The translations under genes and the position numbers were made by a program. The notes below the pieces were generated by a model. It saw only the letters and a program-made list of their open reading frames with translations, made no database searches and was not told where the DNA came from. DNA of 64,000 nt from Actinomycetospora straminea (lineage in GTDB: Bacteria; Actinomycetota; Actinomycetes; Mycobacteriales; Pseudonocardiaceae): NCBI RefSeq assembly GCF_028737255.1, contig NZ_JAQZAN010000005.1, positions 1 through 64,000 on the forward strand, read 5' to 3'. This document shows, in pieces, positions 1 to 64,000 of the stretch (position 1 is its first letter; every line of letters begins with the position of its first letter).

Positions 1-998
1 TCGGCCTCGTCGTCCAGGTCCTCGTCGGCCTCGTCGTCCAGGTCCTCGTCGGCCTGCTCGTCGGCCTCGCCGGCCGGCTCCTCGTCGGCGAGGTCGTCCG
101 GCTCGTCGTCGAGCTCGACGTCGACGTCCTCGGCCTCCGGTGCGGGCTCCGGCTCCGGCTCCTTGCGACGACGCCGTCGGGGACGGTCCTGGTCCGACCC
201 GTCCTCGGCGCTCCGGCGACGGCGACGCGGGCGCTCCTGCGCCGACGCCCCGTCCGGCTCCGACGCCGTGTCCTCGGCGGCCCGGCGGCGACGGCGGGGC
301 CGTTCCTGCTCGGCGGACCCCTCCGCGTCGTCGCCGGAGCTCGCGGCGGCAGCGCGCCGCCGACGCGGGCGCTCCTCGCCGTCGCCCTCGGGACGACGGC
401 GCCGGCGGGGCCGGTCGCCCTCGGCCGACTCGTCGTCGGCGGGCCGACGCCTCCGGCGCGGCCGCTCCTGCTCCGCGCCGTCGCCCGACGCCGCGTCCTC
501 CGGCGCCTCGCCGGCCGGGCGCCGCTTCCGCCGGGGACGGTCCTCGCCGGCCGTCTCCTCCTCGGCGGGCCGCCGCGTGCGCCGCGGCCGCTCCTGCTCC
601 GCGCCGTCACCCGAGACCTCCTCGGCGGGACGGCGCTTCCGGCGCGGACGCTCCTCGCCGGCCGACCCGTCGTCGGCCGGGCGCTTCCGCCGGCGCGGCC
701 GCTCCGGCTCCGCCCCGTCACCCGAGCCCTCGTCGGCGGACCGACGCCTGCGCCGGGGCCGCTCCTCGGCCGGGGTCTCCTCGGACCCGGTCGGCCGGCG
801 TCGACGGCGGGGCCGCTCGGGCTCCGCCGCGTCGTCGGACGTCCGCCGGCGGCGCGGACGGTCACCGTCGGATGCGGTGCCGTCGCCGTCGGACGGGGCC
901 TGCTCCTGGTCGCCGCCGCCGCCGTCGCCGTTGGTGCGGCGACGGCGGCGGGAGCGTTCCTGGTCGGTCAGGGGCGGCGTGTCGGCCGAGCGGGTCAC
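1..998 (-). CDS. Arg-rich repeat protein of the gas-vesicle operon, N-terminal part (possibly GvpO)
   Basis: The GTG start at 998 shares GTGA with the gvpG stop, so it is translationally coupled. The reading frame is still open at base 1. The 332 visible residues contain no folded domain. Fourteen basic blocks (mostly RPRRRRR, some RPRRKRR or RPRRTRR) alternate with short acidic/Ala/Ser stretches such as PADDESAEGD. From about residue 280 it becomes strongly acidic (EPEPEPAPEAEDVDVELDDE). Some actinobacterial GvpO proteins carry a disordered charged N-terminus before the GvpO domain, which would lie outside the window. GvpJ or another minor Gvp with a long extension is the alternative. Being a member of the operon is certain; the family assignment is inference. 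Confidence 0.6.
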   Translation of the reverse strand, partial: MTRSADTPPLTDQERSRRRRRTNGDGGGGDQEQAPSDGDGTASDGDRPRRRRTSDDAAEPERPRRRRRPTGSEETPAEERPRRRRRSADEGSGDGAEPERPRRRKRPADDGSAGEERPRRKRRPAEEVSGDGAEQERPRRTRRPAEEETAGEDRPRRKRRPAGEAPEDAASGDGAEQERPRRRRRPADDESAEGDRPRRRRRPEGDGEERPRRRRAAAASSGDDAEGSAEQERPRRRRRAAEDTASEPDGASAQERPRRRRRSAEDGSDQDRPRRRRRKEPEPEPAPEAEDVDVELDDEPDDLADEEPAGEADEQADEDLDDEADEDLDDEA

Positions 999-1231
999 GC
1001 CCCACCTCCGCCACCCACGAGACGTTGCAGCAGGACCTCCTGCTGCTCGTCACGCTCGGCCTCGGTGATCTCGCCCCGGTCGAAGGCCGCGTCGAGCTCG
1101 TCGATCTGCGCCCGGATGACCGCGGGGTCGTTCATCTGGTGGTCGACCTGGTCCGCGATCTTCTCGCCCACCCACGCGACCCCGCGGACCGGGGCCAGGG
1201 GCAGCAGGAGCAGCTCGGTGAAGAAACCCAC
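995..1231 (-). CDS. gvpG: Gas vesicle protein GvpG
   Basis: 78-residue protein beginning VGFFTELLLLPLAPVRGVAW and continuing with WVGEKIADQVDHQMNDPAVI and a charged helix ending in QEVLLQRLVGGGGGA. The N-terminal hydrophobic GFFTELLLLPLAPVRG segment followed by amphipathic helices is the typical GvpG layout and length. GvpG is an accessory protein needed for assembly of the gas-vesicle shell. The GTG at 1231 is chosen because it sits 7 nt after the gvpF/L stop and gives the usual family start. The 3' end overlaps the next gene by GTGA, so both are probably made from one message. Confidence 0.9.
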   Translation of the reverse strand: MGFFTELLLLPLAPVRGVAWVGEKIADQVDHQMNDPAVIRAQIDELDAAFDRGEITEAERDEQQEVLLQRLVGGGGGA

Positions 1232-1238
1232 GTCGTCC

Positions 1239-2045
1239 TCAGGCCTGCGCCTCGTCGGGCGCGTCGAACTCGGGCAGGAAGTCGAACGCCGCGGTGGGGC
1301 CGATGAGCCGCAGCTCGACCCGGCCCGCCCACGCGTCGCCGAGGTCGTCGACGGCCCGCTCGAAGTCACTGCGGTGATCGGTGCGGACGAGGAACGCCAG
1401 GTGGACGGCGCCGTTCTCCCCGCCGACCTCCTTGACCTCGGTGGCGACGGCGAACTTCGCGAGCGCGTCGAGGCACGCCTGCGCGTCCTCCTCGCGGATC
1501 TGGTCCATCGCGTGCGAGATGGCCTCGCCGAGCCGGATGCGGTCGTAGTAGCTGGCGTCCTCGTCGACCCCGGCGATCTTCTCCCGCATCTGCTGGATGC
1601 GGGGGTCGGCCTCGACGATGCGACTGAGGACCGCGTCCTGGTCGTAGTCGCCGCGCAGACGGAACTCGAGGTGGCCCTCGAGCTGCTCGAGCGCCCGGAC
1701 GAAGTAGTCCTGGTGCGGGGCCAGGAGCTCCTCGGCGACGGCGTCGTCGTCGGTGACGACCGCGCCGAAGCGCATCGGCAGCACCGGGGTGTCCTGCGCG
1801 ATCGCGTTCAGCACGGCCTCGTGGGCCATGAGGTCCCGCCGGGTGCCGAGCGCCCGGTCGGCGGCGACGTCGCTGACGACCGCCGCCAGCCGCCCCTCGG
1901 TGACCAGGCCGAGCTCGCCGTCCTGGTCGCCGTACGGGATGGGGTCGAGCCCGTCGGGGATCCGCACCCCGGCCGGCACGATGCCGTAGATGTAGGAGCC
2001 CCGACGGGTCTCCTGGGAGTCCTTCGTGTCCTCGGTCGTGGTCAC
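1239..2045 (-). CDS. gvpF: Gas vesicle protein GvpF/GvpL family
   Basis: 268-residue GvpL/GvpF-family protein. After a short polar leader it reads SYIYGIVPAGVRI, then VTEGRLAAVVSDV, LMAHEAVLNAIAQDTPVLPM and RFGAVVTDDDAV, which are the recognisable blocks of the first half of the family; the second half holds HLEFRLRGDYDQDAVL and ends with VELRLIGPTAAFDFLPEF. GvpF/L are minor shell or assembly proteins that bind GvpA. The GTG start at 2045 lies 10 nt after the gvpA stop and is preceded by GAGGGGG. Its place between gvpA and gvpG matches GvpF in the Streptomyces order A-F-G, so gvpF is favoured over gvpL. Confidence 0.9.
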   Translation of the reverse strand: MTTTEDTKDSQETRRGSYIYGIVPAGVRIPDGLDPIPYGDQDGELGLVTEGRLAAVVSDVAADRALGTRRDLMAHEAVLNAIAQDTPVLPMRFGAVVTDDDAVAEELLAPHQDYFVRALEQLEGHLEFRLRGDYDQDAVLSRIVEADPRIQQMREKIAGVDEDASYYDRIRLGEAISHAMDQIREEDAQACLDALAKFAVATEVKEVGGENGAVHLAFLVRTDHRSDFERAVDDLGDAWAGRVELRLIGPTAAFDFLPEFDAPDEAQA

Positions 2046-2055
2046 GTCAGCCCCC

Positions 2056-2436
2056 TCACGCCTTCTCGCGGTTGCTCTGGCGCTCGCCGCGCACTTCGTC
2101 CCACTTCTCCTTGCCCGCGTCGAGCATGCCCTTGGTCTTGCCCTTGGCCCCGCCCTGCGTGGCGCCCTCGGTCATGCCGCCGACCACCTCGCTGAGGTCC
2201 TTGCCGCCCTTGGCGTGCAGGTCCAGACGGTTGGTGGCCTCCGCGAACCGGAGGTAGGTGTCCACGCTGGCCACCACGATGCGGGCGTCGATGGTGAGGA
2301 TCTCGATCCCGACCAGCGACACCTTCACGAATGCGTCGATGACCAGACCCTTGTCGAGGATCAGGTCCAGGACCTCGGCGAGACCGCCCTGCGGGTCCTT
2401 CTGCACGCCTCCGCCCTGCTGTTTGGCGACGGTCAC
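2056..2436 (-). CDS. gvpA: Gas vesicle structural protein GvpA
   Basis: 126-residue main shell protein. The hydrophobic core is nearly consensus: [40 protein letters not shown] and [17 protein letters not shown] (about residues 15-75). A polar, Lys/Gly-rich tail follows ([17 protein letters not shown]), as in other actinomycete GvpA proteins that are longer than the cyanobacterial form. The GTG at 2436 (VTVAKQQ) is preferred to the upstream in-frame GTG at 2451 because GGAAGGGGG lies 5 nt before it. It is separated from gvpZ by a strong hairpin, which may let gvpA be expressed more highly than the genes before it. Confidence 0.93.
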
Positions 2437-2461
2437 CGTGCCCCCTTCCACTGCGTCGGAT

Positions 2462-2490
2462 CGCGGCGCCGGCCAGGGGCCGGCGCCGCG
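2462..2490 (-). terminator. 13-bp perfect hairpin between gvpZ and gvpA
   Basis: CGCGGCGCCGGCC (2462-2474), loop AGG, then the exact complement GGCCGGCGCCGCG (2478-2490). There is no T-run on either side. It lies in the only sizeable gap (104 bp) inside the gvp operon, 26 nt before the gvpA start. It could be a partial terminator, a 5' stabiliser of the gvpA message, or an attenuator. The structure is seen directly; the role is inference. Confidence 0.6.
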
Positions 2491-2540
2491 TCGAGTCGTG
2501 CGACGGTCGGTCCGGCTGTCGTCTCAACCGGGGAGCGCGA

Positions 2541-3815
2541 TCAGGCCGGCGTGCGCTGCCGGCGGGAGCGTCGGCGGGGACGGTCGCCCTCGTCCTCGGG
2601 TGCCTCGTCGTCGGCGGCGTCCTCGACGTCGTCCGCGTCCTCGGCGTCCTCGGCGTCCTCGGCGTCCTCGAGCTCGTCGTCGGCGAGCTCCTCGTCCGCG
2701 AGGTCGTCGTCGGCGTCCTCGAGGTCCTCGTCGTCGTACTCGTCCTCGAGGTCCTCGTCGGCGTCCGCTTCCTCGTCCTCGGCGACCAGGTCGTCCTCGT
2801 CCTCGGCGGCCTCGTCGGCGTACTCGTCCTCGTCGGCGTACTCGTCGTCGACCTCGTCGCGGTCCGCCTCGGCGGCCCGCTGCTCCTCCTCGAGGGCTTC
2901 CTCGTGGGTCTTGACGACCTCGCTGTCGCGGATCTCGCCGCGCCAGCCCTCGAGCTCCTCGCGGTTGATCAGCGTGTCCATCATGACGTGGCGGCAGAAG
3001 TGCTTGAACTCCAGCCGTGCCCGCCGGCCGACCGCCCGCCACAGGTTGCCGGTCTTCTCGAAGAAGCCCTGCGGGTAGTACTCCATGATCAGGACGATGC
3101 GCGTGAGGTTCGGCGCGAGCTCCGAGAACGTGACGATGCCGTCCGCCGAGCCCTTCGCCCCCGACGACACCCACAGGATGTGGCTGTCGGGCACCTGCTC
3201 GCGGATGGTGGTCTCCCACGAGCGGCGGGACCAGAACACCTTGGCGGTCCAGGTGACCTTCTCGTCGGACTCCTGGTTGACCGTCTCGACCTTCTTCATG
3301 AAGCTCGGGAAGTCGGCCATCTGGGTCCACTGGTCGTAGGCGACGCGCAGCGGCACCCCGACGTCCTGGACCTCGTAGATGTTCATGAACTTGAACTTGC
3401 CGCGCCCGCTGGAGTTGCCACCCCCGCCGCCGCCGCCCTCGCCGTCGCCCTCGTCGTCGCCGTCGTCGTCGCCGCCCATGCCGAGCGCCCCCGTGACCTT
3501 GTCCTTCACCGTCGAGAAGCCGCTCTTCAGCGCTCCGCCGATGCCGCCGCCCGACGAGTCGTCATCGTCGTCCGACGAGCCGCCACCGAACACGGCCCCG
3601 AGGTTGCCCGGGTTCCCGGCGACGTCGGTGAGCTTGCCGGTCAGGCCCTCGACCTGGTCGAGCGCCGTGTTGACCGCCTTGTCGGTGGCGGCCTTGAGCA
3701 GGGCCTGCGCGGCCTGCTTGAGCCGATCGGTCGGCAGGATGTCGGTGAGGGATCCGGACCCGGCCGCGTCGGGCCGGTGCCCGTTGGACGCGACGTCGGT
3801 GGCTGCCTCAGTCAT
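2541..3815 (-). CDS. gvpZ: SRPBCC-domain gas vesicle cluster protein, GvpZ-like
   Basis: 424 residues in three parts. Residues 1-140 are low complexity with a helical stretch (LPTDRLKQAAQALLKAATDK) and Gly/Asp-rich linkers. Residues about 145-300 form a polyketide-cyclase/SRPBCC (START-like) domain: FMNIYEVQDVGVPLRVAYDQ, WTQMADFPSFMKKVETVNQ, WSRRSWETTIREQVPDSHIL and ITFSELAPN-type strands, ending MEYYPQGFFEKTGNLWR. The last about 110 residues are almost all Asp/Glu/Ala. A cyclase-like protein of this kind is the gvpZ product in the Streptomyces cluster gvpOAFGYZJLSK. The ATG at 3815 overlaps the gvpY 3' end by 8 bp. The ligand of the domain is unknown. Confidence 0.8.
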   Translation of the reverse strand: MTEAATDVASNGHRPDAAGSGSLTDILPTDRLKQAAQALLKAATDKAVNTALDQVEGLTGKLTDVAGNPGNLGAVFGGGSSDDDDDSSGGGIGGALKSGFSTVKDKVTGALGMGGDDDGDDEGDGEGGGGGGGNSSGRGKFKFMNIYEVQDVGVPLRVAYDQWTQMADFPSFMKKVETVNQESDEKVTWTAKVFWSRRSWETTIREQVPDSHILWVSSGAKGSADGIVTFSELAPNLTRIVLIMEYYPQGFFEKTGNLWRAVGRRARLEFKHFCRHVMMDTLINREELEGWRGEIRDSEVVKTHEEALEEEQRAAEADRDEVDDEYADEDEYADEAAEDEDDLVAEDEEADADEDLEDEYDDEDLEDADDDLADEELADDELEDAEDAEDAEDADDVEDAADDEAPEDEGDRPRRRSRRQRTPA

Positions 3816-4749
3816 CGCGCTTCGCCGCCGTCCGTCGCGAGCCCGACCCGGCCGCCGCGCGGCTGCGGGACGTGCCCTCGGAGGAGGACGACGAGGACGA
3901 CCGCGAGCGGCCGCTCGAGCCCGACCGGCGTGACGCGCCGTTGCTCGTCGACCGCGATGAGGACGCACCGTCCTCCGACGAGGACGACGACGCGGAGCGA
4001 CGGCGCCGCTCGCCACCGGACGAGCTGCCCGAGCCGCCCGAGGCGGACTTCGTGGAGCGACGACGGCCGGACGAGGACGACGCGCGGGCCGGCTCCGGCT
4101 CCTCGCTCTGGGCGGAGTCGTCGGCGTCGCTGCCGGTCTCGTCGAGGTCCTCGGCGTCGTCGACGTCCTCGACGTCGTCGGCGTCCTCGATCTCCTCGGC
4201 GACGTCCACGCCCTCCTCCGAGGGCTCCGCCTCGGCCTGCTTCTTGCGCCGGCCACGGCCCGACAGCCCGCGCGCGGCCCCGCCGACGGCACTGCCCGCG
4301 CCACCGACGGCGCCCCCGACGGCCTTGCCCCCCGTCGAGGCGACGTCGCCGACCGCGCCGCCGGCCTGCCCGACGGCGTCGCCCGCGGCACCGGCGGTCT
4401 CGCCGACCGCCTGCCCGGCGGCACCGGCCGCGTCCGCGGCGGGCTTGCCGAGGTTCTCGACGCGGTTGACCAGGTTGTCGGTCAGGGCCTCCATGCGCGA
4501 GCTGGCGACGGCGAGCGCGGCGTCCTTGCCCGCCTCGAGCAGCCGGCCGCGGACCGCCTGGTCGAGCTTCTGGAGCTCCGGCGAGGCCGACACGAGCTTC
4601 GTCACCATGCCCAGCAGCTGCGCGGGGTCGGTGGTGATCTTCTTCCCGGCGAGCGCTCCGCCCAGCATGATGGCGAGCTTCATCTTCTTCGTGCGGCCCA
4701 ACAGATAGCCGCCGATGACCGCGAGGGCCAATTTCAGGCCGGTTCCCAC
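3808..4749 (-). CDS. gvpY: Gas vesicle cluster protein, GvpY-like, disordered tail
   Basis: 313 residues. Only the first about 100 look ordered: GLKLALAVIGGYLLGRTKKMK, a Gly-rich membrane-like segment followed by a basic patch (YtxH-like), then helices KLVSASPELQKLDQAVRGR and MEALTDNLVNRVENLG. The rest is a Gly/Ala linker, an acidic block (EEIEDADDVEDVDDAEDLDE) and a long Ser/Arg-rich tail. Such proteins precede the cyclase-like gvpZ in actinomycete gas-vesicle clusters. The GTG at 4749 has GGAGG six bases upstream. It is the first gene of the operon visible here, so the promoter should be in 4750-5196. Confidence 0.75.
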   Translation of the reverse strand: MGTGLKLALAVIGGYLLGRTKKMKLAIMLGGALAGKKITTDPAQLLGMVTKLVSASPELQKLDQAVRGRLLEAGKDAALAVASSRMEALTDNLVNRVENLGKPAADAAGAAGQAVGETAGAAGDAVGQAGGAVGDVASTGGKAVGGAVGGAGSAVGGAARGLSGRGRRKKQAEAEPSEEGVDVAEEIEDADDVEDVDDAEDLDETGSDADDSAQSEEPEPARASSSSGRRRSTKSASGGSGSSSGGERRRRSASSSSSEDGASSSRSTSNGASRRSGSSGRSRSSSSSSSEGTSRSRAAAGSGSRRTAAKRDD

Positions 4750-5196
4750 CGTGCACCTCCGAACGGGATTGGTCCCCTAGTGCGGTGGACCACAGCCCGC
4801 CGCTTGCAGAGCCGGACATTACAGCGCGTCGTTCGGGAAAGCGCTAGACCGAGAAGATCAAATTTTTCATGGGCCGTTCGCCGCAATTGCGGATCACGGG
4901 CGCACCTAGAGACATCACGCGTTCGGGCGCGAAGCGGATGCGAAAACCAGTACGACCGAGTGTCGACCATCGCCTGGTCAGAACGCAAGGTACCCGTAGC
5001 CCGAACGCACGCAAGGTGACCCGTGCGCGATCGTGCAACGACGCACCGGAATCGTCAGGGCACGGCCGGTAGTCGGTACGGACCGTACTTCACGCGGGCG
5101 TCATGCGCCTGCCGGCTTACCGCAGACGAAGTGGTCCATTCGGAGCACAGCTCCACGAGGTCCCGAGGCTCCCGAGAACGGGAATTAATTCCGTGC
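4750..5196. other. 447-bp gene-free region upstream of the gvp operon
   Basis: No credible gene; it is visibly richer in A/T than its surroundings (AAATTTTTC at 4860-4868). It should hold the gvp promoter, reading leftward, and the 3' end of the ParA operon. Two dyads stand out: GTACGG-A-CCGTAC at 5076-5088 and the 12-bp palindrome GGAATTAATTCC at 5181-5192, directly after the stop region of the winged-helix gene. Either could be an operator. I could not pick a confident -35/-10 pair. Confidence 0.6.
5076..5088. promoter_or_regulatory. Candidate operator dyad GTACGG-A-CCGTAC
   Basis: Perfect 6-bp arms around a single A, between the winged-helix regulator-like gene and the gas-vesicle operon. 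The size and symmetry suit a dimeric winged-helix or TetR-type repressor. There is no direct evidence of binding. Confidence 0.35.
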
Positions 5197-5976
5197 TCAG
5201 CCCTTGTCGGCAGCGAGCACGACGGCGTCGACCGCCCGTTGCATGGCCCGCCACGCACGGACACGGGCACGGGTGATGCGGATGCCCAGGGTGGTGAGTC
5301 GATATCGCCGCCGAGCTGGGTCCCCGTCGCGCTGGACGAGTCCGTGGCGCGCGAGCTGGTGCAGGGTCCGCTGGACCGTCGTCGGGGGCGGGGTCAGCCC
5401 GCCGCCGCTGTCCTCGCGCAGCCGCTCGGCGAGCTCGCGTCCGCTCGCCGGACCGCGGCGCAGGGCCACGAGCACGAGCAGCTCGACGTGCTCCCGCGAC
5501 GCCATCCGCACCGAGCCCCAGCGATGGTTGCCGGTGCCGGTGCCGGTGCCGGTGCCGGTGCCGGCGCCGGCGCCGCGCGGTGCCGGGACCGCGGGGGCCG
5601 GGTCGGCCCGGTCGCTGCGCTCGCCGCGGCGGGCGGTGCCCCGACGCTCCCGCCGGGCCGCACGATCCCGCCGCTCGCGCGGGGAGGGGACCGTGACGAC
5701 CGGCGCGTCGTCGGCCGGCGCGTCGTCGGGCGCGTCCATCCATGCCTCGTCGGCCGGCTCTGCGCCGACGTCGTCGGCGTCGGGCTCCTCGTCGACCAGC
5801 TCCTCGTCGACCGGGCCGTCCGTCTCCTCCGGGCCGACCTCGTCCGCCCGGTCGTCCTGCTCGGCGCTGCGCCGCGGACGCGGCGGCAGCAGGCCGCGCA
5901 GGCTCGACGCCGCCGGCCGCCCGAAGGCGGAGCTGAGGTCGGGGTCCTCGGCGGAGGTGCTGGGCTCGGCGGTCAC
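5197..5976 (-). CDS. Winged-helix (PadR-like) protein with long disordered acidic N-terminus
   Basis: 259 residues. Residues 1-95 are acidic and Pro-rich (GPEETDGPVDEELVDEEPDA), about 95-150 are Arg/Ala-rich and include a GTGTGTGTGTG run from a hexanucleotide repeat, and about 155-250 form a winged-helix domain: REHVELLVLVALRRGPASGR, TVQRTLHQLARHGLVQRDGD and RRYRLTTLGIRITRARVRAW, as in PadR-type regulators. The GTG at 5976 overlaps the stop of the upstream ParA gene (GTGA), so the two are one translational unit. It may regulate the gas-vesicle operon that follows, or serve as the DNA- or cargo-binding partner of ParA. The family of the C-terminal domain is a good match; the role is inference. 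Confidence 0.75.
   Translation of the reverse strand: MTAEPSTSAEDPDLSSAFGRPAASSLRGLLPPRPRRSAEQDDRADEVGPEETDGPVDEELVDEEPDADDVGAEPADEAWMDAPDDAPADDAPVVTVPSPRERRDRAARRERRGTARRGERSDRADPAPAVPAPRGAGAGTGTGTGTGTGNHRWGSVRMASREHVELLVLVALRRGPASGRELAERLREDSGGGLTPPPTTVQRTLHQLARHGLVQRDGDPARRRYRLTTLGIRITRARVRAWRAMQRAVDAVVLAADKG
5525..5574. repeat. Hexanucleotide tandem repeat GGTGCC/GGCGCC
   Basis: About eight successive copies of a 6-bp unit (first GGTGCC, then GGCGCC) inside the winged-helix gene, coding the GTGTGTG run. Whole-unit slippage would keep the frame and change linker length. Confidence 0.7.
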
Positions 5977-7103
5977 GACGTGGCCTCCTGCTCGGGTCGG
6001 GCGTCGGCGGTCGGGCTCTCCTCGGCGGTGCGCAGGAGGTTCAGCAGCTCGACGCCGAGGTCGCGGTAGTCGCCGGCGACGCTCGCGGCGGTCGGCGAGA
6101 GCCGGCGGGCGGTCGCGCTCGTCCCACCTTCGCGCAGCGCCGCCCACCAGGCCGGCTGGGCCGCCACCTCCTGCTCGAGCTCGTGCGCCAGGCGACCCAG
6201 ACGCCGCGCGTCCTGCGCCGTGCGCTCGGCGTGCCGGATCGACGTCGTGAACAGCGGCGAGTGCCCGCCGAAGGCGCGCTCGACGGCCTCGCGGACCTCG
6301 GCGTGCACGACGCGCGAGCGCGAGCCGGTCGCGAACAGCACGGCGCCCAGCAGCCCGAGGTCCGGGTTGAGCTCGCGGGCCAGGGCGAAGCGCTCGCCGA
6401 CCAGCCGCATCCCGACGAGGCCGCCGCCGTCGGACTTGGTCGGCATGAGCACCCAGCGGGCGGCGGCGAGGGCGAGGTCGGTGAGGATCGTGGTCTCGGG
6501 CGGGCAGTCGACGAACACGAGGTCGTAGTCGCCGGCGACGGGTGCGAGCACCTCGGCCAGCGCCAGGAACGCGGCGCGGCCCTGCTCCTGGACCCGCGAC
6601 ACCATGAGCGGCACGAGGTCGACCAGCCGCGCCCCGCCCGCGACGACGTCGAGTCCCGGCCGGACGCCCTCGACGGGGCGCAGCGGGGTGCCGGCGACGA
6701 CCGACACCAGCAGCCCCGCGCCGCGGTCGTCGGCGGGGCCGTCGCGGAAGCCGAGGTCGTCGGCGAGGTTGGCCTGGCGGTTGAGGTCGACGAGCAGGCA
6801 GCGGTACCCGGCGGCGGCGAACTGCCCGGCGAGGTTCGCGACGAGCGACGTCTTCCCGACCCCGCCCTTGTCGTTGACCATGGCGATCGTCCGGGCGAGC
6901 GCGTCGCGGTCGATGCCGTGGGGCGCGGGATCGACCGGGTCCACGGGCGCGACGGGCGCGACGGCGGTGATCTCGGTGTCGACGGCGTCCACGGGGCCCG
7001 GAGCGGGGTCCGGTGCGGGCACCGGCTCCACCGGCCGGTCGGCGCGGGACCCTCGTCGCCGGCCGGTGGCGGTGCGGGCGGCGCGGCCCGCCGGTCCGGT
7101 CAT
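5973..7103 (-). CDS. ParA/MinD-type ATPase, orphan
   Basis: 376 residues. After about 75 disordered Pro/Val/Asp-rich residues comes a ParA fold: deviant Walker A TIAMVNDKGGVGKTSLVANL with the signature lysine, CLLVDLNRQANLADDLGFRD (switch I), YDLVFVDCPPETTILTDLAL (Walker B and the PPE of ParA proteins), then WVLMPTKSDGGGLVGMRLV. These dimerising ATPases pattern DNA, plasmids or protein cargos on the nucleoid. No parB or parS-like neighbour is visible, and chromosomal parAB normally sits at oriC, so this is an accessory ParA. It is coupled to the winged-helix gene and points at the gvp operon. The ATG at 7103 has a poor Shine-Dalgarno; later GTG starts are possible. Confidence 0.85.
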   Translation of the reverse strand: MTGPAGRAARTATGRRRGSRADRPVEPVPAPDPAPGPVDAVDTEITAVAPVAPVDPVDPAPHGIDRDALARTIAMVNDKGGVGKTSLVANLAGQFAAAGYRCLLVDLNRQANLADDLGFRDGPADDRGAGLLVSVVAGTPLRPVEGVRPGLDVVAGGARLVDLVPLMVSRVQEQGRAAFLALAEVLAPVAGDYDLVFVDCPPETTILTDLALAAARWVLMPTKSDGGGLVGMRLVGERFALARELNPDLGLLGAVLFATGSRSRVVHAEVREAVERAFGGHSPLFTTSIRHAERTAQDARRLGRLAHELEQEVAAQPAWWAALREGGTSATARRLSPTAASVAGDYRDLGVELLNLLRTAEESPTADARPEQEATS

Positions 7104-7253
7104 GCGGCGAGGGTGCGGCCCGACCCCCGCCCCGGCAAGGCCGACACCCGGACCCGGTGACGCTTTCGTCCGTCCGGCCGCAGGCCGTCTCGCCCACGGT
7201 CGCACGGACGGTCCACCCGCGGGGCAACCCGTTGGGCCGCCCGGCGTGGCCCG

Positions 7254-8549
7254 TCACCGGTCGTGCTCGCGGGCCTCCTCCTCGTAGACGTCGGGGACGT
7301 CGTCGTGGTCGAGGTCGACCCGCTCCATCTCGTGGATGCGCCGGTGCACGGCGTTGCGGTAGCGCAGCACGATCGTCGCCAGCAGGGCGGCGAGCAGCGA
7401 CGCCGTCAGCACCCCGATCTTGACGTGGTCGTCGGCCGCGCTGCCCGTGCCGAAGGCCAGCTCGCCGATCAGCAGGGAGACGGTGAACCCGATGCCGGCG
7501 AGCAGGGAGAGGCCGAGCACGTCGGTCCAGGCCAGGTCCTCGGAGAGCTGCGCCCGCGTCACCCGTTGCACGAGCCAGGTCGCGCCGAGGATGCCGACCA
7601 CCTTGCCCACGACCAGGCCCGCGACGATCCCGAGCGTGATGCGGTCGGTGAACGCGGCGCCGAGCCCGCCGCCGATGACCGTCACGCCCGAGGCGAAGAA
7701 CGCGAAGATCGGCACCGCGACGCCGGCCGACAGCGGGCGCCACCGGTGCTCGAAGTGCTCCGCGAGCCCGGGGCCGGGCCCCTCCTTGCGGCGCACCACC
7801 GGCACCGCGAAGCCCAGCAGGACGCCCGCCACCGTGGCGTGCACCCCGGACTCGTGCACGAGGACCCAGGTGAGCACCGCGAGCGGGAGCAGCAGCCACC
7901 ACGACCGGACCCGACGCTGCACCAGCAGCGTGAAGGCCGCCAGCGGCAGGAGCGCGAGCAGCAGCGGGACGAACTGCAGCTGGTCGGTGTAGAAGAACGC
8001 GATGATCGAGATCGCGAGGAGGTCGTCGACGACGGCGAGCGTGAGCAGGAAGGTCCGGAGCGCGTCGGGCAGGCACGAGCCGATGAGCGCGAGCACCGAG
8101 AGGGCGAACGCGATGTCGGTGGCGGTCGGGATGGCCCAGCCCGCGAGGCCCTCCCCGCCGACGTTGATCGCGGTGTAGATGATCGCCGGCGCGATCATGC
8201 CGCCGACCGCGGCGGCCACCGGGAGCAGCGCCCGCGACGGTTCCCGCAGGTCGCCGGCCACGAACTCCCGCTTGAGCTCCAGCCCGGCGACGAAGAAGAA
8301 GATCGCGAGCAGGCCGTCCGCGGCCCACGTCGCGAGGGTCAGGTCGAGGTGCAGCGACGCGGGGCCGATCCGCAGCTCGGAGAGCGTCGTGTAGGCCTCG
8401 CGCCACGGGGAGTTGGCCCAGATGAGCGCCACGGCCGCCGCGGAGACGAGCAGGATGCCGCCGACCGTCTCGCGGCGCAGGACGTCGGCGATGCGCGCGG
8501 TCTCGGCCCACGAGCGGCGGGCGAACAGGCGGGGCGTCGACCGGGCCAC
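7254..8549 (-). CDS. nhaA: Na+/H+ antiporter NhaA
   Basis: 431-residue NhaA-family sodium/proton antiporter of the inner membrane, with about 11-12 hydrophobic helices. Diagnostic blocks are [10 protein letters not shown] near the N-terminus, [40 protein letters not shown] (TDIAFAL, the Asp133 region of the E. coli protein) and [20 protein letters not shown] (the ion-binding DD pair). The cytoplasmic C-terminus is short and charged ([19 protein letters not shown]). The GTG at 8549 is preceded by GGAGG eight bases upstream. It is single and not obviously part of an operon with the ParA gene, which lies 150 bp downstream. Confidence 0.96.
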
Positions 8550-8666
8550 GGGTGATCCTCCGGCGGGCAGGCGTCAGTCACTGCCGACCAGACTTCCCGG
8601 CGCACCAGCCGGAGAGCCTACGTGACGTCGACGGCGGGGTCGCCCCCGTGAGATTCCCGTGACAGA

Positions 8667-10181
8667 TCAGCAGGTCGTGTCCGGGGGCGGGAGGGTGCCC
8701 TCGAGGAGGTAGCGGTTGACCGCGTCGTCGATGCACGGGACGCCGTTGGTGTAGACGGTGTGGCCGTCGCCCCGGTAGGTCAGCAGCACCGAGCCGGGCA
8801 GGCGGTCCCGCAGCGCGACGCTGTTCTGGTACGGCGTGGCCGGGTCGTTGGTCGTGCCGAGGATGAGCATCGGCGGGCCGGTGTACCCCTCGATCGGCGT
8901 CAGCGGCTGCTGCGGCGCCGGCCAGTCCGCACACGTCAGGCCGCTGACCAGCACGTTGCCCGAGAAGTGCGGCGCGCGGGCCTCGGTGGCACGCGCCGCG
9001 GCGAACACCTGCTCGTCCTCGGTGGGCCAGGCGTTGTCGAGGCAGGTCACGGCGTTGTAGGTGTCGGAGTTGCTGCTCCGGAAGTAGGCGGTCGCGAGCG
9101 CGCGCATCGGGGCGCCGTCCCCGGCGTCGGCGGCGGCGAGGGCCTGGGCGAGCTGCGGCCAGCTCGACGTGCTGTAGAGCGGGTAGACGACGCCGATCTC
9201 GAGCAGCCCCGCCGACAGCGGGCTCGTGCCGGCCACGGGCAGCGGGTTCGCGGTGACCCGCGCGCGCACGCGGTCGAGGGTGCCGATGGGGTCGGCGCGC
9301 ACCGGGCAGACCGGGTCGACGCGGCACGCGGCGTCGAACTGGCGCAGCGTGTTCTCGAAGCTCTCGGCCTGCGCGGAGTCCAGGCCGGGCTTGCTGACGT
9401 CGACGACGCCGTCGAGCACGATCGAGCGCAGGCGCGTCGGGTAGAGCTGGGCGTAGGCCTGGCCGATCGAGGTCCCGTACGAGAAGCCCAGGTAGTCGAT
9501 CCGCTCCTCGCCCAGCGCCTCGCGGATGCGGTCCATGTCGCGGGCGACGTTGCGCGTGCCGAGGTGGGGCAGCAGGTCGGGGTAGCGCTGGCCGCAGGCG
9601 AGGTCGTAGCGGTCGACGGCGTCGTTGGTGGCCGCCTCATCGGCGGGGTCGCCGGGGTCGGGGTCGCCGCGGTACGGGGTGTCGGGCCCCAGCGGGCACT
9701 GCAGGCCCGCGCTGTCGCCGACCCCGCGCGGGTCGAAGCCGATGACGTCGAAGCGGTCGGTGATCTCCGGCGGCAGCACGCCGGCCTGGACGAGCTCGAT
9801 GCCCGACCCGCCGGGGCCGCCCGGGTTGACGAGCAGCACGCCCACCCGGGCGGCCGGGTTCGTGGCCGGCCGCCGGGCGATGGCGACCGGCAGGGTCGGC
9901 CCGGCGGGGTTCGCGTAGTCGACCGGGACCGGCACCGACGCGCACTCGAGCCCGCCGCGACAGGGCGTGAAGCGGGGCCCGCCGGGCGGACCGGGAGGGG
10001 CCGGGGCGGCGACGGGTGCCGACGAGGACAGCGGGATCGGGGGCACGCCGGGCTCGGGGCCCCGCGCGCACCCGCAGAGGGCGAGTGCCGCGGTCGTGAG
10101 GGCGGCGGCGGCGACGAGCAGGCGGCGGGCGGACCGGCGCCCGGTCACGCGCCGGGCCGACCGGACGTGCTCCTGCGCCAT
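8667..10181 (-). CDS. Secreted alpha/beta-hydrolase lipoprotein, tripeptidyl-aminopeptidase-like
   Basis: 504 residues. A twin-Arg-rich start, hydrophobic segment LLVAAAALTTAALALCGCAR and a possible lipobox (LCGC) indicate export and lipid anchoring. The hydrolase domain shows GVLLVNPGGPGGSGIELVQ (oxyanion region), FDVIGFDPRGVGDSAGLQC, the nucleophile in YLGFSYGTSIGQAYAQLYP, ILGTTNDPATPYQNSV (acid) and YRGDGHTVYTNGVPC (histidine), with a C-terminal TAP-like extension. Relatives are Streptomyces tripeptidyl aminopeptidases and mycobacterial Hip1/CaeA-type enzymes. The ATG at 10181 is preferred to the GTG at 10187 because GGGAG is then correctly spaced. The peptide or ester substrate cannot be told from the sequence. 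Confidence 0.9.
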   Translation of the reverse strand: MAQEHVRSARRVTGRRSARRLLVAAAALTTAALALCGCARGPEPGVPPIPLSSSAPVAAPAPPGPPGGPRFTPCRGGLECASVPVPVDYANPAGPTLPVAIARRPATNPAARVGVLLVNPGGPGGSGIELVQAGVLPPEITDRFDVIGFDPRGVGDSAGLQCPLGPDTPYRGDPDPGDPADEAATNDAVDRYDLACGQRYPDLLPHLGTRNVARDMDRIREALGEERIDYLGFSYGTSIGQAYAQLYPTRLRSIVLDGVVDVSKPGLDSAQAESFENTLRQFDAACRVDPVCPVRADPIGTLDRVRARVTANPLPVAGTSPLSAGLLEIGVVYPLYSTSSWPQLAQALAAADAGDGAPMRALATAYFRSSNSDTYNAVTCLDNAWPTEDEQVFAAARATEARAPHFSGNVLVSGLTCADWPAPQQPLTPIEGYTGPPMLILGTTNDPATPYQNSVALRDRLPGSVLLTYRGDGHTVYTNGVPCIDDAVNRYLLEGTLPPPDTTC

Positions 10182-10361
10182 GTGCACTCCCGCCGTCCCG
10201 CTCGAGCTCCCGGGCGCCCGCGTGCGCCGGGCGGCCCATCATGCCCGCCCGGTCGTCGCACCCACGCGGGGCTCCGGACCGCGACCGCCGTCACCCTGCG
10301 TCGACCCGGGTTCCCCCACCCCGGCGGGTTTGCCCGGCCCGTCACCGTCGACCCCCGAGGC

Positions 10362-10859
10362 ATGGAGGGTCGGCCGGGCACCGAGGCACGCCGTGTCGTG
10401 CACGAGGTCGTGCACGCGGTCGCCCACTCCGCGGTGCGCGTCGAGGACCTCCGCGCCCTGCGCACCGAGCTCGTCGCCTGGGTGCGCGCGACCGCCGGGC
10501 TGCCCGACGCCGAGGCGCTGGACGAGCGCCTCGAGGACCGGCTGCAGGACATCGCCACGGCGTTCTACGAGGCCCTGGCCAACGTCGTCGACCACGCCTA
10601 CCCCGAGGGCGCGGGACCCGTGGACGTCACCGCCCGCCTCGCCGCGGCGGGCGGTCCGGAGCAGCCGTGGCTCGAGATCGTCGTGGCCGACCACGGCGGC
10701 TGGCGGCCGGCGCCCCCGGACCCCGGGCACCGCGGCCGGGGCCTGCTGCTGGTCTCGCGGCTCACCGACGGGCACGAGGTGCGCCCGGTCGAGGACGGCA
10801 CCCGCCTGCGGCTCTGGTGGCACCGGCCACCCGGAGCTGACTACCGTCGTGGTGCATGA
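10362..10859 (+). CDS. RsbW-like anti-sigma regulatory factor (HATPase_c)
   Basis: 165-residue stand-alone GHKL ATPase domain: TAFYEALANVVDHAYPEGAG (N box), IVVADHGGWRPAPPDPGHRG (G1 box) and RGLLLVSRLTDGHEVRP (G2 region). Actinobacteria carry many such RsbW/SpoIIAB-type serine kinases or anti-sigma factors; no sigma factor or anti-anti-sigma gene is next to it, so the partner is unknown. The ATG at 10362 has GAGG five bases before it. The 3' end overlaps the PASTA gene by ATGA. Confidence 0.87.
   Translation: MEGRPGTEARRVVHEVVHAVAHSAVRVEDLRALRTELVAWVRATAGLPDAEALDERLEDRLQDIATAFYEALANVVDHAYPEGAGPVDVTARLAAAGGPEQPWLEIVVADHGGWRPAPPDPGHRGRGLLLVSRLTDGHEVRPVEDGTRLRLWWHRPPGADYRRGA
10842..10847 (+). 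promoter_or_regulatory. -10 element TACCGT for a leaderless PASTA message
   Basis: TACCGT ends 8 nt before the ATG at 10856, the spacing expected when transcription begins at the start codon. It lies inside the 3' end of the ATPase gene and would be an internal promoter. Confidence 0.4.
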
Positions 10860-11143
10860 GGACACCCGAGCTGGTGCTCGTGCCCGCGCTGGTCGGGCTG
10901 CCCGCGGCCCAGGCGCACGAGGTCGCCATGACGGCCCGGGTGGTGGCCGTCGACCCCGACCCCGACACGCCGCCCACGGTCGAGGGCACGGTGACGGCCC
11001 AGCAGCCCGAGCCGGGCACGCGGGTGCCCGCCGGCGAGGCCGTGACGATCTGGGTGGAGCCCGACTCCGGCGGCGGGGGTGGCGGCGGGAACATGCCGCG
11101 CGTGGAGCCCGACAAGCCGCTCGACGGCGCCGGCGCCAACTAG
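10856..11143 (+). CDS. Small PASTA-domain protein
   Basis: 95 residues. The central part is one PASTA repeat: VPALVGLPAAQAHEVAMTAR followed by TVTAQQPEPGTRVPAGEAV and TIWVEPD, then a Gly run (GGGGGGG) and a short polar tail. PASTA domains bind muropeptides or beta-lactams when fused to penicillin-binding proteins or kinases. This one has no signal peptide or membrane helix, so it is probably cytoplasmic and its ligand unknown. It starts inside the stop of the ATPase gene (ATGA). Confidence 0.82.
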   Translation: MRTPELVLVPALVGLPAAQAHEVAMTARVVAVDPDPDTPPTVEGTVTAQQPEPGTRVPAGEAVTIWVEPDSGGGGGGGNMPRVEPDKPLDGAGAN

Positions 11144-11289
11144 GACGGCTCCGGGGATCGTCGGGTCGGGGGTCCGACGACCCCCGGAGCCGACCGGGGT
11201 GTCGTCCGCGGACCGGGCCGCGTTACGCGTGTGCGCGCAGGACGATCGGGAACACCCGGCGGACGCCAGCGACCCGGAGGTGTCCGTCC

Positions 11290-12258
11290 GTGAAGATCGG
11301 TTACAAGCTGATCGCCGAGGCCTACTCGCCCACCGAGATGGTGCGCCAGTGCGTGCGCGCCGAGGAGGCCGGCTTCGACTTCGTCGAGATCTCGGACCAC
11401 TTCCACCCGTGGGTCTCCGAGCAGCAGCACTCCGGGTTCGCGTGGTCGATGCTCGCGGCGATGGCCGCGAGGACCGAGCGGATCGAGCTGGCCACCGGCG
11501 TGACCTGCCCCTTCATCCGCTACCACCCGGCGATCATCGCCCAGGCGGCGGCGACCACCCAGCTGCTCTCCGACGGGCGCTTCACCCTCGGTGTCGGCTC
11601 GGGCGAGCGGCTCAGCGAGCACGTCGTGGGGCGCGGCTGGCCGAGCGTCAGCGTGCGCCACCAGATGTTCCGCGAGTCGCTGGAGATCATCCGGCTGCTG
11701 TGGCAGGGCGGCTACCAGAGCTACGAGGGCAAGCACCTCACGCTCGAGGACGCGCAGGTGTTCGACCTGCCCGAGACGCTGCCGAAGATCATCGTCGCCA
11801 CCGGCGGGCCGCAGGCGTCGAAGCTCGCCGCCGAGCTCGGCGACGGCATCTTCACCACCGAGCCGCGGGCCGACCTCGTCCAGGCGTTCACCGACGCCGG
11901 CGGCGACGGTCCCCGCTACACCGAGGTGCCCCTGGCCTTCGGCGCGACCGAGGACGAGGCCGCCGAGGAGGCGCGCCGGCTGTTCCGGTTCGGGATCACC
12001 GGCTGGAAGGTCCAGGCCGAGCTGCCCAACCCCGTCAACTTCGACGCGGCGACGGCCACGATCACCGCCGACCACATGCGCGAGGCCTTCGCCTGCGGCC
12101 CGGACACCGACAAGCAGCTGTCGGTGGCCCAGCAGTTCGTCGACGGCGGCTACGACCACCTCGCGCTCATCAACGCCGGCACGGACGTCGACGGGTTCTT
12201 CGACCACTTCGCGAAGGAGCTCGCCGAGCCGCTGCGGGCGCTGCGTCCCTCCTCCTGA
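11290..12258 (+). CDS. F420-dependent LLM-class oxidoreductase (Fgd-like subfamily)
   Basis: 322-residue luciferase-like TIM barrel. It begins VKIGYKLIAEAYSPTEMVRQ and has AEEAGFDFVEISDHFHPWVS, TERIELATGVTCPFIRYHPA, LLSDGRFTLGVGSGERLSEH and RESLEIIRLLWQGGYQSYEG, all typical of coenzyme-F420-dependent hydride-transfer enzymes close to F420-dependent glucose-6-phosphate dehydrogenase and related TIGR03557-type proteins. The SDHFHPW motif contributes the catalytic His region. The substrate is not predictable; many family members act on sugars, alcohols or xenobiotics. The GTG at 11290 has CGGAGG ten bases upstream and matches the family start. Confidence 0.9.
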   Translation: MKIGYKLIAEAYSPTEMVRQCVRAEEAGFDFVEISDHFHPWVSEQQHSGFAWSMLAAMAARTERIELATGVTCPFIRYHPAIIAQAAATTQLLSDGRFTLGVGSGERLSEHVVGRGWPSVSVRHQMFRESLEIIRLLWQGGYQSYEGKHLTLEDAQVFDLPETLPKIIVATGGPQASKLAAELGDGIFTTEPRADLVQAFTDAGGDGPRYTEVPLAFGATEDEAAEEARRLFRFGITGWKVQAELPNPVNFDAATATITADHMREAFACGPDTDKQLSVAQQFVDGGYDHLALINAGTDVDGFFDHFAKELAEPLRALRPSS

Positions 12259-12312
12259 CGTCGGTCGTACCCTCGGTACGGGCCGTGCGGCGCGGCCCGA
12301 GGGAGGAGAACG

Positions 12313-13932
12313 ATGACCGCGGTACCGGTGGAGGCCACGTCGGAGGGGCCGGCGCACGACCCCGGGACGCAGGCTCGCCGCCGGCGCACGTTCGCGGTCA
12401 TCAGCCACCCCGACGCGGGCAAGTCCACGCTCACCGAGGCGCTCGCCCTGCACGCCGAGGTCATCTCGGCGGCGGGCGCGGTGCACGGCAAGGGCGGGCG
12501 CAAGGGCGTCACGTCCGACTGGATGGACATGGAGCGCGAGCGGGGCATCTCCGTGACCTCCGCGGTGCTCCAGTTCGCCTACCGCGACCAGGTCATCAAC
12601 CTGCTCGACACCCCCGGTCACGGCGACTTCTCCGAGGACACCTACCGCGTGCTCGCCGCCGTCGACGCCGCGGTGATGCTGCTCGACGCCGCCAAGGGCC
12701 TCGAGCCGCAGACCCTCAAGCTCTTCGACGTCTGCCGGGACCGCGGCGTGCCGGTGCTGACGTTCGTCAACAAGTGGGACCGGCCGGGCCGCGAGCCGCT
12801 CGAGCTGCTCGACGAGGTGGAGCAGACGATCGGGCTGCGCCCCATGCCGATCACGTGGCCGGTCGGGATCGCGGGCGACCTGCGCGGGCTCGTCGAGCGC
12901 GCCGACGGCACGATGCACCGCTTCACCCGCAGCGCCCACGGCGCGTCCAAGGCGGCCTCGGAGGTGCTCGACGCCGACCGCGCGGCCGCCGAGGAGGGCC
13001 CGGACTGGGAGCGCGCCACGGAGGAGCTGGCGCTGCTCGACGAGATCGGCGCGGGCTTCGACGACGAAGCCTTCCACGCCGGCACGGCGACCCCGGTGAT
13101 GTTCGGGTCGGCGCTGTCGAACATCGGCGTGGCGCGCCTGCTCGACGCGCTCGTCGAGCTCGCACCGCCGCCGGGACCGCGCCCCGACGCCAAGGGCGAG
13201 GCGCGGCCGGTCGACGCCCCGTTCTCCGGGCTGGTGTTCAAGGTGCAGGCCTCGATGGACAAGTCGCACCGCGACCGCGTCGCGTTCGTGCGGATCTGTT
13301 CGGGGCGCTTCGAGCGCGGCATGGTGCTCACCCACGACGCCACCGGCCGCCCGTTCGCCACCAAGTACGCGCAGGCGATGTTCGGGCGCGACCGGTCGAC
13401 GATCGAGGAGGCGTTCCCCGGCGACATCGTCGGGCTGGTCAACGCCACCGCCCTGCGGCCCGGCGACACGCTGTGGGCCGAGGACCCGGTCACGTTCCCG
13501 ACGATCCCGAGCTTCGCCCCCGAGCACTTCGCGGTGTGCCGGGTCGCGGACATGTCCAAGACCAAGCAGTTCCGCAAGGGGATCGACCAGCTCGACTCCG
13601 AGGGCGTCATCCAGGTGCTGTCCTCGGACCTGCGCGGCGACCAGGCGCCCGTGCTCGCGGCGGTCGGCCCGCTGCAGTTCGAGGTCGTGTCGGCCCGGCT
13701 CGCCGACGAGTTCGGCGCGCCCGTGAAGCTCGACCGCCTCGACTACCAGCTCGCGCGCGCCACCGACGCGGCCGGCGCGGAGGCGCTCAGGGGAGCGGTC
13801 GGCATCGAGGTGCTCACGCGGCGCCTCGACGGGCAGATGCTCGCGCTGTTCCCGCACAAGTGGCGCCTGCAGGCCGTGGCGCAGAACAACCCGGACCTGC
13901 TGCTGGCGCCGCTGGTGGCGGACGCGCTCTAG
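12313..13932 (+). CDS. prfC: Peptide chain release factor 3
   Basis: 539-residue translational GTPase that recycles RF1/RF2 from the ribosome after peptide release. GTP-binding motifs are clear: FAVISHPDAGKSTLTEAL (G1), GISVTSAVLQF (switch I), NLLDTPGHGDFSEDTYRVLA (G3) and TFVNKWDRPGREPL (G4). The length and the C-terminal DYQLARATDAAGAEALRG segment fit RF3 rather than EF-G. The ATG at 12313 follows a strong GAGGGAGGAG. The 3' end stops one base before the convergent gene. Confidence 0.96.
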   Translation: MTAVPVEATSEGPAHDPGTQARRRRTFAVISHPDAGKSTLTEALALHAEVISAAGAVHGKGGRKGVTSDWMDMERERGISVTSAVLQFAYRDQVINLLDTPGHGDFSEDTYRVLAAVDAAVMLLDAAKGLEPQTLKLFDVCRDRGVPVLTFVNKWDRPGREPLELLDEVEQTIGLRPMPITWPVGIAGDLRGLVERADGTMHRFTRSAHGASKAASEVLDADRAAAEEGPDWERATEELALLDEIGAGFDDEAFHAGTATPVMFGSALSNIGVARLLDALVELAPPPGPRPDAKGEARPVDAPFSGLVFKVQASMDKSHRDRVAFVRICSGRFERGMVLTHDATGRPFATKYAQAMFGRDRSTIEEAFPGDIVGLVNATALRPGDTLWAEDPVTFPTIPSFAPEHFAVCRVADMSKTKQFRKGIDQLDSEGVIQVLSSDLRGDQAPVLAAVGPLQFEVVSARLADEFGAPVKLDRLDYQLARATDAAGAEALRGAVGIEVLTRRLDGQMLALFPHKWRLQAVAQNNPDLLLAPLVADAL

Positions 13933-13933
13933 A

Positions 13934-14311
13934 TCAGGCGGGCAGGCGCCGCGGCGGCAGCGCCTCGTTGATGGTCCTGCTGGTGGCCTCGGGGTCGGGG
14001 ACCTCGACGACGATGCGGTGGTACGGGTCGCCGCGCAGGTAGATCGCCAGCAGGCTCTGCGCGCTCCGGACCATCCACAGCTGGCGCCGCTCGCCCACAC
14101 CGTACGAGCCGGCGCGCAGCACCTTCGGCACGCTCACCCCGGGCAGGTGGACGCGCGGGCTCGCCGAGACCGCGTCACGCCGGGCCATGGGGCGGGCCAG
14201 CAGCACGCGGCTCAGCGGCAGGTAGACCCCACGCCGGCACGCCCAGACGCGGTCGGTGCCGGTGAAGCGCACGACGACCCCGTCGGCGGTGATGCGGATC
14301 TGGACCGCCAT
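13934..14311 (-). CDS. Conserved hypothetical protein, 125 aa
   Basis: Unrecognised small soluble protein. It begins MAVQIRITADGVVVRFTGTD and has RVWACRRGVYLPLSRVLLA and ERRQLWMVRSAQSLLAIYLR, ending with Pro/Arg-rich residues. Its alternating hydrophobic/charged strands suggest a beta-rich fold of the PH-like kind found in actinobacterial regulatory proteins, but that is only an impression. It is convergent with prfC, with no space for a separate terminator between the two stops. Confidence 0.75.
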   Translation of the reverse strand: MAVQIRITADGVVVRFTGTDRVWACRRGVYLPLSRVLLARPMARRDAVSASPRVHLPGVSVPKVLRAGSYGVGERRQLWMVRSAQSLLAIYLRGDPYHRIVVEVPDPEATSRTINEALPPRRLPA

Positions 14312-14396
14312 GTCTCACCCGCCCCGCGCGGACGTGCCGGACGGGCGAACCGGCGGACGGGGGCCGGGAGCCGGGCGGGGTCCCGTCACCATCGCG

Positions 14397-14795
14397 TCAC
14401 GCCAGCCGGTCGTTCTTCGCCGAGGCCTCCTCGTAGGCGCGCTCCGTCGCCCGCTGGGCGTCCGCGAAGCCCTTCTCGACGGCCTGCGTGCCGTCGGAGT
14501 GCGCGTCGCGCACGGCCTGCTCGGCGTCGCGCGCGGCCTGCGCCAGCGCCCGCTCGGCCTCGGCGGCCGCGTCGGCGACCGAGGCGGACCCACCGGCGGC
14601 ACCGGATCCGCCCTCGCCCGGCGTGGCGGCGGGCGCACCCGCGCCCGGACCGGGCATGCTGAGCCCGTCGGTGAGGGCGTCGCCGGCAGCACTCCCCGCA
14701 CTCCCCGAGTCGTCGGGACGGCGGTGCTGGGCCGACCGGTCCCCGGTCGGCTCGTCGGACCCGACGGGACGGTCGACGTCGTCGGCTGCGCTCAC
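14397..14795 (-). CDS. Hypothetical protein with Ala-rich coiled-coil tail
   Basis: 132 residues. The first about 75 are low complexity (Asp/Gly/Ser/Pro/Ala). The last about 55 form one long charged Ala-rich helix, EAERALAQAARDAEQAVRDA followed by EKGFADAQRATERAYEEA, likely a coiled coil. The GTG at 14795 has GGAGG eight bases before it. No family recognised; codon usage and third-position GC look like a real gene. Confidence 0.65.
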   Translation of the reverse strand: MSAADDVDRPVGSDEPTGDRSAQHRRPDDSGSAGSAAGDALTDGLSMPGPGAGAPAATPGEGGSGAAGGSASVADAAAEAERALAQAARDAEQAVRDAHSDGTQAVEKGFADAQRATERAYEEASAKNDRLA

Positions 14796-15130
14796 GGGCA
14801 CGACCTCCGGACTCTCGGCACGGAAGGCCGCGCGCCGGCCCGCGCAGGGCACGGCACCAACCCCCCGATCGGCTTCGGTGCGGCGACAGCATGGCAGGCG
14901 AGGACCCGTTCGGCCCCGGCACCCTCCCCGCCGGCGCCGTCGCGCAGCCACGACCGGCAGGCCCCTGAGCTGAGCGGACGTGCCCAGCCCCCCGGACGGA
15001 GGAACCCCCGGCCGGGTGACGGGTGATCACGCCCGACGGCAGAGCGCGGCGCCCCGTGCCGCGATGACACGATGGCGTGGAGACCGCGCACGACGGGTGC
15101 CGGCGGCGCAGCGAGACGGACGGACGGCGC
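14796..15130. other. Divergent intergenic region, 335 bp
   Basis: Separates the leftward coiled-coil gene from the rightward kinase/PP2C/FHA operon and must contain both promoters. I see no confident -35/-10 pair, hairpin or repeat. If the kinase starts at the GTG 15077 rather than ATG 15131 the gap is 54 bp shorter. Confidence 0.5.
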
Positions 15131-16267
15131 ATGGGCGGACCCGGCCCGGGGACCAACGGTTCCCCGGTCCCCGAGCAGGCGCGGTTCTGCGCGCGCTGCG
15201 ACGGGCCCGTCGGTCGGGGTCGCGGCGGGCGCCCGGGACCCGAGCGCGGCACCTGCCCGTGGTGCGGCGCCGCGTACGACGTCCGCCCGGATCTCGCGGT
15301 CGACGCCGAGGTGACGGGCGGCGCGGGCGAGCGCTACCGGGTCCGCGCCCCGCTGGCCCGCGGTGCGCGCGGCTGGTCGTACACGGCGACGCGGACCTCC
15401 GACGGCGCGCTGGTCGTGCTCGGGCGGCTCGAGGGCCCGGACGGCCCGGCGGCGGGCGCGCTGGCCGTCGAGGAGACCGAGGTCCTCCTGGCCCTCGACG
15501 TGCCGGGGCTCGTGCGCGCCCGCGACGTGGTGCGCGCCGACGGCCGCGACGGGCCGGTGCGCCTGCTCGTGCTCGACCACGTGCCCGGCGAGCCGCTGTC
15601 CGCGCACCGGCCGTGCCCGCCCGCCGAGGCCCTCGACGCCGTGCTGGGCGCGGTGGGCCCGATCGCCGCGCTGCACCGGCACGGCCTGCTGCACGCCGAC
15701 CTCAACCCCAGCAACCTGCTGCGCGGGCCCGGGGGCATCACGGTGCTCGACCTGGGCAGCGTGCGCCGCGTCGAGGACCGCCACAGCGACGTCTGGGCCA
15801 CCACCGGCTTCGTCGCCCCCGAGATCCACCCCGGCGGCCCGGGGCCGTCGGTGGCCTCCGAGGTCTTCGCGCTGGGGCGGACGGTCGCCGTGCTGGTCGC
15901 GGAGTTCGACCACCTGCGCCACCACGCCCTGCGCCTGCCCGATCCGGCCGCGCACCCCGTGCTGCGCGACGACCCCGGCCTCGTCGCCCTGCTCGCCCGC
16001 GCCACCGACGTCGACCCCGCCCGCCGTCACCGCAGCGTGGAGGCGTTCGCGGAGGAGGCGCGCCGGGTCCGGGCGGGGTACGACGGACCCGACACGACGG
16101 ACACGGCCGGCACCGACCGCTACACCGCCCGTCCGGGCGACTGCGGCGTGGGGGTCGGCGTCGGAGCCGGTGCGGACCCGGAGGATGGACCCACCCGACG
16201 TGGCGGGAGCCGTCCGGTCGGCGCCGCCCGCGACACCCGCGACGCCCGAGGAGCAGCGATCCCGTGA
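15131..16267 (+). CDS. PknG-like protein kinase homologue, probable pseudokinase
   Basis: 378 residues from ATG 15131 (in-frame GTG at 15077 possible). The N-terminus has a rubredoxin-like zinc knuckle, FCARCDGP then CPWCGAAYD. A kinase-like domain follows: YRVRAPLARGARGWSYTATR, RLLVLDHVPGEPLSAH, LHRHGLLHADLNPSNLL, ITVLDLGSVRRVEDR and WATTGFVAPEIHPGG, closely patterned on mycobacterial PknG (NDLKPENI, IDLGAVSRI, GTPGFQAPEI). The HxD and DLG aspartates are kept, but the beta-3 strand reads DGALVVLGRL where PknG has VVLKGL, so the ATP-binding lysine appears missing. There is no TPR domain and the C-terminal 60 residues are low complexity. It is coupled to the PP2C gene, whose ATG overlaps its stop. 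Confidence 0.85.
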   Translation: MGGPGPGTNGSPVPEQARFCARCDGPVGRGRGGRPGPERGTCPWCGAAYDVRPDLAVDAEVTGGAGERYRVRAPLARGARGWSYTATRTSDGALVVLGRLEGPDGPAAGALAVEETEVLLALDVPGLVRARDVVRADGRDGPVRLLVLDHVPGEPLSAHRPCPPAEALDAVLGAVGPIAALHRHGLLHADLNPSNLLRGPGGITVLDLGSVRRVEDRHSDVWATTGFVAPEIHPGGPGPSVASEVFALGRTVAVLVAEFDHLRHHALRLPDPAAHPVLRDDPGLVALLARATDVDPARRHRSVEAFAEEARRVRAGYDGPDTTDTAGTDRYTARPGDCGVGVGVGAGADPEDGPTRRGGSRPVGAARDTRDARGAAIP

Positions 16268-17499
16268 TGGAGATGGCCGGGACCTCCCCGCTGCCCGGCG
16301 AGCGCGGGCCCAGCAGGAGCGCCGGGGACGCGGGGGGCGCCGGGGTCGGCGGCGGCCCGCTGGTCGAGCGCACCGACCTGCGCGCCGAGCTCGCCGAGGG
16401 CACCCCGCCGCCCTGCCCGCAGTGCGGCGACGAGGCGCCCGCGGCGGCCGACGGCTCGTGCCCGACGTGCGGCGCGCACCGCCCGGCCCTGCGCGATCAC
16501 GTGGAGCTGGTCCTCGGCGACGCCGCGGCGATCACCGACCGGGGCCTGCGCCGGCGCCGCAACGAGGACGCCGTCGAGCTGGGCCGCCGCGTCGAGGGCG
16601 GGATCGAGACGTGGGTGGCCGTCGTCTGCGACGGCGTCGCGTCCGCGCGTCGCGGCGACGAGGCCTCACTCGTGGCCGTCGGCGCCGCGGTCGGGGCCGC
16701 CCTCGAGACCGCGGCCGCACCACCGACCCCGCCCACCGGCTTCCCGGCGATCTCGGCGAGCGACACCGGCCCCGTGCCCGTCGAGCCCGCGGAGCCGCCG
16801 TCCGGCCGGGCCGGCACCGGCGTGAGCGGCGAGCTGGACTCCCTGGCCACCGCCGCCTCGGCCGCCGCCGCCACCGCCGCGGCGGACCTCGGGCGCGGCG
16901 GCGGCGACGCGCCGGCCTGCACCTACGTGGCCGCGGTCGTGCGCGGCGGGGACGCGGTCGTGTCGTGGATCGGCGACAGCCGCGCCTACTGGCTCGCCGG
17001 CGACGGGTCGTCGCGCCTGCTGAGCACCGACGACTCGTGGGCCGAGGAGATCGCCAACGCCGGGATCATGTCGCGCGAGGAGGCGGCCCGCGACCGCCGC
17101 GCGCACGTGCTGACCCGGTGGCTCGGGCGCGACGCCCCGAGCGGTCCGGCGCATGCCCGCCGCGTGCGCGTCGGGACGCCGGGCCTGCTGCTGCTGTGCA
17201 GCGACGGGCTGTGGAACCACCTGCCCGATCCCGCGGTCCTCGCCCGCCTCGCCGCCCCGGCGCTCAGCGGGCCGCCGCCGGCCGAGGAGGGCGTCCCGGA
17301 CCACCCGGCGCTCGCCGCCGCCGCGGCCCTGCTCGCCGCGGCGCTCGACGACGGCGGCTCCGACAACGCGACGCTCGCGCTCGTGCCCGTCGTGCCGCCC
17401 GCCGACACCGACCGTCCCTCGGTCACCGTCGACGCGCGCGGCCCCGACGAGCGCACCGGCCCGATCCCGCTCGACGGGCCGGGGGTGGTCGACCGGTGA
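16267..17499 (+). CDS. PP2C-family Ser/Thr phosphatase with N-terminal zinc ribbon
   Basis: 410 residues. Residues about 45-65 form a CxxC...CxxC zinc ribbon (CPQCGDEAPAAADGSCPTCG). The PP2C domain shows DRGLRRRRNEDAVELG, VAVVCDGVASARRGDEAS, AVVSWIGDSRAYWLAGDG, LLLLCSDGLWNHL and DDGGSDNATLALV; the metal-binding aspartates in CDG, SDG and SDN are present, so it should be active. An Ala/Pro-rich insertion lies around residues 150-200. ATG 16267 overlaps the TGA of the kinase gene, and an alternative GTG lies at 16264. The next gene starts within its stop (GTGA), so the three proteins are probably made in fixed ratio. Confidence 0.92.
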   Translation: MEMAGTSPLPGERGPSRSAGDAGGAGVGGGPLVERTDLRAELAEGTPPPCPQCGDEAPAAADGSCPTCGAHRPALRDHVELVLGDAAAITDRGLRRRRNEDAVELGRRVEGGIETWVAVVCDGVASARRGDEASLVAVGAAVGAALETAAAPPTPPTGFPAISASDTGPVPVEPAEPPSGRAGTGVSGELDSLATAASAAAATAAADLGRGGGDAPACTYVAAVVRGGDAVVSWIGDSRAYWLAGDGSSRLLSTDDSWAEEIANAGIMSREEAARDRRAHVLTRWLGRDAPSGPAHARRVRVGTPGLLLLCSDGLWNHLPDPAVLARLAAPALSGPPPAEEGVPDHPALAAAAALLAAALDDGGSDNATLALVPVVPPADTDRPSVTVDARGPDERTGPIPLDGPGVVDR

Positions 17500-17945
17500 G
17501 CGAGACCCCCGACGTCGGCTCGGTCGGCGGCTCGTGGGTCGTCACCGTGTGGGCCGACCGCGACTACTTCGAGCTCGTGCGCGCCCGCGGCACCACGGGC
17601 GACCCGGACGACCTCCCCGGCGACTTCCCGACCGACCTCGCCCCCCGCGAGATCGCCCTGACCGCGGACGAGGTGCGCGTCGGCCGCGCGGGGGACCGGA
17701 CAGGCACCGACGCCCCGGAGATCGACCTCGGCGGCCCCCCGCGCGATCCCGGCGTCTCGAAGCTGCACGCCGTGCTCCTCGCGCTGCCGCCCGACCGGTG
17801 GGTCGTCATCGACGCGGGCTCGACGAACGGGACGACGCTGAACTACGGCGAGGAGCCGCTGACCCCGGACACGCCGGTGGCCCTGCGCCCCGGCGACCAC
17901 ATCCACGTGGGCGCCTGGACGACGCTCACCGTCGACCGTCGCTGA
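17496..17945 (+). CDS. FHA-domain protein
   Basis: 149 residues. The C-terminal FHA domain carries the phosphothreonine-binding signature: EVRVGRAGDR, DPGVSKLHAVLLALPPDRW (the S-x-x-H core), VVIDAGSTNGTTLNYG and PGDHIHVGAWTTLTV. The N-terminal about 50 residues (WVVTVWADRDYFELVRARG) form an extra strand region seen in actinobacterial FHA proteins linked to kinases. As last gene of the kinase/PP2C/FHA trio it is the likely reader of the phosphorylation state that the phosphatase resets. GTG 17496 shares GTGA with the phosphatase stop. Confidence 0.93.
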   Translation: MSETPDVGSVGGSWVVTVWADRDYFELVRARGTTGDPDDLPGDFPTDLAPREIALTADEVRVGRAGDRTGTDAPEIDLGGPPRDPGVSKLHAVLLALPPDRWVVIDAGSTNGTTLNYGEEPLTPDTPVALRPGDHIHVGAWTTLTVDRR

Positions 17946-17949
17946 GGGG

Positions 17950-18399
17950 TCAGCGTCCGCCCAGCGGGATCGGCCCGGTCGGCGCGTCCCAGGACACGAT
18001 CGGGGACGGCGGGCCCCCTGGCGCGCGCGTGATGACGAACCGGGCCGCCAGGAAGCTCACCGGCACCGCCAGCGCCGCGGCCAGCAGCGGGGCGAGGCGC
18101 TCGTCCACGCCGAGGTGCACGAGCGCGACCACGCCGATCGTCGTCGCGGCGATGTTGACCGCCTGCGACGCGGGGTAGAGCAGCAGCCGCGTCCACGTCG
18201 GGCGGACCCGGAAGGTGAAGCGGCAGTTGAGCAGGAACGACACGACCATCGCCGCGCCCAGCCCGACGACGTGCGCGACGAGGTAGCCCGCGTGCGGGTG
18301 CGCGAGCAGGTAGACCCCGTAGTAGGTGGCGGCGTTGGCCACTCCCACCAGGCCGTAGCGCACGAGCCCGCCGAGGAGCCCGCGCGCCCGCGGGGCCAC
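17950..18399 (-). CDS. GtrA-family membrane protein
   Basis: 149 residues with four membrane helices: RYGLVGVANAATYYGVYLLA, YLVAHVVGLGAAMVVSFLLN, CRFTFRVRPTWTRLLLYPAS (family signature NCRFTF) and LAAALAVPVSFLAARFVITR. GtrA proteins are small polyprenyl-phosphate-sugar carrier proteins. The mycobacterial member Rv3789, beside the DprE1/DprE2/Emb genes, was proposed to act in decaprenyl-phosphoarabinose handling, which fits the two upstream genes here. The GTG start at 18399 is two bases after the upstream stop, so it is the third gene of an operon. Confidence 0.9.
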   Translation of the reverse strand: MAPRARGLLGGLVRYGLVGVANAATYYGVYLLAHPHAGYLVAHVVGLGAAMVVSFLLNCRFTFRVRPTWTRLLLYPASQAVNIAATTIGVVALVHLGVDERLAPLLAAALAVPVSFLAARFVITRAPGGPPSPIVSWDAPTGPIPLGGR

Positions 18400-18401
18400 G
18401 G

Positions 18402-19451
18402 TCAGGCCATCGCCGTGTAGACCGCGAGCCCGATGAGCACCACCCAGACCAGGCCGAGCACCTGCAGCACCCGGTCGCCGAGCACGATCTCCTCGGGCTC
18501 CCCGCCGTTGCCGCCGTCGACGTCGACCGCGTAGCGCAGCACCGCCACCACGAACGGGACGATCGACACGATCGCCCAGGTCGACGGCGCGGACGGCAGC
18601 CGCCCGGGCATGGCCGTCACGCCGATGCCGAACGCCCACAGCCCGTAGGCCATGATCACGACGGTGGCCGAGAGGGACCAGACGAAGCGCAGGTAGGACG
18701 CCGAGTAGCGCTCCAGCGACTTGCGGATCTTCGCGCCGGTGCGCTCGGAGAGCCGCATCTCGGCGTAGCGCTTGCCCGACGCCATGAACAGCGAGCCGAA
18801 CGCCATCGTGAGCAGGAACCACGGCGACAGGTACAGCCCGGCCGCGGCACCACCGGCGATCGCCCGCATGAGGAAGCCCGACGAGACGATGCAGATGTCG
18901 ATGACGGGTTCGTGCTTGAGCCACAGGCAGTACGCGAGCTGCACGGCGATGTAGATGCCGGTGACCGTGAGCAGGTCGGGGTCGGCGAGGAAGCTGACCC
19001 CGAGCGCCCCGGCGAACAGCACGATGCCGGTGACCACCGCGAGCGCCGGCGGCACGATGCCCGCCGCGATCGGCCGGTGGCGCTTCTTCGGGTGCGCGCG
19101 GTCGGCCTCGACGTCCTTGGTGTCGTTGATCAGGTAGACACCGGACGCGGCCAGCGAGAACGCGACGAACGCCAGCGCGACGTCGGGCAGCACCGTGAGG
19201 TCGAGCAGCCGGCCCGCGGCGAACGGCGCCGCGAGCACGAGGACGTTCTTCACCCACTGCCGCGGGCGCATCGCCTTGAGCAGGCCCAGCGGCACGGCCA
19301 GCGAGCGGGGGCGGGTGGAGGTGGTGGGCTCCGCGGGGCGGGCCTTGTCCTCGGCGACCCGGTCGGAGACGGCCTCGGCGGTCGGGGCGGCCTCCGCGGG
19401 GGCGGCGCTCTCCTGCTCGCGGGCGGAGCTGGGCGGCGTGAGGGGGGTCAT
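18402..19451 (-). CDS. Decaprenyl-phosphate phosphoribosyltransferase (UbiA family)
   Basis: 349 residues. A disordered leader of about 55 residues is followed by a UbiA prenyltransferase-type membrane domain: MRPRQWVKNVLVLAAPFAAG, VYLINDTKDVEADRAHPKKR (the first Asp-rich motif) and HRPIAAGIVPP, then about eight helices. This matches mycobacterial Rv3806c, which transfers phosphoribose from PRPP to decaprenyl phosphate, the first committed step to decaprenyl-phosphoarabinose. Genes for its phosphatase and GtrA flank it and an Emb arabinosyltransferase lies 3.5 kb away. ATG 19451 overlaps the phosphatase stop by four bases. Confidence 0.93.
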   Translation of the reverse strand: MTPLTPPSSAREQESAAPAEAAPTAEAVSDRVAEDKARPAEPTTSTRPRSLAVPLGLLKAMRPRQWVKNVLVLAAPFAAGRLLDLTVLPDVALAFVAFSLAASGVYLINDTKDVEADRAHPKKRHRPIAAGIVPPALAVVTGIVLFAGALGVSFLADPDLLTVTGIYIAVQLAYCLWLKHEPVIDICIVSSGFLMRAIAGGAAAGLYLSPWFLLTMAFGSLFMASGKRYAEMRLSERTGAKIRKSLERYSASYLRFVWSLSATVVIMAYGLWAFGIGVTAMPGRLPSAPSTWAIVSIVPFVVAVLRYAVDVDGGNGGEPEEIVLGDRVLQVLGLVWVVLIGLAVYTAMA

Positions 19452-20020
19452 GCGGTCCTCCAGCGGCCGACCGAGCCCCGGCGCACGAGCCGGCGCGCGC
19501 CGAAGGCGAACGCCGCTCCGAGCACCGAGCCCGCCAGCACGTCGGTCGGGTAGTGGACGCCCAGCACCAGGCGCGAGAGCGCCATGCCGGGGACGACGAG
19601 GGACGCCGCGCCCGCCGTCGCCCCGCCGGCGAGTCCGGCGTAGAGCAGGGCGGCGGCGGTGGTGGACGAGGCGTGCGAGGACGGGAAGCTCAGGCGGCTG
19701 GGCGTCCCGACGTGCACGGCCACCCGCGGGTCGTGGGGCCGGCGACGGCGCACCACGCGCTTGACGGCGATCGAGGCCCCGTGCGCGGCGACGACGCCGC
19801 CGACGGCGGTGGCCCACTGCCGGCGCCGCGGCGCGTCGAGCGCGGCACCGACGGCGCCCAGGGCGATCCACCCGGCGGCGTGCTCGCCGAACAGCGACAT
19901 CGCGCGGGCGGCACCGACCACGGGCGGGGTGGCGAGACGCTCCTGCACGGCCCGCAGGACCGCGACCTCCCCCCGGACCGGCCCGACGGTGACGCCGGGA
20001 TCCTCGGCTCGATCGAGCAC
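19448..20020 (-). CDS. PAP2 phosphatase, decaprenylphosphoryl-5-phosphoribose phosphatase type
   Basis: 190-residue PAP2-family membrane phosphatase with all three motifs: KRVVRRRRPHDP, LSFPSSHASST and SRLVLGVHYPTDVLAGSVLG. The position directly before the phosphoribosyltransferase mirrors Rv3807c/Rv3806c, where it is thought to remove the 5-phosphate from decaprenylphosphoryl-5-phosphoribose. GTG 20020 follows AGGAGG with an eight-base gap. It is the first gene of the three-gene operon. Confidence 0.9.
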   Translation of the reverse strand: MLDRAEDPGVTVGPVRGEVAVLRAVQERLATPPVVGAARAMSLFGEHAAGWIALGAVGAALDAPRRRQWATAVGGVVAAHGASIAVKRVVRRRRPHDPRVAVHVGTPSRLSFPSSHASSTTAAALLYAGLAGGATAGAASLVVPGMALSRLVLGVHYPTDVLAGSVLGAAFAFGARRLVRRGSVGRWRTA

Positions 20021-20145
20021 GTGGTGGTCCTCCTGGTGCAGGCGTGCGGACGTCCGGCCTCGACGCGGATGCTACGCGGGCCTTGACAACGGGCCCCGCG
20101 GTGGTCCAGTCGCCACGCCGGACGGTGGTTCCCGGGCGACGGGCG

Positions 20146-20958
20146 TCAGAACCACCTCTCGAGTACGGACGCCACACCGTCGTCGAGGTTGCTCGCGGTG
20201 ACCTCGTCCGCGACGTGGAGCACATCCGGGTGAGCGTTGCCCACCGCGACGCCGTGGCCGGCCCACCGGAGCATGGCGAGGTCGTTGGGCATGTCACCGA
20301 ACGCGACGACGTCCCCGGCGCCGACCCCATGGTGCGTCGCGGCACGCGCGAGACCCGTCGCCTTGGTGACGCCGCGGACCGCGCACTCGAGCAGCCCGCC
20401 GCCCGCCGAGTACGTGACGTCGACGAGGTGCCCGACCGCCCGCCGCGCCGCCTGCGCCATGTCCGCGCTGGTCCGGGTGGGGTGGCGGGCGAGCACCTTG
20501 ACCACCGGCTCGGCGAGCAGGTCGCCCGGCGCCACGTGGCGGTGGTCGGGGTGGGGCCAGGCGTGCACGTAGGCGGCCTCGGAGACGAACTGGTCCTCGC
20601 GGCGGTCGTAGGCGCCCGCGCCCACCCGCTCGACGGCCAGCCCGCAGCCCGGCACCGCAGCGCGCAGCCCGTCGGCCACCGCGGCCAGGGCGTCCACGTC
20701 GAGGGTCTCGGCGGCCACGACCCGGTCGGTCGCGGTGTCGTAGAGCACCGCGCCGTTCGCGGCCACGGTCAGCGCGTGCACCCCGAGCGCCTCGCACACC
20801 CGCGGGATCCACCGCGGCGGACGCCCGGTCGCGAGGACGAGGGGCACCCCGGCCTCGACCATCCGTCCGACGACCGCCCGGGTGCGCGGCGAGGGCTCCT
20901 CGTCGCCGCCGAGGAGCGTCCCGTCGACGTCGGTCGCGACCAGCCGCGGTCTCTGCAC
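20146..20958 (-). CDS. HAD-superfamily (Cof-type) phosphatase
   Basis: 270 residues. Motif I LVATDVDGTLLGGDE, motif II LVLATGRPPRWIP, a cap domain with TVAANGAVLYDTATD, and the last motif DVVAFGDMPNDLAMLRWAG place it in the Cof/YbiV branch of HAD sugar-phosphate or flavin-precursor phosphatases. It is probably cytosolic and Mg-dependent; substrate unknown. The GTG start at 20958 lies 7 nt after a TAGTCT box, suggesting a leaderless message. It is divergent from the next gene with only 41 bp between. Confidence 0.9.
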   Translation of the reverse strand: MQRPRLVATDVDGTLLGGDEEPSPRTRAVVGRMVEAGVPLVLATGRPPRWIPRVCEALGVHALTVAANGAVLYDTATDRVVAAETLDVDALAAVADGLRAAVPGCGLAVERVGAGAYDRREDQFVSEAAYVHAWPHPDHRHVAPGDLLAEPVVKVLARHPTRTSADMAQAARRAVGHLVDVTYSAGGGLLECAVRGVTKATGLARAATHHGVGAGDVVAFGDMPNDLAMLRWAGHGVAVGNAHPDVLHVADEVTASNLDDGVASVLERWF

Positions 20959-20965
20959 GTCACCG

Positions 20966-20971
20966 AGACTA
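20966..20971 (-). promoter_or_regulatory. -10 element TAGTCT (leaderless HAD gene)
   Basis: On the minus strand TAGTCT ends 7 nt before GTG 20958, which fits an actinobacterial leaderless promoter and supports the start choice. Confidence 0.5.
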
Positions 20972-20999
20972 TGACCTCGCGGCTCGGGTAACCGCCCCG

Positions 21000-21629
21000 G
21001 TGAGCACCATCGACTCGCTGCTCGACGAGGCCGGGCAGACCTTCGCGGACGAGGCGGGCATCGCGCTGCGCGACGAGCCCGCGCCGCTCTACCGCCTGCT
21101 CGTGCTGAGCGTGCTGCTCTCCCGGCGCGTGCAGGCGAAGCTCGGGACGCGGGCGTGCCGCGAGCTCGTCGACGCCGGCTACGGCACCCCGGAGCGCGTG
21201 CGCGACGCGTCGTGGGAGGACGTCGTGGCGACGCTGGGCCGCGCGAAGTACACGGGCACCGAGCAGACCACCACCGCCCTGCAGGAGGGCGCCCAGCGCG
21301 TCCTCGACGAGTGGGGCGGCGACCTGCGGCGCCTGCGGAAGGCTGCCGACGGCGACGTCGCGACCCTGCGCGAGCACCTCACCGCGTTCCCGCGCCTCGG
21401 CCCGGTGGGCGCCGACATCTTCGTGCGCGAGGTCCAGGCCGTCTGGCCCGAGTACCGCCCCCACCTCGACGAGAAGGCCCTCGCCGGCGCCGAGAAGCTG
21501 GGCCTGCCCACCGACGCGGGGAAGCTGGCCGAGCAGGTGGCGGGCGACGACCTCGCCCGCCTCGCCGCCGCCCTGGTCCGCGCCGACCGCGACGACCAGG
21601 TGCGGGAGGAGGTCGGCGGGGACGATTAG
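21000..21629 (+). CDS. Endonuclease III-like HhH-fold protein
   Basis: 209 residues, all-helical. It resembles the endonuclease III / HhH-GPD glycosylase superfamily in layout: LYRLLVLSVLLSRRVQAKLG, TPERVRDASWEDVVATLGRA, LTAFPRLGPVGADIFVREVQ (helix-hairpin-helix-like) and a C-terminal VWPEYRPHLDEKALAGAEKL. The catalytic Lys of EndoIII and the 4Fe-4S cluster cysteines are not evident. Such proteins are annotated as endonuclease in many actinobacteria, but the activity is unproven. GTG 21000. Its stop lies 46 bp before the repeat field. Confidence 0.72.
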   Translation: MSTIDSLLDEAGQTFADEAGIALRDEPAPLYRLLVLSVLLSRRVQAKLGTRACRELVDAGYGTPERVRDASWEDVVATLGRAKYTGTEQTTTALQEGAQRVLDEWGGDLRRLRKAADGDVATLREHLTAFPRLGPVGADIFVREVQAVWPEYRPHLDEKALAGAEKLGLPTDAGKLAEQVAGDDLARLAAALVRADRDDQVREEVGGDD

Positions 21630-21673
21630 GCGGCTGGTCGGGCTCGCGTCGATCCCGGTGCGGCGACCCTGCT

Positions 21674-22235
21674 CGCGACCTATGCACAAGATCGCACCGA
21701 GACCGACCACCCCGTCGGCGAGCGAGCACCACCCGGCGGGCACCCCCGGCCGCCGTCCGACCGACGACGCCGCCATCGGCGCGCACCTCGCCACCGCAGC
21801 TCGACCTCGCACCGAGCTCGGCTCGCGACGTATGCACAAGATCGCACCGAGACCGACCACCCCGTCGGCGAGCGACCACCACCCGGCGGGCACCCTCGGC
21901 CGCCGTCCGACCGACGACGCCGCCATCGGCGCACCTCGCCACCGCAGCTCGACACCGCACCGAGCTCGGCTCGCGACCTACGCACAAGATCGCACCGAGA
22001 CCGACTGCCCTGTCGGCGAGCGAGCATGACCCGGCGAGCACGCGACCGCACCCCAACCGACGACGCCGCCATCGGCGCGCACCTCGCGCCCGCAGCTGGG
22101 CATCGCACCCTGCTCAGCGATGACCTATACACAAGATCGCACCGAGTCCGACCACCCTGTGGTCGAGCGATCGCTACCAAGGCGGGTGATCGCGCCTGGA
22201 CCGACGGCGCCAGCCCCGTGACCCGCGTCGGCACG
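21674..22235 (+). repeat. Four tandem ~148-bp repeats with core CTATGCACAAGATCGCACCG
   Basis: The core begins at 21681, 21831, 21979 and 22126 (periods 150, 148, 147). Units 1 and 2 are nearly identical over their whole length. Unit 3 is diverged in its middle and unit 4 is recognisable mainly through the first about 55 bases. Each unit runs from the core through GAGACCGACCACCCCGTCGG and GACGACGCCGCCATCGGCG to a GCACCGAGCTCGG end. Confidence 0.9.
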
Positions 22236-22520
22236 GCGAGCTGGCCCCCGCTCCCCTGGTGGCGACGCCGAGGCCGGCCCAGCGGCCGGTCGGGCTCGCC
22301 GGACCCCGGGGTGGGCAGCGAGGGCGCCGTTCGCTGCTTACTCGCGGCAGAACGGGGCCGCACGCGACGCGCGAGGACGCGCCGACGCTCAGCCCTCCGT
22401 GGCACGGGCCAGCCGGTCCGCCAATCCCGACGTCGCGGCGAGCTGCCAGCCTGTCTGCCAAGCCCGGCCTCTGCCGGGCGCCGGCACCGGACACGCCGTC
22501 CTCCGGAAAGCCCGGTCGGT

Positions 22521-22935
22521 CTCGACGCGATCACGCGCACACGTCCCCGCCGGCACCCCCGCTCATCGCCGACGCCCGCCGTCGTCGCACTCGATGCAAT
22601 CTTGTGCACAGCTCGCGCAGAGCGGCCGCCACCGCTGACCTCCGGTCGGTCTCGACGCGATCTTGGCATAGCTCGCCGGCGGTGCCTGCCATCACCGACG
22701 CCCGCCGTCGTCGCACTCGATACGATCTTGCGCGTAGCTCGCCTCAACGTGCCGCCGCCGACGCCCTGCCGCCGTCGCACTCGACGCGATCTTGTGCATA
22801 GCTCGCCCACGAGGCCCGCCACCGCCGGCGCTGGCCGTCGCTCCCGACGCGATCTTGTGCGTAGCTCACCCACGGTGCCCGCCCTCAACCAGGCGCACCC
22901 CGTCGCTCTCGACGCGATCTTGCGCATAGCTCGCC
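22521..22935 (-). repeat. Seven ~64-bp repeats carrying the same core, inverted
   Basis: Cores of the form CTCGACGCGATCTTGTGCAT followed by AGCTCGCC start at 22521, 22590, 22651, 22716, 22780, 22843 and 22908 (periods 61-69). The first copy is the most diverged and the fifth the closest to consensus. Their complement, GAGCTATGCACAAGATCGCG, is the core of the four upstream units. The stretches between cores are themselves partly alike (CGACGCCCGCCGTCGTCGCA), which argues against CRISPR spacers. Confidence 0.9.
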
Positions 22936-22950
22936 CGCAGGCCCGCCGTC

Positions 22951-22990
22951 AGACGCGCGCTCTCATCGCTGTCGACGAGAGCGCGCGTCT
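22951..22990 (-). terminator. emb terminator hairpin
   Basis: AGACGCGCGCTCTC (22951-22964), a 12-base loop, and the perfect complement GAGAGCGCGCGTCT (22977-22990). The right arm includes two bases of the emb TAG stop. A 14-bp GC-rich stem right at the 3' end is a likely intrinsic-type terminator, although a T-run is absent. Confidence 0.7.
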
Positions 22991-25900
22991 AACCGACCGC
23001 GCCCTGGTACGGCACGTCGACGTACTCCTCGCGGGCGAGGGTCGGGCCGCGCTCCCAGCCCGGCTTCGAGCGCTCAGTCGTGGTGACCCCGTAGCGCCCG
23101 GTCGGCAGGTCCCGCACCACGAGGTCGACCCGGCCCCACGGCTTGGCGGGCTGCGACCCCGGCGCCACGGCCGTCGCCAGCCGCACGTACGTCACACCGA
23201 CGGTGTCGAAGCGCCAGACCCCGCCGCGCAGGCGGTTGTCCTGCAGCCCGTAGTACGCCGAGGTGAGGTCCTCGTCGGCGTGGATGCGGATGGTCGAGGG
23301 CGGGGCGATGCCGTCGTGGACCGCGACCTGGTCGACGCACGGCCACAGCACCGACGACATCTGGTCGACCAGTACCGGCTGTCCCGCGAGCAGCGGCGCG
23401 ATCGGCTCCGGGCGGGCCAGGAAGGGCTGGGCGACGGCGAGGCGGTCGGAGCCGCGCTCGCCGGTCGAGTCCACGACCACCCGCACGAACGTCGGATCGC
23501 CGGGCGCGTCGACCAGCGAGACCGGCCGCTGCTGCCAGGTGCGCTCGTCGGCCTGCGGGAGGTAGTCGATCCCGGTGCGCCCGAGCACCCGCGGAGCGGT
23601 GGCGGGACCGTCGGCGAACTCCACCGACACCCGCTCGTCGGGCGGGCCGGACTCGAGCAGCGGCACGACGACGTCGGTCGCGCCGGAGTCGGCCGGCACG
23701 GGGTACCAGCCGGTGACCAGCGTGCCGCGGCCGCTCGAGTCGTCGGTGACGTCGTGCCACACGCGCCCGAGGCCCGGGACGGGTTCGGGGACGGGCGCGA
23801 CGGTGTCGTCGACCATGTCGCCCGTGGTCACCGCCGGCGTCACGGGCGCGCCGAGCAGGGCCGGTGTCGGGCGCAGGACGCTGACGTTGTCCTCGAGCCC
23901 GCAGCCCTGCCGGACGACGTCCTTCGCGTTGCCGAGTGCCACCGTCCACCCCGGGTACTGCCGCAGCGGCGCGAGCACCATGACCGCGATCAGCCCGATC
24001 ACCACGCTCCCGCACGCCACGGCGAGCAGCGCGCGGTCGGGCTCCGGGCGGGGCAGCCAGCGCTGCGGCCAGCGCCGCAGCGACCAGTGCGCCCACACCG
24101 CGGCGAGCACGGCGATCCCGACCCACACGAGCGGGTTGCGCAGGAAGATCGGCCCGAAGTGCGGGGCGAGCAGGTTCTGGCTCAGCGGCGTCGGGTAGGG
24201 GTCGGCGTGGTCGCCGAAGAACTGGCCGCGGTCGGTGTAGGGCCGCCACAGGTTCCAGCCGGCGTAGCTCACCGACGTGGCGAGCACGAGCACCGCGACC
24301 CCGCCGACGGTGGCCAGCGCGCGGTCGTGGCGCGGCATCGGGCCACGCAGCAGGGCGAGCGCGATGAGCACGGTGCCGGAGGCGGCGATCACCGGGAAGT
24401 GCAGCACCCACTTCGTCGGGCTCGCCGCGACCAGCACGAAGGCGAGCGCGGTGGTCGCCGCGGAGTGCAGCAGCACGCGGCGCAGGGCGTCGTCCTCCGG
24501 CCCGCGCAGCCCGCTGCCCGCCGCGACCAGCAGCGTCAGCCCGAGCGTGATGAGGATCGGCGCCCGCGCGGCCCACGGCGTCCGGCCCGGTCCGAGCAGG
24601 GTCTGGTAGTGGACGAGCTCGTCGTACCAGGGGACGGTGTCGTAGTAGTACGCGTGCACCGCGGACGCCTCGATGACGTCGCCCAGCGACGCGTCGGCGA
24701 ACGCCACCGGCACCGCGATCGACGACGCGGCCGCGAGCACCAGCAGCAGCGTGACCTGCTGGCGCCGGGGCGCGGCGACCATGTGCGGCCAGGCCCGCGG
24801 GATCTCCACGAGCAGCGGGGCGACGGCGACGAGCCCGGTCGGCGAGCAGGCGAGGGCCAGTGCGGCGGCCATGACGGCGCCGACGTAGAGGAAAGGGGTG
24901 CCGCGGTCGCGGGCCAGCTCGACGAGCAGCAGCACGACCACCGAGAGCAGCACGATCAGCGGCTCGGGGCGCAGCGTCAGCCCGAACGGCAGCCACCACA
25001 GCAGGTGCGCCGTGAGCAGCGCCCACGGCACCCAGGCGCGGCGGACGTTGGTGCGCCGCGAGATCAGCACGAAGAAGGCGCGCAGGAGCGCCCAGGTCGC
25101 CAGGCCGTAGAGCAGCGGCAGGCATCGCTGCCAGACGATCCCCCAGCCCCCGATCGCCCCCCAGGCCTGCATCGCGTACTGCGAGGCCACGAAGGGGTTC
25201 TCGGTGACGTTGAACATGTAGACGGCGTTGCCGATGTAGCCCGCCTCGCCGGCGTCGCGCGCCATGAGGGGGTACCAGCTGTCGTCGAAGTTCATCGGCG
25301 CGACGAGCACCCAGCCCGCGGAGATCGCGAGCAGCAGCCCGTCGGCCCACGACAGGTGGCGACGCAGCCGGCCCGGCCACGACCGCGGCGCGACCCAGCC
25401 CCGCGCCCGCCGCCAGCGACCCTGGCGGTAGGCGAGCACCAGCAGCACCGTGAGCGACGCGAGGTGCGCCACGAGCAGGACCGTCTTGAGCACGCCTGGC
25501 GTGGAGGCGTACCGGTCGTCGGTGCGCACCGAGACCCCGAGCCCCGCCGCCGCGGGCGTGCCGTCGGTGCTGGTGGTCAGCTGGGCCATGATCGGCGGGA
25601 GGACGTCGGCGCAGTCGCCGCAGGCGAGCGGCAGGGGCGCGCCGTCCTGGGTGACCCGCAGCCCGGTGGCGTCGACCTCGATCGCGAGGACGCAGTCACC
25701 CGGCGGCACCGGCCCGGCGGCCACGGTCCGCCCGGAGACCGTGAGGCTCGCAGCGGCGCCGGTCGAGGCGAGCACGAGGCCGCCACCCGTCGGGTTCCCG
25801 GGCAGGGTGCGCAGCACGTCCCCGCCGGCGCGCAGGGCGGCGCAGGGCACCGTCGCGGAGAACCCGAGCGGTCGCGGCGGGTTGAGGGCGAGCTGGGTGG

Positions 25901-26102
25901 AGATCGGGGCGCCGGGGGTGGCGGCCGGGCCGGGCCACGTGACGGTGGTGTCCTGCGCGGTCACCGGCGCGAGCGGGACCGCGAGGCCCAGCACGATCGT
26001 CAGCAGGGCCCAGACGAGCAGCGACCGTCCGCTGAGGCGAGGGGCCCGGTCGGGCTCGTCCTGCGGCGAGGCGGAGTGGTCGGCGCGCACCAGCGTCGTC
26101 AC
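22989..26102 (-). CDS. emb: Arabinosyltransferase, EmbA/B/C family
   Basis: 1037 residues, typical of Emb proteins. These GT-C membrane glycosyltransferases extend cell-wall arabinan from decaprenyl-phosphoarabinose. There is an N-terminal helix, an extracytoplasmic jelly-roll-type domain (about 50-190), then about a dozen helices. The loop VAPMNFDDSWYPLMARDAGE carries the catalytic Asp pair of GT-C enzymes, followed by GYIGNAVYMFNVTENPF. The C-terminal about 350 residues form the extracellular carbohydrate-binding part (QMSSVLWPCVDQVAVHDGI). Only one copy is seen, unlike the embCAB triplet of mycobacteria. It lies downstream of the decaprenyl-phosphoribose genes but is separated from them by the repeat field. 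Confidence 0.95.
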   Translation of the reverse strand: MTTLVRADHSASPQDEPDRAPRLSGRSLLVWALLTIVLGLAVPLAPVTAQDTTVTWPGPAATPGAPISTQLALNPPRPLGFSATVPCAALRAGGDVLRTLPGNPTGGGLVLASTGAAASLTVSGRTVAAGPVPPGDCVLAIEVDATGLRVTQDGAPLPLACGDCADVLPPIMAQLTTSTDGTPAAAGLGVSVRTDDRYASTPGVLKTVLLVAHLASLTVLLVLAYRQGRWRRARGWVAPRSWPGRLRRHLSWADGLLLAISAGWVLVAPMNFDDSWYPLMARDAGEAGYIGNAVYMFNVTENPFVASQYAMQAWGAIGGWGIVWQRCLPLLYGLATWALLRAFFVLISRRTNVRRAWVPWALLTAHLLWWLPFGLTLRPEPLIVLLSVVVLLLVELARDRGTPFLYVGAVMAAALALACSPTGLVAVAPLLVEIPRAWPHMVAAPRRQQVTLLLVLAAASSIAVPVAFADASLGDVIEASAVHAYYYDTVPWYDELVHYQTLLGPGRTPWAARAPILITLGLTLLVAAGSGLRGPEDDALRRVLLHSAATTALAFVLVAASPTKWVLHFPVIAASGTVLIALALLRGPMPRHDRALATVGGVAVLVLATSVSYAGWNLWRPYTDRGQFFGDHADPYPTPLSQNLLAPHFGPIFLRNPLVWVGIAVLAAVWAHWSLRRWPQRWLPRPEPDRALLAVACGSVVIGLIAVMVLAPLRQYPGWTVALGNAKDVVRQGCGLEDNVSVLRPTPALLGAPVTPAVTTGDMVDDTVAPVPEPVPGLGRVWHDVTDDSSGRGTLVTGWYPVPADSGATDVVVPLLESGPPDERVSVEFADGPATAPRVLGRTGIDYLPQADERTWQQRPVSLVDAPGDPTFVRVVVDSTGERGSDRLAVAQPFLARPEPIAPLLAGQPVLVDQMSSVLWPCVDQVAVHDGIAPPSTIRIHADEDLTSAYYGLQDNRLRGGVWRFDTVGVTYVRLATAVAPGSQPAKPWGRVDLVVRDLPTGRYGVTTTERSKPGWERGPTLAREEYVDVPYQGAVG

Positions 26103-26226
26103 CGGGCGTCCCGGGGACGAGCGGTCGGGGAGGCGTCGAGCACGAGGGTGGGCACCACGGAAAAGGGTAGGTCGTGAGGACCCCGTGGAGGGGCTGGGGT
26201 GGGCGCGTGTCCCGGGGGTTCGCCCG

Positions 26227-26679
26227 CTAGATGATGGCGACCGCGACGACGAGCCCGAGCGCGACGTGCATGGCCGCGATGACGAACGAGTCGGCGGTGA
26301 GTCGGTCGTCGTGCAGGCACGCGTCGACGTCGAGCCGCGAGACCGCCTCGAGGCCCCGCACCGCCAGGACCTGGGCGATGATCCCGACCAGGCCGTAGAT
26401 CGAGGTGTTGAGGATGCCCGCGAGGAAGCCGCCGCCGGAGATGTAGATGGCGGTGATGACGATGAAGGCCATCGACACGAGCCCCGCCGCGGCCACGACG
26501 ACGGCGTTGGGACGGCCCTCGCGCACGAGGCCCCGCAGGTCGCCCGGCGTCGTCAGGTCGATCGCGAAGTAGCCGACGTACATCAGCACGGCGCCGATCA
26601 CCGCGTACACCGCGATGAGGCCGATGTTCACGCCCACGGTGGGCCAGAAATCGGGAGCGAGCACGTCGTGGCCCTCCAT
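26227..26679 (-). CDS. DUF350 membrane protein (YjfL-like)
   Basis: 150 residues with four hydrophobic helices in two related halves: VNIGLIAVYAVIGAVLMYVG and VVAAAGLVSMAFIVITAIYI, with IYGLVGIIAQVLAVRGLEAV and SFVIAAMHVALGLVVAVAII. DUF350/YjfL proteins occur beside glutathionylspermidine-synthase-like ATP-grasp genes in many bacteria (E. coli yjfC-yjfL), and such a gene lies two genes upstream here. The ATG at 26679 has a short leader behind a TAGTCT box at 26698-26703. Confidence 0.88.
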   Translation of the reverse strand: MEGHDVLAPDFWPTVGVNIGLIAVYAVIGAVLMYVGYFAIDLTTPGDLRGLVREGRPNAVVVAAAGLVSMAFIVITAIYISGGGFLAGILNTSIYGLVGIIAQVLAVRGLEAVSRLDVDACLHDDRLTADSFVIAAMHVALGLVVAVAII

Positions 26680-26697
26680 ACGGACGAACGGGGCGCC

Positions 26698-26703
26698 AGA
26701 CTA
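26698..26703 (-). promoter_or_regulatory. -10 element TAGTCT before the DUF350 gene
   Basis: It lies 18 nt before ATG 26679, giving a short 5' leader; it falls in the 36-bp gap after the upstream stop and would allow separate expression. Confidence 0.35.
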
Positions 26704-26715
26704 GGACACCTCCGC

Positions 26716-27615
26716 TCAGCCGATGCTGTTGGCCACGCGGTGCGCCGACTGCTCGCGTGCGTCGCGCTGCCGGTGCGCCTCGGCCAGCAGCGCCCCGGCG
26801 ACACGGCGCCACACCAGCCACAGCACCGCGCTGTCCGACAGGTGACGGGGCACCTGCGGCCACACCAGCGGTTCGCCCGCGCCGAGCGCCGCGACGGTCG
26901 GCCGCGACAGCTCGTACCAGCGCAGATCGGCGTCCGCGACCCACGCCTGCACCTCGAGGGCACCCCGCCCGTCGACCTCGAGGAGCTCCCCGTACACCTC
27001 GTCGCCCCACCCCCGGTTCCGGTGCACCGTCCCCGCCGGGCCCGTGGCGTTCGCGAGGGTCAGCCGCCACCGCGACCCGTCGGCGTGCAGGACCGCATCG
27101 GCTCCCCGTCCGCCCTCACCGTCGGCCAGCGGAGCGCGATGGCGCAGCGAGGACACGAGCACCGGCGCCGTCATCGGACGGTCGGGCCGCAGCGCCCCGA
27201 GCGGCTGACCGGCACGGGTGACGAGGGCGCGCTCCGGCCCGCCCCAGACCAGGCGGACCTCATCGGTGGCGGCCGCCGGCGCCGACGGGAGCGACCGGTC
27301 GGCGCCGAGGTCCGCGTACAGCGCCCGGAAGCGGTGCCCGACGTCGCGGAGCAGATGGACCGCGAGCATGCCGAGGCAGAGCGTCACCAGGGTTCCCGCG
27401 ATGGCCCCGATGCCCGCCCAGGTCGGCGTCCGGCCACGGTCGACCACCTCGACCCAGCAGACCACGGTGAACACCGCCACCGTCCCCGTCGCCGCGAACG
27501 CCAAGGGAGCGGACCACCGCTTCTGCACCCGCAGCAGACGCCGCAGCGGTGGCGGGACCGCGGCCGCGGCCTCCGGGGTGATCGTGGGGCCCGCCCGACG
27601 CTCCGCGGTGGTCAT
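26716..27615 (-). CDS. Hypothetical membrane protein with two helices
   Basis: 299 residues. Two helices near the N-terminus, WSAPLAFAATGTVAVFTVVC and WAGIGAIAGTLVTLCLGMLA, are followed by a soluble domain with beta-rich blocks (DEVRLVWGGPERALVTRAGQ, GSRWRLTLANATGPAGTV, ALEVQAWVADADLRWYELSR) and a C-terminal helix rich in Arg/Ala. No family recognised. It lies between the DUF350 and the ATP-grasp ligase genes on the same strand and probably belongs to their operon. Confidence 0.75.
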   Translation of the reverse strand: MTTAERRAGPTITPEAAAAVPPPLRRLLRVQKRWSAPLAFAATGTVAVFTVVCWVEVVDRGRTPTWAGIGAIAGTLVTLCLGMLAVHLLRDVGHRFRALYADLGADRSLPSAPAAATDEVRLVWGGPERALVTRAGQPLGALRPDRPMTAPVLVSSLRHRAPLADGEGGRGADAVLHADGSRWRLTLANATGPAGTVHRNRGWGDEVYGELLEVDGRGALEVQAWVADADLRWYELSRPTVAALGAGEPLVWPQVPRHLSDSAVLWLVWRRVAGALLAEAHRQRDAREQSAHRVANSIG

Positions 27616-27670
27616 GCACTCATCGTGACCGACGACCTGGACGGATCGCCTCTGATGTCGCCTGTCCGGC

Positions 27671-28831
27671 TTAGTCGGGAATACGGTGAGGCACGAACGC
27701 CGCGCCGTTGTCGGTGATCAGGCCCGTGGTCTCGCGGATGCCCAGGCCCGCGGCGGTGTCGCCGACGATCCAGGCGCCCAGCGCGGGGCGGTAGCCGTCG
27801 AACTCGGGCAGCGGGTCGAAGAGCTGGTAGACGTAGCCCTCCTCGCCGTAGACCCCGCCCGTCTCGGTCTCGTAGCCCGGCGCGACGACCGCGATGTTGG
27901 CGCCCTCGCGGCCCAGCAGCGGCTTGCGGACGTACTCGGTGAGCATGCCGGGGTCACCGAGCGAGGCCGGGAGCAGGTTCGGGTGGCCGGGGTACATCTC
28001 CCAGAGCACCGCGAGCAGCGCCTTGTTCGACAGCAGCGTCTTCCACAGCGGCTCGATCCACGCCGTCTCGGGCAGGCTGCGCGTGACGTGCTTGCCGAAG
28101 TCGTCGCCGAGCACCCACTCCCACGGGTAGAGCTTGTCGACGACCGCGATCGGCGACTCCTCGAGGTCGACGAACCGGTCGAGCGCGGAGTCCCAGCCGA
28201 GCTGCTCGATCGCGAGGCCGACGGTGTCGAGGCCGGACTCGGCGGCGCACTCCTGCAGGTAGGCGACGGTGACGTGGTCCTCGCCGGTGGGGTCGGCCTG
28301 CGACCAGCAGAAGTGCACCTCGTTGCGCGGCAGCTTCGCGGCGATCTCGCCCCAGCGCTCCACGAGCTTCTCGTGCAGCGAGTTCCACTGGTCGTCGTCG
28401 GGGTGGACGTCCTTGAGCCAGTACCACTGGCAGATCGACGCCTCGAGCAGCGACGTCGGGGTGTCGGCGTTGTACTCCATCAGCTTCGCCGGGCCGGCGC
28501 CGTCGTAGCGCAGGTCGAAGCGGCCGTAGAGGTGCGGATCGCCCCGGCGCCACGACGCGGCGACGGCCTCCCAGCTCCACTCGGGCAGGGCGAAGTCGCG
28601 GAACCGCTCGGTGGTGACGACGTGGTCGACGGCCTCGAGGCACATCGAGTGCAGGAGCTCGACGTCCGCCTCGAGCGAGAGGATCTCGGCCATGTCGAAC
28701 ACGTAGTGCACCGACTCGTCCCAGTACGGCCGGGCGCCGTTCAGCCCGGACGCCGGGGTGCCGAAGACGAGCCCCTGCTCCTCGATCTTCGACTGCCAGT
28801 CGGGACGGGGCCTGCCGGTCGCGCGCTGCAC
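27671..28831 (-). CDS. Glutathionylspermidine synthase-like ATP-grasp ligase (YgiC/YjfC family)
   Basis: 386 residues, matching the C-terminal synthetase domain of glutathionylspermidine synthase without the amidase. Blocks: GARPYWDESVHYVFDMAEIL, DLRYDGAGPAKLMEYNADTP, TSLLEASICQWYWLKD, FCWSQADPTGEDHVTVAYLQ, LLSNKALLAVLWEMYPGHPN and EYVRKPLLGREGANIAVVAP (ATP-grasp lysine loop), ending ALGAWIVGDTAAGLGIRE. YgiC/YjfC-type proteins are predicted to form an amide bond on a peptide or amine. Actinobacteria do not use glutathione, so the true substrate is unknown. The GTG at 28831 has AGGA eight bases upstream. Confidence 0.93.
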   Translation of the reverse strand: MQRATGRPRPDWQSKIEEQGLVFGTPASGLNGARPYWDESVHYVFDMAEILSLEADVELLHSMCLEAVDHVVTTERFRDFALPEWSWEAVAASWRRGDPHLYGRFDLRYDGAGPAKLMEYNADTPTSLLEASICQWYWLKDVHPDDDQWNSLHEKLVERWGEIAAKLPRNEVHFCWSQADPTGEDHVTVAYLQECAAESGLDTVGLAIEQLGWDSALDRFVDLEESPIAVVDKLYPWEWVLGDDFGKHVTRSLPETAWIEPLWKTLLSNKALLAVLWEMYPGHPNLLPASLGDPGMLTEYVRKPLLGREGANIAVVAPGYETETGGVYGEEGYVYQLFDPLPEFDGYRPALGAWIVGDTAAGLGIRETTGLITDNGAAFVPHRIPD

Positions 28832-28859
28832 GTCGCCGATCCTGCCGTACCCCCGACGC

Positions 28860-29753
28860 CTAGCTGCCGCTGGAGCTGCTGCCCCCGCTGCTGCTCGAGC
28901 TGCCGCTGCCCCCGCTCGTGCCGCTCGAGCTGCCGCCGACGCCCAGTCCGCCGCGGCTCACGGTGCCGCTGCTGCCGTTGCTGGTGCCGATCGAGCTGCC
29001 CGTGGTGCCGCTGCGCACGCTCGTGCCGCTGGCGGGCGGCGCCGTCGAGCCGCCCTGCGCCACCGTCCCGACGGGCGACCGGGAGCCGTAGTTGTAGTGG
29101 TACTGGTTGCCGAAACCGCCGATGAAGATCGGCACGAAGTGGCCGCCGGAGTCGTAGTAGCCGCCCTGCTGGGTGCCCGCACAGTTCTCGTCGGGCACGA
29201 CGACGCCGGCCGGGTCGACGCACTGGGCGGTGACCTCGTCGGGCTGGCTGGCCGCGTAGACGACGGCGACGAGCGCCACCACGCCGACCGCGACCCCGCC
29301 GCCGACCAGCACCCGCTTGCGGATCTTCTTCTTGCGCTCCTCCGCCGCGGCCGCCGCGTCGCGCTGGGCCCGCTCGCGGCGCTGGGCCTCGCGACGGGCG
29401 CGCTGCTCGGCCACCGTGGGCTCGCGGGGCTTGGTGGTGGCCGGGTCCTGGTAGCGGACGCGCCCGGGACGGCGGCCTCCCCCGGCCTGCGCACCGGCGT
29501 CGGCCCCGACGGCCGCGAGCTCGCCGCTGCCCGACCCGGCCGTCGCGGCGGGCACCCCGGACGGCGGGGTGGCGGCGTCGTCATCGTCGGTGGCGCTCTC
29601 AGGACCGCGGTGGCGCCCGCCCGACGAGCCCGACACGGACGAGGTGTCGACCGTCTCGGTGGGACGCGCGGCGTCGTCGGAGAGCCCGCTCACGTCGACC
29701 TTCTCCGTCCGGCGCTCCGACGGCAGCTCCCGCTCGTCGTCCCGTCCCGCCAT
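28860..29753 (-). CDS. Membrane protein with Ser/Gly tail beside the ATP-grasp ligase (YgiB-like role)
   Basis: 297 residues: an acidic disordered start, a basic Arg/Lys helix (RRERAQRDAAAAAEERKKKI), one membrane helix (VLVGGGVAVGVVALVAVVYA), then an extracytoplasmic part with two Cys (QCVDPAGVVVPDENC) and aromatic Gly-rich sequence (FVPIFIGGFGNQYHYNYGSR), and a Ser/Gly/Thr tail ending in SSSGGSSSSGS. E. coli pairs ygiC with ygiB, also a membrane-linked, Ser/Tyr/Gly-rich DUF1190 protein. The likeness here is in context and composition, so the correspondence is inference. The ATG at 29753 follows GGAGGGG. The ligase gene starts 28 bp downstream. Confidence 0.78.
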   Translation of the reverse strand: MAGRDDERELPSERRTEKVDVSGLSDDAARPTETVDTSSVSGSSGGRHRGPESATDDDDAATPPSGVPAATAGSGSGELAAVGADAGAQAGGGRRPGRVRYQDPATTKPREPTVAEQRARREAQRRERAQRDAAAAAEERKKKIRKRVLVGGGVAVGVVALVAVVYAASQPDEVTAQCVDPAGVVVPDENCAGTQQGGYYDSGGHFVPIFIGGFGNQYHYNYGSRSPVGTVAQGGSTAPPASGTSVRSGTTGSSIGTSNGSSGTVSRGGLGVGGSSSGTSGGSGSSSSSGGSSSSGS

Positions 29754-29870
29754 GACCCCTCCGCCCAACCGTCCACCGGCACCGTCCGGCGCGCGCCGGT
29801 CACCACCGATCCTGCCCGACACCGGATCACCCGGCTCGGGGAATCCCGAGGGCGGCATGATGACAGGGCG

Positions 29871-31109
29871 ATGCTGCTGCGGGAACGACAGTTCGGGCCG
29901 TCCGGCGAGGGCCGCCCCGACGATGACGACCAGGCCGGTGGGCACCGCTGGCTCGACCGGCTCCTCGGCGCCGACGACGGCCGCGACCCGCGCCGCCGCG
30001 CGATGCGCCGGGGCGTCGTCGGGATCCTCGCGGGCGCGCTGATCATGCTGGTCGCCGCCACCGCGCTCGCCGTCACCGGGTCGGGGCCCGACGTCCTGGG
30101 TCTCGCGAACGGCGGCGGGTCGAGCGCCGGCGGGGCCGCACCGGCGGACGACGACGAGGACGCGCCCCCGCTGACCACCGAGCCCGGCCGCTGCCTGACG
30201 TGGAGCCGTGACGACGCCGGCGACGTCGCCGAGGTCGACTGCGCGCAGTCCCACCTGTTCGAGAGCGTCGGCGCGGTGACCGCCGCGCAGCCGCCCGGGG
30301 CCCCGTTCCCCGCGGACCCGGCGTGGCAGCAGCTCGTCACCGACCAGTGCGCGCCGCAGGCGCGGACCTACCTGCAGGGCCGGCTCGACCCCGCGGGCCG
30401 CTACAAGCCGGGCGCGCTCAAGCCGACCCAGGCGGCGTGGGAGGCCGGCGACCGCACGGTGCGCTGCGGGCTGCAGGCGCCCGGGCGCACCGGCGCGCTC
30501 TTCGCGTCGACCGGCCGGGTGACCGACGCCGACCAGGCCGTCGTGTTCGACCCGGGCACGTGCCTCGGGCTCGCGGGCAAGGAGGTCGCCGACCCGACCT
30601 CGTGCGCCGAGGCGCACGCCGCGGAGGTCGCGGGCACCGTCGACCTCGGCACCCAGTTCCGGGACGGCTTCCCGTCGGTCGACGACCAGGACAACTACCT
30701 GCAGCCGACGTGCCAGCGGATCGCCGAGCAGTACGTCGGCTCGGCGCAGAAGCTCACCGACTCCAAGCTCACCGTCTACTGGACGAACCTCGCCGAGGAG
30801 TCCTGGACCGCCGGCACCCGGCGCGTGAGCTGCAACCTCGGCTCGCTGCTCGCCGACAGCTCCGGCTTCGCCCCGCTGACCGGCAAGGCGGCCGAGGGCG
30901 TGACGATCGGCGGCGAGGCGCCGGCGACGACGGCCCCGAGCCTGCGCCCGGGCGCCCCGGCGTCGGTGCCCGGCTCGAGCACCGCGCCCGAGGCCGGCAC
31001 CGCCACCGGCGGCACCGCGGGCGAGGCCGGCGCCGGGCAGGCGGGGCAGCAGGGCGGCGCACCGCTGCCGCTGCCGTCGTCGCTGCCCGTGCCGGGCCTG
31101 GGCAACTGA
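29871..31109 (+). CDS. Septum-formation family protein
   Basis: 412 residues. A charged cytoplasmic leader, one helix (GVVGILAGALIMLVAATALA), an acidic linker, then an extracytoplasmic region with two repeats of the septum-formation (PF13845-type) pattern: CLTWSRDDAGDVAEVDCAQS followed by HLFESVGAV, and TCLGLAGKEVADPTSCAEAH followed by AAEVAGTVDL, each with paired Cys and WT/W-x-A-G-x-R (EAGDRTVRCGL, WTAGTRRVSCNLG). The C-terminus is Pro/Gly/Ala-rich. Such proteins occur widely in actinobacteria and take their name from a link to septation; the biochemical role is unknown. ATG 29871 is chosen because it directly precedes the coherent frame. Confidence 0.85.
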   Translation: MLLRERQFGPSGEGRPDDDDQAGGHRWLDRLLGADDGRDPRRRAMRRGVVGILAGALIMLVAATALAVTGSGPDVLGLANGGGSSAGGAAPADDDEDAPPLTTEPGRCLTWSRDDAGDVAEVDCAQSHLFESVGAVTAAQPPGAPFPADPAWQQLVTDQCAPQARTYLQGRLDPAGRYKPGALKPTQAAWEAGDRTVRCGLQAPGRTGALFASTGRVTDADQAVVFDPGTCLGLAGKEVADPTSCAEAHAAEVAGTVDLGTQFRDGFPSVDDQDNYLQPTCQRIAEQYVGSAQKLTDSKLTVYWTNLAEESWTAGTRRVSCNLGSLLADSSGFAPLTGKAAEGVTIGGEAPATTAPSLRPGAPASVPGSSTAPEAGTATGGTAGEAGAGQAGQQGGAPLPLPSSLPVPGLGN

Positions 31110-31122
31110 CCACCCTCCGCCG

Positions 31123-31467
31123 GTGGACGTCGGTCCCGAGCGGTTCGAGGAGCTCGTCGCCGACGCCCTCGACGAGCTGCCCGCCCCGCTGACCCGCGCG
31201 ATGGACAACGTCGTCGTGCTCGTCGAGGAGCGCCACCCCGAGGAACCGGACCTGCTCGGGCTCTACGAGGGCGTCGCGCTGACCGAGCGCTACAGCGACT
31301 ACGGCGGCGTCCTGCCCGACCGCATCACGCTCTACCGCGCGGCGCTGGCCGAGGTCTGCGAGGACGAGGACGAGCTGCGCGAGGAGGTCGCGGTGACCGT
31401 CGTGCACGAGGTCGCGCACCACTTCGGCATCGACGAGGAGACCCTGCACCGGCTCGGCTGGGGCTAG
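31123..31467 (+). CDS. Zincin-like metallopeptidase (PF06262-type)
   Basis: 114 residues. The catalytic zinc site is VTVVHEVAHHFGIDEETLHR (HEVAHHFGID), and upstream is the family pattern VVVLVEERHPEEPDLLGLYE, GVALTERY and LPDRITLYRAAL. Small actinobacterial acidic proteins of this type have an unknown substrate. GTG 31123 lies 14 bp after the septum-formation stop, suggesting an operon. Its TAG stop (31465-31467) is inside the outer arm of a large palindrome. Confidence 0.92.
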   Translation: MDVGPERFEELVADALDELPAPLTRAMDNVVVLVEERHPEEPDLLGLYEGVALTERYSDYGGVLPDRITLYRAALAEVCEDEDELREEVAVTVVHEVAHHFGIDEETLHRLGWG

Positions 31468-31545
31468 GTGCGCTGCGCGCAGGTGAGCAGAAAGAAGTGC
31501 TCCAGCACTTCTTTCTGCTCACGAGCGCCGGAGGCGCACCTAGCC
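31462..31545. repeat. Palindromic element A1 at a convergent gene end
   Basis: Outer arms GGCTAGGTGCGC (31462-31473) and GCGCACCTAGCC (31534-31545) are perfect complements. Inner arms GTGAGCAGAAAGAAGTGCT (31483-31501) and its complement (31504-31522) surround a CC loop. The CTAG in the outer arms supplies the TAG stop of both the rightward protease gene and the leftward phosphatase gene. A sister copy is at 38006-38079. It probably works as a two-way terminator. Confidence 0.88.
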
Positions 31546-32196
31546 CGTCGGGTCGTCGGTGGCGGGCAGGCCGCCGGGGACGGCGCTGCGCCAGGCGACG
31601 AGCTCCCAGCCGCTGCCGCGCGGGCGCAGGACGATGCGCCCGCAGTTGGCGACGTGCTCCTCGTCCAGCGGCGGGGTGCCGACGCGCTCGACGAGCTCCA
31701 CCGCCGCCAGCCGCAGCGCCGCGCCGTGGCTGACCAGCACGATCGTGCCGCCGTCGGGGTGGCGGTCGCGCAGGTCGGCGACCACCGGCAGGTAGCGGGC
31801 GAGCAGGTCGCGCCCGGTCTCGCCGCCGGGGTGGGCGACGTCGAGCTCGCCGGTCTGCCAGCGCTCGACCACGCGGCGGAACTCGCCGATCGCGGGCTCG
31901 TCGTTGCGGCCCTCGAGGTCGCCGACCTGCACCTCGTGCACGCCGCTGACCTCGACCGGCGTCACGCCGACGTGCTCGGCGACCAGCCCCGCCGTCTCGG
32001 CCGCCCGCCGCGCCGGCGAGTGGTACAGCCCGGTGACCGTGCCCTCGGCGCCCTCGGCGAGCTCCCGCCCGAGCGCGCTCGCCTGCGCGCGGCCGAGCTC
32101 GGTCAGCGGGGGCCCGGGCAGGAGCGTGTCGAGGACGCGGTCGATGTTGGACTGCGTCTGCCCGTGGCGGGCGAGGACGAGCCGCAGGTCGCTCAT
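31540..32196 (-). CDS. Histidine phosphatase family protein (phosphoglycerate-mutase-like)
   Basis: 218 residues. The phosphohistidine motif is LRLVLARHGQTQSNIDRVLD (RHG), followed by LTELGRAQASALGREL, SPARRAAETAGLVAEHVGV and the second catalytic His in GGTIVLVSHGAALRLAAVEL. The broad family includes cofactor-dependent mutases, cobalamin and sugar phosphatases; the substrate is not clear. Its ATG (32196) overlaps the stop of the prephenate dehydratase gene, so the two are co-transcribed. The last codon is contributed by the palindromic element. Confidence 0.92.
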   Translation of the reverse strand: MSDLRLVLARHGQTQSNIDRVLDTLLPGPPLTELGRAQASALGRELAEGAEGTVTGLYHSPARRAAETAGLVAEHVGVTPVEVSGVHEVQVGDLEGRNDEPAIGEFRRVVERWQTGELDVAHPGGETGRDLLARYLPVVADLRDRHPDGGTIVLVSHGAALRLAAVELVERVGTPPLDEEHVANCGRIVLRPRGSGWELVAWRSAVPGGLPATDDPTG

Positions 32197-33173
32197 GCGC
32201 CGGTCCCTTCGCGCAGGGACGCCAGCCAGGACGCCGCCTCGGTGTAGTCCTTCACGGTCTGCCCGGGGCCCGGGTCGGCGAGGCGCCCGCCGGGCCCGTC
32301 GTCGCCGGGGACCGCCGCGCGGGGGTAGGAGCCGAGGAACCGCACGTCGGTGCAGCGCCGGTGCAGCGCGGCCAGCGCCTCCCCCATCGCCGGCTCCGCG
32401 ACGTGTCCGATGCCGTCGAGGAAGAACCAGTACTCGCCGCGGCGGTCCTTGAGCGGGCGGGACTCGATGCGGGTGAGGTCGACGCCCCGCACGGCGATCT
32501 CGGTGAGGACGGCGAGCAGGGCGCCCGGCCGGTTGACGGTGGTCGCGGCGAGCGAGGTCCGGTCGGCGCCGGTGGGGGCGGGCAGCCCGGGCGGGCCGGG
32601 CGGGCGGACCAGCACGAACCGCGTGACCGCGTCGCCCGAGTCGTGCACGCCCGCGGCGAGCTCGACCAGCCCGTGGTGCGCCGCGGCGACCGGCGCGCAC
32701 ACGGCGGCGTCGACCTCGCCCGCGGCGACCTGCGCGGCCGCCGCCGCCGTCGACGACGTCAGGCGCACCTCGGCGCCGGGCAGGTGCTCGGCGATCCACC
32801 GGCGCGTCTGGGCCTCGCCGTGCGGGTGCGAGGCGACCGAACGGACGTCGGCGCTCGTGGTGCCCGGGCGCACCAGCACCGAGAACCTCACCGGCAGGAG
32901 GATCTCGCGCACGATCACCAGCGGCGGCTCGGCGACCAGGCCGTCCATGGTCGCGGGCACCCCGCCCTCGACCGAGTTCTCCACCGGCACGCACGCCGCG
33001 TCCGCACTGCCGTCGCGCGCGGCGTCGAGCGCGGCGGTGGTGCTCGCCAGCGGGTGCAGCGACGGCTCGGGGTCGCCGAGGGCCTCGCCGAGCACGTCCG
33101 GGGGCAGGGTGCGCAGCGCCTGTTCGCAGAAGGTGCCGTGCGGGCCGAGGAACGCCACGCGCAGACCGGTCAC
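32193..33173 (-). CDS. pheA: Prephenate dehydratase
   Basis: 326 residues. The PDT domain (1-185) includes LRVAFLGPHGTFCEQALR, ACVPVENSVEGGVPATMDGL, VASHPHGEAQTRRWIAEHLP and DSGDAVTRFVLVRPP. The ACT domain (about 200-275) includes TVNRPGALLAVLTEIAVRGV and DLTRIESRPLKDRRGEYWFF, the ESRP phenylalanine-binding site. It turns prephenate into phenylpyruvate in phenylalanine synthesis and should be feedback-inhibited by Phe. GTG 33173 lies 8 nt behind a TAGGCT box, so the message is probably leaderless. Confidence 0.95.
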   Translation of the reverse strand: MTGLRVAFLGPHGTFCEQALRTLPPDVLGEALGDPEPSLHPLASTTAALDAARDGSADAACVPVENSVEGGVPATMDGLVAEPPLVIVREILLPVRFSVLVRPGTTSADVRSVASHPHGEAQTRRWIAEHLPGAEVRLTSSTAAAAAQVAAGEVDAAVCAPVAAAHHGLVELAAGVHDSGDAVTRFVLVRPPGPPGLPAPTGADRTSLAATTVNRPGALLAVLTEIAVRGVDLTRIESRPLKDRRGEYWFFLDGIGHVAEPAMGEALAALHRRCTDVRFLGSYPRAAVPGDDGPGGRLADPGPGQTVKDYTEAASWLASLREGTGA

Positions 33174-33181
33174 GTCACCCG

Positions 33182-33187
33182 AGCCTA
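33182..33187 (-). promoter_or_regulatory. -10 element TAGGCT (leaderless pheA)
   Basis: On the minus strand TAGGCT ends 8 nt before GTG 33173. The flanking bases form the CGGACCGTACGG-like half-dyad seen also near the gvp region, which may be chance. Confidence 0.5.
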
Positions 33188-33220
33188 CGGACCGTACGGG
33201 GGTGACCTCGGAGCAGGACC

Positions 33221-34123
33221 TCAGAGCAGGCCGAGCCGCGCGAGCTCCGGGGCGGGCTCCGTGACCGCCGTGGAGCCGAACGACGAGAACAGCGAGCGCA
33301 CGCGCACGGCGGCGTCGGGCCCGACGGCGGCGAGCTCGCCGGCCAGGGCGTCGCCGTCGGTGACGAGCAGCGCCTCGCCGATGCGTTCCTCGACCGGCGC
33401 GTCGGTGCCCGGGCCGAGCCCGCGCACGGTGGCCACCAGCAGGTTCAGCCAGCCGTGGTGGGTGAAGCCGGTGGCGGGGTCGGTGTGCCGCACGGCGGAG
33501 CGCAGCCCGATGCTCGCCGTGAACGACCGCCCGGCCTCGAGGGCCAGGGCCAGGAAGCCCGCGACGTCCCCGATGCCCGGGAAGGCGCCGGCGCGCCCGC
33601 CGCCGCAGCGCAGCTTGGGCCGGCAGCCGTGGTCGACGACGCGGCGCACCCCATCGAGCCAGTCCGCGGAGCCCTCGGCGTCGGGGCGGCGCGGCTCGAC
33701 GACCGCGACGACGTCGTCGGGGACGAACTCGGTGACCCGCTCGAGCCAGACCGTGTCGACGTCGTGCGGCGCCGGCATCTCGACCGTGCGCGGGTCGAGC
33801 AGGGCCGCGCGCGACGACGTCAGCGACAGCGCCTTGGGCACCCCGCCCAGGCCGGTGTCGACGGCCAGGGCGATCGGCACGGGCGCGGCCGGCCGGCGCT
33901 TGACCAGCACCGACACCAGTTCGGAGAGCCGCGAGACGGGCACGACCAGCGAACCGAGCAGGCCGCCGGCGTCGGCGGCGCGGGCGGCGAGGTGCTCGTC
34001 GACGACGGTCGCCATGTCCGGCCGTGGTCCCTCCGCCACGAGCGTCGCGTCGTCGACGATCGCGCGCAGCAGCGGGGGAACACCGTCGACCGGTGCCCCA
34101 CCGGCCTGGGGGACGGTGGACAC
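33221..34123 (-). CDS. Conserved hypothetical protein, 300 aa
   Basis: Soluble protein without recognised motifs. Blocks such as GVPPLLRAIVDDATLVAEGP, RLSELVSVLVKRRPAAPVPI, LKPCRPKLRCGGGRAGAFPG-like KLRCGGGRAGAFPGIGDVAG and TGFTHHGWLNLLVATVRGLG suggest a TIM-barrel-type alpha/beta fold (inference). Actinobacteria have similar unnamed proteins. The start GTG 34123 is preferred to 34132 because TACCGT then lies 7 nt upstream, giving a leaderless message. It is 47 bp upstream of pheA and on the same strand. Confidence 0.75.
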   Translation of the reverse strand: MSTVPQAGGAPVDGVPPLLRAIVDDATLVAEGPRPDMATVVDEHLAARAADAGGLLGSLVVPVSRLSELVSVLVKRRPAAPVPIALAVDTGLGGVPKALSLTSSRAALLDPRTVEMPAPHDVDTVWLERVTEFVPDDVVAVVEPRRPDAEGSADWLDGVRRVVDHGCRPKLRCGGGRAGAFPGIGDVAGFLALALEAGRSFTASIGLRSAVRHTDPATGFTHHGWLNLLVATVRGLGPGTDAPVEERIGEALLVTDGDALAGELAAVGPDAAVRVRSLFSSFGSTAVTEPAPELARLGLL

Positions 34124-34130
34124 GCTCGGC

Positions 34131-34136
34131 ACGGTA
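34131..34136 (-). promoter_or_regulatory. -10 element TACCGT (leaderless hypothetical gene)
   Basis: It ends 7 nt before GTG 34123 on the minus strand and decides between two in-frame GTG codons. Confidence 0.45.
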
Positions 34137-34240
34137 GCGGGCGGCCCGCAGCGGTCCGGGCACCGGCCCGGCGGAAGCGCGGCAGATCCACGGTGACCCG
34201 CGGACGCGTCCGCGAGAGGGTCTCGCGCCGGGCGGAGAAG

Positions 34241-34259
34241 TTTGATTAGGCTCCCCTTA
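34241..34259. promoter_or_regulatory. Candidate IdeR/DmdR iron box
   Basis: TTTGATTAGGCTCCCCTTA matches the 19-bp actinobacterial iron-box consensus TTAGGTTAGGCTAACCTAA at 14 of 19 positions, with the central TTAGGCT intact. It lies 24 bp before the ATG of the DUF2470 gene, where an iron-loaded DtxR-family repressor would block transcription. The match was counted by eye. Confidence 0.6.
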
Positions 34260-34283
34260 GTTCGTCCGTACCGAGGGAGTCCG

Positions 34284-35141
34284 ATGGCCAGGAGCCGACC
34301 GCCGCGAACGTCGCTGCCGCCCGTCCCGCCTCCCGCCGAGCGGGCCCGGACACTCGCCGCCCGCGCCCGGCACGCGGCGGTGATCGGGGAGGCGGTCGGT
34401 GAGCACGGTGCGCACGGTGACCCCGGCGGGGGCGACGGCGAGCTCCGCGCGACGCCGACGCTGCACCACGTGCCGTCGACGGGGGCGGCGACCCTGCAGT
34501 TCCCCGAGGACCACCCGCTGGTGCTGCGCGTGCGCGAGCGCGGCGAGGCCCTGCTGCCGGTGATGCTGGAGCTGGCCGACGTCGCCCCGGTGACCGTCCG
34601 GCGGCCGGTGCGCGGGCTGCTCTGGGTCAGCGGGCGGCTGCGGGTCCTGCCGATGCGGGTCGCCCGCCGGGCCGCGCTGCGCATCGCCGCCGAGCTGCCC
34701 GACGAGCGCCTGCTCGACGTGGGCCACGGCGAGACGCTGCTGCGCCTGGAGCCCGCGATGGTCGTGCTCTCCGACGCCGAGGGCACCGAGGCGCTCGCCC
34801 CGACCGCGATGGCGGCCGCGCCGCCGGATCCCGTGGCGGCCACCGGCGACCCGTGGCTCGCGCACCTCGCCGCGGCCCACGCGGGCACCCTGTCCGCGCT
34901 GGTCCCGCGGCTGCCGATGCCCCTGCGCCGCCCCGGGCACCGGCTCGCGCCGCTGGGCGTCGACCGCCTCGGCCTGCGGCTGCGCGTCGAGACCGAGAGG
35001 GACGACCACGACGTGCGGCTGCCGTTCGGGGCCCCGCTGTCGTGCCCCGGTCAGCTCGGTGAGGCCGTCCGCGCCCTCATCGGCGGCGACGGGGACGTCC
35101 CGGGCCTGCGTCCGATCACGCGTCCCGCAGCGGGCGCGTGA
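34284..35141 (+). CDS. DUF2470 (HugZ-like) protein
   Basis: 285 residues. The C-terminal part, DPWLAHLAAAHAGTLSALVP to LGVDRLGLRLRVE and FGAPLSCPGQLGEAVRALI, is the DUF2470 domain found at the end of HugZ-type haem-utilisation proteins. The N-terminal part has the split-barrel-like strands TLQFPEDHPLVLRVRERGEA and VRRPVRGLLWVSGRLRVLP. A role in haem or siderophore-linked iron use is likely but not proven. ATG 34284 follows GAGGGAG at four bases. The possible iron box just upstream supports iron control. Confidence 0.85.
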   Translation: MARSRPPRTSLPPVPPPAERARTLAARARHAAVIGEAVGEHGAHGDPGGGDGELRATPTLHHVPSTGAATLQFPEDHPLVLRVRERGEALLPVMLELADVAPVTVRRPVRGLLWVSGRLRVLPMRVARRAALRIAAELPDERLLDVGHGETLLRLEPAMVVLSDAEGTEALAPTAMAAAPPDPVAATGDPWLAHLAAAHAGTLSALVPRLPMPLRRPGHRLAPLGVDRLGLRLRVETERDDHDVRLPFGAPLSCPGQLGEAVRALIGGDGDVPGLRPITRPAAGA

Positions 35142-35454
35142 TCTTCCGCTCGGCCACGAACGACACGAACGGGATCGTCCCGGCCAGCGCCACCAGGACC
35201 GCCTTGCCGACCGCCCACCGGTCGCGGTAGGCGAGGTCGGCGGTGAGCAGCAGGTAGCCCATGTACAGGAAGCCGTGGATCGGGCCGACGATCGCGACCA
35301 CGGTGCCGTCGCCGCCGAGGTACTTCAGCGGCATCCCGACCAGCACGAGCACGAGCAGGCCGACGCCGACCACCCACGCGCCGACGCGGTAGCGCCGCAG
35401 CGCCGCGACGACCTCCGGGGTGGGCGGGGCGTCGGGGGGACTGCTGGTGGTCAC
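35116..35454 (-). CDS. DUF3817 membrane protein
   Basis: 112 residues, three helices: RVGAWVVGVGLLVLVLVGMP, VVAIVGPIHGFLYMGYLLLT and VGKAVLVALAGTIPFVSFVA, with the family signature GPIHGFLYMGY and the ending VSFVAERKITRP. DUF3817 proteins are integral membrane proteins of unknown function, some annotated near YdzA/MSMEG-type genes. GTG 35454 overlaps the upstream stop (GTGA). The 3' end overlaps the convergent DUF2470 gene by 26 bp. Confidence 0.9.
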   Translation of the reverse strand: MTTSSPPDAPPTPEVVAALRRYRVGAWVVGVGLLVLVLVGMPLKYLGGDGTVVAIVGPIHGFLYMGYLLLTADLAYRDRWAVGKAVLVALAGTIPFVSFVAERKITRPLRDA

Positions 35455-35885
35455 GACGGTCTCTCCTCCGGGGTCTCGCGACGCTCCTCGCCGGCGGCCA
35501 GCGCGGCGTACATGGCGTTCCAGCGTGCCCGCTCGCTCCCCGGCCCCGCGGCGTCCATCCCGCCGGGGACGACCCCGGCCGGCCGCGGCCCGAACGGGGA
35601 GTCGGCGGGGGCGGCGCGCACGGGCGTCGGGGCCTCCCGCACCCGCCGCTCGGCCTGCACCTCGTCGAGCGCCCTCGCCTCCGCGCGCAGCATGCGCCAC
35701 CACAGCGCGGCGAAGAACAGGCCGAACAGGGGCCACTGGAACGCGTAGCCGGCGTTCAGCAGCGACCCGCCCGGCGACTCGGCGCGCACGACCTGCCACC
35801 AGGCCATCGCGCCGCAGACGAGGACGGCGGCGAGCGCGACCAGCGTCCACCCGATCCAGCGGGGGGTCGCGAGCAGGCGCAGCAC
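35451..35885 (-). CDS. Actinobacterial two-helix membrane protein
   Basis: 144 residues. Helices WIGWTLVALAAVLVCGAMAW and FQWPLFGLFFAALWWRMLRA flank a short loop with WQVVRAESPGGSLLNAGYA; a charged cytoplasmic tail follows. Similar small proteins sit beside DUF3817 in actinobacteria. GTG 35885 is chosen because TAACCT ends 7 nt upstream (leaderless) and it gives a compact VLRLLATPRWIG start. The longer form would begin at GTG 35924, overlapping the monooxygenase remnant. Confidence 0.78.
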   Translation of the reverse strand: MLRLLATPRWIGWTLVALAAVLVCGAMAWWQVVRAESPGGSLLNAGYAFQWPLFGLFFAALWWRMLRAEARALDEVQAERRVREAPTPVRAAPADSPFGPRPAGVVPGGMDAAGPGSERARWNAMYAALAAGEERRETPEERPS

Positions 35886-35892
35886 GCTCCCG

Positions 35893-35898
35893 AGGTTA
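35893..35898 (-). promoter_or_regulatory. -10 element TAACCT (leaderless membrane protein gene)
   Basis: It ends 7 nt before GTG 35885 on the minus strand and helps to choose that start over GTG 35924. Confidence 0.45.
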
Positions 35899-35910
35899 CC
35901 GGCGTCGGCG

Positions 35911-37118
35911 TCAGGCGACGGCACGGTAGTCGGGGAGCTCGACGGCCTCCGCCGGGCGGCTCCCGAGCTTCTCGAGCACCCCGCCGAACACCGACGACAG
36001 CGCGCCAGCGAGGCCCAGCACGCGGCGCTGCACCGCGAGCCCCGCCCCCGAGCGCGGGTTCATGGCGCGCAGGGCGGCCGGCTTGACGTCCTGGGCCTGC
36101 GCGACGAAGGGCCGCATGCGCTCCTCGTAGCGGGCGAGGGCGGTGGTGACGTCGACCGGGTGGTCGGCGTCGCCGAGCTCCCCGGCCAGGATGTACGCGC
36201 CGACCAGCGCCAGCGTCGTCCCGGTGCCGAACGGGCCGGTGGCCCAGGCGGCGTCCCCGAGCAGCACGGTGCGCCCGGTGCTCCAGCGCGGCAGCCGGAC
36301 CTGGGCGACGGCGTCGAAGTACATCGAGGCGGTGTCGAGCGCCGCGAGCACGCGCGGGGCCTGCCAGCCGACGTCGGCGTAGGTGCGGCGCAGCACGGTG
36401 ATCTGGGCGTCGCGGTCGAGCTCGCCGAGCCCGCGGACGTCGGAGAGGAACGCGAGCATCGCCCGCGTGGTGCCGCGGTTGTCGGGGCGCAGGCTCGTGC
36501 TGCGCGAGCCCGGGGCGGAGTGCCAGCGCCACCAGCGGTCGTCGTCGGCGGTGCGCGGGATCGTCAGGTAGGCGACCTGGAGCCGAGCTCGGTGATCTCG
36601 ACGTCTCCGAACACCAGGTCCCGGGTCCGCGACCGCGTGCCCTCCGCGACCACGACCAGGTCGGCCTCGATCTCCTCGCCGCTCGCCAGACGGGCGGTGA
36701 CGCGGCCGCCGTGGTCCGTGTCGTCCCTGAGCTCGCGGATCTGTTCGCCGAAGCGGTACTCGGTGGTGTCCCGCGTGCGCTCGTGGAGGAGGCGCGAGAG
36801 CTCGCCGCGCAGGATCTCCATCTCCGCGGTCCCGCCCGCGGTGTCACCCCGACCGGCCGGGAACTCGGCGACCGCGGCGCCGTCGTCGTCGACGAACCGC
36901 AGGCCCACCTCGCCCGTCCCGGCCGCCAGGGCGGCGTCCTCGAGGCCCATCCGGCGCAGGACCTCGCGCCCCGCGCCGCGGACGTCGATGTTCTGGCCCT
37001 CGTCGCGCAGGCGCGGCGCCCGCTCCACGACCGTCGTGCACCAGCCCCGGGCGGCGAGCTGGTGGGCGAGCGCGGGGCCGCCGATGCTGGCCCCGGAGAT
37101 CAGCGCGTGGCGGGTCAC
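35911..37118 (-). pseudogene. FAD-dependent monooxygenase, frameshifted
   Basis: The first frame (37118-36564) gives the FAD-binding start TRHALISGASIGGPALAHQL (GxGxxG-like), the ILRGELSRLLHERTRD region and ADLVVVAEGTRSRTRDLVFG, then runs into TGA after ELGSRSPT. Moving one base at about 36579-36585 restores the family sequence: LQVAYLTIPRTADDDRWWRW, then MLAFLSDVRGLG, TVLLGDAAWATGPFGTGTTL (the second FAD motif, GD) and a normal C-terminus ending at 35911. One base seems to have been lost in GAGCTCGG/CTCCAG. Without it the protein would be about 400 residues, the normal length for this class. Either a recent inactivation or a base-calling error; the rest of the gene is intact. Confidence 0.85.
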
Positions 37119-37180
37119 GGCCCTGGACTACCCGGTCGTGCACGATCGTCCCGCGTGATCTCCGGCGGGTTCGCGCCCAC

Positions 37181-37186
37181 TACCGT
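37181..37186 (+). promoter_or_regulatory. -10 element TACCGT (leaderless CPBP protease gene)
   Basis: It ends 6 nt before GTG 37193. It lies in the 74-bp divergent gap with the monooxygenase pseudogene. Confidence 0.45.
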
Positions 37187-37192
37187 GGCGCC

Positions 37193-38008
37193 GTGACGGC
37201 GCGGGAGGTGTGGCGGAGCTGGGCCCGCCCGGCGCGCCGCGACGTCGCCCCCCTCGATCCGCGCGAGCGCCGACTGCTGCGCACCGAGCTGGTCGTCGTC
37301 TTCGCGGTCACGCTGGGGCTCTCGGGCGTGCGGAGCCTGGTCTCGCTGCTCGACGCGCTGGCCTCGCCCGTGCGGCTCGACGAGCGCCGGGTCGCGATCG
37401 ACGAGAGCCTCGCCCGCAACCCCTGGGCCGACCTCGCCGCGCAGCTCGCGAGCTCGTTCGCCCTGGTCGCGTGGGGGGCGCTGGGCCTGTACCTGCTGGT
37501 CCGGGCCGGGGCGGGCCCGCGCGCCGTCGGGCTCGACGGGCGCCGGCCCGGCCGTGACGCGCTCGCCGCGGTCGGCCTCGCCGCGCTCATCGGCATCCCG
37601 GGCCTGGGGCTCTACCTCGCCAGCCGGGCGCTGGGCCTCAACACCACCGTCATCCCCTCGCTGCTCGGCGAGCAGTGGTGGACGGTGCCGGTGCTGATCG
37701 TCTCGGCGTGCGCCAACGCCTGGGCCGAGGAGGTGCTCGTCGTCGGCTACCTGCTGCACGGCCTGCGCCGCCTCGGCGTCTCGGAGAACCGGGCGCTGGC
37801 GATCTCGGCGGTGCTGCGCGGGTCGTACCACCTCTACCAGGGCTTCGGCGGCGGGCTCGGCAACCTGCTCATGGGCCTGGTGTTCGGGCGGTACTGGCAG
37901 CGCACCGGGCGGCTGTGGCCGCTGGTCGGCGCCCACGCGCTGCTCGACGTCGTCGCCTTCGTCGGCTCGGCGCTGCTGCGCGGTGCGCTGCCGTTCCTGC
38001 CCGCCTAG
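37193..38008 (+). CDS. CPBP-family intramembrane metalloprotease (Abi/CAAX type)
   Basis: 271 residues, about seven helices. Catalytic motifs of the family are in order: [20 protein letters not shown] (EEx3Y-like: [13 protein letters not shown]), [20 protein letters not shown] (R-x3-YH), and [15 protein letters not shown] (H-x3-D). These enzymes cleave membrane-embedded peptides or serve in bacteriocin immunity; the substrate here is unknown. The stop codon TAG (38006-38008) is the first base triplet of palindromic element A2. Confidence 0.92.
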
Positions 38009-38079
38009 GTGCCTGCGGCAGGTCAGCAGAAAGGAGTGCTGCAGCACTTCTTTCTGCTCACCTGCGCGGAGCGCACCTA
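38006..38079. repeat. Palindromic element A2 at a convergent gene end
   Basis: Outer arms TAGGTGC (38006-38012) and GCACCTA (38073-38079); inner arms GTCAGCAGAAAGGAGTGCTG (38022-38041) and its near-complement (38042-38061), 18 of 20 paired, with no loop bases. TAG at 38006-38008 ends the protease gene; CTA at 38077-38079 is the TAG of the SDR gene. Clearly related to element A1 (31462-31545). Confidence 0.88.
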
Positions 38080-38988
38080 CCCGACGATGCGGTGCCGCGA
38101 GCGCGCCATCATGTTCTCCGGCGCCGGGTCGATCCCGGCCTCGGTGAACAGCGCGTCCATGCGGCCGGGGATCGCCTCGGGGTCCCACCGCACCCCGTCG
38201 CCGCGGATCTCCGCGACCGACGTGAACGGCTGGTAGAGCTCCACCGAGTCGCCCTGCACCCCGAAGACCTTGCCGCTGATGTGCGACGAGGCGTCCGAGG
38301 CGAGGTAGGTGACGAACGGGGCGACGTTGTCGGGGTCGAAGAAGTCGAACTCGCCGCGCTCGAGGCTCGCCCGCCGGTCCTCGCGCACGTCCGGGGGCAG
38401 CAGCGCCTCGGTCATCCGGGTCAGCGCCGAGGGGGCGATGGCGTTCGAGGTGACGTTGTAGCGGGCCATCTCCATGGCGACGATCGTCGAGAACGCCGCG
38501 ATGCCCGCCTTGGCCGCGCCGTAGTTGCTCTGGCCGAAGTTGCCGAGGATTCCCGAGGTCGACGCGGTGTGGACCAGGTGCCCGGGCCGCTCGCTCTCGC
38601 GCCAGTAGCGGCACGCGGCGCGGGTGGGGGCGAAGTGGCCGCGCAGGTGCACGCGGATGACGTCGTCCCACTCGGCGTCCGACATCTTCACGAGCGTCCG
38701 GTCGCGCAGGATGCCGGCGTTGTTGATGACGGCGTCCAGCGCGCCGAAGTTCTCCACCGCCGCGGTCACGAGCCCGTCCGCCACCTCGGCGTCGGCGACG
38801 TCGCCGGGCACCGACAGGGCCCGGCCGCCGGCGTCCACGATCTCCTTCGCCACCTCCTCGCCGGCCTCGGCGTCGAACTCCGCGACGATGACCGCCGCCC
38901 CCTGCCGTGCGCACTCCAGCGCCTCGCCACGACCGATGCCGCGACCGGCCCCGGTGACGACGACCACCTTGTCCTCGAGCAGTCCCAT
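38077..38988 (-). CDS. SDR-family oxidoreductase
   Basis: 303 residues, classical-to-extended SDR. NAD(P)-binding start [38 protein letters not shown], catalytic Ser in [20 protein letters not shown] and the YxxxK in [19 protein letters not shown], then [15 protein letters not shown]. The C-terminal about 70 residues ([18 protein letters not shown] and on) resemble the (R)-hydroxyacyl-CoA or steroid multifunctional-enzyme-like SDRs of actinobacteria. ATG 38988 is chosen over GTG 38997 because TACTGT lies 7 nt before it. It shares a 39-bp divergent spacer with the arginine deiminase gene. Confidence 0.92.
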
Positions 38989-39027
38989 GGCGCGCACAGT
39001 AGAGCGGGCACCCTAGGGTCGCCGACC
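38989..39027. promoter_or_regulatory. 39-bp back-to-back leaderless promoter
   Basis: Minus strand: TACTGT (38996-39001) ends 7 nt before ATG 38988. Plus strand: TAGGGT (39014-39019) ends 8 nt before GTG 39028. The two -10 elements are 12 bp apart, so the -35 regions must overlap the opposite gene's promoter or coding start. Confidence 0.6.
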
Positions 39028-40236
39028 GTGGAGTCGGACGCGCCACACGTGGACACCGAGGTCGGGGCCCTGCGCACCGTCGTGCTGCACCGCCCCGGCC
39101 CCGAGCTCGAGCGGTTGACCCCGCGCAACGCCGACCGGCTGCTGTTCGACGGGATTCCGTGGGTCGACCGCGCGCAGCTCGAGCACGACGCCTTCGCCGA
39201 CCTGCTGCGCGGCGAGGGCGTGCGGGTGCTGCTGCTCGCCGACGTGCTCGTCGAGGCGCTCGCCGCGGTGCCGGCCGCCCGCGACCAGGGCATCGCCGAC
39301 GCCGTCGACGAGCGGACGCTGGGCCGCGAGCTGGGCGGGGCGGTCCGCGCGGAGCTCGCCGAGCTCGACGACGCCGCGCTCGCCGACGTGCTGGTGGGCG
39401 GGCGGACGTTCGCCGAGCTCGCGGTGACCGGGAGCTCGCTGGTGCGTGCGATGGCGGGTCCGCACGACTTCGCCGTCGACCCGCTGCCCAACCTCATGTT
39501 CACCCGTGACTCGTCGGTGCGCGTGGGCCCGCGGGTCGTGGCCTCGTCGATGGGCATGCCGGCGCGGCGGCGCGAGGCGTCGCTGGTCGCGCTGGCCCAG
39601 CGTCACCACCCCGAGCTGGGCGTCGTGGCCCCCACCGCCCCGCGCGACCCGTCGGCGGTCGAGGGCGGCGACGTGCTGCTGCTCGCGCCCGGCGTGCTCG
39701 CCGTCGGGGTGGGCGAGCGCACGAGCCCCGCGGGCGCCGAGTCGTTCGCGCGGGCGATGTTCGCCGACGGCCTCGCGCACACCGTGCTCGCCGTCCCGAT
39801 CACCCAGCGGCGGGCGACGATGCACCTCGACACCGTGGCGACGATGGTCGACGTCGACACGATGGTCATCTACCCGGGCGTGCTCGAGGGGCTCGAGGCC
39901 TGGACGATCCGCCCCGACGGCCCCGACCACCTGCACATCAGCGGCCCCGAGCCGTTCCGCCCGGCCGCGGCGCGGGCGATGGGCATCGGCACGCTGCGGG
40001 CCGTCGACACCGGCCTGGAGTCGGTGGCCGCCGAGCGCGAGCAGTGGGACGACGGCAACAACACGCTCGCGCTCTCGCCGGGGCGCGTCGTCGCCTACGA
40101 GCGGAACACGACGACGAACGCTCGCCTGGAGGCCGCGGGGATCGAGGTCCTCACGATCGCCGGGTTCGAGCTCGGCTCGGGACGCGGTGGTCCGCGCTGC
40201 CTGTCGTGCCCGTGGGAGCGAGCTCCGCTCGACTGA
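39028..40236 (+). CDS. arcA: Arginine deiminase
   Basis: 402 residues, converting arginine to citrulline and ammonia. All catalytic blocks are present: [57 protein letters not shown] (His/Asp) and the nucleophile Cys in [16 protein letters not shown]. Usual family length. GTG 39028 lies 8 nt after TAGGGT. No ornithine carbamoyltransferase, carbamate kinase or antiporter gene is nearby, so it is an orphan ADI rather than an arc operon; it may serve acid or nitrogen stress. Confidence 0.96.
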
Positions 40237-40321
40237 CCGCTTGACGTGCTCGTTCGGCGCAGCAGCACGTGCATCCGGCCACAGCCCGCGTCTCCCCACT
40301 GCGGCACGACAGCGCCCGGCC

Positions 40322-40327
40322 TAGCGT
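40322..40327 (+). promoter_or_regulatory. -10 element TAGCGT (leaderless Rieske gene)
   Basis: It ends 7 nt before GTG 40335, fitting a leaderless start and supporting that start codon. Confidence 0.45.
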
Positions 40328-40334
40328 GCGGCGC

Positions 40335-41342
40335 GTGCTGAGGGCGCGACGGCGCGAACCGGTCCACCCGCTGCGGCGGCTGTCCGGGCAGGAGTGGGCG
40401 GCGATGGAGCCCACCTGGCGCGAGGCCAAGGTCGGGGTCATCGACGCCGCACTGGCGCGCGCCCAGGCCCGCCCGTCGGGCAACTGGTACGTCGTCGGGG
40501 CGAGCCGCGACATCCGCACCGGGACGCCCTTCGGGACGACCGTCGCGGGTGTCGAGCTGGTGCTGTGGCGCTCGCCCGACGGGTCCCTGCACGCCGGGCC
40601 CGGCGCGTGCCCGCACCTCGGGGCGGACATGGCGACGGCGGTGCAGTCGGGCTGCGAGCTGATCTGCCGCTGGCACGGCCTCGCCCTCGGTCCGTCGGGG
40701 CGCGCCGGCTGGCGCACCCTGCCCGCCCACGACGACGGCGCGCTGGCGTGGGTGCGCCTCGACGCCGTGGGCCGCGAGGAGCCGACCGACGCGCCGATCC
40801 TGCCCGCGCGCCCGCCCGTGGCACAGAGCCTCGTGGCCGTGGCGTCGATGGTCGGCACGTGCGAGCCCGCCGACGTCATCGCCAATCGCCTCGACCCGTG
40901 GCACGGCGCGTGGTTCCACCCGCACTCGTTCGCCGACCTGCGGGTGGAGCGGGCCCCCGGTCGCGACGCCTCCGAGGCCGACGACCACTTCGACCTGCGC
41001 GTCGCCTTCCGGCTGACGAGGAACTGGGGCGTGCCGGTGCGGGCGCGGTTCACGTGCCCGGAGCCGCGCACGATCGTCATGCACATCACCGACGGCGAGG
41101 GCGCCGGCAGCGTCGTCGAGACCCACGCGACCCCGCTGGCGCCCCACCCCGACGGCCGCCCCCGCACCGCCGTCGTCGAGGCGACGATCGCCCACTCCCC
41201 GCGCCCGGGGTTCGCGAAGGCCCGGCGCGCCCAGGGCCTCGTGCGCCCGGCGATGGAGTGGGCGGCCAAGCGCCTGTGGACCGACGACATCGAGTACGCC
41301 GAGCGCACCTACGCCGTCCGCGCCGCCCGCCGCCGCGGCTGA
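40335..41342 (+). CDS. Rieske 2Fe-2S / DUF5914 protein
   Basis: 335 residues. The Rieske cluster site is GPGACPHLGADMA followed by GCELICRWHGLALG (CxH...CxxH). The C-terminal about 190 residues form a DUF5914-type domain: IANRLDPWHGAWFHPHSFAD and FRLTRNWGVPVRARFTCPEP. In other actinobacteria such proteins are found in or near carotenoid genes, sometimes with a methyltransferase, and the convergent neighbour is one. No phytoene synthase or desaturase is in the window. Likely a monooxygenase or hydroxylase acting on a lipid. Confidence 0.88.
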   Translation: MLRARRREPVHPLRRLSGQEWAAMEPTWREAKVGVIDAALARAQARPSGNWYVVGASRDIRTGTPFGTTVAGVELVLWRSPDGSLHAGPGACPHLGADMATAVQSGCELICRWHGLALGPSGRAGWRTLPAHDDGALAWVRLDAVGREEPTDAPILPARPPVAQSLVAVASMVGTCEPADVIANRLDPWHGAWFHPHSFADLRVERAPGRDASEADDHFDLRVAFRLTRNWGVPVRARFTCPEPRTIVMHITDGEGAGSVVETHATPLAPHPDGRPRTAVVEATIAHSPRPGFAKARRAQGLVRPAMEWAAKRLWTDDIEYAERTYAVRAARRRG

Positions 41343-41360
41343 GGCTCGCGGGGTGTCGGA

Positions 41361-41482
41361 GCGAACGGGTATCTCGCTGCTTCTACGCGCGGGAAGTCCC
41401 CGTTGATCACTCGGCGAGCCGCTGCCCCGCACGCGCGAACGGGGAGTTCCCGCGCCTAGAGGCAGCGAACAGCGCGTTCGCT
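41361..41482. repeat. Large imperfect inverted repeat B at a convergent gene end
   Basis: Left arm 41361-41405 (starting AGCGAACGGG) pairs with right arm 41438-41482 at 37 of 45 positions; the best part is GCGCGGGAA[G/C]TCCCCGTT. The loop is about 32 bases. It fills the gap between the Rieske and methyltransferase stops and may act as a two-way terminator. It is unrelated in sequence to elements A1 and A2. Confidence 0.75.
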
Positions 41483-41495
41483 GCGACGACCTCGC

Positions 41496-42344
41496 TCAGC
41501 GGCGTCCGAGCACCGTGTGCACGATCCCGCGCTGCCAGCCGTCGACGGGGCGGGTGTGCACCTCGCGCAGTCCCGCGTCGCGCAGCCGCTGCTCGAGGCG
41601 CGCGAGGCCGTCGAAGGCGAGGACGCTCCGCCACAGGTAGCGGTAGAGCGAGGCGTCGCCGGTGACCCGCCGGCCCAGCGGGATGATCACGGCCCAGCAG
41701 ACGGCGGTCCACACGGCGCGGGCGTAGCCGGAGTCGGCGACGGAGTACTCGTGCACCGCGATCGGCGCGCCGGGCGCCAGGTGGTCGACGAGCACGGCCA
41801 CCCCGGTGTCACAGTCGGGCAGGTTGCGCACGAGGTACGCGGCGAGCAGGCCGTCGAACGGGCCCTCGCCGGCCAACGCGGTGTGCATGTCCTCGGCCCG
41901 TGCGTGGACGAAGCGCACGGTGTCCGGCCAGTCCTTCTCCCGCGCCTTCGCGAGCATCTCCGCCGACGCGTCGACCGCGACGATCCGGGCCCCGGGGTAG
42001 GTCTCCAGCAGCGCGGCCGTCGAGAGCCCGGTGCCGCAGCCGACGTCGAGCAGCACGGCGCCGGCGCCGCGGTCGGGCAGGTCGAGGCGACGGGCCGAGA
42101 GGCGCAGGTGCTCGTGGTAGCCGGGGTTGGCGCCGACGAGGCGGTCGTACGAGCTCGCGTCCTGGTCGAACTGCGACGACACCCCGGCCGCCGCGGCCGC
42201 GCGGTCGAACCGCTGCCCGCCGCGCAGGGACCGCAGCGCCGGCGGGACGAGCGCGGCGGTCGCCGCCGTGAGGGCGAGGGCCGCGGCGGTCCGTCGGCGC
42301 CGCTGCGGCCGGGGAGTGCTCGAGGACTGGATCACGCGGTGCAT
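41496..42344 (-). CDS. Class I SAM-dependent methyltransferase, membrane-anchored
   Basis: 282 residues. An Arg-rich start and helix TAAALALTAATAALVPPALR suggest an N-terminal membrane anchor. The methyltransferase fold shows GAVLLDVGCGTGLSTAALLE (motif I), GARIVAVDASAEMLAKAREK (acidic loop) and FDGLLAAYLVRNLPDCDTG. The substrate loop SSYDRLVGANPGYHEHL is like UbiE/menaquinone-type or lipid methyltransferases. It is paired head-on with the Rieske-DUF5914 gene, which hints at a shared lipid or pigment pathway. Confidence 0.87.
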   Translation of the reverse strand: MHRVIQSSSTPRPQRRRRTAAALALTAATAALVPPALRSLRGGQRFDRAAAAAGVSSQFDQDASSYDRLVGANPGYHEHLRLSARRLDLPDRGAGAVLLDVGCGTGLSTAALLETYPGARIVAVDASAEMLAKAREKDWPDTVRFVHARAEDMHTALAGEGPFDGLLAAYLVRNLPDCDTGVAVLVDHLAPGAPIAVHEYSVADSGYARAVWTAVCWAVIIPLGRRVTGDASLYRYLWRSVLAFDGLARLEQRLRDAGLREVHTRPVDGWQRGIVHTVLGRR

Positions 42345-42701
42345 CCTGCACGGTGCCCCGGACCGGCGCGCGACGGTGCGAGGTGGGGGATTTCCTGGCG
42401 GTGAACGCCGGCGTGGACGCCACGCCGGCACCACCCCGTGCGCCGACCGGCCCCGGCAGACGGCGTGTCGCCGAGGCGAGGATGTGGCGATCCTGGCCCT
42501 GTCGGCGTGCTGAATCGAATCGCCAGCAAGATGCCGCATCGCTCGTACCGACCCACGAACCTGAGAACCCCGAGCCGCAGACGGCGCAGGCGTTGGCCCG
42601 ATCGGGGGAACGGTGGGCGGGTGGGCGCGCGGTGGGCGCCCGTCGTCGCGCCGCACCACCCCGGGCTCTCAGACGCGCCGGGGCCGCTGATCCACACTGC
42701 C
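42345..42701. other. Divergent intergenic region, about 360 bp
   Basis: Lies between the methyltransferase and the ferric-reductase-like gene. I find no gene, repeat or strong hairpin in it. The sequence around 42500-42560 (GAATCGAATCGCC) is less GC-rich than the rest and may include the leftward promoter. Confidence 0.5.
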
Positions 42702-42707
42702 TACCGT
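42702..42707 (+). promoter_or_regulatory. -10 element TACCGT (leaderless flavoreductase gene)
   Basis: It ends 8 nt before GTG 42716, as at other leaderless starts in this window. Confidence 0.45.
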
Positions 42708-42715
42708 TCCGCGCC

Positions 42716-44101
42716 GTGCCGTTGAAGCTGACCCGCGCCCTCTGGACGGCGGCGCTCGCCGCCCTCGTGGTGGTCCCCGTCGCCCTCATGGCCTCCCGCG
42801 CCGGCGGGACCTCGGTGCTCGGGATGCTCTCGGTCGGGCTCGGCCTGCTCGCCCTGAGCCTGCTGATCGTGGTCGTCGTCGTGCCGAGCCGCGTGCGCTC
42901 GCTGACGCGGGCGTTCGGGGTCGAGAAGGTGATCGGCCTGCACCGCTGGCTCGGGACGCTGGCGATCCTCCTGGTCGGCCTGCACCTCACCGTCGCCGTC
43001 GCCAACCACCCGATCCTGCTCAACCCGTTCCGGGCGACCGAGGCCGCGAAGGCCGGGTGGACGTCGGTCGGCGCGCTGCTGCTGGTCGGGCTGGTCGCGG
43101 CCCGGGGTCGGCGGCCCGGCGCGCGCTACGAGATCTGGGCGCGCCTGCACGTCCTGCTCGCCGGCGCGGCGCTCGTGCTCGCCGGCCTGCACGTGTTCTG
43201 GCTGGGCAACCTCGTCACCGACCCGGTGATGCGCGTCGTGCTGTCCGCGCTGGTCCTGGTGCTGCTCGGGGTGCTCGCGCACCGCTGGGTGTGGCGCCCG
43301 CTGTTTTCCCGCCAGGGCGCCTACGTCGTCTACGGGGTGCGCCGTGAGAGCCCGACGGTGTCGACGCTCGTGCTCGCGCCCGTGCACCTGCGCCGGGGCG
43401 GCCTGCGGTTCTCGCCGGGCCAGTTCGTCTGGCTGCGCCTGCGCCGCGCGGTGGTCGGCACCGAGGAGCACCCCTTCACCATCGCCTCGAGCGCCCGCGT
43501 CACCGGCCGCCTCGAGCTCACCGTCCGCGACCAGGGCGACTTCTCGGGCCTGCTCTCGACGCTGCGCACCGGCAGCAAGGTCTGGCTCGACGGCCCGCAC
43601 GGCTCGTTCACCGACGCGGCCGCGCCCGGGTCGGCGGGCCTGGTGCTGCTGGCCGGCGGCGTCGGGATCACGCCGATGATGAGCATGCTGCGCACCCTCG
43701 CCGACCGCGGCGACACCCGCTCCCACCGCCTCGTCCTCGCCGAGCGGGGCACCGAGCCCCTGTTCGCCGACGAGCTCACCGCCCTGTCCCGGCGCCTCGA
43801 CCTGCAGGTCACGCGCACGGACGGCCGCCGGATCGACGCCGAGCTCCTCGACGGGATCCTGCCCGACGACCTCGCCGCCCGCCGCGACCTCGACTTCTTC
43901 GTCTGCGGCTCGCCGTCGGTCACGGCCGGCTCGCTGGCCGCCCTCGACCAGCTCGGCGTCCCGCCGGCGCGCATCCACACCGAGCAGTTCGGCTGGTCGG
44001 GGGCCATCCCGGTCGCCGACGGCGCGGCGGGGCGCACGAGCACCGAGGTGCCCGCCCCGCGCTCGGGGGGCAAGCACGGGCGCCGCTCGGCCCGCACCTG
44101 A
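42716..44101 (+). CDS. Ferric-reductase-like transmembrane flavoreductase
   Basis: 461 residues. The N-terminal about 200 form six helices of a ferric-reductase-type haem domain with His pairs (LHRWLGTLAILLVGLHLTVA and RLHVLLAGAALVLAGLHVFW). Then a ferredoxin-NADP reductase module: SPGQFVWLRLRR, EEHPFTIASSARVTGRLELT (FAD), VLLAGGVGITPMMSMLRTLA (NADPH) and DLDFFVCGSPSVTAGSLAAL. It probably moves electrons from NADPH across the membrane to iron or another acceptor. The ferritin gene directly downstream fits an iron role. GTG start. Confidence 0.92.
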   Translation: MPLKLTRALWTAALAALVVVPVALMASRAGGTSVLGMLSVGLGLLALSLLIVVVVVPSRVRSLTRAFGVEKVIGLHRWLGTLAILLVGLHLTVAVANHPILLNPFRATEAAKAGWTSVGALLLVGLVAARGRRPGARYEIWARLHVLLAGAALVLAGLHVFWLGNLVTDPVMRVVLSALVLVLLGVLAHRWVWRPLFSRQGAYVVYGVRRESPTVSTLVLAPVHLRRGGLRFSPGQFVWLRLRRAVVGTEEHPFTIASSARVTGRLELTVRDQGDFSGLLSTLRTGSKVWLDGPHGSFTDAAAPGSAGLVLLAGGVGITPMMSMLRTLADRGDTRSHRLVLAERGTEPLFADELTALSRRLDLQVTRTDGRRIDAELLDGILPDDLAARRDLDFFVCGSPSVTAGSLAALDQLGVPPARIHTEQFGWSGAIPVADGAAGRTSTEVPAPRSGGKHGRRSART

Positions 44102-44118
44102 GGACCGGGCGGACCACC

Positions 44119-44124
44119 TAGACT
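44119..44124 (+). promoter_or_regulatory. -10 element TAGACT (leaderless ferritin gene)
   Basis: It ends 7 nt before ATG 44132, giving the ferritin gene its own start site even though it follows the reductase by 30 bp. No iron box was seen here. Confidence 0.5.
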
Positions 44125-44131
44125 CGGGCGC

Positions 44132-44686
44132 ATGTCCGCCGCGACGTTCCACGAGCTGCTCCGGGCGCAGATCCGCAACGAGTTCACGGCATCGCAGCAG
44201 TACACCGCGGTCGCCGTGTACTGCGACGACCAGGACCTCCCCCAGCTGGCCGCGCACTTCTACGCGCAGGCGCTGGAGGAGCGGAACCACGCCATGGGCA
44301 TCGTGCAGTTCCTGCTCGACAACGACCTGCCCGTGTCCATCCCGGGCGTCGACGACGTGCGCGCCGAGTTCGACTCGGTCGAGCAGGTCGTCGAGCTGGT
44401 GCTCGACCAGGAGCGCACGGTCACCGACCAGATCGCGACGCTGGCCCGCACCGCCCGCGACGAGGGCGACTACCTCGGCGAGCAGTTCATGCAGTGGTAC
44501 CTCAAGGAGCAGGTCGAGGAGGTCGCCTCGATGACCACGCTCCTGCGCATCGTGCGCCGCGCCGGCGACAACCTCTTCCACGTCGAGGACTTCGTCGCCC
44601 GCGAGATGTCACCCGACCTCGGCACCGACCCCACCGCCCCGCCCCCCGCCGGCGGCGTCGCCGTCCTCGGCGGCGGCGGGCACTGA
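44132..44686 (+). CDS. Ferritin (BfrB-type)
   Basis: 184 residues. The di-iron ferroxidase ligands are visible in the four-helix bundle: RNEFTASQQYTAVAVYCDDQ (first Glu), HFYAQALEERNHAMGIVQFL (Glu-Glu-x-x-His) and QFMQWYLKEQVEEVASMTTL (Glu and Gln/Glu). The C-terminus is a Pro/Gly tail ending in VLGGGGH. It stores iron as a 24-mer in the cytosol. The last 78 bp overlap the opposite-strand DUF4328 gene, an unusually long antisense overlap for two real genes. Confidence 0.94.
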   Translation: MSAATFHELLRAQIRNEFTASQQYTAVAVYCDDQDLPQLAAHFYAQALEERNHAMGIVQFLLDNDLPVSIPGVDDVRAEFDSVEQVVELVLDQERTVTDQIATLARTARDEGDYLGEQFMQWYLKEQVEEVASMTTLLRIVRRAGDNLFHVEDFVAREMSPDLGTDPTAPPPAGGVAVLGGGGH

Positions 44687-45643
44687 CCCGGGGGACCGCG
44701 CCGGCCCCACGCCCAGCACCGCCTCCCGCCCCGCGGACCGCAGCTCCGGGGCGAGCAGCTCGGTGAGGTGGGTGACGACGCGGACGGTCGCGAGCGCCGC
44801 GACGGCCGCCGCGACGTCGGCGATGGCGTGCAGGAGCACGGAGTCCGCCAGCGCCTGCGTGCTCGCCCCCAGCCCGCGCAGCACGGCCGCGACGCCGAGC
44901 ACCACGCTCGCGTCCCACGCCACCCACCAGCGCCGCACCGGCGCCGACGGGCGCGGGCGCTCGTCGCGCGGCAGGCCGGAGGCGGCGTGCTCGAGCTCGG
45001 TGAGCGCCGACCCGGGCACGGTCAGGTTGGGGCCCGGCAGCACGCTGCCGACGACGACCGCCCGGAACCGCCGCGCGGGCCGCGTGCCCGACAGCGTCGC
45101 GCCGATCCCGCGGGCCTGGTGCAGCCACCACAGGAACAGCACGCCGGTCGCCAGGGCCGCGGCCGGAGCGAGCACGCCGAACAGGGCGACGAGCGCGTCG
45201 GAGGCCGTCACCGGCCCGGACGGCAGCGCCGAGCTGCGGCTCGCGACGAGCAGCCCGTAGCGCACGGCCTCGGCGAGCGCCCCGAGCCCGGCGAGCACGG
45301 CGGTCACCGTCGCCACCCGCGCGAGCAGACCGCCCGTGCGGCGCAGGACCGCGTCGGGCGCGCGCGGCGCCGGGATCGGCAGGGGGCCCTCGGCGCCGGG
45401 CTCCGGCGCGGGCATCCAGCTGCGCAGGCTCCAGCGCGGGGTCGCGGGGTAGCGCGGGGGCCCGGTGTAGGGCCGTCGCGGCGTGCGCGGCTCGCGGGGG
45501 CGCAGCGCGTCCGGGGGCAGCGCCACCCAGCGCACGCCCGCGAGGACCCGCCCGCAGTGCACGCAGTAGCGGGTGGCGCCCGCGCGCGGCGCACCCGGCG
45601 CGTCCGGGGGCGGCTGGGGCCGCCCGCACCGCGGACAGGTCAC
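44609..45643 (-). CDS. DUF4328 membrane protein with zinc ribbon
   Basis: 344 residues. The N-terminus has a zinc ribbon CPRCGRPQ...CVHCGRV. Then a Pro-rich linker, and from about 100 on four to five helices of the DUF4328 type: ATVTAVLAGLGALAEAVRYG, ALVALFGVLAPAAALATGVL, FLWWLHQARGIGATLSG and SVVLGVAAVLRGLGASTQAL. It is a membrane protein of unknown function common in actinobacteria. GTG 45643. The Gly/Ala-rich C-terminal 26 codons overlap the ferritin gene; a shorter protein would arise from a single new stop. Confidence 0.86.
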   Translation of the reverse strand: MTCPRCGRPQPPPDAPGAPRAGATRYCVHCGRVLAGVRWVALPPDALRPREPRTPRRPYTGPPRYPATPRWSLRSWMPAPEPGAEGPLPIPAPRAPDAVLRRTGGLLARVATVTAVLAGLGALAEAVRYGLLVASRSSALPSGPVTASDALVALFGVLAPAAALATGVLFLWWLHQARGIGATLSGTRPARRFRAVVVGSVLPGPNLTVPGSALTELEHAASGLPRDERPRPSAPVRRWWVAWDASVVLGVAAVLRGLGASTQALADSVLLHAIADVAAAVAALATVRVVTHLTELLAPELRSAGREAVLGVGPARSPGSVPAAAEDGDAAGGGRGGGVGAEVG

Positions 45644-45653
45644 GGCCCGGCCC

Positions 45654-45992
45654 TCAGATCACCGCGGCCGGCCCGGGGCCCTCGGCGGTCATCGGCCGCC
45701 CCTCGGCCTCCCAGGCCAGCATGCCGCCGCTGACGTTGACCGCCTCGTGCCCGCGCTGGACGAGGAACGCGGTGACCTGCGCCGACCGGCCGCCGACCTT
45801 GCACACCACGGCCAGCGGGCCCTCGGGGATCTCGTCGAGCCGCCCGGTGATCTGCGACATCGGCAGGTGCACCGCGTCGGGCGCGTGCCCGGCCGCCCAC
45901 TCGTCGTCCTCGCGCACGTCGAGCAGGGTGGCGCCGGGCGGGATCTGGCCGGGTCCGACCGACGGGGGTCCGGGGTGGCTCACGGCGCCCAT
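45654..45992 (-). CDS. Single-domain rhodanese
   Basis: 112 residues. PPGATLLDVREDDEWAAGHA is the rhodanese entry motif. The active-site loop is LAVVCKVGGRSAQVTAFLVQ with the catalytic Cys in CKVGGRS, then VSGGMLAWEAEG. It probably moves sulfane sulfur. ATG 45992 chosen; GTG 45983 (VSHPGPP) is possible. It lies 10 bp before the DUF4328 gene on the same strand, so it may be co-transcribed. Confidence 0.92.
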   Translation of the reverse strand: MGAVSHPGPPSVGPGQIPPGATLLDVREDDEWAAGHAPDAVHLPMSQITGRLDEIPEGPLAVVCKVGGRSAQVTAFLVQRGHEAVNVSGGMLAWEAEGRPMTAEGPGPAAVI

Positions 45993-46047
45993 CCCATCAC
46001 AGTCCCGGCGAGGCGGCCGTGAGCGGACACCGGTCCCCGGACGCGAC

Positions 46048-46083
46048 GGAGCCCGCCTGCCCCCGGGGGGGCAGACGGGCTCC
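46048..46083 (-). terminator. Terminator hairpin after the acetate symporter gene
   Basis: GGAGCCCG (46048-46055) pairs with CGGGCTCC (46076-46083); after one mismatch C-TGCCCCC pairs with GGGGGCAG, with a 2-base loop. A 17-bp stem just 19 bp downstream of the stop at 46102. There is no T-run, as is common in actinobacteria. Confidence 0.75.
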
Positions 46084-46101
46084 ACGCGCACGTCGGAGCG
46101 G

Positions 46102-47706
46102 CTAGTGGTCGACCGCTTCGCGGGACGCGCCCGCGCCGGTCATCGACCGGACCTCCATCTCGGCGAACTTGGCCTCGTTGATCGGCTCGCGGGAGCCGAC
46201 CATCGTGCCGATCACGCCGAGCAGGAAGGACAGCGGGATCGAGACGATGCCCGGATTCTGGAGCGGGAAGAACGCGAAGTCGACGGTCTCACCGAAGATC
46301 GCGGTCGGCCCGCCGGACACCACCGGCGAGAAGATGATCAGCAGGATGCAGATCGCCAGGCCGCCGTAGATGCTGAACAGGGCGCCCGTGGTGTTGAACT
46401 TCTTCCAGAACAGCGAGTAGAGCAGCGTCGGGAGATTCGCCGACGCGGCGACCGCGAAGGCCAGGGCCACGAGGAAGGCGATGTTCTGGCCGTTGGCCAG
46501 GATGCCGCCGACGATGGCCACGATGCCGACGACGAGCGCCGTGCGCCGGGCGACCTTGACCTCCATGCCCGGCGCGGGGTTCCCGTCCTTGATGACGTTC
46601 GCGTAGATGTCGTGCGCGAACGAGGCCGCCGCGGTGATCGTCAGACCGGCCACGACCGCGAGGATCGTGGCGAAGGCGACCGCGGCGATGATGCCGAGCA
46701 GCAGCGTCCCGCCCACCTGGAACGCCAGCAGCGGGGCGGCGTCGTTCACGTTCGTCGAGGTCAGCGTGCCCCGGGGCAGCAGCGCCGCGGCGCCGTAGCC
46801 GATGACCAGCGTGAACAGGTAGAAGATGCCGATGATCCAGATCGCCCACTGGACCGAGCGGCGGGCCTCCTTGGCCGTCGGCACCGTGTAGAAGCGCATG
46901 AGGATGTGCGGCAGGCCCGCGGTGCCCAGGACCAGAGCGAGCGCCAGCGACAGGAAGTCGATCTGCGTGGTCAGCGACTTGCCGTACTGGTTGCCGGCGT
47001 CGAGCAGCGGCTTGCCGGTGTTCTCCACCGCGGCACCCAGCAGCCCGGACAGGTTGAAGCCGTAGAGCCCGAGCACCCAGACCGTGATCACCGCGGCGCC
47101 CGTGACCAGCAGGCCGGCCTTGATGATCTGCACCCAGGTGGTGCCGCGCATGCCGCCGTAGAGCACGTAGATGACCATGAGGATGCCGACCACCGCGATG
47201 ACCAGCGACTGGCCGTCGAACGGCGTGCCCGGGGTGTTCTTCACGCCGAGCAGCAGCGAGATCAGGCCGCCGGCGCCGGCCATCTGGGCCAGCAGGTAGA
47301 AGAACGACACCAGGAGCGTCGACACCGCCGCGGCGGCGCGGATGGGCCGCTGGCGCATCCGGAAGCTCAGGACGTCGCCCATGGTGAAGCGGCCGACGTT
47401 GCGCAGGAGCTCGGCGACGAGCAGCAGCGCGGTGAGCCAGGCGACGAGGAAGCCGATCGAGTACAGGAAGCCGTCGTAGCCGTTGACGGCGATGGCGCCG
47501 GCGATGCCGAGGAACGACGCCGCGGAGAGGTAGTCGCCGGAGATCGCGATGCCGTTCTGCGGCCCGGTGAACGAGCTGCCGGCGGCGTAGTAGTCCGACG
47601 CGGTGTTCGAGGCACGGCTGACCCGGTAGACGATCAGCAGCGTCACGACGACGAAGAGCGCGAAGATCCCGATGTTGAGCGCGGGGCTCCCGACTTGGGT
47701 GCTCAC
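46102..47706 (-). CDS. Cation/acetate symporter, SLC5/ActP family
   Basis: 534 residues, about 13 helices. Family blocks: ASDYYAAGSSFTGPQNGIAI, SGDYLSAASFLGIAGAIAVN, GRFTMGDVLSFRMRQRPIRA, LGTAGLPHILMRFYTVPTAK and VVAGLTITAAASFAHDIYAN. This is the ActP/MctC-type sodium or proton symporter for acetate or other monocarboxylates. It is coupled to the DUF485 gene (GTGA overlap), the standard yjcH-actP arrangement. A strong hairpin follows. Confidence 0.94.
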   Translation of the reverse strand: MSTQVGSPALNIGIFALFVVVTLLIVYRVSRASNTASDYYAAGSSFTGPQNGIAISGDYLSAASFLGIAGAIAVNGYDGFLYSIGFLVAWLTALLLVAELLRNVGRFTMGDVLSFRMRQRPIRAAAAVSTLLVSFFYLLAQMAGAGGLISLLLGVKNTPGTPFDGQSLVIAVVGILMVIYVLYGGMRGTTWVQIIKAGLLVTGAAVITVWVLGLYGFNLSGLLGAAVENTGKPLLDAGNQYGKSLTTQIDFLSLALALVLGTAGLPHILMRFYTVPTAKEARRSVQWAIWIIGIFYLFTLVIGYGAAALLPRGTLTSTNVNDAAPLLAFQVGGTLLLGIIAAVAFATILAVVAGLTITAAASFAHDIYANVIKDGNPAPGMEVKVARRTALVVGIVAIVGGILANGQNIAFLVALAFAVAASANLPTLLYSLFWKKFNTTGALFSIYGGLAICILLIIFSPVVSGGPTAIFGETVDFAFFPLQNPGIVSIPLSFLLGVIGTMVGSREPINEAKFAEMEVRSMTGAGASREAVDH

Positions 47707-48074
47707 AGCTTCTCCTCCACGCGCAGGCGCAGCGCCTCGGCGTCGTCGTCGAGGTTCCGGTTGGCGAAGCGCACGTAGAGCGTCGCGATGAGGAACGTGG
47801 ACACGAACTGCAGCAGGCCCAGCAGCAGTCCGACGGTGAAGTTCGTGCTCCCGAGGCGGGTGTCGACCACGCCGTGCGCGAAGTCGGACAGCAGCACGTA
47901 CACGAGGAACCAGCCCAGGAAGACCGCGCTCATCGTGAAGATGAAGCCGCGCCACCGCCGGCGGAGCGACACGAACTCCGACGAGCGCTGCACCTCCTGG
48001 TACGCGGACGGGGTTGCTGACGTGGCGGCCGAGGACGCGCTCGACCCACCTGGGTTGTCGTCGGTGGCACTCAC
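47703..48074 (-). CDS. DUF485 membrane protein (YjcH-like)
   Basis: 123 residues, two helices: FIFTMSAVFLGWFLVYVLLS and FTVGLLLGLLQFVSTFLIAT, then LYVRFANRNLDDDAEALR, the family pattern. The N-terminal 35 residues are Ser/Ala-rich. Small partner of ActP-type symporters. GTG 48074 follows GGAGA. Transcription should begin in 48075-48312. Confidence 0.93.
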   Translation of the reverse strand: MSATDDNPGGSSASSAATSATPSAYQEVQRSSEFVSLRRRWRGFIFTMSAVFLGWFLVYVLLSDFAHGVVDTRLGSTNFTVGLLLGLLQFVSTFLIATLYVRFANRNLDDDAEALRLRVEEKL

Positions 48075-48143
48075 GAGGTCTCCACGTGGTCGTCCAGCGT
48101 CGTCACGGTCGTCACGATCGCGCCGAACCATAGACCGCCGTGC

Positions 48144-48247
48144 GTCACACTTCTTAGCCCATTCGTGTGACTACACACAGCGACCTCACTCGGCCGGCCC
48201 GGAAGTGCACCCATCCCGATCCTCCCGTTCGTCCGAATCGTTTCGGA
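48144..48247. promoter_or_regulatory. Operator-like dyads upstream of the DUF485-symporter operon
   Basis: Three dyads occur within about 100 bp: GTCACAC-N14-GTGTGAC (48144-48171), GTGTG-N4-CACAC (48165-48178) and the perfect TCCGAA-TCGT-TTCGGA (48232-48247). The GTGTG/CACAC set recalls CRP/GlxR-type sites but does not match TGTGA-N6-TCACA. They sit 70-175 bp before GTG 48074. Candidate binding sites for a carbon-source regulator. Confidence 0.45.
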
Positions 48248-48312
48248 AGTCACGGCGCGTGGCCTGCACTCACACAGCGTGGCGGGCAGGTTACGGGATC
48301 TCGAGGTGTGGA

Positions 48313-50052
48313 TCAGGCCGTCGGCCGCGCGCCACGCCGGGCGTCGCCGAGGCCGAGGCGCTCCGGGGCGTGCAGGCGCAGCAGCGTGCGCCCCACGTTG
48401 GCGGGGACGCGGTGCGGCGTCGACCGGCTGACGACCACCATGACGAGGAACGTCAGCGGCACCGTGACGAGGGCGGGGCGAGCGAGCAGCACCCCCGCCC
48501 AGCCCTCGGGGGCGACGCCCGCGAGGGTCGACCCGACCGCGGCGACCGCGACCCCGCCGCCCACGAGCATCCCGACCACGGCGCCGCGGTCGGTCAGGCC
48601 CTTCCACCAGATGCCGAGCACCAGCAGCGGGCAGAAGGTGGAGGCGGCGAGCGCGAACGCCAGGGACACCGTGAGGGAGAAGTCGAGGCGGGTCGCGCCC
48701 AGCGCCGCGACGATCGGCACCACGCCGCCCACGTGGGCGGCGATGCGGAAGTCCCCCAGTCGGCGGGGCAGCAGGTCCGTGGACAGCACGCCGGCGACGG
48801 AGAGCAACAGGCCCGACGACGTCGACAGGAACGCCGCGAAGGCCCCGGCCGCGACGAGTGCCGCCAGGGCGATGCCTGCCCACCCCGGGAGCGCCGCGGT
48901 GGGCAGCAGCAGCACCGCCGCGTCGGTCTGCCCGGTCACCAGCAGCTGCGGCACGTAGAGCCGCGAGAGCACGCCCAGCACCACCGGGAGCAGGTAGAAG
49001 CCCCCGAGCATGGCGAGCACGACCACGGTCGTGCGCCGGGCCGCCCGGCCGTCGGGGTTGGTGTAGAAGCGCACGAGCACGTGCGGCAGGCCCATCGTGC
49101 CGAGCAGCAGGGCCACGATCAGCGAGTAGGTCGCGAGCAGCGAGTGCCCGTCCTCGTCGAACCCGGTCAGCGGCGACGACCACGCCGCGCCGTCCGGATC
49201 CGCGTCCTCGACGACGGGCACGGGCGAGCCCGCCGGGAAGCGCAGCTCGGTGCCGGCGTCGACGGTGTGCAGGCCGGGCGCCCAGGACACCGGCCCGTTG
49301 ACCGTCGCGCCGTCGACCTCCCCGCGGACCCCGATCTCCACCGGCGTCGCGACCTGCAGCGTGACCGGGGTGCTGACCTCCACCGTCGTGGCCTCGGTGA
49401 ACGCGGGCGGCGGGGGCGCGTCCCCGCGCTCCGGCCCGAACGTGAACACCCCGACGAGCACGAGCACGGGCACGGCCAGGGCGGTGAGCTTGAGCCAGTA
49501 CTGGAACGCCTGGACGAAGGTCATCGAGCGCATGCCGCCGAAGGTCACGCTGGCCGTGACGACGAGCCCGACGCCCACCACCCCGACCCACGTCGGCCAC
49601 GTCGTGATGACGGTGAGCGCGAGGCCCGCGGCCTGGAGCTGCGGGAGCAGGTAGAGCCAGCCGATGAGCACGACGAACCAGGTCGTCACCGTGCGCAGGA
49701 GCGACGAGTCGAGCCGCACCTCGGCGAAGTCGGGCACCGTGTAGGCCCCGGAACGGCGCAGCGGCGCGGCGACGAAGAACAGCAGCGCGAGGTAGCCGGC
49801 GGTGAAGCCGACCGGGTACCAGAGCCCGTCGACGCCGTCCTTGAGCACGATGCCCGCGACGCCGAGGAACGACGCCGCGGAGAGGTACTGCCCGGAGATC
49901 GCGGCGGCGTTGGCGCGGGTGCCGACGGTGCGCGAGGCGGCGAGGAAGTCGTCGGTGGTGCGCGCGACCCGTACGCCCAGCGAGCCGATGACGATGGTGA
50001 CGACGCCGACCACGGCGACGGCGACGAGCGCGACGATGCCCGCGAGGTCCAC
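48313..50052 (-). CDS. ActP-like solute:sodium symporter with large loop insertion
   Basis: 579 residues. Core blocks as in the other symporter: DFLAASRTVGTRANAAAISG, QYLSAASFLGVAGIVLKDGV, FGGMRSMTFVQAFQYWLKLT, MGLPHVLVRFYTNPDGRAAR and STSSGLLLSVAGVLSTDLLP. Between residues about 210 and 315 there is a hydrophilic beta-rich insertion (TEATTVEVSTPVTLQVATPV and on) not present in the ActP gene next door. It is in an operon with the 2-helix protein and the LytTR regulator, so it is probably the regulated transporter, perhaps for pyruvate or another C3 acid. The substrate is inference. Confidence 0.9.
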   Translation of the reverse strand: MDLAGIVALVAVAVVGVVTIVIGSLGVRVARTTDDFLAASRTVGTRANAAAISGQYLSAASFLGVAGIVLKDGVDGLWYPVGFTAGYLALLFFVAAPLRRSGAYTVPDFAEVRLDSSLLRTVTTWFVVLIGWLYLLPQLQAAGLALTVITTWPTWVGVVGVGLVVTASVTFGGMRSMTFVQAFQYWLKLTALAVPVLVLVGVFTFGPERGDAPPPPAFTEATTVEVSTPVTLQVATPVEIGVRGEVDGATVNGPVSWAPGLHTVDAGTELRFPAGSPVPVVEDADPDGAAWSSPLTGFDEDGHSLLATYSLIVALLLGTMGLPHVLVRFYTNPDGRAARRTTVVVLAMLGGFYLLPVVLGVLSRLYVPQLLVTGQTDAAVLLLPTAALPGWAGIALAALVAAGAFAAFLSTSSGLLLSVAGVLSTDLLPRRLGDFRIAAHVGGVVPIVAALGATRLDFSLTVSLAFALAASTFCPLLVLGIWWKGLTDRGAVVGMLVGGGVAVAAVGSTLAGVAPEGWAGVLLARPALVTVPLTFLVMVVVSRSTPHRVPANVGRTLLRLHAPERLGLGDARRGARPTA

Positions 50053-50056
50053 GTGC

Positions 50057-51301
50057 TCAGTCCTCGACGTTGTCGGCGAAGTCGAGCTCGTTGCGCTCGG
50101 CGGTGCGGACGTAGAGCCAGGCCAGGGCCAGCATGAACGGGTAGGGCGCGAGGCCCAGGACCAGCCAGGGCAACGTCACGCCCGCGACCTCGAACGACCC
50201 GAACCGCGGCAGCACGAGGAACAGCACCGGCAGCGCGCCCAGCACGAACACCGCGACCAGCCCGAGCCGCATCCCGAGCGCGAGCTGCGCGCGCAGGAGG
50301 TTGCGCAGCAGCAGCTCGCCGGTCTCGGTCTGCTGCTCGATCTCGGCGACGGTGCGGACCGCCCGCGTCGGCACCCGGCGCTCGGCGAGCACGACCCGCA
50401 CGCGCTCCGACCCGGTGTCCGTGCCGTCGCCCATCGCCGGGACGACGACGCCGGGGCCGGTGTGCAGGAGGGTCCCGCCGGGCGCGGAGGCCAGCGGCGT
50501 GTCGGCGGTGACGGCGGTCCCGTCGACCGGGGGGCCGTCGACCGCCCGGCCGCCCACGGCGGCGACCCCGTCGGACGGCGCGCCCGCGGGGGCGGCGAGC
50601 GGCACCGGTCCGACGCCGCCCGGCCCGGTCATCGGCGTCGCCGCGAACTGCTCGGTCTCGGCGTCGGGGGCCGCGTGGCGGGGGCGGTAGCCGCTCGGCG
50701 GGGTGTGCACCGTGCCGGGCTGCTCCGGACGGGCGTGCCGGCCGTGGCGGCGGGCCACGCCGGGCGGGGGCTGGCCGGGCGAGGCGAACGTCGGGGGCAC
50801 GGGACGCCGCGGCGGGTCGGGCACGGCGACGGGGGCACGTCCGGTGGGGCCCGGGGGACCCGTCGTCGGTCCCGTGGTGGCGTTCATCGGGCTGGGCGGG
50901 GTCGGCACCCCGTGGGTGCGGGGGGCGCGCGACGGGCGGGACCGGCGCACGGTGCCGGTGTCGGGGCCCTCGCCCGACCACCCCTCGGACGTCTCCGCCG
51001 TCCGGTCGTCGGCGTGCGCCGTCCCGGCGCCCACCGCGGCGCCGTCGGCGGACCCGGCGTCCGGATCGTCGCTGTCGGCCTCCTGCTCGGGCACCGGGCG
51101 CAGAACCTCGCCCTCACCCGCGGTCGCCGGCGCAGCGGGGTCGGCGGGACCGTTGCCGGCCGCGGTCCCGCCGGGGGCGCCGTCCGTCGAGCCGGCCGTG
51201 GCCGCGAGGGTCGAGCCCCGTGCGGGCCCGTCGGCCCCGTCCCTCCCGGCGGTGTCCGGAACGGGCCCCGAGGCCCGCACCGGACCGCCGGGGGAGGTCA
51301 T
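50057..51301 (-). CDS. Disordered protein with C-terminal two-helix (DUF485-like) membrane domain
   Basis: 414 residues. The first about 300 are low complexity (Pro/Gly/Ala/Asp/Thr). The C-terminal part begins with TRAVRTVAEIEQQTETGELL, then LALGMRLGLVAVFVLGALPV, LPWLVLGLAPYPFMLALAWL and YVRTAERNELDFADNVED. Two helices followed by YVRxAxRNexDf resemble the DUF485/YjcH end (LYVRFANRNLDDD), so it may be the symporter's small partner with a long tail. ATG 51301 overlaps the regulator stop; its own stop is four bases before the symporter start. Confidence 0.82.
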   Translation of the reverse strand: MTSPGGPVRASGPVPDTAGRDGADGPARGSTLAATAGSTDGAPGGTAAGNGPADPAAPATAGEGEVLRPVPEQEADSDDPDAGSADGAAVGAGTAHADDRTAETSEGWSGEGPDTGTVRRSRPSRAPRTHGVPTPPSPMNATTGPTTGPPGPTGRAPVAVPDPPRRPVPPTFASPGQPPPGVARRHGRHARPEQPGTVHTPPSGYRPRHAAPDAETEQFAATPMTGPGGVGPVPLAAPAGAPSDGVAAVGGRAVDGPPVDGTAVTADTPLASAPGGTLLHTGPGVVVPAMGDGTDTGSERVRVVLAERRVPTRAVRTVAEIEQQTETGELLLRNLLRAQLALGMRLGLVAVFVLGALPVLFLVLPRFGSFEVAGVTLPWLVLGLAPYPFMLALAWLYVRTAERNELDFADNVED

Positions 51302-52161
51302 CGTCGGCCCCAGGCCTGCTTCGTCGAGCGGACGAGACGGTCCTTGAGCTCCCGGGTGTGCCGGCGGCTGACGGGCAGCTCGGCGACGTCGCCGCCGCTG
51401 CCCAGCCGCACGACGTACCCGGAGCCGGCGAGGCGCAGCTCGGTGATGAGCGGCAGCGCGACGAGGTACGAGCGGTGGATCCGCACGAACCCGGCGTCCG
51501 ACCAGCGCTCCTCGAGCACCGAGAGCGGGATGCGCACGAGGTGGCTGCCCTCGGTGGTGTGCAGGCGCGCGTAGTCGCCCTGCGCCTCGACCCACCGCAC
51601 CGTCGAGCGCTGCACCAGCTTCGTGGTGCCGGCGAGCTCGACCGGGATCACCTCGTCGTCGCCCTCCTCGTCGGCGGCGGGCTCGACGGGCACCGTGGTG
51701 CCGCGCGAGGACAGGATCCGCGACAGGGACGCGTAGAGGCGCTCGGGGCGCAGCGGCTTGAGCAGGTAGTCGACCGCGCCGACGTCGAACGCCTCGACCG
51801 CGCGGTCGTCGTGCGCGGTCACGAAGACGACCGACGGCGGGATGACGTACCGCGACAGGACGTTCGCCAGCTCGAGGCCGTCGAGCCCGGGCATGCGGAT
51901 GTCCAGGAACAGGACGTCCACGTCGGACTGCTTCGCGGGCGCCGGTAGACCCGCGGGCGGGGTGCCGCCCGAGAAGCCGCCGAGGTCCACCCGGTCACCG
52001 CCGGTGAGGATCCGCAGGGCCGAGATCGAGTCGGAGGCACGCAGCACGGTGCCCACCCGCTGGTCCTGCTCGAGCAGGTAGGCGAGCTCCATGAGCGCCG
52101 GTTCTTCGTCGTCGACGGCGAGTACTACGAGTCCGTCGTTCTCGTTCGTGTTCACTGCCAC
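51298..52161 (-). CDS. LytTR-family response regulator
   Basis: 287 residues. Receiver domain: VVLAVDDEEPALMELAYLLE, VDVLFLDIRMPGLDGLELAN (phospho-acceptor Asp), SVVFVTAHDDRAVEAFDVGA (Thr) and DYLLKPLRPERLYA (Lys). The receiver has an insertion of about 25 residues before the Asp strand. LytTR DNA-binding domain: WVEAQGDYARLHTTEGSHLV, IPLSVLEERWSDAGFVRIHR and SYLVALPLITEL. It probably switches on the operon it heads, which encodes a solute symporter. The LytS-type kinase at 56489-57691 is the obvious partner. GTG 52161 is chosen over GTG 52155 because of AGGA at four bases. Confidence 0.94.
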   Translation of the reverse strand: MAVNTNENDGLVVLAVDDEEPALMELAYLLEQDQRVGTVLRASDSISALRILTGGDRVDLGGFSGGTPPAGLPAPAKQSDVDVLFLDIRMPGLDGLELANVLSRYVIPPSVVFVTAHDDRAVEAFDVGAVDYLLKPLRPERLYASLSRILSSRGTTVPVEPAADEEGDDEVIPVELAGTTKLVQRSTVRWVEAQGDYARLHTTEGSHLVRIPLSVLEERWSDAGFVRIHRSYLVALPLITELRLAGSGYVVRLGSGGDVAELPVSRRHTRELKDRLVRSTKQAWGRR

Positions 52162-52337
52162 GCCATCCTGCCCAGCCGAGGTTCGCACGTCCACGATAGG
52201 ACCCGATCGGCTCGCCACCCTGCCGTGCCCCGTCGTCCGCGCCCGGCGTGCCGTCGCCCGATGGGGGCGTGGCGAGCACGGACCACCCGTTCGGGGGGAC
52301 GCCGTTGGGCCACCCGATCGACGTCACGGGTCCCGCC

Positions 52338-52700
52338 TCAGTCCTGCCCGGGCTCCAGACGCACCGAGGCGGCCGCGTCGGCGTCCGCCTGCTCCCACAC
52401 CGCGGCGCTGTCGCGCACGGCCTGGCGCAGCTCGGCGAGCTCCGCGGCGAGCGCCCTCGCTGCCGGCACCGTGTCCGACATCACGAGCTCGCGGTACCAG
52501 GCCGCGATCGCCGCGTTGTCCTCGCCCGACCCGACCGCCAGCGACTCCGCGCCGAGACCGTCGAGCGCCGCCTGCGCCTCCGTCACGCCCTGCTCGAGCG
52601 CGTCGACCTTCCCGGCGAACGCGCGCGCCTCGTCCGGGCTCATGGCGGCCTCGCCACCGGCCGAGCCCGCTGCCTCCCTCGGCGGCTCCGGCGCGCTCAT
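52338..52700 (-). CDS. Small helical protein of the ESX-accessory trio
   Basis: 120 residues, almost all helical: DEARAFAGKVDALEQGVTEA, NAAIAAWYRELVMSDTVPAA and AELRQAVRDSAAVWEQADAD. The size and helix-turn-helix-like hairpin recall WXG100/PE-like partners, but the WxG is not evident. ATG 52700 shares ATGA with the stop of the EspG-like gene. Function unknown; context suggests a substrate or chaperone of a type VII secretion system encoded elsewhere. Confidence 0.75.
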   Translation of the reverse strand: MSAPEPPREAAGSAGGEAAMSPDEARAFAGKVDALEQGVTEAQAALDGLGAESLAVGSGEDNAAIAAWYRELVMSDTVPAARALAAELAELRQAVRDSAAVWEQADADAAASVRLEPGQD

Positions 52701-53443
52701 GCGGTGCTCCTTCCGGACGGGCGCGGCACGGCCGCGTCGGTCAGCACGGTACGGACGTCCGTGAGCAGTTGTCCGCCGGTTGCGGGAACCAGCAGGGGCG
52801 GACGGGCCGCGGGCGCGCGCAGGACGTGCCGGCCGCGCGGGCCGTCCAGCCAGCACAGGGGCGGGGCGACGCGGCGGGGCACGCCGTCGCGCCGGTCGGC
52901 CACCCCGACCTGGGTGATCGCGGTGACGGTGGCGAGGAGGTCCTCGGCGACGTCGCGGGACCGGGCGGTGTGCCGGGTCGTCGGCAGGTCGGCGGGCGTG
53001 GTGCCGGCGGGCACCGGCACGGGCGGACCCTCGCCCGGCGGCACGGGCGGGACCAGCGCGAACAGCGCCTCGACGAGCGCGTCGGGCGGGCAGGGCGAGA
53101 CGCGGACGGGCGCGGCGGCGTGCTCGGTCGAGTCGAGCAGCGCCGCGGTGCGGCCGTCGGTCAGCGCCACGGCGGCGAGGGGTGCGCCGGCGTCCCGACG
53201 GACCAGGTCGACGGCCACCGCCCACCCCGCGACGGCCTGCCCGGCGTCGAGGAGCAGCCGCGCCGGGGCGGGCTCGAGCAGGCCGCGGGCCCGGAGCGCC
53301 TGTTCGGTGGCGGCGCGGTGGCGGCGGACCTCCTCGTCGGTCTCCGCGGACCAGTGCACCGGGCGCAGCGGGTAGGGCCACCCGGCCCCGCACTGCTCGA
53401 GCACCCAGAGCAGCTCGTGACGGTCGAGCACGACGCCGGTCAC
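52697..53443 (-). CDS. EspG-family ESX secretion-associated protein
   Basis: 248 residues. Start VVLDRHELLWVLEQCGAGWP and PLRPVHWSAETDEEVRRHRA, then RARGLLEPAPARLLLDAGQA, RDAGAPLAAVALTDGRTAAL and ARSRDVAEDLLATVTAITQV follow the actinobacterial EspG pattern. EspG proteins are cytosolic chaperones that bind PE-PPE-type substrates of type VII secretion. The PPE-like gene lies immediately upstream (GTGA overlap), matching that partnership. Confidence 0.87.
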   Translation of the reverse strand: MTGVVLDRHELLWVLEQCGAGWPYPLRPVHWSAETDEEVRRHRAATEQALRARGLLEPAPARLLLDAGQAVAGWAVAVDLVRRDAGAPLAAVALTDGRTAALLDSTEHAAAPVRVSPCPPDALVEALFALVPPVPPGEGPPVPVPAGTTPADLPTTRHTARSRDVAEDLLATVTAITQVGVADRRDGVPRRVAPPLCWLDGPRGRHVLRAPAARPPLLVPATGGQLLTDVRTVLTDAAVPRPSGRSTA

Positions 53444-55221
53444 CGGTCGTCCTGCTCCCCGATCACGGGTGGGGTCACCAGGCGGCGCTCGTCGGGGTGG
53501 TCGGTCGGGTCGCGCCACGGGTCGGCGTCGACGAGGTACTCGGGGTGGCGGACCCCGGGCGCGCCCGTGGGCCCACCCGCCCCCGCGGCGCCACCCACGG
53601 GCGGGACGAACGGGACACCGGGTGCGCCCGGGCCGGCGGGCCCGGACGAGGCCGTCGGCGGGCTCCCGGAAGCGGTCCAGCCGGTGTCCGGGGGCCCGGC
53701 GCCGGAGGCACCCACCGCCGCGCCCGCGCCGAGCGCGGGGGACGTGCCCGCGGGTCCGGAGGTGGTCGCGGGACCCGGCGAGACCGTCCGGGCGGGGCTG
53801 TCGGGCGCGGGCCAGCCCGACGGTCCAGCGGCCGGCGACGAGCCCGTGGACGGGGACGCCGAGGGCCCCGGCCAGCCCGGTCCGCCGGACGACGGGCCCG
53901 GCGACGACGAGCCCGGGGACGAACCGCTGCCCGGCGACGAACCGCTGCCCGCGGGCGAGGCGCTCTCGGGCCAGGCGCCGGCCGAGCCCGCCCCGGGCCC
54001 GCTGGACCCGCCCGCCCCGACCGACCCGCCACCGGTGGCGCCCGCACCCGACCCCCCGGCGCCGGGCACACCGCCGGCCCCGCCGCGACCGGCGCCGGGG
54101 GCCCGCCGCTCGTCCGGCCGCCGATCGGGCGCGCCCCCGCGGCCCGGGCCGGCACCGCCCGCGAGGCGGTCGGCGGGCGTCGGCGCGACGGGCGTCCCCG
54201 ACCCTCGTCCGGTGGCGCCGCCGGGCGGCACGGCACCGCCGGCCCGGACCCCGGGACCGGCAGCGCTCGCCCCACCGGACCCGGCACCGGGCCCCACACC
54301 GGGGGCCGACGCGCGCCCCGGGGCCTCGCCGACGACCGGCGGCGTGCCCCCCAGCAGCCGCGTCACGAGTCGCCCGACCGCCCCGGGCCGGGCCGGCTCC
54401 GCGCGACCCGCGCCGGGCGGAGCACCCGCCGCCACGCCACCCGGCGGCGCCGCGACCCGACCACCGGCCACCCCACCCCCGGGAGCACCGCCGACCGGCG
54501 CACCGCCGACTCCCGGCACCCCGGGCGCTCGCGCCGGACCCGCCGCCCGCGCGAGGACGCTCCCCCGCGCCGTGGCCCCGCCGCCCGCCCCGGGGCCCGC
54601 CGGCGAGGCCAGGGTGCCCCGCGCCGTGCCGCCGACCTCGGGCGCGACGCCGACCGGGGACCGCCCGGCGAGCCGGTCGACCGCGGACGGGGCCCCGCGC
54701 GCGGCGAGGCCGGTCTGCTCGAGGTAGGCCCGGTAGGCGCCCTGGGCCGCGCGCTCCTCCGCCTGCGCGGCCTGGAAGGCCCCGAAACCGTCGGCGGGCC
54801 CCCCGGCCGCCAGCGCGCCGGCGAGGCCCGGGGCGGCCGGTGCGCGGCCGAGGACGGGCAGCGCGGGCGCGCGTGGCGGCCCGACCAGCGACTGGACGCG
54901 GGCCAGCGCGTCGCGGACCCCCTGCAGGCTGCCGGCCTGGCCCGTCACGGCGTCGCCGAGGCGGCTCATGCGCGCCACGAGGGTCCGCACGTGCGCGGTG
55001 GCCGCGTCGGCGTCACGACCCCGCCACGAGGCCCCCAGCTGCACGTGGGCGCGCTCGAGACGCTGGGCGACGGCCCGGAGCTCGTCGCCGCGCGCAGCGT
55101 GGCGCTGGCGGGCCGAGTCGATCGCTGCGGGGTCGGCGCCGTCGTTGACCCATCGGTGGATGAGCTCGTGGCTCAGGACGGACGTGTCGCGCCCACCCCA
55201 CGGGACGTCGGGGACCGGCAC
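53440..55221 (-). CDS. PPE/WXG-like protein with long Pro/Gly-rich C-terminus
   Basis: 593 residues. Residues 1-125 are helical with HELIHRWVNDGADPAAIDSA, LERAHVQLGASWRGRDADAA (SWRG turn) and LVARMSRLGDAVTGQAGSLQ, a WXG100/PPE-like hairpin. Around residue 165 is AFQAAQAEERAAQGAYRAYL. The remaining about 400 residues are Gly/Pro/Ala/Ser low complexity ending in EYLVDADPWRDPTDHPDERR. Actinobacterial ESX substrates with such tails are cell-surface or secreted proteins. No EccA-E genes are within the window, so export must rely on a system elsewhere. GTG 55221 with GGGAGG upstream. Confidence 0.82.
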   Translation of the reverse strand: MPVPDVPWGGRDTSVLSHELIHRWVNDGADPAAIDSARQRHAARGDELRAVAQRLERAHVQLGASWRGRDADAATAHVRTLVARMSRLGDAVTGQAGSLQGVRDALARVQSLVGPPRAPALPVLGRAPAAPGLAGALAAGGPADGFGAFQAAQAEERAAQGAYRAYLEQTGLAARGAPSAVDRLAGRSPVGVAPEVGGTARGTLASPAGPGAGGGATARGSVLARAAGPARAPGVPGVGGAPVGGAPGGGVAGGRVAAPPGGVAAGAPPGAGRAEPARPGAVGRLVTRLLGGTPPVVGEAPGRASAPGVGPGAGSGGASAAGPGVRAGGAVPPGGATGRGSGTPVAPTPADRLAGGAGPGRGGAPDRRPDERRAPGAGRGGAGGVPGAGGSGAGATGGGSVGAGGSSGPGAGSAGAWPESASPAGSGSSPGSGSSPGSSSPGPSSGGPGWPGPSASPSTGSSPAAGPSGWPAPDSPARTVSPGPATTSGPAGTSPALGAGAAVGASGAGPPDTGWTASGSPPTASSGPAGPGAPGVPFVPPVGGAAGAGGPTGAPGVRHPEYLVDADPWRDPTDHPDERRLVTPPVIGEQDDR

Positions 55222-55340
55222 GGTCCACCACCTCCCGCACGGGTCCGCCCCGACGGCCGACCCCCGCCGCGCCCTGACCCCGGGAGCCTAGGTCCGACCG
55301 GGCGACGGTGGGTAACGAATGCGGGACGCGGGGCGCCCCG

Positions 55341-56228
55341 CTACAGCCCGAAGCGGCTCCACAGGGCCCGGTGCTCGACCCACTCGAGCGCGGAGCCGAC
55401 GGGGTCGACGCCGGCGCCCGCTAGCGGCGCCAGCGGCGCGAGCACCCCGCCCAGCCCGAGGCGCGCGAGCAGCGGGCGGCGCGGCTCGACGGTGATCGGC
55501 TCGGCGTCCGGGAAGCGGCGGCCGAGGACCTCGCGCGCCGTGCCGAGCTCGTCGATCAGGCCCAGCTCCCGCGCACGCCTGCCGGTCCACACCTCGCCGG
55601 TGAACAGGTCCCCGGTCTCCTGCAGCGCGTCCCCGCGCCGCGCACGGACCCACTCGATGAACATCTCGTGCAGCTCGCCCTGCATCCCGAGCAGCCACTC
55701 CACGTCCTCGGCCTTCTCGGGCTGGAACGGGTCGAGGCGGGCCTTGTTCTGCCCGGCCGTGTGCAGGCGGCGCTCGATGCCGTAGCGCTCGATGAGCCCC
55801 GTGAGCCCGAACCCGCCCGAGACGACGCCGATCGAGCCGACGAGCGAGGTGGGGTGCGCGTAGATCTCGTCGGCGGCGCAGGCCAGCCAGTACCCGCCGG
55901 ACGCGGCGACGTCCTCGCAGAACGCCAGCACCGGGACCTCGTGCTCCTGGGCGAGGCCGCGGATGCGGTCGGCGACCAGGGCGGACTGCGTCGCCGAACC
56001 GCCCGGCGAGTTGATCATCAGGGCGACGGCCTGCACCCGGTCGGCGGTGAAGGCGCGGCGCAGGGCGTCCTCCACCGCGGTGATGTTGATGACCGCCCGG
56101 GGCACCGGCGCGCTGTTCGCGGCGATCACGCCCTGGAGCCGGACGACGCTCACCGTGCGCTGGCCCGTGGCCGCCGCGAGGGGGCCGGGCAGGACGGACG
56201 ACAGGGCAGATCCGAGACGCGAGCTCAT
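55341..56228 (-). CDS. sppA: S49-family signal peptide peptidase (SppA-like)
   Basis: 295 residues, the short Gram-positive form. TVSVVRLQGVIAANSAPVPR, AVALMINSPGGSATQSALVA (oxyanion), AFCEDVAASGGYWLACAADE (nucleophile Ser in ASGGYW) and YAHPTSLVGSIGVVSGGFGL are clear; the general-base Lys is probably in HTAGQNKARLDPF. Without a clear signal helix at the N-terminus it may be cytosolic-face or membrane-associated. It degrades leftover signal peptides. ATG 56228 is chosen; an upstream GTG at 56237 is possible. Confidence 0.9.
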   Translation of the reverse strand: MSSRLGSALSSVLPGPLAAATGQRTVSVVRLQGVIAANSAPVPRAVINITAVEDALRRAFTADRVQAVALMINSPGGSATQSALVADRIRGLAQEHEVPVLAFCEDVAASGGYWLACAADEIYAHPTSLVGSIGVVSGGFGLTGLIERYGIERRLHTAGQNKARLDPFQPEKAEDVEWLLGMQGELHEMFIEWVRARRGDALQETGDLFTGEVWTGRRARELGLIDELGTAREVLGRRFPDAEPITVEPRRPLLARLGLGGVLAPLAPLAGAGVDPVGSALEWVEHRALWSRFGL

Positions 56229-56313
56229 GTCACCCACGCTAACGGCGACGCGCCGGACCCGGCGGCCCGGTGATCAGCCGGGCGCGAACACGGAGCCGGC
56301 ACCCGACCACGTC

Positions 56314-56450
56314 GCAGCGAAGGCGTCCCTCGCTGCCTCCCACGCAGCCAGGGCGTCCCTCGCTCCCCGAGCCGCGCGAGCCGACGCGCGAACAGCTGCG
56401 CAGCGAAGGCGTCCCTCGCTGCCTCCCACGCAGCCAGGGCGTCCCTCGCT
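56314..56450. repeat. 51-bp direct repeat pair containing four 13-mers
   Basis: Copies at 56314-56364 and 56400-56450 are identical over 51 bp. Each contains GGCGTCCCTCGCT twice, 30 bp apart, giving four copies of that 13-mer. They lie in the 260-bp gap between the sppA start and the sensor-kinase stop. Parts of the gap also form hairpins (GCAGCGA with TCGCTGC). Confidence 0.88.
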
Positions 56451-56488
56451 GCCCCAAGGACGCGCGGCTCCAGGACGCGCAGCTCCGG

Positions 56489-57691
56489 TTAGACGCGGAC
56501 GCCGGCCCGGAACTTGGGCACGCGCAGGATGATCTTGGTGCCGGCGCCGCGCTCGGTCTCCACGATCAGCCCGTAGTCGGGTCCGAACGCCGAGCGCATC
56601 CGGTCGTCGACGTTGCCGAGGCCGACGTGCGCGCCCGAGAGGTGGGCGTCGCGGTTCTCCTCCTTGAGCGCCTTCGGGTCCATGCCGACGCCGTCGTCCT
56701 CGACGATGATCGTGCACTCGGCCCCGGAGTCCTCGGCCGTCAGCGTCACCGTGCCCCCGCCCGGCTTGCCCGACAGGCCGTGGCGCACCGCGTTCTCCAC
56801 CAGCGGCTGCAGCGCGAGGAACGGCAGGACCACCGAGAGCACCTCGGGCGCGACCTGCACCTTCACCGTCAGCCGCGCGCCGAAGCGGGCGTGCTCGAGG
56901 GCCAGGTAGCGGTCGATGTTCTTGAGCTCGTCGGCCAGCGTCGTGTACTCGCCGGCCTGCCGGAACGAGTAGCGGGTGAAGTCGGCGAACTCCATCAGCA
57001 GCTCGCGCGCCCGCTCCGGGTCGGTGCGGATGAACGAGGCGACGGTGTTGAGCGCGTTGTAGATGAAGTGCGGCGAGATCTGCGCGCGCAGCGCCCGGAC
57101 CTCGGCACGGTTGAGCCGGGCGCGCGACTCGTCGAGGTCGGCGAGCTCGAGCTGGCTGGAGACGTAGCGCGCCACCTCGGCCGACGCGCGCAGCAGCACC
57201 GGCCCGGGGGTGTCGGCGCTGACCGCGGCCAGGGTGCCCGCGACGTTGCCGTCGACCTCGAGCGGGACGACGACGATGCCGCGCACCGGGCAGTCCTGCG
57301 AGCCGCACTCGATGTCCTTGCGGCTGGCCACCTGCTGGCGACCGGTGCGCATGACCTTCTCGGCGTACTGGCGCACGTCGAGGCTGTGGTGCTCGGCCTC
57401 GCCGTCCCAGGCCAGCGGCACGCAGTCCGACCCGGTCATCGACAGCGCCTCGGTGTCGAGCAGCGTGCGCAGGTAGGGCACCGCGAACTGCGCCGACCCC
57501 TCCGAGAGCCCCTCGCGCAGCGCGGGCGCGGCCAGCGAGACCGTGTGCAGCGTCGAGAACGTCGCGCGCTCGAGCGGCGACGCGAACTCGTTGCGCCGCT
57601 TCACCCGCCGGTAGACCAGGACGGCGACCACCAGCGCGATCGCCACGCCGACGGCGGCGAGCACGCGCGGATCGGTCAGCCAGCTGAACAC
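56489..57691 (-). CDS. LytS-type sensor histidine kinase
   Basis: 400 residues. One N-terminal helix (VLAAVGVAIALVVAVLVYRR), a GAF-like domain (about 45-200, VRGIVVVPLEVDGNVAGTLA), then the His_kinase domain RALRAQISPHFIYNALNTVA (phospho-acceptor His), SFIRTDPERARELLMEFADF, ALQPLVENAVRHGLSGKPGG (N box) and IIVEDDGVGMDPKALKEE. The CGSQDCPVRG motif in the GAF part could bind a metal or small ligand. This is the partner type for the LytTR regulator at 51298-52161, from which it is 4.3 kb away. GTG 57691, six bases after the glycosylase stop. Confidence 0.92.
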   Translation of the reverse strand: MFSWLTDPRVLAAVGVAIALVVAVLVYRRVKRRNEFASPLERATFSTLHTVSLAAPALREGLSEGSAQFAVPYLRTLLDTEALSMTGSDCVPLAWDGEAEHHSLDVRQYAEKVMRTGRQQVASRKDIECGSQDCPVRGIVVVPLEVDGNVAGTLAAVSADTPGPVLLRASAEVARYVSSQLELADLDESRARLNRAEVRALRAQISPHFIYNALNTVASFIRTDPERARELLMEFADFTRYSFRQAGEYTTLADELKNIDRYLALEHARFGARLTVKVQVAPEVLSVVLPFLALQPLVENAVRHGLSGKPGGGTVTLTAEDSGAECTIIVEDDGVGMDPKALKEENRDAHLSGAHVGLGNVDDRMRSAFGPDYGLIVETERGAGTKIILRVPKFRAGVRV

Positions 57692-57696
57692 GACAG

Positions 57697-58557
57697 CTAT
57701 TTGACCAGACGCGACAGCCGACGGTCCGCCAACGCGCGACCCTGTGTCTGGCACGTGGGGCAGTACTGGAACGACCGTTCGGCGTACGACACCTCGCGGA
57801 CCGTGTCCCCGCAGACCGGGCACGGCAGGCCGGTGCGCGCGTGCACCCGCATCCCCGAGCGCTTCTCGCCCTTGAGCCGGGCGGCGTCCTGGCCCACCGC
57901 GCGGTCCACGGCCTCGGACAGCACGCCGATCATCGCCTGGTGCAGGCGGTCGACCGCCTCGACGTCGAGCTTGCCCGCCGCGGCGAACGGCGACAGCTTC
58001 GCGACGTGCAGGATCTCGTCGGAGTAGGCGTTGCCGATGCCCGCGAGCACCTGCTGGTCGACGATCAGCGTCTTGAGCCGCTCGGTGCGCCCGGCGAGCA
58101 GCTCGCCGAACTCCGCGCGCCCGAGCGTCAGCGCGTCCGGCCCGAGCTTCGCGATGCCCGGCACCTGCTGCGGGTCCTCGACCAGGTAGACCGCGAGCCG
58201 CTTCTGGGTGCCGGCCTCGGTGAGGTCGAACCCGGGTCCGCCGACGGTCTCGAGGTGCACGCGCAGCTCGAGCGGCCCCTTGCCGGGCTTCGGCGGCGTC
58301 GTCGACGCCTGGTCGTGCCAGCGCAGCCAGCCGGCCCGCGACAGGTGCACGACGAGGTGGAGCCCGTCGAGCTCGACGTCGAGGAACTTCCCGTGCCGCG
58401 CCGCGCCCGTGACCAGGCGGCCGGTGAGCGCCGAGAGCGGAGGGTCGAACGTCTTGAGCACCGTCATGCTCGCGAGGTCGACCCGCGCCACCGGCCGGGC
58501 CAGCGCGTGGGTGCGCAGGTGCTCGGCGAGGGCCTCGACCTCGGGCAGCTCGGGCAT
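57697..58557 (-). CDS. Formamidopyrimidine-DNA glycosylase / endonuclease VIII family
   Basis: 286 residues. Catalytic N-terminus PELPEVEALAEHLRTHALA (Pro1, Glu2 after Met removal), GAARHGKFLDVELDGLHLVV (beta-hairpin Lys), ADVQQVLAGIGNAYSDEIL-like VDQQVLAGIGNAYSDEILHV (H2TH) and a zinc finger CPVCGDTVREVSYAERSFQYC..C. It excises oxidised bases and nicks DNA. The family has Fpg and Nei branches; the sequence alone does not settle which. ATG 58557 overlaps the upstream stop by one base (TGATG). Confidence 0.94.
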   Translation of the reverse strand: MPELPEVEALAEHLRTHALARPVARVDLASMTVLKTFDPPLSALTGRLVTGAARHGKFLDVELDGLHLVVHLSRAGWLRWHDQASTTPPKPGKGPLELRVHLETVGGPGFDLTEAGTQKRLAVYLVEDPQQVPGIAKLGPDALTLGRAEFGELLAGRTERLKTLIVDQQVLAGIGNAYSDEILHVAKLSPFAAAGKLDVEAVDRLHQAMIGVLSEAVDRAVGQDAARLKGEKRSGMRVHARTGLPCPVCGDTVREVSYAERSFQYCPTCQTQGRALADRRLSRLVK

Positions 58558-59012
58558 CAGCTCACCGGCTGGAGCGGGCTGTCGGCGTAGGCGGGCGTCG
58601 CGCGCGTCTCGAGGCTGCGGACGGTCTGCATCATCTCCTCGCGCGCCGCCGAGGTGCCCCGCACCCACCCCACCCAGCGCTCGGGCGCCGAGCCGTCGCT
58701 GCCCCCGGGCGTCTCGGCGACGAGGGTGCGCGGGCGGCGCAGCACCCAGCGGGTCGGGAAGAACAGCGCGATCGCGAGCAGGATCAGCCAGACCCAGACC
58801 GGCACGACGACGCCCTGGCTGCCCGTGAACCACCAGGCCAGGAGCGCGACCCAGAGCAGACCCATGATCGAGACGATGCCGATGGCCGCGAGCCGGCCAC
58901 CCTGCATGTCGTGCTCGAAGTCCTCTCCCGTGGCGGGGTCGATCCACTCGAGCTTCTGGCGCACCATCCACTGCCGTCCGTCGGCGGCGCGCACGATGCG
59001 GATCCGGGCCAT
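58557..59012 (-). CDS. Small membrane protein
   Basis: 151 residues. A basic/hydrophobic start (ARIRIVRAADGRQWMVRQKL), EWIDPATGEDFEHDMQGGRL, then two helices (LAAIGIVSIMGLLWVALLAW and VVPVWVWLILLAIALFFPTR) and a polar tail. Similar proteins occur in actinobacteria without assigned function. It precedes the DNA glycosylase with a one-base overlap and follows the acyl-CoA ligase by 9 bp, so the three may share a transcript. Confidence 0.83.
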   Translation of the reverse strand: MARIRIVRAADGRQWMVRQKLEWIDPATGEDFEHDMQGGRLAAIGIVSIMGLLWVALLAWWFTGSQGVVVPVWVWLILLAIALFFPTRWVLRRPRTLVAETPGGSDGSAPERWVGWVRGTSAAREEMMQTVRSLETRATPAYADSPLQPVS

Positions 59013-59021
59013 GACGTCACT

Positions 59022-60671
59022 CTAGCCCTGCTCACGACGCCAGACGGGTGCTCCGAGCGGGCCCGCGTCGCGGACCTGATCGCGCAGTTCGCGCTTGAGC
59101 ACCTTGCCCGCCGCGGACACCGGCAGGGCGTCGGCGACGTGCACCGCGCGCAGCCGCTTGTAGGGCGCCACCTGCTCGTCGAGGGCCGCGACGATGCCCG
59201 CCGCCAGCTCCGCGGAGGCCTCGTGCCCGGGCGCGAGCACGAGCACCGCGACCGGCTCCTCCCCGACGGCGACGTCCGGCCGCCCGACGACCGCGGCCGA
59301 CGCGACCTCGGGGCGCGCGACGAGCAGCTCCTCGAGCTCGCGCGGGTACACGTTGTAGCCCTTGTAGAGCAGCATGTCCTTGGCGCGGTCGACGATCTCG
59401 AGCTGGCCGTCCTCGCCGACCACGCCGATGTCGCCGGTGCGCAGCCACCCGTCGACCAGCGTCTCCGCCGTGGCCTCGGGCCGGTCGAGGTAGCCGACCA
59501 TCACCTGCGGCCCGCGCGCCCACACCTCGCCCGCCTCGCCGGCGGCGACCGGCTCCGACGGCGACGGGCCCACCCGGATCTCGGTGTCGGGCACGGGGAC
59601 GCCGACCGTGCCGATGCGGCGGTGCGCCGAGCGCGCGGTGGCGCCCATCGTGAGGCCCATCGTCGCCTCGGTCAGGCCGTAGCCCTCGACGATGACCGCC
59701 TCGGGCATCCGCGCGGCGATGCGCCGGGCGAGCGCGAGCGGCATCGGGGCGGCGCCCGAGGTCACGGTGCGCACCGAGGTGAGGTCGCGGCCGGCCGCCT
59801 CGGGGTGCGCGAGCAGCGCGTGGAACAGCGGCGGCGCCCCGGAGATGGTCGTGACGCGGTGGGTCTCGACGTCGGTGAGCAGGCGGACCGGGTCGAAGCG
59901 CTCGTGCACGATGCTCGTCGAGCCGGACACGACGGCGACCCCGATCCCGCCGATCGTCCCCATCGCGTGGAACCACGGCGCGACGGCGATGCCCGAGCCC
60001 TCGCCCAGGCGCACCGGCCACTCGTGCGCCGGGCCGAGCTGCTCGAGGCCGACGTCCCCGCCGACGCCCGGCACGGGCCGCGACCCGCTGCCGTGGCACG
60101 CGTACTGCAGCACGTTGGTGACGACGTTGGTGTGCGTGAGGACGACGCCCTTGGGGCTCCCGGTGGTGCCGCCGGTGTAGGCGAGGTGCGCCCGCGCGAC
60201 GGTCGGGTCGAGGTCGACGACCGGCGGGTGGTCGGCCTCGGCGCCGTCGGCGACGGTGACGCCGTCCGTCGGGATCAGCGGCACGCCCGACCCGGTGTCC
60301 TGCAGGCCGATCATCGCCACCGCGCGGGCGTCGGCGAGCTGGCCCGCCACGCCCTCCGGCGGCAGCTGCGGGCTGACCGGCGTGAACGTCGCCCCGGCCA
60401 TGAGGATCCCGTAGTAGGCGATCGGGAACGACAGCACGTTGGGCAGGTGCACGCCGACGACGTCGCCGGGGACGACCCCGCGCGCCTGCAGCTCGTGCGC
60501 CAGGCCGCAGGCCGCCCGCCACAGCCCGGCGAAGCCGATCTCCCGGTCGTGGTGGCGGAACGCCGTGCGCTCGCCGAAGCGCCGTGCGGCGCCGTCGAGC
60601 AGCGCCCCGACGGGCACCTCCGGGTACGCGAGCCGCTCGGGCACCCAGGTCCGCCAGTCCACCGCCGTCAT
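59022..60671 (-). CDS. Acyl-CoA synthetase (AMP-binding, 4-coumarate/fatty-acid type)
   Basis: 549 residues, ANL superfamily. Motifs: AHLAYTGGTTGSPKGVVLTH (A3), VIVEGYGLTEATMGLTMGAT (A5), GWLRTGDIGVVGEDGQLEIV (A7), KDMLLYKGYNVYPRELEELL (A8) and PVSAAGKVLKRELRD (the A10 lysine). It activates a carboxylic acid to its CoA ester via an adenylate. Located beside PHA genes, it may feed hydroxyacyl-CoA or fatty acids, but the acid cannot be predicted. ATG 60671 is 8 nt from TAAGGT, so probably leaderless. Confidence 0.93.
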   Translation of the reverse strand: MTAVDWRTWVPERLAYPEVPVGALLDGAARRFGERTAFRHHDREIGFAGLWRAACGLAHELQARGVVPGDVVGVHLPNVLSFPIAYYGILMAGATFTPVSPQLPPEGVAGQLADARAVAMIGLQDTGSGVPLIPTDGVTVADGAEADHPPVVDLDPTVARAHLAYTGGTTGSPKGVVLTHTNVVTNVLQYACHGSGSRPVPGVGGDVGLEQLGPAHEWPVRLGEGSGIAVAPWFHAMGTIGGIGVAVVSGSTSIVHERFDPVRLLTDVETHRVTTISGAPPLFHALLAHPEAAGRDLTSVRTVTSGAAPMPLALARRIAARMPEAVIVEGYGLTEATMGLTMGATARSAHRRIGTVGVPVPDTEIRVGPSPSEPVAAGEAGEVWARGPQVMVGYLDRPEATAETLVDGWLRTGDIGVVGEDGQLEIVDRAKDMLLYKGYNVYPRELEELLVARPEVASAAVVGRPDVAVGEEPVAVLVLAPGHEASAELAAGIVAALDEQVAPYKRLRAVHVADALPVSAAGKVLKRELRDQVRDAGPLGAPVWRREQG

Positions 60672-60702
60672 GGTGGTGAACCTTATTGGCAGGCGTTCAG
60701 TT
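60672..60702 (-). promoter_or_regulatory. Leaderless promoter with TGAAC-N13-GTTCA dyad
   Basis: TAAGGT (60680-60685 on the minus strand) ends 8 nt before ATG 60671. Around it lies TGAAC (60677-60681) and GTTCA (60695-60699), an inverted repeat with a 13-base spacer that could be an operator for a fatty-acid-responsive regulator. It overlaps the 3' end of the depolymerase gene. Confidence 0.4.
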
Positions 60703-61527
60703 GTCCAGGAAGTCCTCGAGGACCCGGCCCAGCTCGTCGGGCCGCGTGAGCAGACCGAGGTGCCCGCCGTGGTGCAGGTGCACGGTCGCGCGCGGCATGA
60801 GCGTGCCCATGATGTGCGCGTTCACGATCGGGATGACCGGGTCGCGACGGCCCGCGAGCACCAGCGTCGGCGCCCCGATGAACGGCAGCACCGGCAGGCT
60901 CGTCCAGCTCATGAGGGCCATGAGCTGGAAGAGGTAGCCGCGGAACTTCACCGGGTGCACGCGGGAGAACACCGCGTCGACGCCCGCCTGGGACTCGCCC
61001 TGGTAGATCTCCGCGCCCTCCTCGCGACGGTAGGCGCGGTCGTTGTAGCGCCGCGGGGTCAGCATCTTGGCCAGCACGCTGAAGCGGGCCGGCACCATCA
61101 TCGCGCCGGTCCCGGTGCTGACCAGGGCGAGGCGCGCGGTCCGGTCGGGGTGCTGGAGCGCGAACTGCTGGGCGATGCCGCCGCCCCACGACAGGCCGAG
61201 GACGTCGGCCCGCGCGTACCCGAGCTCGTCGAGCAGCCCCGAGAGGAGCGCGGCGAGCCCGGCCATCGGCAGCGGCACCCACGGCAGCGGTGACCCCCCG
61301 ATGCCGGGCACGTCGAAGCGCACCAGGGGCCGGTCGGGGTCGAGCGCGGCGACGAGCGGCTCGAACAGCTCGAGGCTCGCGCCGATGCCGTTGACCAGCA
61401 CCAGCGGCAGGCGCCCGGGCGCACCGGGGCGGTGGGCGACGTGGAGCCGGTGGCCGGTGACGACCACGTCGCCCACCCACTCGTCGCGTGGGGCGGAAGC
61501 GGGTTCGGGGACCGCGAGCGCGCTCAC
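60697..61527 (-). CDS. Alpha/beta hydrolase, PHA-depolymerase-like
   Basis: 276 residues. LPLVLVNGIGASLELFEPLV (oxyanion), RFDVPGIGGSPLPWVPLPM, nucleophile ADVLGLSWGGGIAQQFALQH, acid LVLAGRRDPVIPIVNAH and HHGGHLGLLTRPDE (His). The layout matches intracellular medium-chain PHA depolymerases (TIGR02240-type) found beside PHA synthase. Context strongly supports this: XRE regulator, phasin and phaC on the same strand. ATG/TGA overlap with the regulator gene. Confidence 0.88.
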   Translation of the reverse strand: MSALAVPEPASAPRDEWVGDVVVTGHRLHVAHRPGAPGRLPLVLVNGIGASLELFEPLVAALDPDRPLVRFDVPGIGGSPLPWVPLPMAGLAALLSGLLDELGYARADVLGLSWGGGIAQQFALQHPDRTARLALVSTGTGAMMVPARFSVLAKMLTPRRYNDRAYRREEGAEIYQGESQAGVDAVFSRVHPVKFRGYLFQLMALMSWTSLPVLPFIGAPTLVLAGRRDPVIPIVNAHIMGTLMPRATVHLHHGGHLGLLTRPDELGRVLEDFLDN

Positions 61528-61928
61528 GACGCGCCTCCGGTCGGCGAACCCGCGGTGTAGCTGCGGTACACGGAGATCAGGGCCTCCTTCTGGGCGTCGG
61601 AGAGCCGGCGGTCGGCGCGGATCGCCCGTTCGGTGGACGAGTCCCCCCGCTCATCGGCATCTGCCGGGGCGCCCCCGGCCTGTTCGCGTACCAGGCCGGC
61701 CTGCAGGAGCAGGTTCTCGGCCGAGATGTCGAGGGCCTCCGCGATCGCGTGCAGCACACGGACCGACGGCTCGTGCAGCCCTCGCTCGATCTGGCTCAGG
61801 TACGGGTTGGAGATGTTGCTCAGGGCGGAGAGCTGCCGCAGCGACAGTCGCGCGAGCTTGCGCTGGCTGCGGATGAACCCGCCCAGGGCGCGGCGGTGGT
61901 CCTCCCACGGCCCGCCCGGGCCGACCAC
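61524..61928 (-). CDS. XRE-family regulator of the PHA locus
   Basis: 134 residues. The helix-turn-helix LARLSLRQLSALSNISNPYL and SQIERGLHEPSVRVLHAIAE is of the Cro/C1 kind. The C-terminal part (RADRRLSDAQKEALISVYRS) is shared by actinobacterial regulators next to phasin genes. It probably represses phasin or phaC when no polymer is present. GTG 61928 is 17 bp after the phasin stop. Confidence 0.88.
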   Translation of the reverse strand: MVGPGGPWEDHRRALGGFIRSQRKLARLSLRQLSALSNISNPYLSQIERGLHEPSVRVLHAIAEALDISAENLLLQAGLVREQAGGAPADADERGDSSTERAIRADRRLSDAQKEALISVYRSYTAGSPTGGAS

Positions 61929-61945
61929 GGCGTCAGCCCACGACG

Positions 61946-62350
61946 TCAGCGCAGCGGCGACGTCACCGTCGCGCGGGCGGACGGGAGCGCCGGGGCGACC
62001 GCGTCGAGCACCTGGTGGGCCACCGAGCGCTGCGCCTCGAGGATCTGCACGCCGGTGTCGTAGACCCGGTCGACGACCTCGGCGGGCGTGCGCGGCAGGC
62101 CGGCCACCCCCTGGTCGGCACCCTGGGCGAGACCCGGGACGCCGGACAGGCCCGGGATGCCGGACAGGCCGGGGACGCCGCCGGACAGGCCGGGGATGCC
62201 CGGCAGGCCGCGCAGGGCCGAGGCCCAGCTCTCGGCGACGGAGCCGGCGAGGCGCAGACCGGCCTCCTGCACCTGCGCGATCGTGTCGACGGCCCGGTCG
62301 CGGAGCTGGTCGAGGTCCGGGTCGGCCTTCGGCGCGGTCGGCGTTGCCAT
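61946..62350 (-). CDS. Phasin-like granule-associated protein
   Basis: 134 residues. An amphipathic helix DLDQLRDRAVDTIAQVQEAG and LRLAGSVAESWASALRGLPG, a central repeat of GLSG/IPG/VPG units (GIPGLSGGVPGLSGIPGLSG), and a second helix AEVVDRVYDTGVQILEAQRS. Such proteins coat PHA granules. The GLSGxPG repeats are coded by near-identical 9- and 18-bp units and may vary in copy number. ATG 62350 has GGAGGG eight bases before it. Confidence 0.8.
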   Translation of the reverse strand: MATPTAPKADPDLDQLRDRAVDTIAQVQEAGLRLAGSVAESWASALRGLPGIPGLSGGVPGLSGIPGLSGVPGLAQGADQGVAGLPRTPAEVVDRVYDTGVQILEAQRSVAHQVLDAVAPALPSARATVTSPLR

Positions 62351-62377
62351 GAGGGGTCCCTCCGTCGTCGGTGACGA

Positions 62378-62397
62378 GTGCTCAGTTTATCAAGCAC
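62378..62397. promoter_or_regulatory. Palindrome GTGCT-N10-AGCAC at the phasin promoter
   Basis: Perfect 5-bp arms. On the minus strand the spacer includes TAAACT, a fitting -10 element, 28 bases upstream of ATG 62350. A repressor binding here would cover the promoter; the XRE protein two genes along is the natural candidate. Confidence 0.5.
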
Positions 62398-62471
62398 CCG
62401 GGCCCCGGCGCGGGGGTGCGGTGGCCTCGGTCACGTCGGGTCACCGACGGACCACCAGCCGTCACCGCGGC

Positions 62472-62660
62472 CTACAGCGGCGGCAGCGTCCCCACCAGCC
62501 GATCGCGCCACCCCGCGACCTTCGCGACGCAGGCGTCGCAGCCGCACCGCCCCTCGCGGGTGGTCAGCAGGAGGTCCAGGCGCAAGAACACCCGGTCGTA
62601 GACGGGACCGACGGCGTCGTCGACCTTGCGACGCAGGGCGACGGAGGCGTGACGGTTCAC
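62472..62660 (-). CDS. Mini-protein with CxCxxC, ComFB-like
   Basis: 62 residues from GTG 62660 (GAGG nine bases upstream); GTG 62669 is an alternative. VNRHASVALRRKVDDAVGPV, then DRVFLRLDLLLTTREGRCGC and DACVAKVAGWRDRLVGTLPP. The spacing CGCDAC-V-x-K-V...LPP is reminiscent of late-competence ComFB proteins (CxxC-DV-A-x-x-LPP). It lies between phasin and PHA synthase genes on the same strand and may bind zinc. It is too short for certainty. Confidence 0.55.
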   Translation of the reverse strand: MNRHASVALRRKVDDAVGPVYDRVFLRLDLLLTTREGRCGCDACVAKVAGWRDRLVGTLPPL

Positions 62661-62829
62661 GGGCAACACCCTCGGAGGTGAAGGCTGGCGGCCGGTTGCA
62701 GGAGGCGCGCTGACGATGCGCCCCGTGCAACACGGTGACGACCCGGGACGGTGCCGTCAACCGTCGATCGACCGCCGACCTCCTCCTGTTACGCAGGGTC
62801 ACCCCGACGTCATGGCCGTGCGGTGCGCG

Positions 62830-64000
62830 TCACCCCTCGCCGAGCACGTAGCTGCCCGGCGCGTCACCGAGCGGCGGGTGCGCCTCCGAGCCCGTCGGGG
62901 GCGGCTGGCGCATCCCGCCGGCGCGCTCGCCGATCCAGTCGCGCCACGGCTCCCACCAGGAACCCTGCACCTCGGTCGCCCGCTGCATCCACGTGTCGGG
63001 GTCCGGCGCCGCGTCGCCGCCGACGGTGCCGATCCAGTGCTTCGCCTTCTTGCCGGGCGGGTTGACGACGCCGGCGATGTGCCCGCCGTTCGACAGCGTG
63101 AACGTCACGTCGCCGCCCAGCAGGCCGGTGGAGGTGAACGACGTGCGCCACGGCGCGATGTGGTCGTTCACCGCGCCCACGATGAAGGTGTCGTTGGTGA
63201 TCGACTTCAGCTGCAGGTGCTCGCCGAGCAGCTCCAGCTCGCCGCGCGCCAGCTCGTTCTGCAGGTAGAAGTGCCGCAGGTAGAAGGCGTGCATCTTCGC
63301 CGGCATCCGGGTCGAGTCGGCGTTCCACGCGAGGATGTCGAACGCCGGCGGCGCCTTGCCCTCGAGCCAGTTCGGCCCGACGTAGTTGAAGATCAGGTCG
63401 TTGGCGCGGAGCAGGTCGAACGTGCCCGCCATCGACTCCGAGGGCAGGTAGCCGGTCTTGGCCATCTTGCGCTCGAGCCGCTCGACGATCTCCGGGTCGA
63501 CGAAGCTCGCCACGGGCCCGGGATCGGAGTAGTCGAGCAGGGTGTTCTGCAGGGTCAGCGAGTTGATGCGGTCGCCCTGCCCCCGCGCGTGCAGCATGGC
63601 CGTCGCGATCGTGGCCATCAGCCCGCCCAGGCACAGCCCGACGAGGTTGACCTTCTCCGCCCCGGTGATCTCCTGGACGACGTCGAGCGCGGCGAGGTCG
63701 CCGAGCTCCAGGTAGTCGTCGAGCCCCGTGTCGGCCATCGACTCGTCCGGGTCGCGGTAGCTGATGACGAACACCGTGTGGCCGTGCTGCACGGCCCACT
63801 CGAGGAAGCTGCGGCCGGGGGCGAGGTCCATGACGTAGTACTTGTTGATCCACGGCGGGCTCACGAGGATCGGGATCTCGTGGACCTCGTCGGTCTGCGC
63901 CTCGAACTGGATGAGCTCCATGAGCCGGTTGCGGTAGACGACCTTGCCCGGCGTCGCCGCGAGCTCCTTGCCGACGCGCAGGGTGGTGCGGTCGACCTGC
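62830..64000 (-). CDS. phaC: Poly(3-hydroxyalkanoate) synthase, C-terminal part
   Basis: 390 residues visible; the start lies beyond the window. Catalytic block EKVNLVGLCLGGLMATIATA has the nucleophile Cys in GLCLGG; the Asp is in VGAVNDHIAPWRTSFTSTGL and the His in LSNGGHIAGVVNPPGK. Also typical are IPILVSPPWINKYYVMDLAP, LEWAVQHGHTVFVISYRDPD and TLQNTLLDYSDPGPVASFVD, pointing to class I/II synthases. It polymerises hydroxyacyl-CoA on granules. Confidence 0.96.
   Translation of the reverse strand, partial: QVDRTTLRVGKELAATPGKVVYRNRLMELIQFEAQTDEVHEIPILVSPPWINKYYVMDLAPGRSFLEWAVQHGHTVFVISYRDPDESMADTGLDDYLELGDLAALDVVQEITGAEKVNLVGLCLGGLMATIATAMLHARGQGDRINSLTLQNTLLDYSDPGPVASFVDPEIVERLERKMAKTGYLPSESMAGTFDLLRANDLIFNYVGPNWLEGKAPPAFDILAWNADSTRMPAKMHAFYLRHFYLQNELARGELELLGEHLQLKSITNDTFIVGAVNDHIAPWRTSFTSTGLLGGDVTFTLSNGGHIAGVVNPPGKKAKHWIGTVGGDAAPDPDTWMQRATEVQGSWWEPWRDWIGERAGGMRQPPPTGSEAHPPLGDAPGSYVLGEG

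Follow-up and report, generated by a model that had tools for sequence, protein, structure and literature searches.

Inward-facing core pairs form a lineage-specific intergenic repeat family in Actinomycetospora and build a two-sided array in A. straminea

The repeat array which separates two convergent genes of Actinomycetospora straminea is one locus of a lineage-specific repeat family in Actinomycetospora. The family has a strict geometry, with a new locus in the window (the whole stretch of 64,000 nucleotides that was analyzed) and older conserved loci elsewhere. With a probability of roughly 0.58, we read it as a lineage-specific, REPIN/MITE-like mobile intergenic repeat which was locally amplified in the window. 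This mobile-repeat reading is favoured by the dispersal of the repeat, its orientation rule, its gap preference, the existence of insert-free relatives, the conservation of the arms and the lack of overall co-variation between them.

The window was searched with R1, a 33-position sequence profile built partly from window copies. Eleven asymmetric cores of approximately 32 bp (four plus, seven minus) were found to occupy the 1,359-bp gap between the convergent genes. The upstream gene (21000-21629, plus strand) encodes 209 amino acids with no Pfam match, and its TAG stop codon (21627-21629) adjoins the insert. The downstream gene (22989-26102, minus strand) encodes an Emb-type arabinosyltransferase (PF04602, PF14896). 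By comparison with the six closest relatives having the same gene pair, the insert comprises everything between the two stop codons (21630-22988). The plus cores lie at 21677-21708, 21827-21858, 21975-22006 and 22122-22153; their starts are 150, 148 and 147 bp apart, and they belong to a left array of direct units of about 148 bp (21671-22170; 3.4 copies and 87% matches by tandem-repeat comparison). The minus cores lie at 22514-22545 (a divergent copy), 22583-22614, 22644-22674 (a copy with a one-base deletion), 22709-22740, 22773-22804, 22836-22867 and 22901-22932, and repeat comparison placed a right array of units spaced by about 63-65 bp at 22583-22947. The nearest opposed arms are separated by 360 bp. 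A perfect 14-bp inverted repeat with a 12-nt loop (22951-22990), terminator-like as a stem but lacking a T run, overlaps the stop codon of the downstream gene; no stem-loop followed by a T run, as in an intrinsic terminator, was found in 21500-23100.

Profile and repeat comparison thus confirmed the sequence-only reading, which had described opposed arrays of direct units of about 148 bp and inverted units of about 64 bp with 11 copies in all, and comparison of the units bore out its statement that the core is kept while the flanks drift. The interval had also been called gene-free, and none of the mechanical ORFs present in 21630-22988 was accepted by the codon model. CRISPR, which had likewise been dismissed, does not fit the repeat structure: the 148-bp units are homologous throughout, spacers included, and the second series is inverted. 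The core had been said to match no nameable repeat family; consistent with this, no Rfam match was obtained inside the array at E≤1, the only two sub-threshold matches being near 23.5 kb. Assembly collapse, raised as a possible artefact, is unlikely since the units are mutually different and the assemblies of other species carry the core at shared gene junctions.

An ungapped matrix derived from the same alignment as R1 recovered 10 of the 11 window cores, with scores of 36 to 52, and nothing further in the 64-kb window at ≥12 bits; the core at 22644 was detected by the profile only, because its one-base deletion hides it from the matrix. No match reached 20 bits when the window was dinucleotide-shuffled 15 times, the top score being 9.3. 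As the profile was partly built from window copies, independent weight comes from the other loci. The consensus of 49 aligned cores is GAnCTATGCnCAAGATCGCGTCGAGACCGACG, and T5, C11, G14, A15, T16 and G25 are invariant among them. Inspection of the alignment revealed no conserved terminal GTAG in these cores. A CGTC is present, but internal to the core, and units with A at position 20 cannot form the full 5-bp stem that surrounds it.

A search of the genome and of relatives, proposed in the sequence-only reading as a check, revealed a dispersed family. Since the best 150 candidates per genome were scored, the counts which follow may be low. The A. straminea genome (G000) has at least 50 cores at E≤1.2e-4 and at least 51 at E≤0.01. 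The 50 stronger matches fall at 10 loci on eight contigs (C4 twice, C16, C21, C22, C33, C44 twice, C52 and C56), each of which has both core orientations. Among the best 150 candidates per genome, matches at E≤0.01 were obtained in 8 of 18 Actinomycetospora genomes, A. straminea included, with at least 32 in G005, 25 in G010, 12 in G007, 6 in G008 and 4 in G004, and one weak match each in G002 and G011; the other 10 yielded none at this threshold. When 200 genomes from 46 genera of the family were searched with stricter filters, three matched at E≤0.001; all were from Actinomycetospora, which contributed at least 10 genomes to the sample, and none was from outside it. An exact 20-letter pattern gave no match in GTDB contigs, a set from which records close to the window's genome may have been excluded. 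Neither blastn against phages and plasmids nor an exact-pattern search of viral contigs gave a match, and a limited literature search found no description of this Actinomycetospora repeat family.

For analysis of the geometry, 49 loci around core matches were fetched in addition to that of the window, representing part of the matches in other species. Four of these (L050, L078, L079 and L080) had no core of 20 bits. The remaining loci and the window gave 48 clusters, of which 38 had at least two cores and 10 just one. In 35 of the 38 multi-core clusters every plus core precedes every minus core, so that the recurring unit is an inverted doublet, as in REPs and REPINs; the exceptions were two mixed clusters and one with two plus cores, and no cluster was outward-only. 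The tightest pairs are near-palindromes of 63 bp (13 cases), and the widest have inner gaps of about 500 bp.

Core clusters are enriched in tail-to-tail gaps. Both neighbouring genes were called for 44 clusters, of which 24 are convergent, 17 tandem and 3 divergent. Convergent genes flank 23 of 43 core junctions compared with 12 of 154 core-free junctions with a gap >60 bp (Fisher p=3e-10), and 54 of 359 when all core-free junctions are counted; the comparison set was drawn from loci L035-L083, and these figures are approximate as gene calls came from a home-made codon model. Where the left gene reads inward, the first core lies ≤100 bp from the stop codon of that gene in 26 of 35 clusters. 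An association with tRNA genes was discarded, as a tRNA was present in only 3 of 27 loci scanned, each time >2 kb from the cores, and there was none in the 64-kb window.

Intergenic gaps also contain a second palindrome (about AGCGAAGGCGTCCCTCGCT, frequently doubled), including 56315-56335 and 56401-56421 of the window. In the window and L035-L083, 6 of 10 distinct strict matches to it lie between opposed cores, at L036, L041, L044 and L077. A possible decayed copy of such a motif (GCAGCGAGGGCGCCGTTCGCTGC) was seen by eye at the centre of the opposed arrays (22315-22337), where the strict pattern misses it.

Six close relatives (L084-L089: A. lemnae, A. callitridis, A. cinnamomea, an uncultured MAG, A. 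chibensis and strain NBRC 106375) share the gene pair of the window without cores, and in them the two genes abut, overlap or nearly abut. The second gene was identified in these genomes by strand, length and shared tail sequence, and in L089, where the gene caller missed it, by eye. The more distant L090-L095 were left out, as the identity of their neighbouring genes was not established. In A. lemnae and the MAG a CTAG is common to both stop codons, and the insert-free junctions of the six relatives have a TA or CTAG context suggestive of a target site. Comparison with these relatives revealed no terminal inverted repeat and no exact target-site duplication at the window locus. In both A. cinnamomea (L086) and G004:C167 the 209-aa gene of the window is present in two tandem copies, the second of which adjoins the second gene in A. 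cinnamomea.

Other loci are shared between species. At 6 of the 10 A. straminea loci, flanking genes located cores at the corresponding junction in another species. Both flanks matched for L035 (with L061; L055), L036 (with L062; left side also with L054, right side with L077), L038 (with L044, L045 and L046; also with a G010 copy, recognised from the tail of its gene), L039 (with L053) and L040 (with L076), and one flank matched for L037 (with L063). From their translations we take the flanking genes to encode DNA polymerase III delta', a TauE-like exporter, HisC and AroE. In five comparisons at three shared loci, identical columns amounted to 270/329 in the arms, 57/112 in the loops and 109/207 in the flanks; in 16 comparisons between different loci the values were 814/1177 (69%), 183/481 (38%) and 361/693 (52%), respectively. 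Arms are thus more alike at shared than at unrelated sites and flanks are no more alike, which argues for selection on the arms. Individual arms at shared loci vary from 22 to 31 identical positions of 32 and are not always closer than arms from different loci, the mean likeness among 47 A. straminea arms being 24.9. As this conservation exceeds that expected of a dead mobile repeat, a host function may be the main story. The tail of the TauE-like gene carries cores in five species, a different palindrome (by eye) in five others that lack cores, among them G011, where the sequence is cut by a contig end, and neither in eight. The second palindromic motif was seen by eye at the TauE-like gene tails of G008, G017, G002, G012 and G011.

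Whether a hairpin or a sequence is conserved was assessed by a co-variation test, in which Watson-Crick pairing between the two arms of a pair was compared with that of permuted partners, more pairing being expected if pairing is selected. Over 41 pairs, 992 Watson-Crick cells were counted versus 985 ± 10 after permutation (p=0.26). The 13 compact pairs matched their true partners worse than permuted ones (313 versus 334, p=0.9985), which we read as left and right arms forming separate lineages. For 16 pairs with gaps of 5-90 bp the p value was 0.65, and 12 widely spaced pairs had a slight excess of pairing (Watson-Crick p=0.054; with G-U p=0.025). An RNA hairpin as the conserved entity is therefore unsupported overall, and the lack of overall co-variation indicates that the arms are conserved mainly as sequences. 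Three simple pairs have stable predicted hairpins of -54 to -66 kcal/mol, and given the strength of these predicted folds an RNA role for core pairs is possible.

The mechanism that we propose would have as its unit of dispersal an inward-facing pair of asymmetric cores of about 25-32 bp, whether packed into the 63-bp near-palindrome or separated as opposed arms by up to a few hundred bp. Such pairs are inferred to be mobile and would be placed preferentially in tail-to-tail gene junctions. One insert would have entered between the stop codons of the window's convergent pair in A. straminea, and tandem duplication on each side of it probably produced the 4+7 array. The cores are predicted sites of protein recognition; each would most likely serve a trans-acting protein rather than being just half a hairpin, and candidates for this protein would be a mobilising nuclease or a host DNA-binding protein. 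Two suggestions of the sequence-only reading, a non-autonomous element and a protein-binding array, are both live and may both be true.

With respect to a mobiliser, the only transposase family searched, PF01797 (Y1_Tnp, RAYT), was found in 0 of 18 genus genomes and in 5 of 14 control genomes. Compact copies from G010 and from two A. straminea loci, L048 and L049, resemble one another outside the core as well, with a longest match of 241 bp at 77%, which would be expected for copies of a mobile repeat. Ends resembling terminal inverted repeats were seen by eye in L048, L049 and L070; the corresponding pattern matches all 18 genomes, core-free ones included, and is therefore uninformative genome-wide.

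One lead came from genes with DUF222, which Pfam lists as a domain of unknown function. Of 100 DUF222 matches in six genomes, 30 loci were inspected, and some DUF222-HNH (13E12-type) gene copies of three related species (G004, G005 and G007) have the core at their 5' border. Four such genes (L182, L183, L184 and L208) are preceded by a core in sense orientation, and the sequence ahead of that core is unrelated; L075, at a contig end, starts in the same way. In G005, single cores (L057, L058, L059 and L082) are likewise followed by sequence common to the 5' region or the tail of a DUF222-HNH gene copy. At L182, the sole one of the four with its 3' side visible (the others run into contig ends), no core was found on that side. 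As the core-bearing copies are mutually related, one or two events may account for the association. None of five A. straminea DUF222 loci inspected had a core, and a search of 30 array stretches for DUF222 remnants yielded two weak matches, both in L048, and no clear coding remnant. Other DUF222 genes, mostly in G000 and G008, are preceded by a palindrome like CTGAGACGGTCTCAG (8 of 30 loci). This palindrome precedes some DUF222-HNH genes in G000, G008 and G010 (e.g., L180, L187 and L199); it was discarded as a dispersed repeat in its own right, since comparison by hand placed 11 of its 17 distinct sites across six genomes upstream of a DUF222 match, at a distance of no more than about 400 bp. 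A TTCGAAC-type box, presumably SOS-like, stands just before many DUF222-HNH start codons. A limited literature search found no title linking DUF222 genes to such repeats. It is conceivable, if unlikely, that this is an HNH-based, REPIN-like actinobacterial system, in which DUF222-HNH genes would use the border core and the inward core pairs would be non-autonomous satellites at tail-to-tail junctions, kept there as boundary elements. The REP13E12/DUF222-HNH repeats (PMC10589994) resemble the present case in that the core borders the 5' side of some DUF222 copies, but differ in that the Actinomycetospora arrays have no clear DUF222 coding remnant and the five inspected A. straminea DUF222 loci no core.

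The selection apparent on the arms could also mean that the element belongs to the host, inward cores at gene 3' ends terminating transcription in both directions, or halting RNA polymerase as a roadblock, and being kept for that purpose. Enrichment in tail-to-tail gaps, closeness of the first core to the left gene's stop (26 of 35 clusters), the predicted hairpins of the three simple pairs and arms kept at shared loci where loops change would all suit such a boundary. We nevertheless consider it rather unlikely as the principal explanation, given that three clusters have divergent and 17 have tandem neighbours, that no T-run terminator was found at the window's array, where the nearest opposed arms are 360 bp apart, that arms do not co-vary overall, and that 10 of 18 genus genomes gave no core match. 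The mobile repeat itself may still mark a boundary where convergent genes meet.

Clustered, opposed, asymmetric sites of about 25 bp with invariant positions would also be expected if the arrays, in the manner of Ter or parS clusters, bound a protein that organises the chromosome or arrests replication forks. A fork trap requires two groups of sites, one on either side of the terminus, whereas all 10 A. straminea loci have both orientations; this, together with the restriction of the cores to one lineage, makes such a role very improbable. Slippage in a gene-poor gap could turn an arbitrary sequence into tandem units with drifting flanks, but a neutral minisatellite is hardly credible when the core recurs at further loci and in further species, obeys a strict orientation rule and has conserved arms.

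REP families often have hundreds of copies, whereas the Actinomycetospora family is present at tens of copies, has no RAYT in 18 of 18 genomes and appears to have expanded into an array with two sides, one of 148-bp and one of 64-bp units. In PMC3116915 and PMC3733652, REPINs and REP-BIMEs are short extragenic units in inverted pairs with variable spacers, some in clusters, and the family resembles them in its inverted extragenic pairs, variable spacers and preference for convergent and unidirectional gaps. The REPs of the same sources are 20-40-bp palindromes with a terminal GTAG or CGTC tag, while the Actinomycetospora unit is asymmetric and about 32 bp. The possibility, noted in the sequence-only reading, that the core is a known REP is therefore not borne out: RAYT is absent and there is no palindromic unit with a conserved terminal GTAG or CGTC tag. 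CGTC-type REPs are a further comparison, being said in PMC3733652 to lack a dedicated transposase and to occur mainly as inverted dimers with some large clusters, as in the present family; however, their 8-9 bp stems, CCA-like tail and unpaired CGTC end are not conserved in the Actinomycetospora core. The word "actinobacteria" is absent from the main text of PMC3733652. The compact copies, being small, non-coding, near-palindromic and dispersed, resemble MITEs, but no parent transposon was found, and the window locus gave no firm terminal repeats or target duplications.

Among bacterial populations of small inverted repeats tied to a nuclease, RAYT-REPIN is the best known. The Actinomycetospora family has the layout of REPINs without a RAYT, in one genus so far, and would allow the question to be put of what moves and what preserves such repeats. 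It is recent enough for filled and unfilled junctions to be compared and old enough for some loci to be shared between species, and the DUF222-HNH link provides a concrete candidate for the mobiliser.
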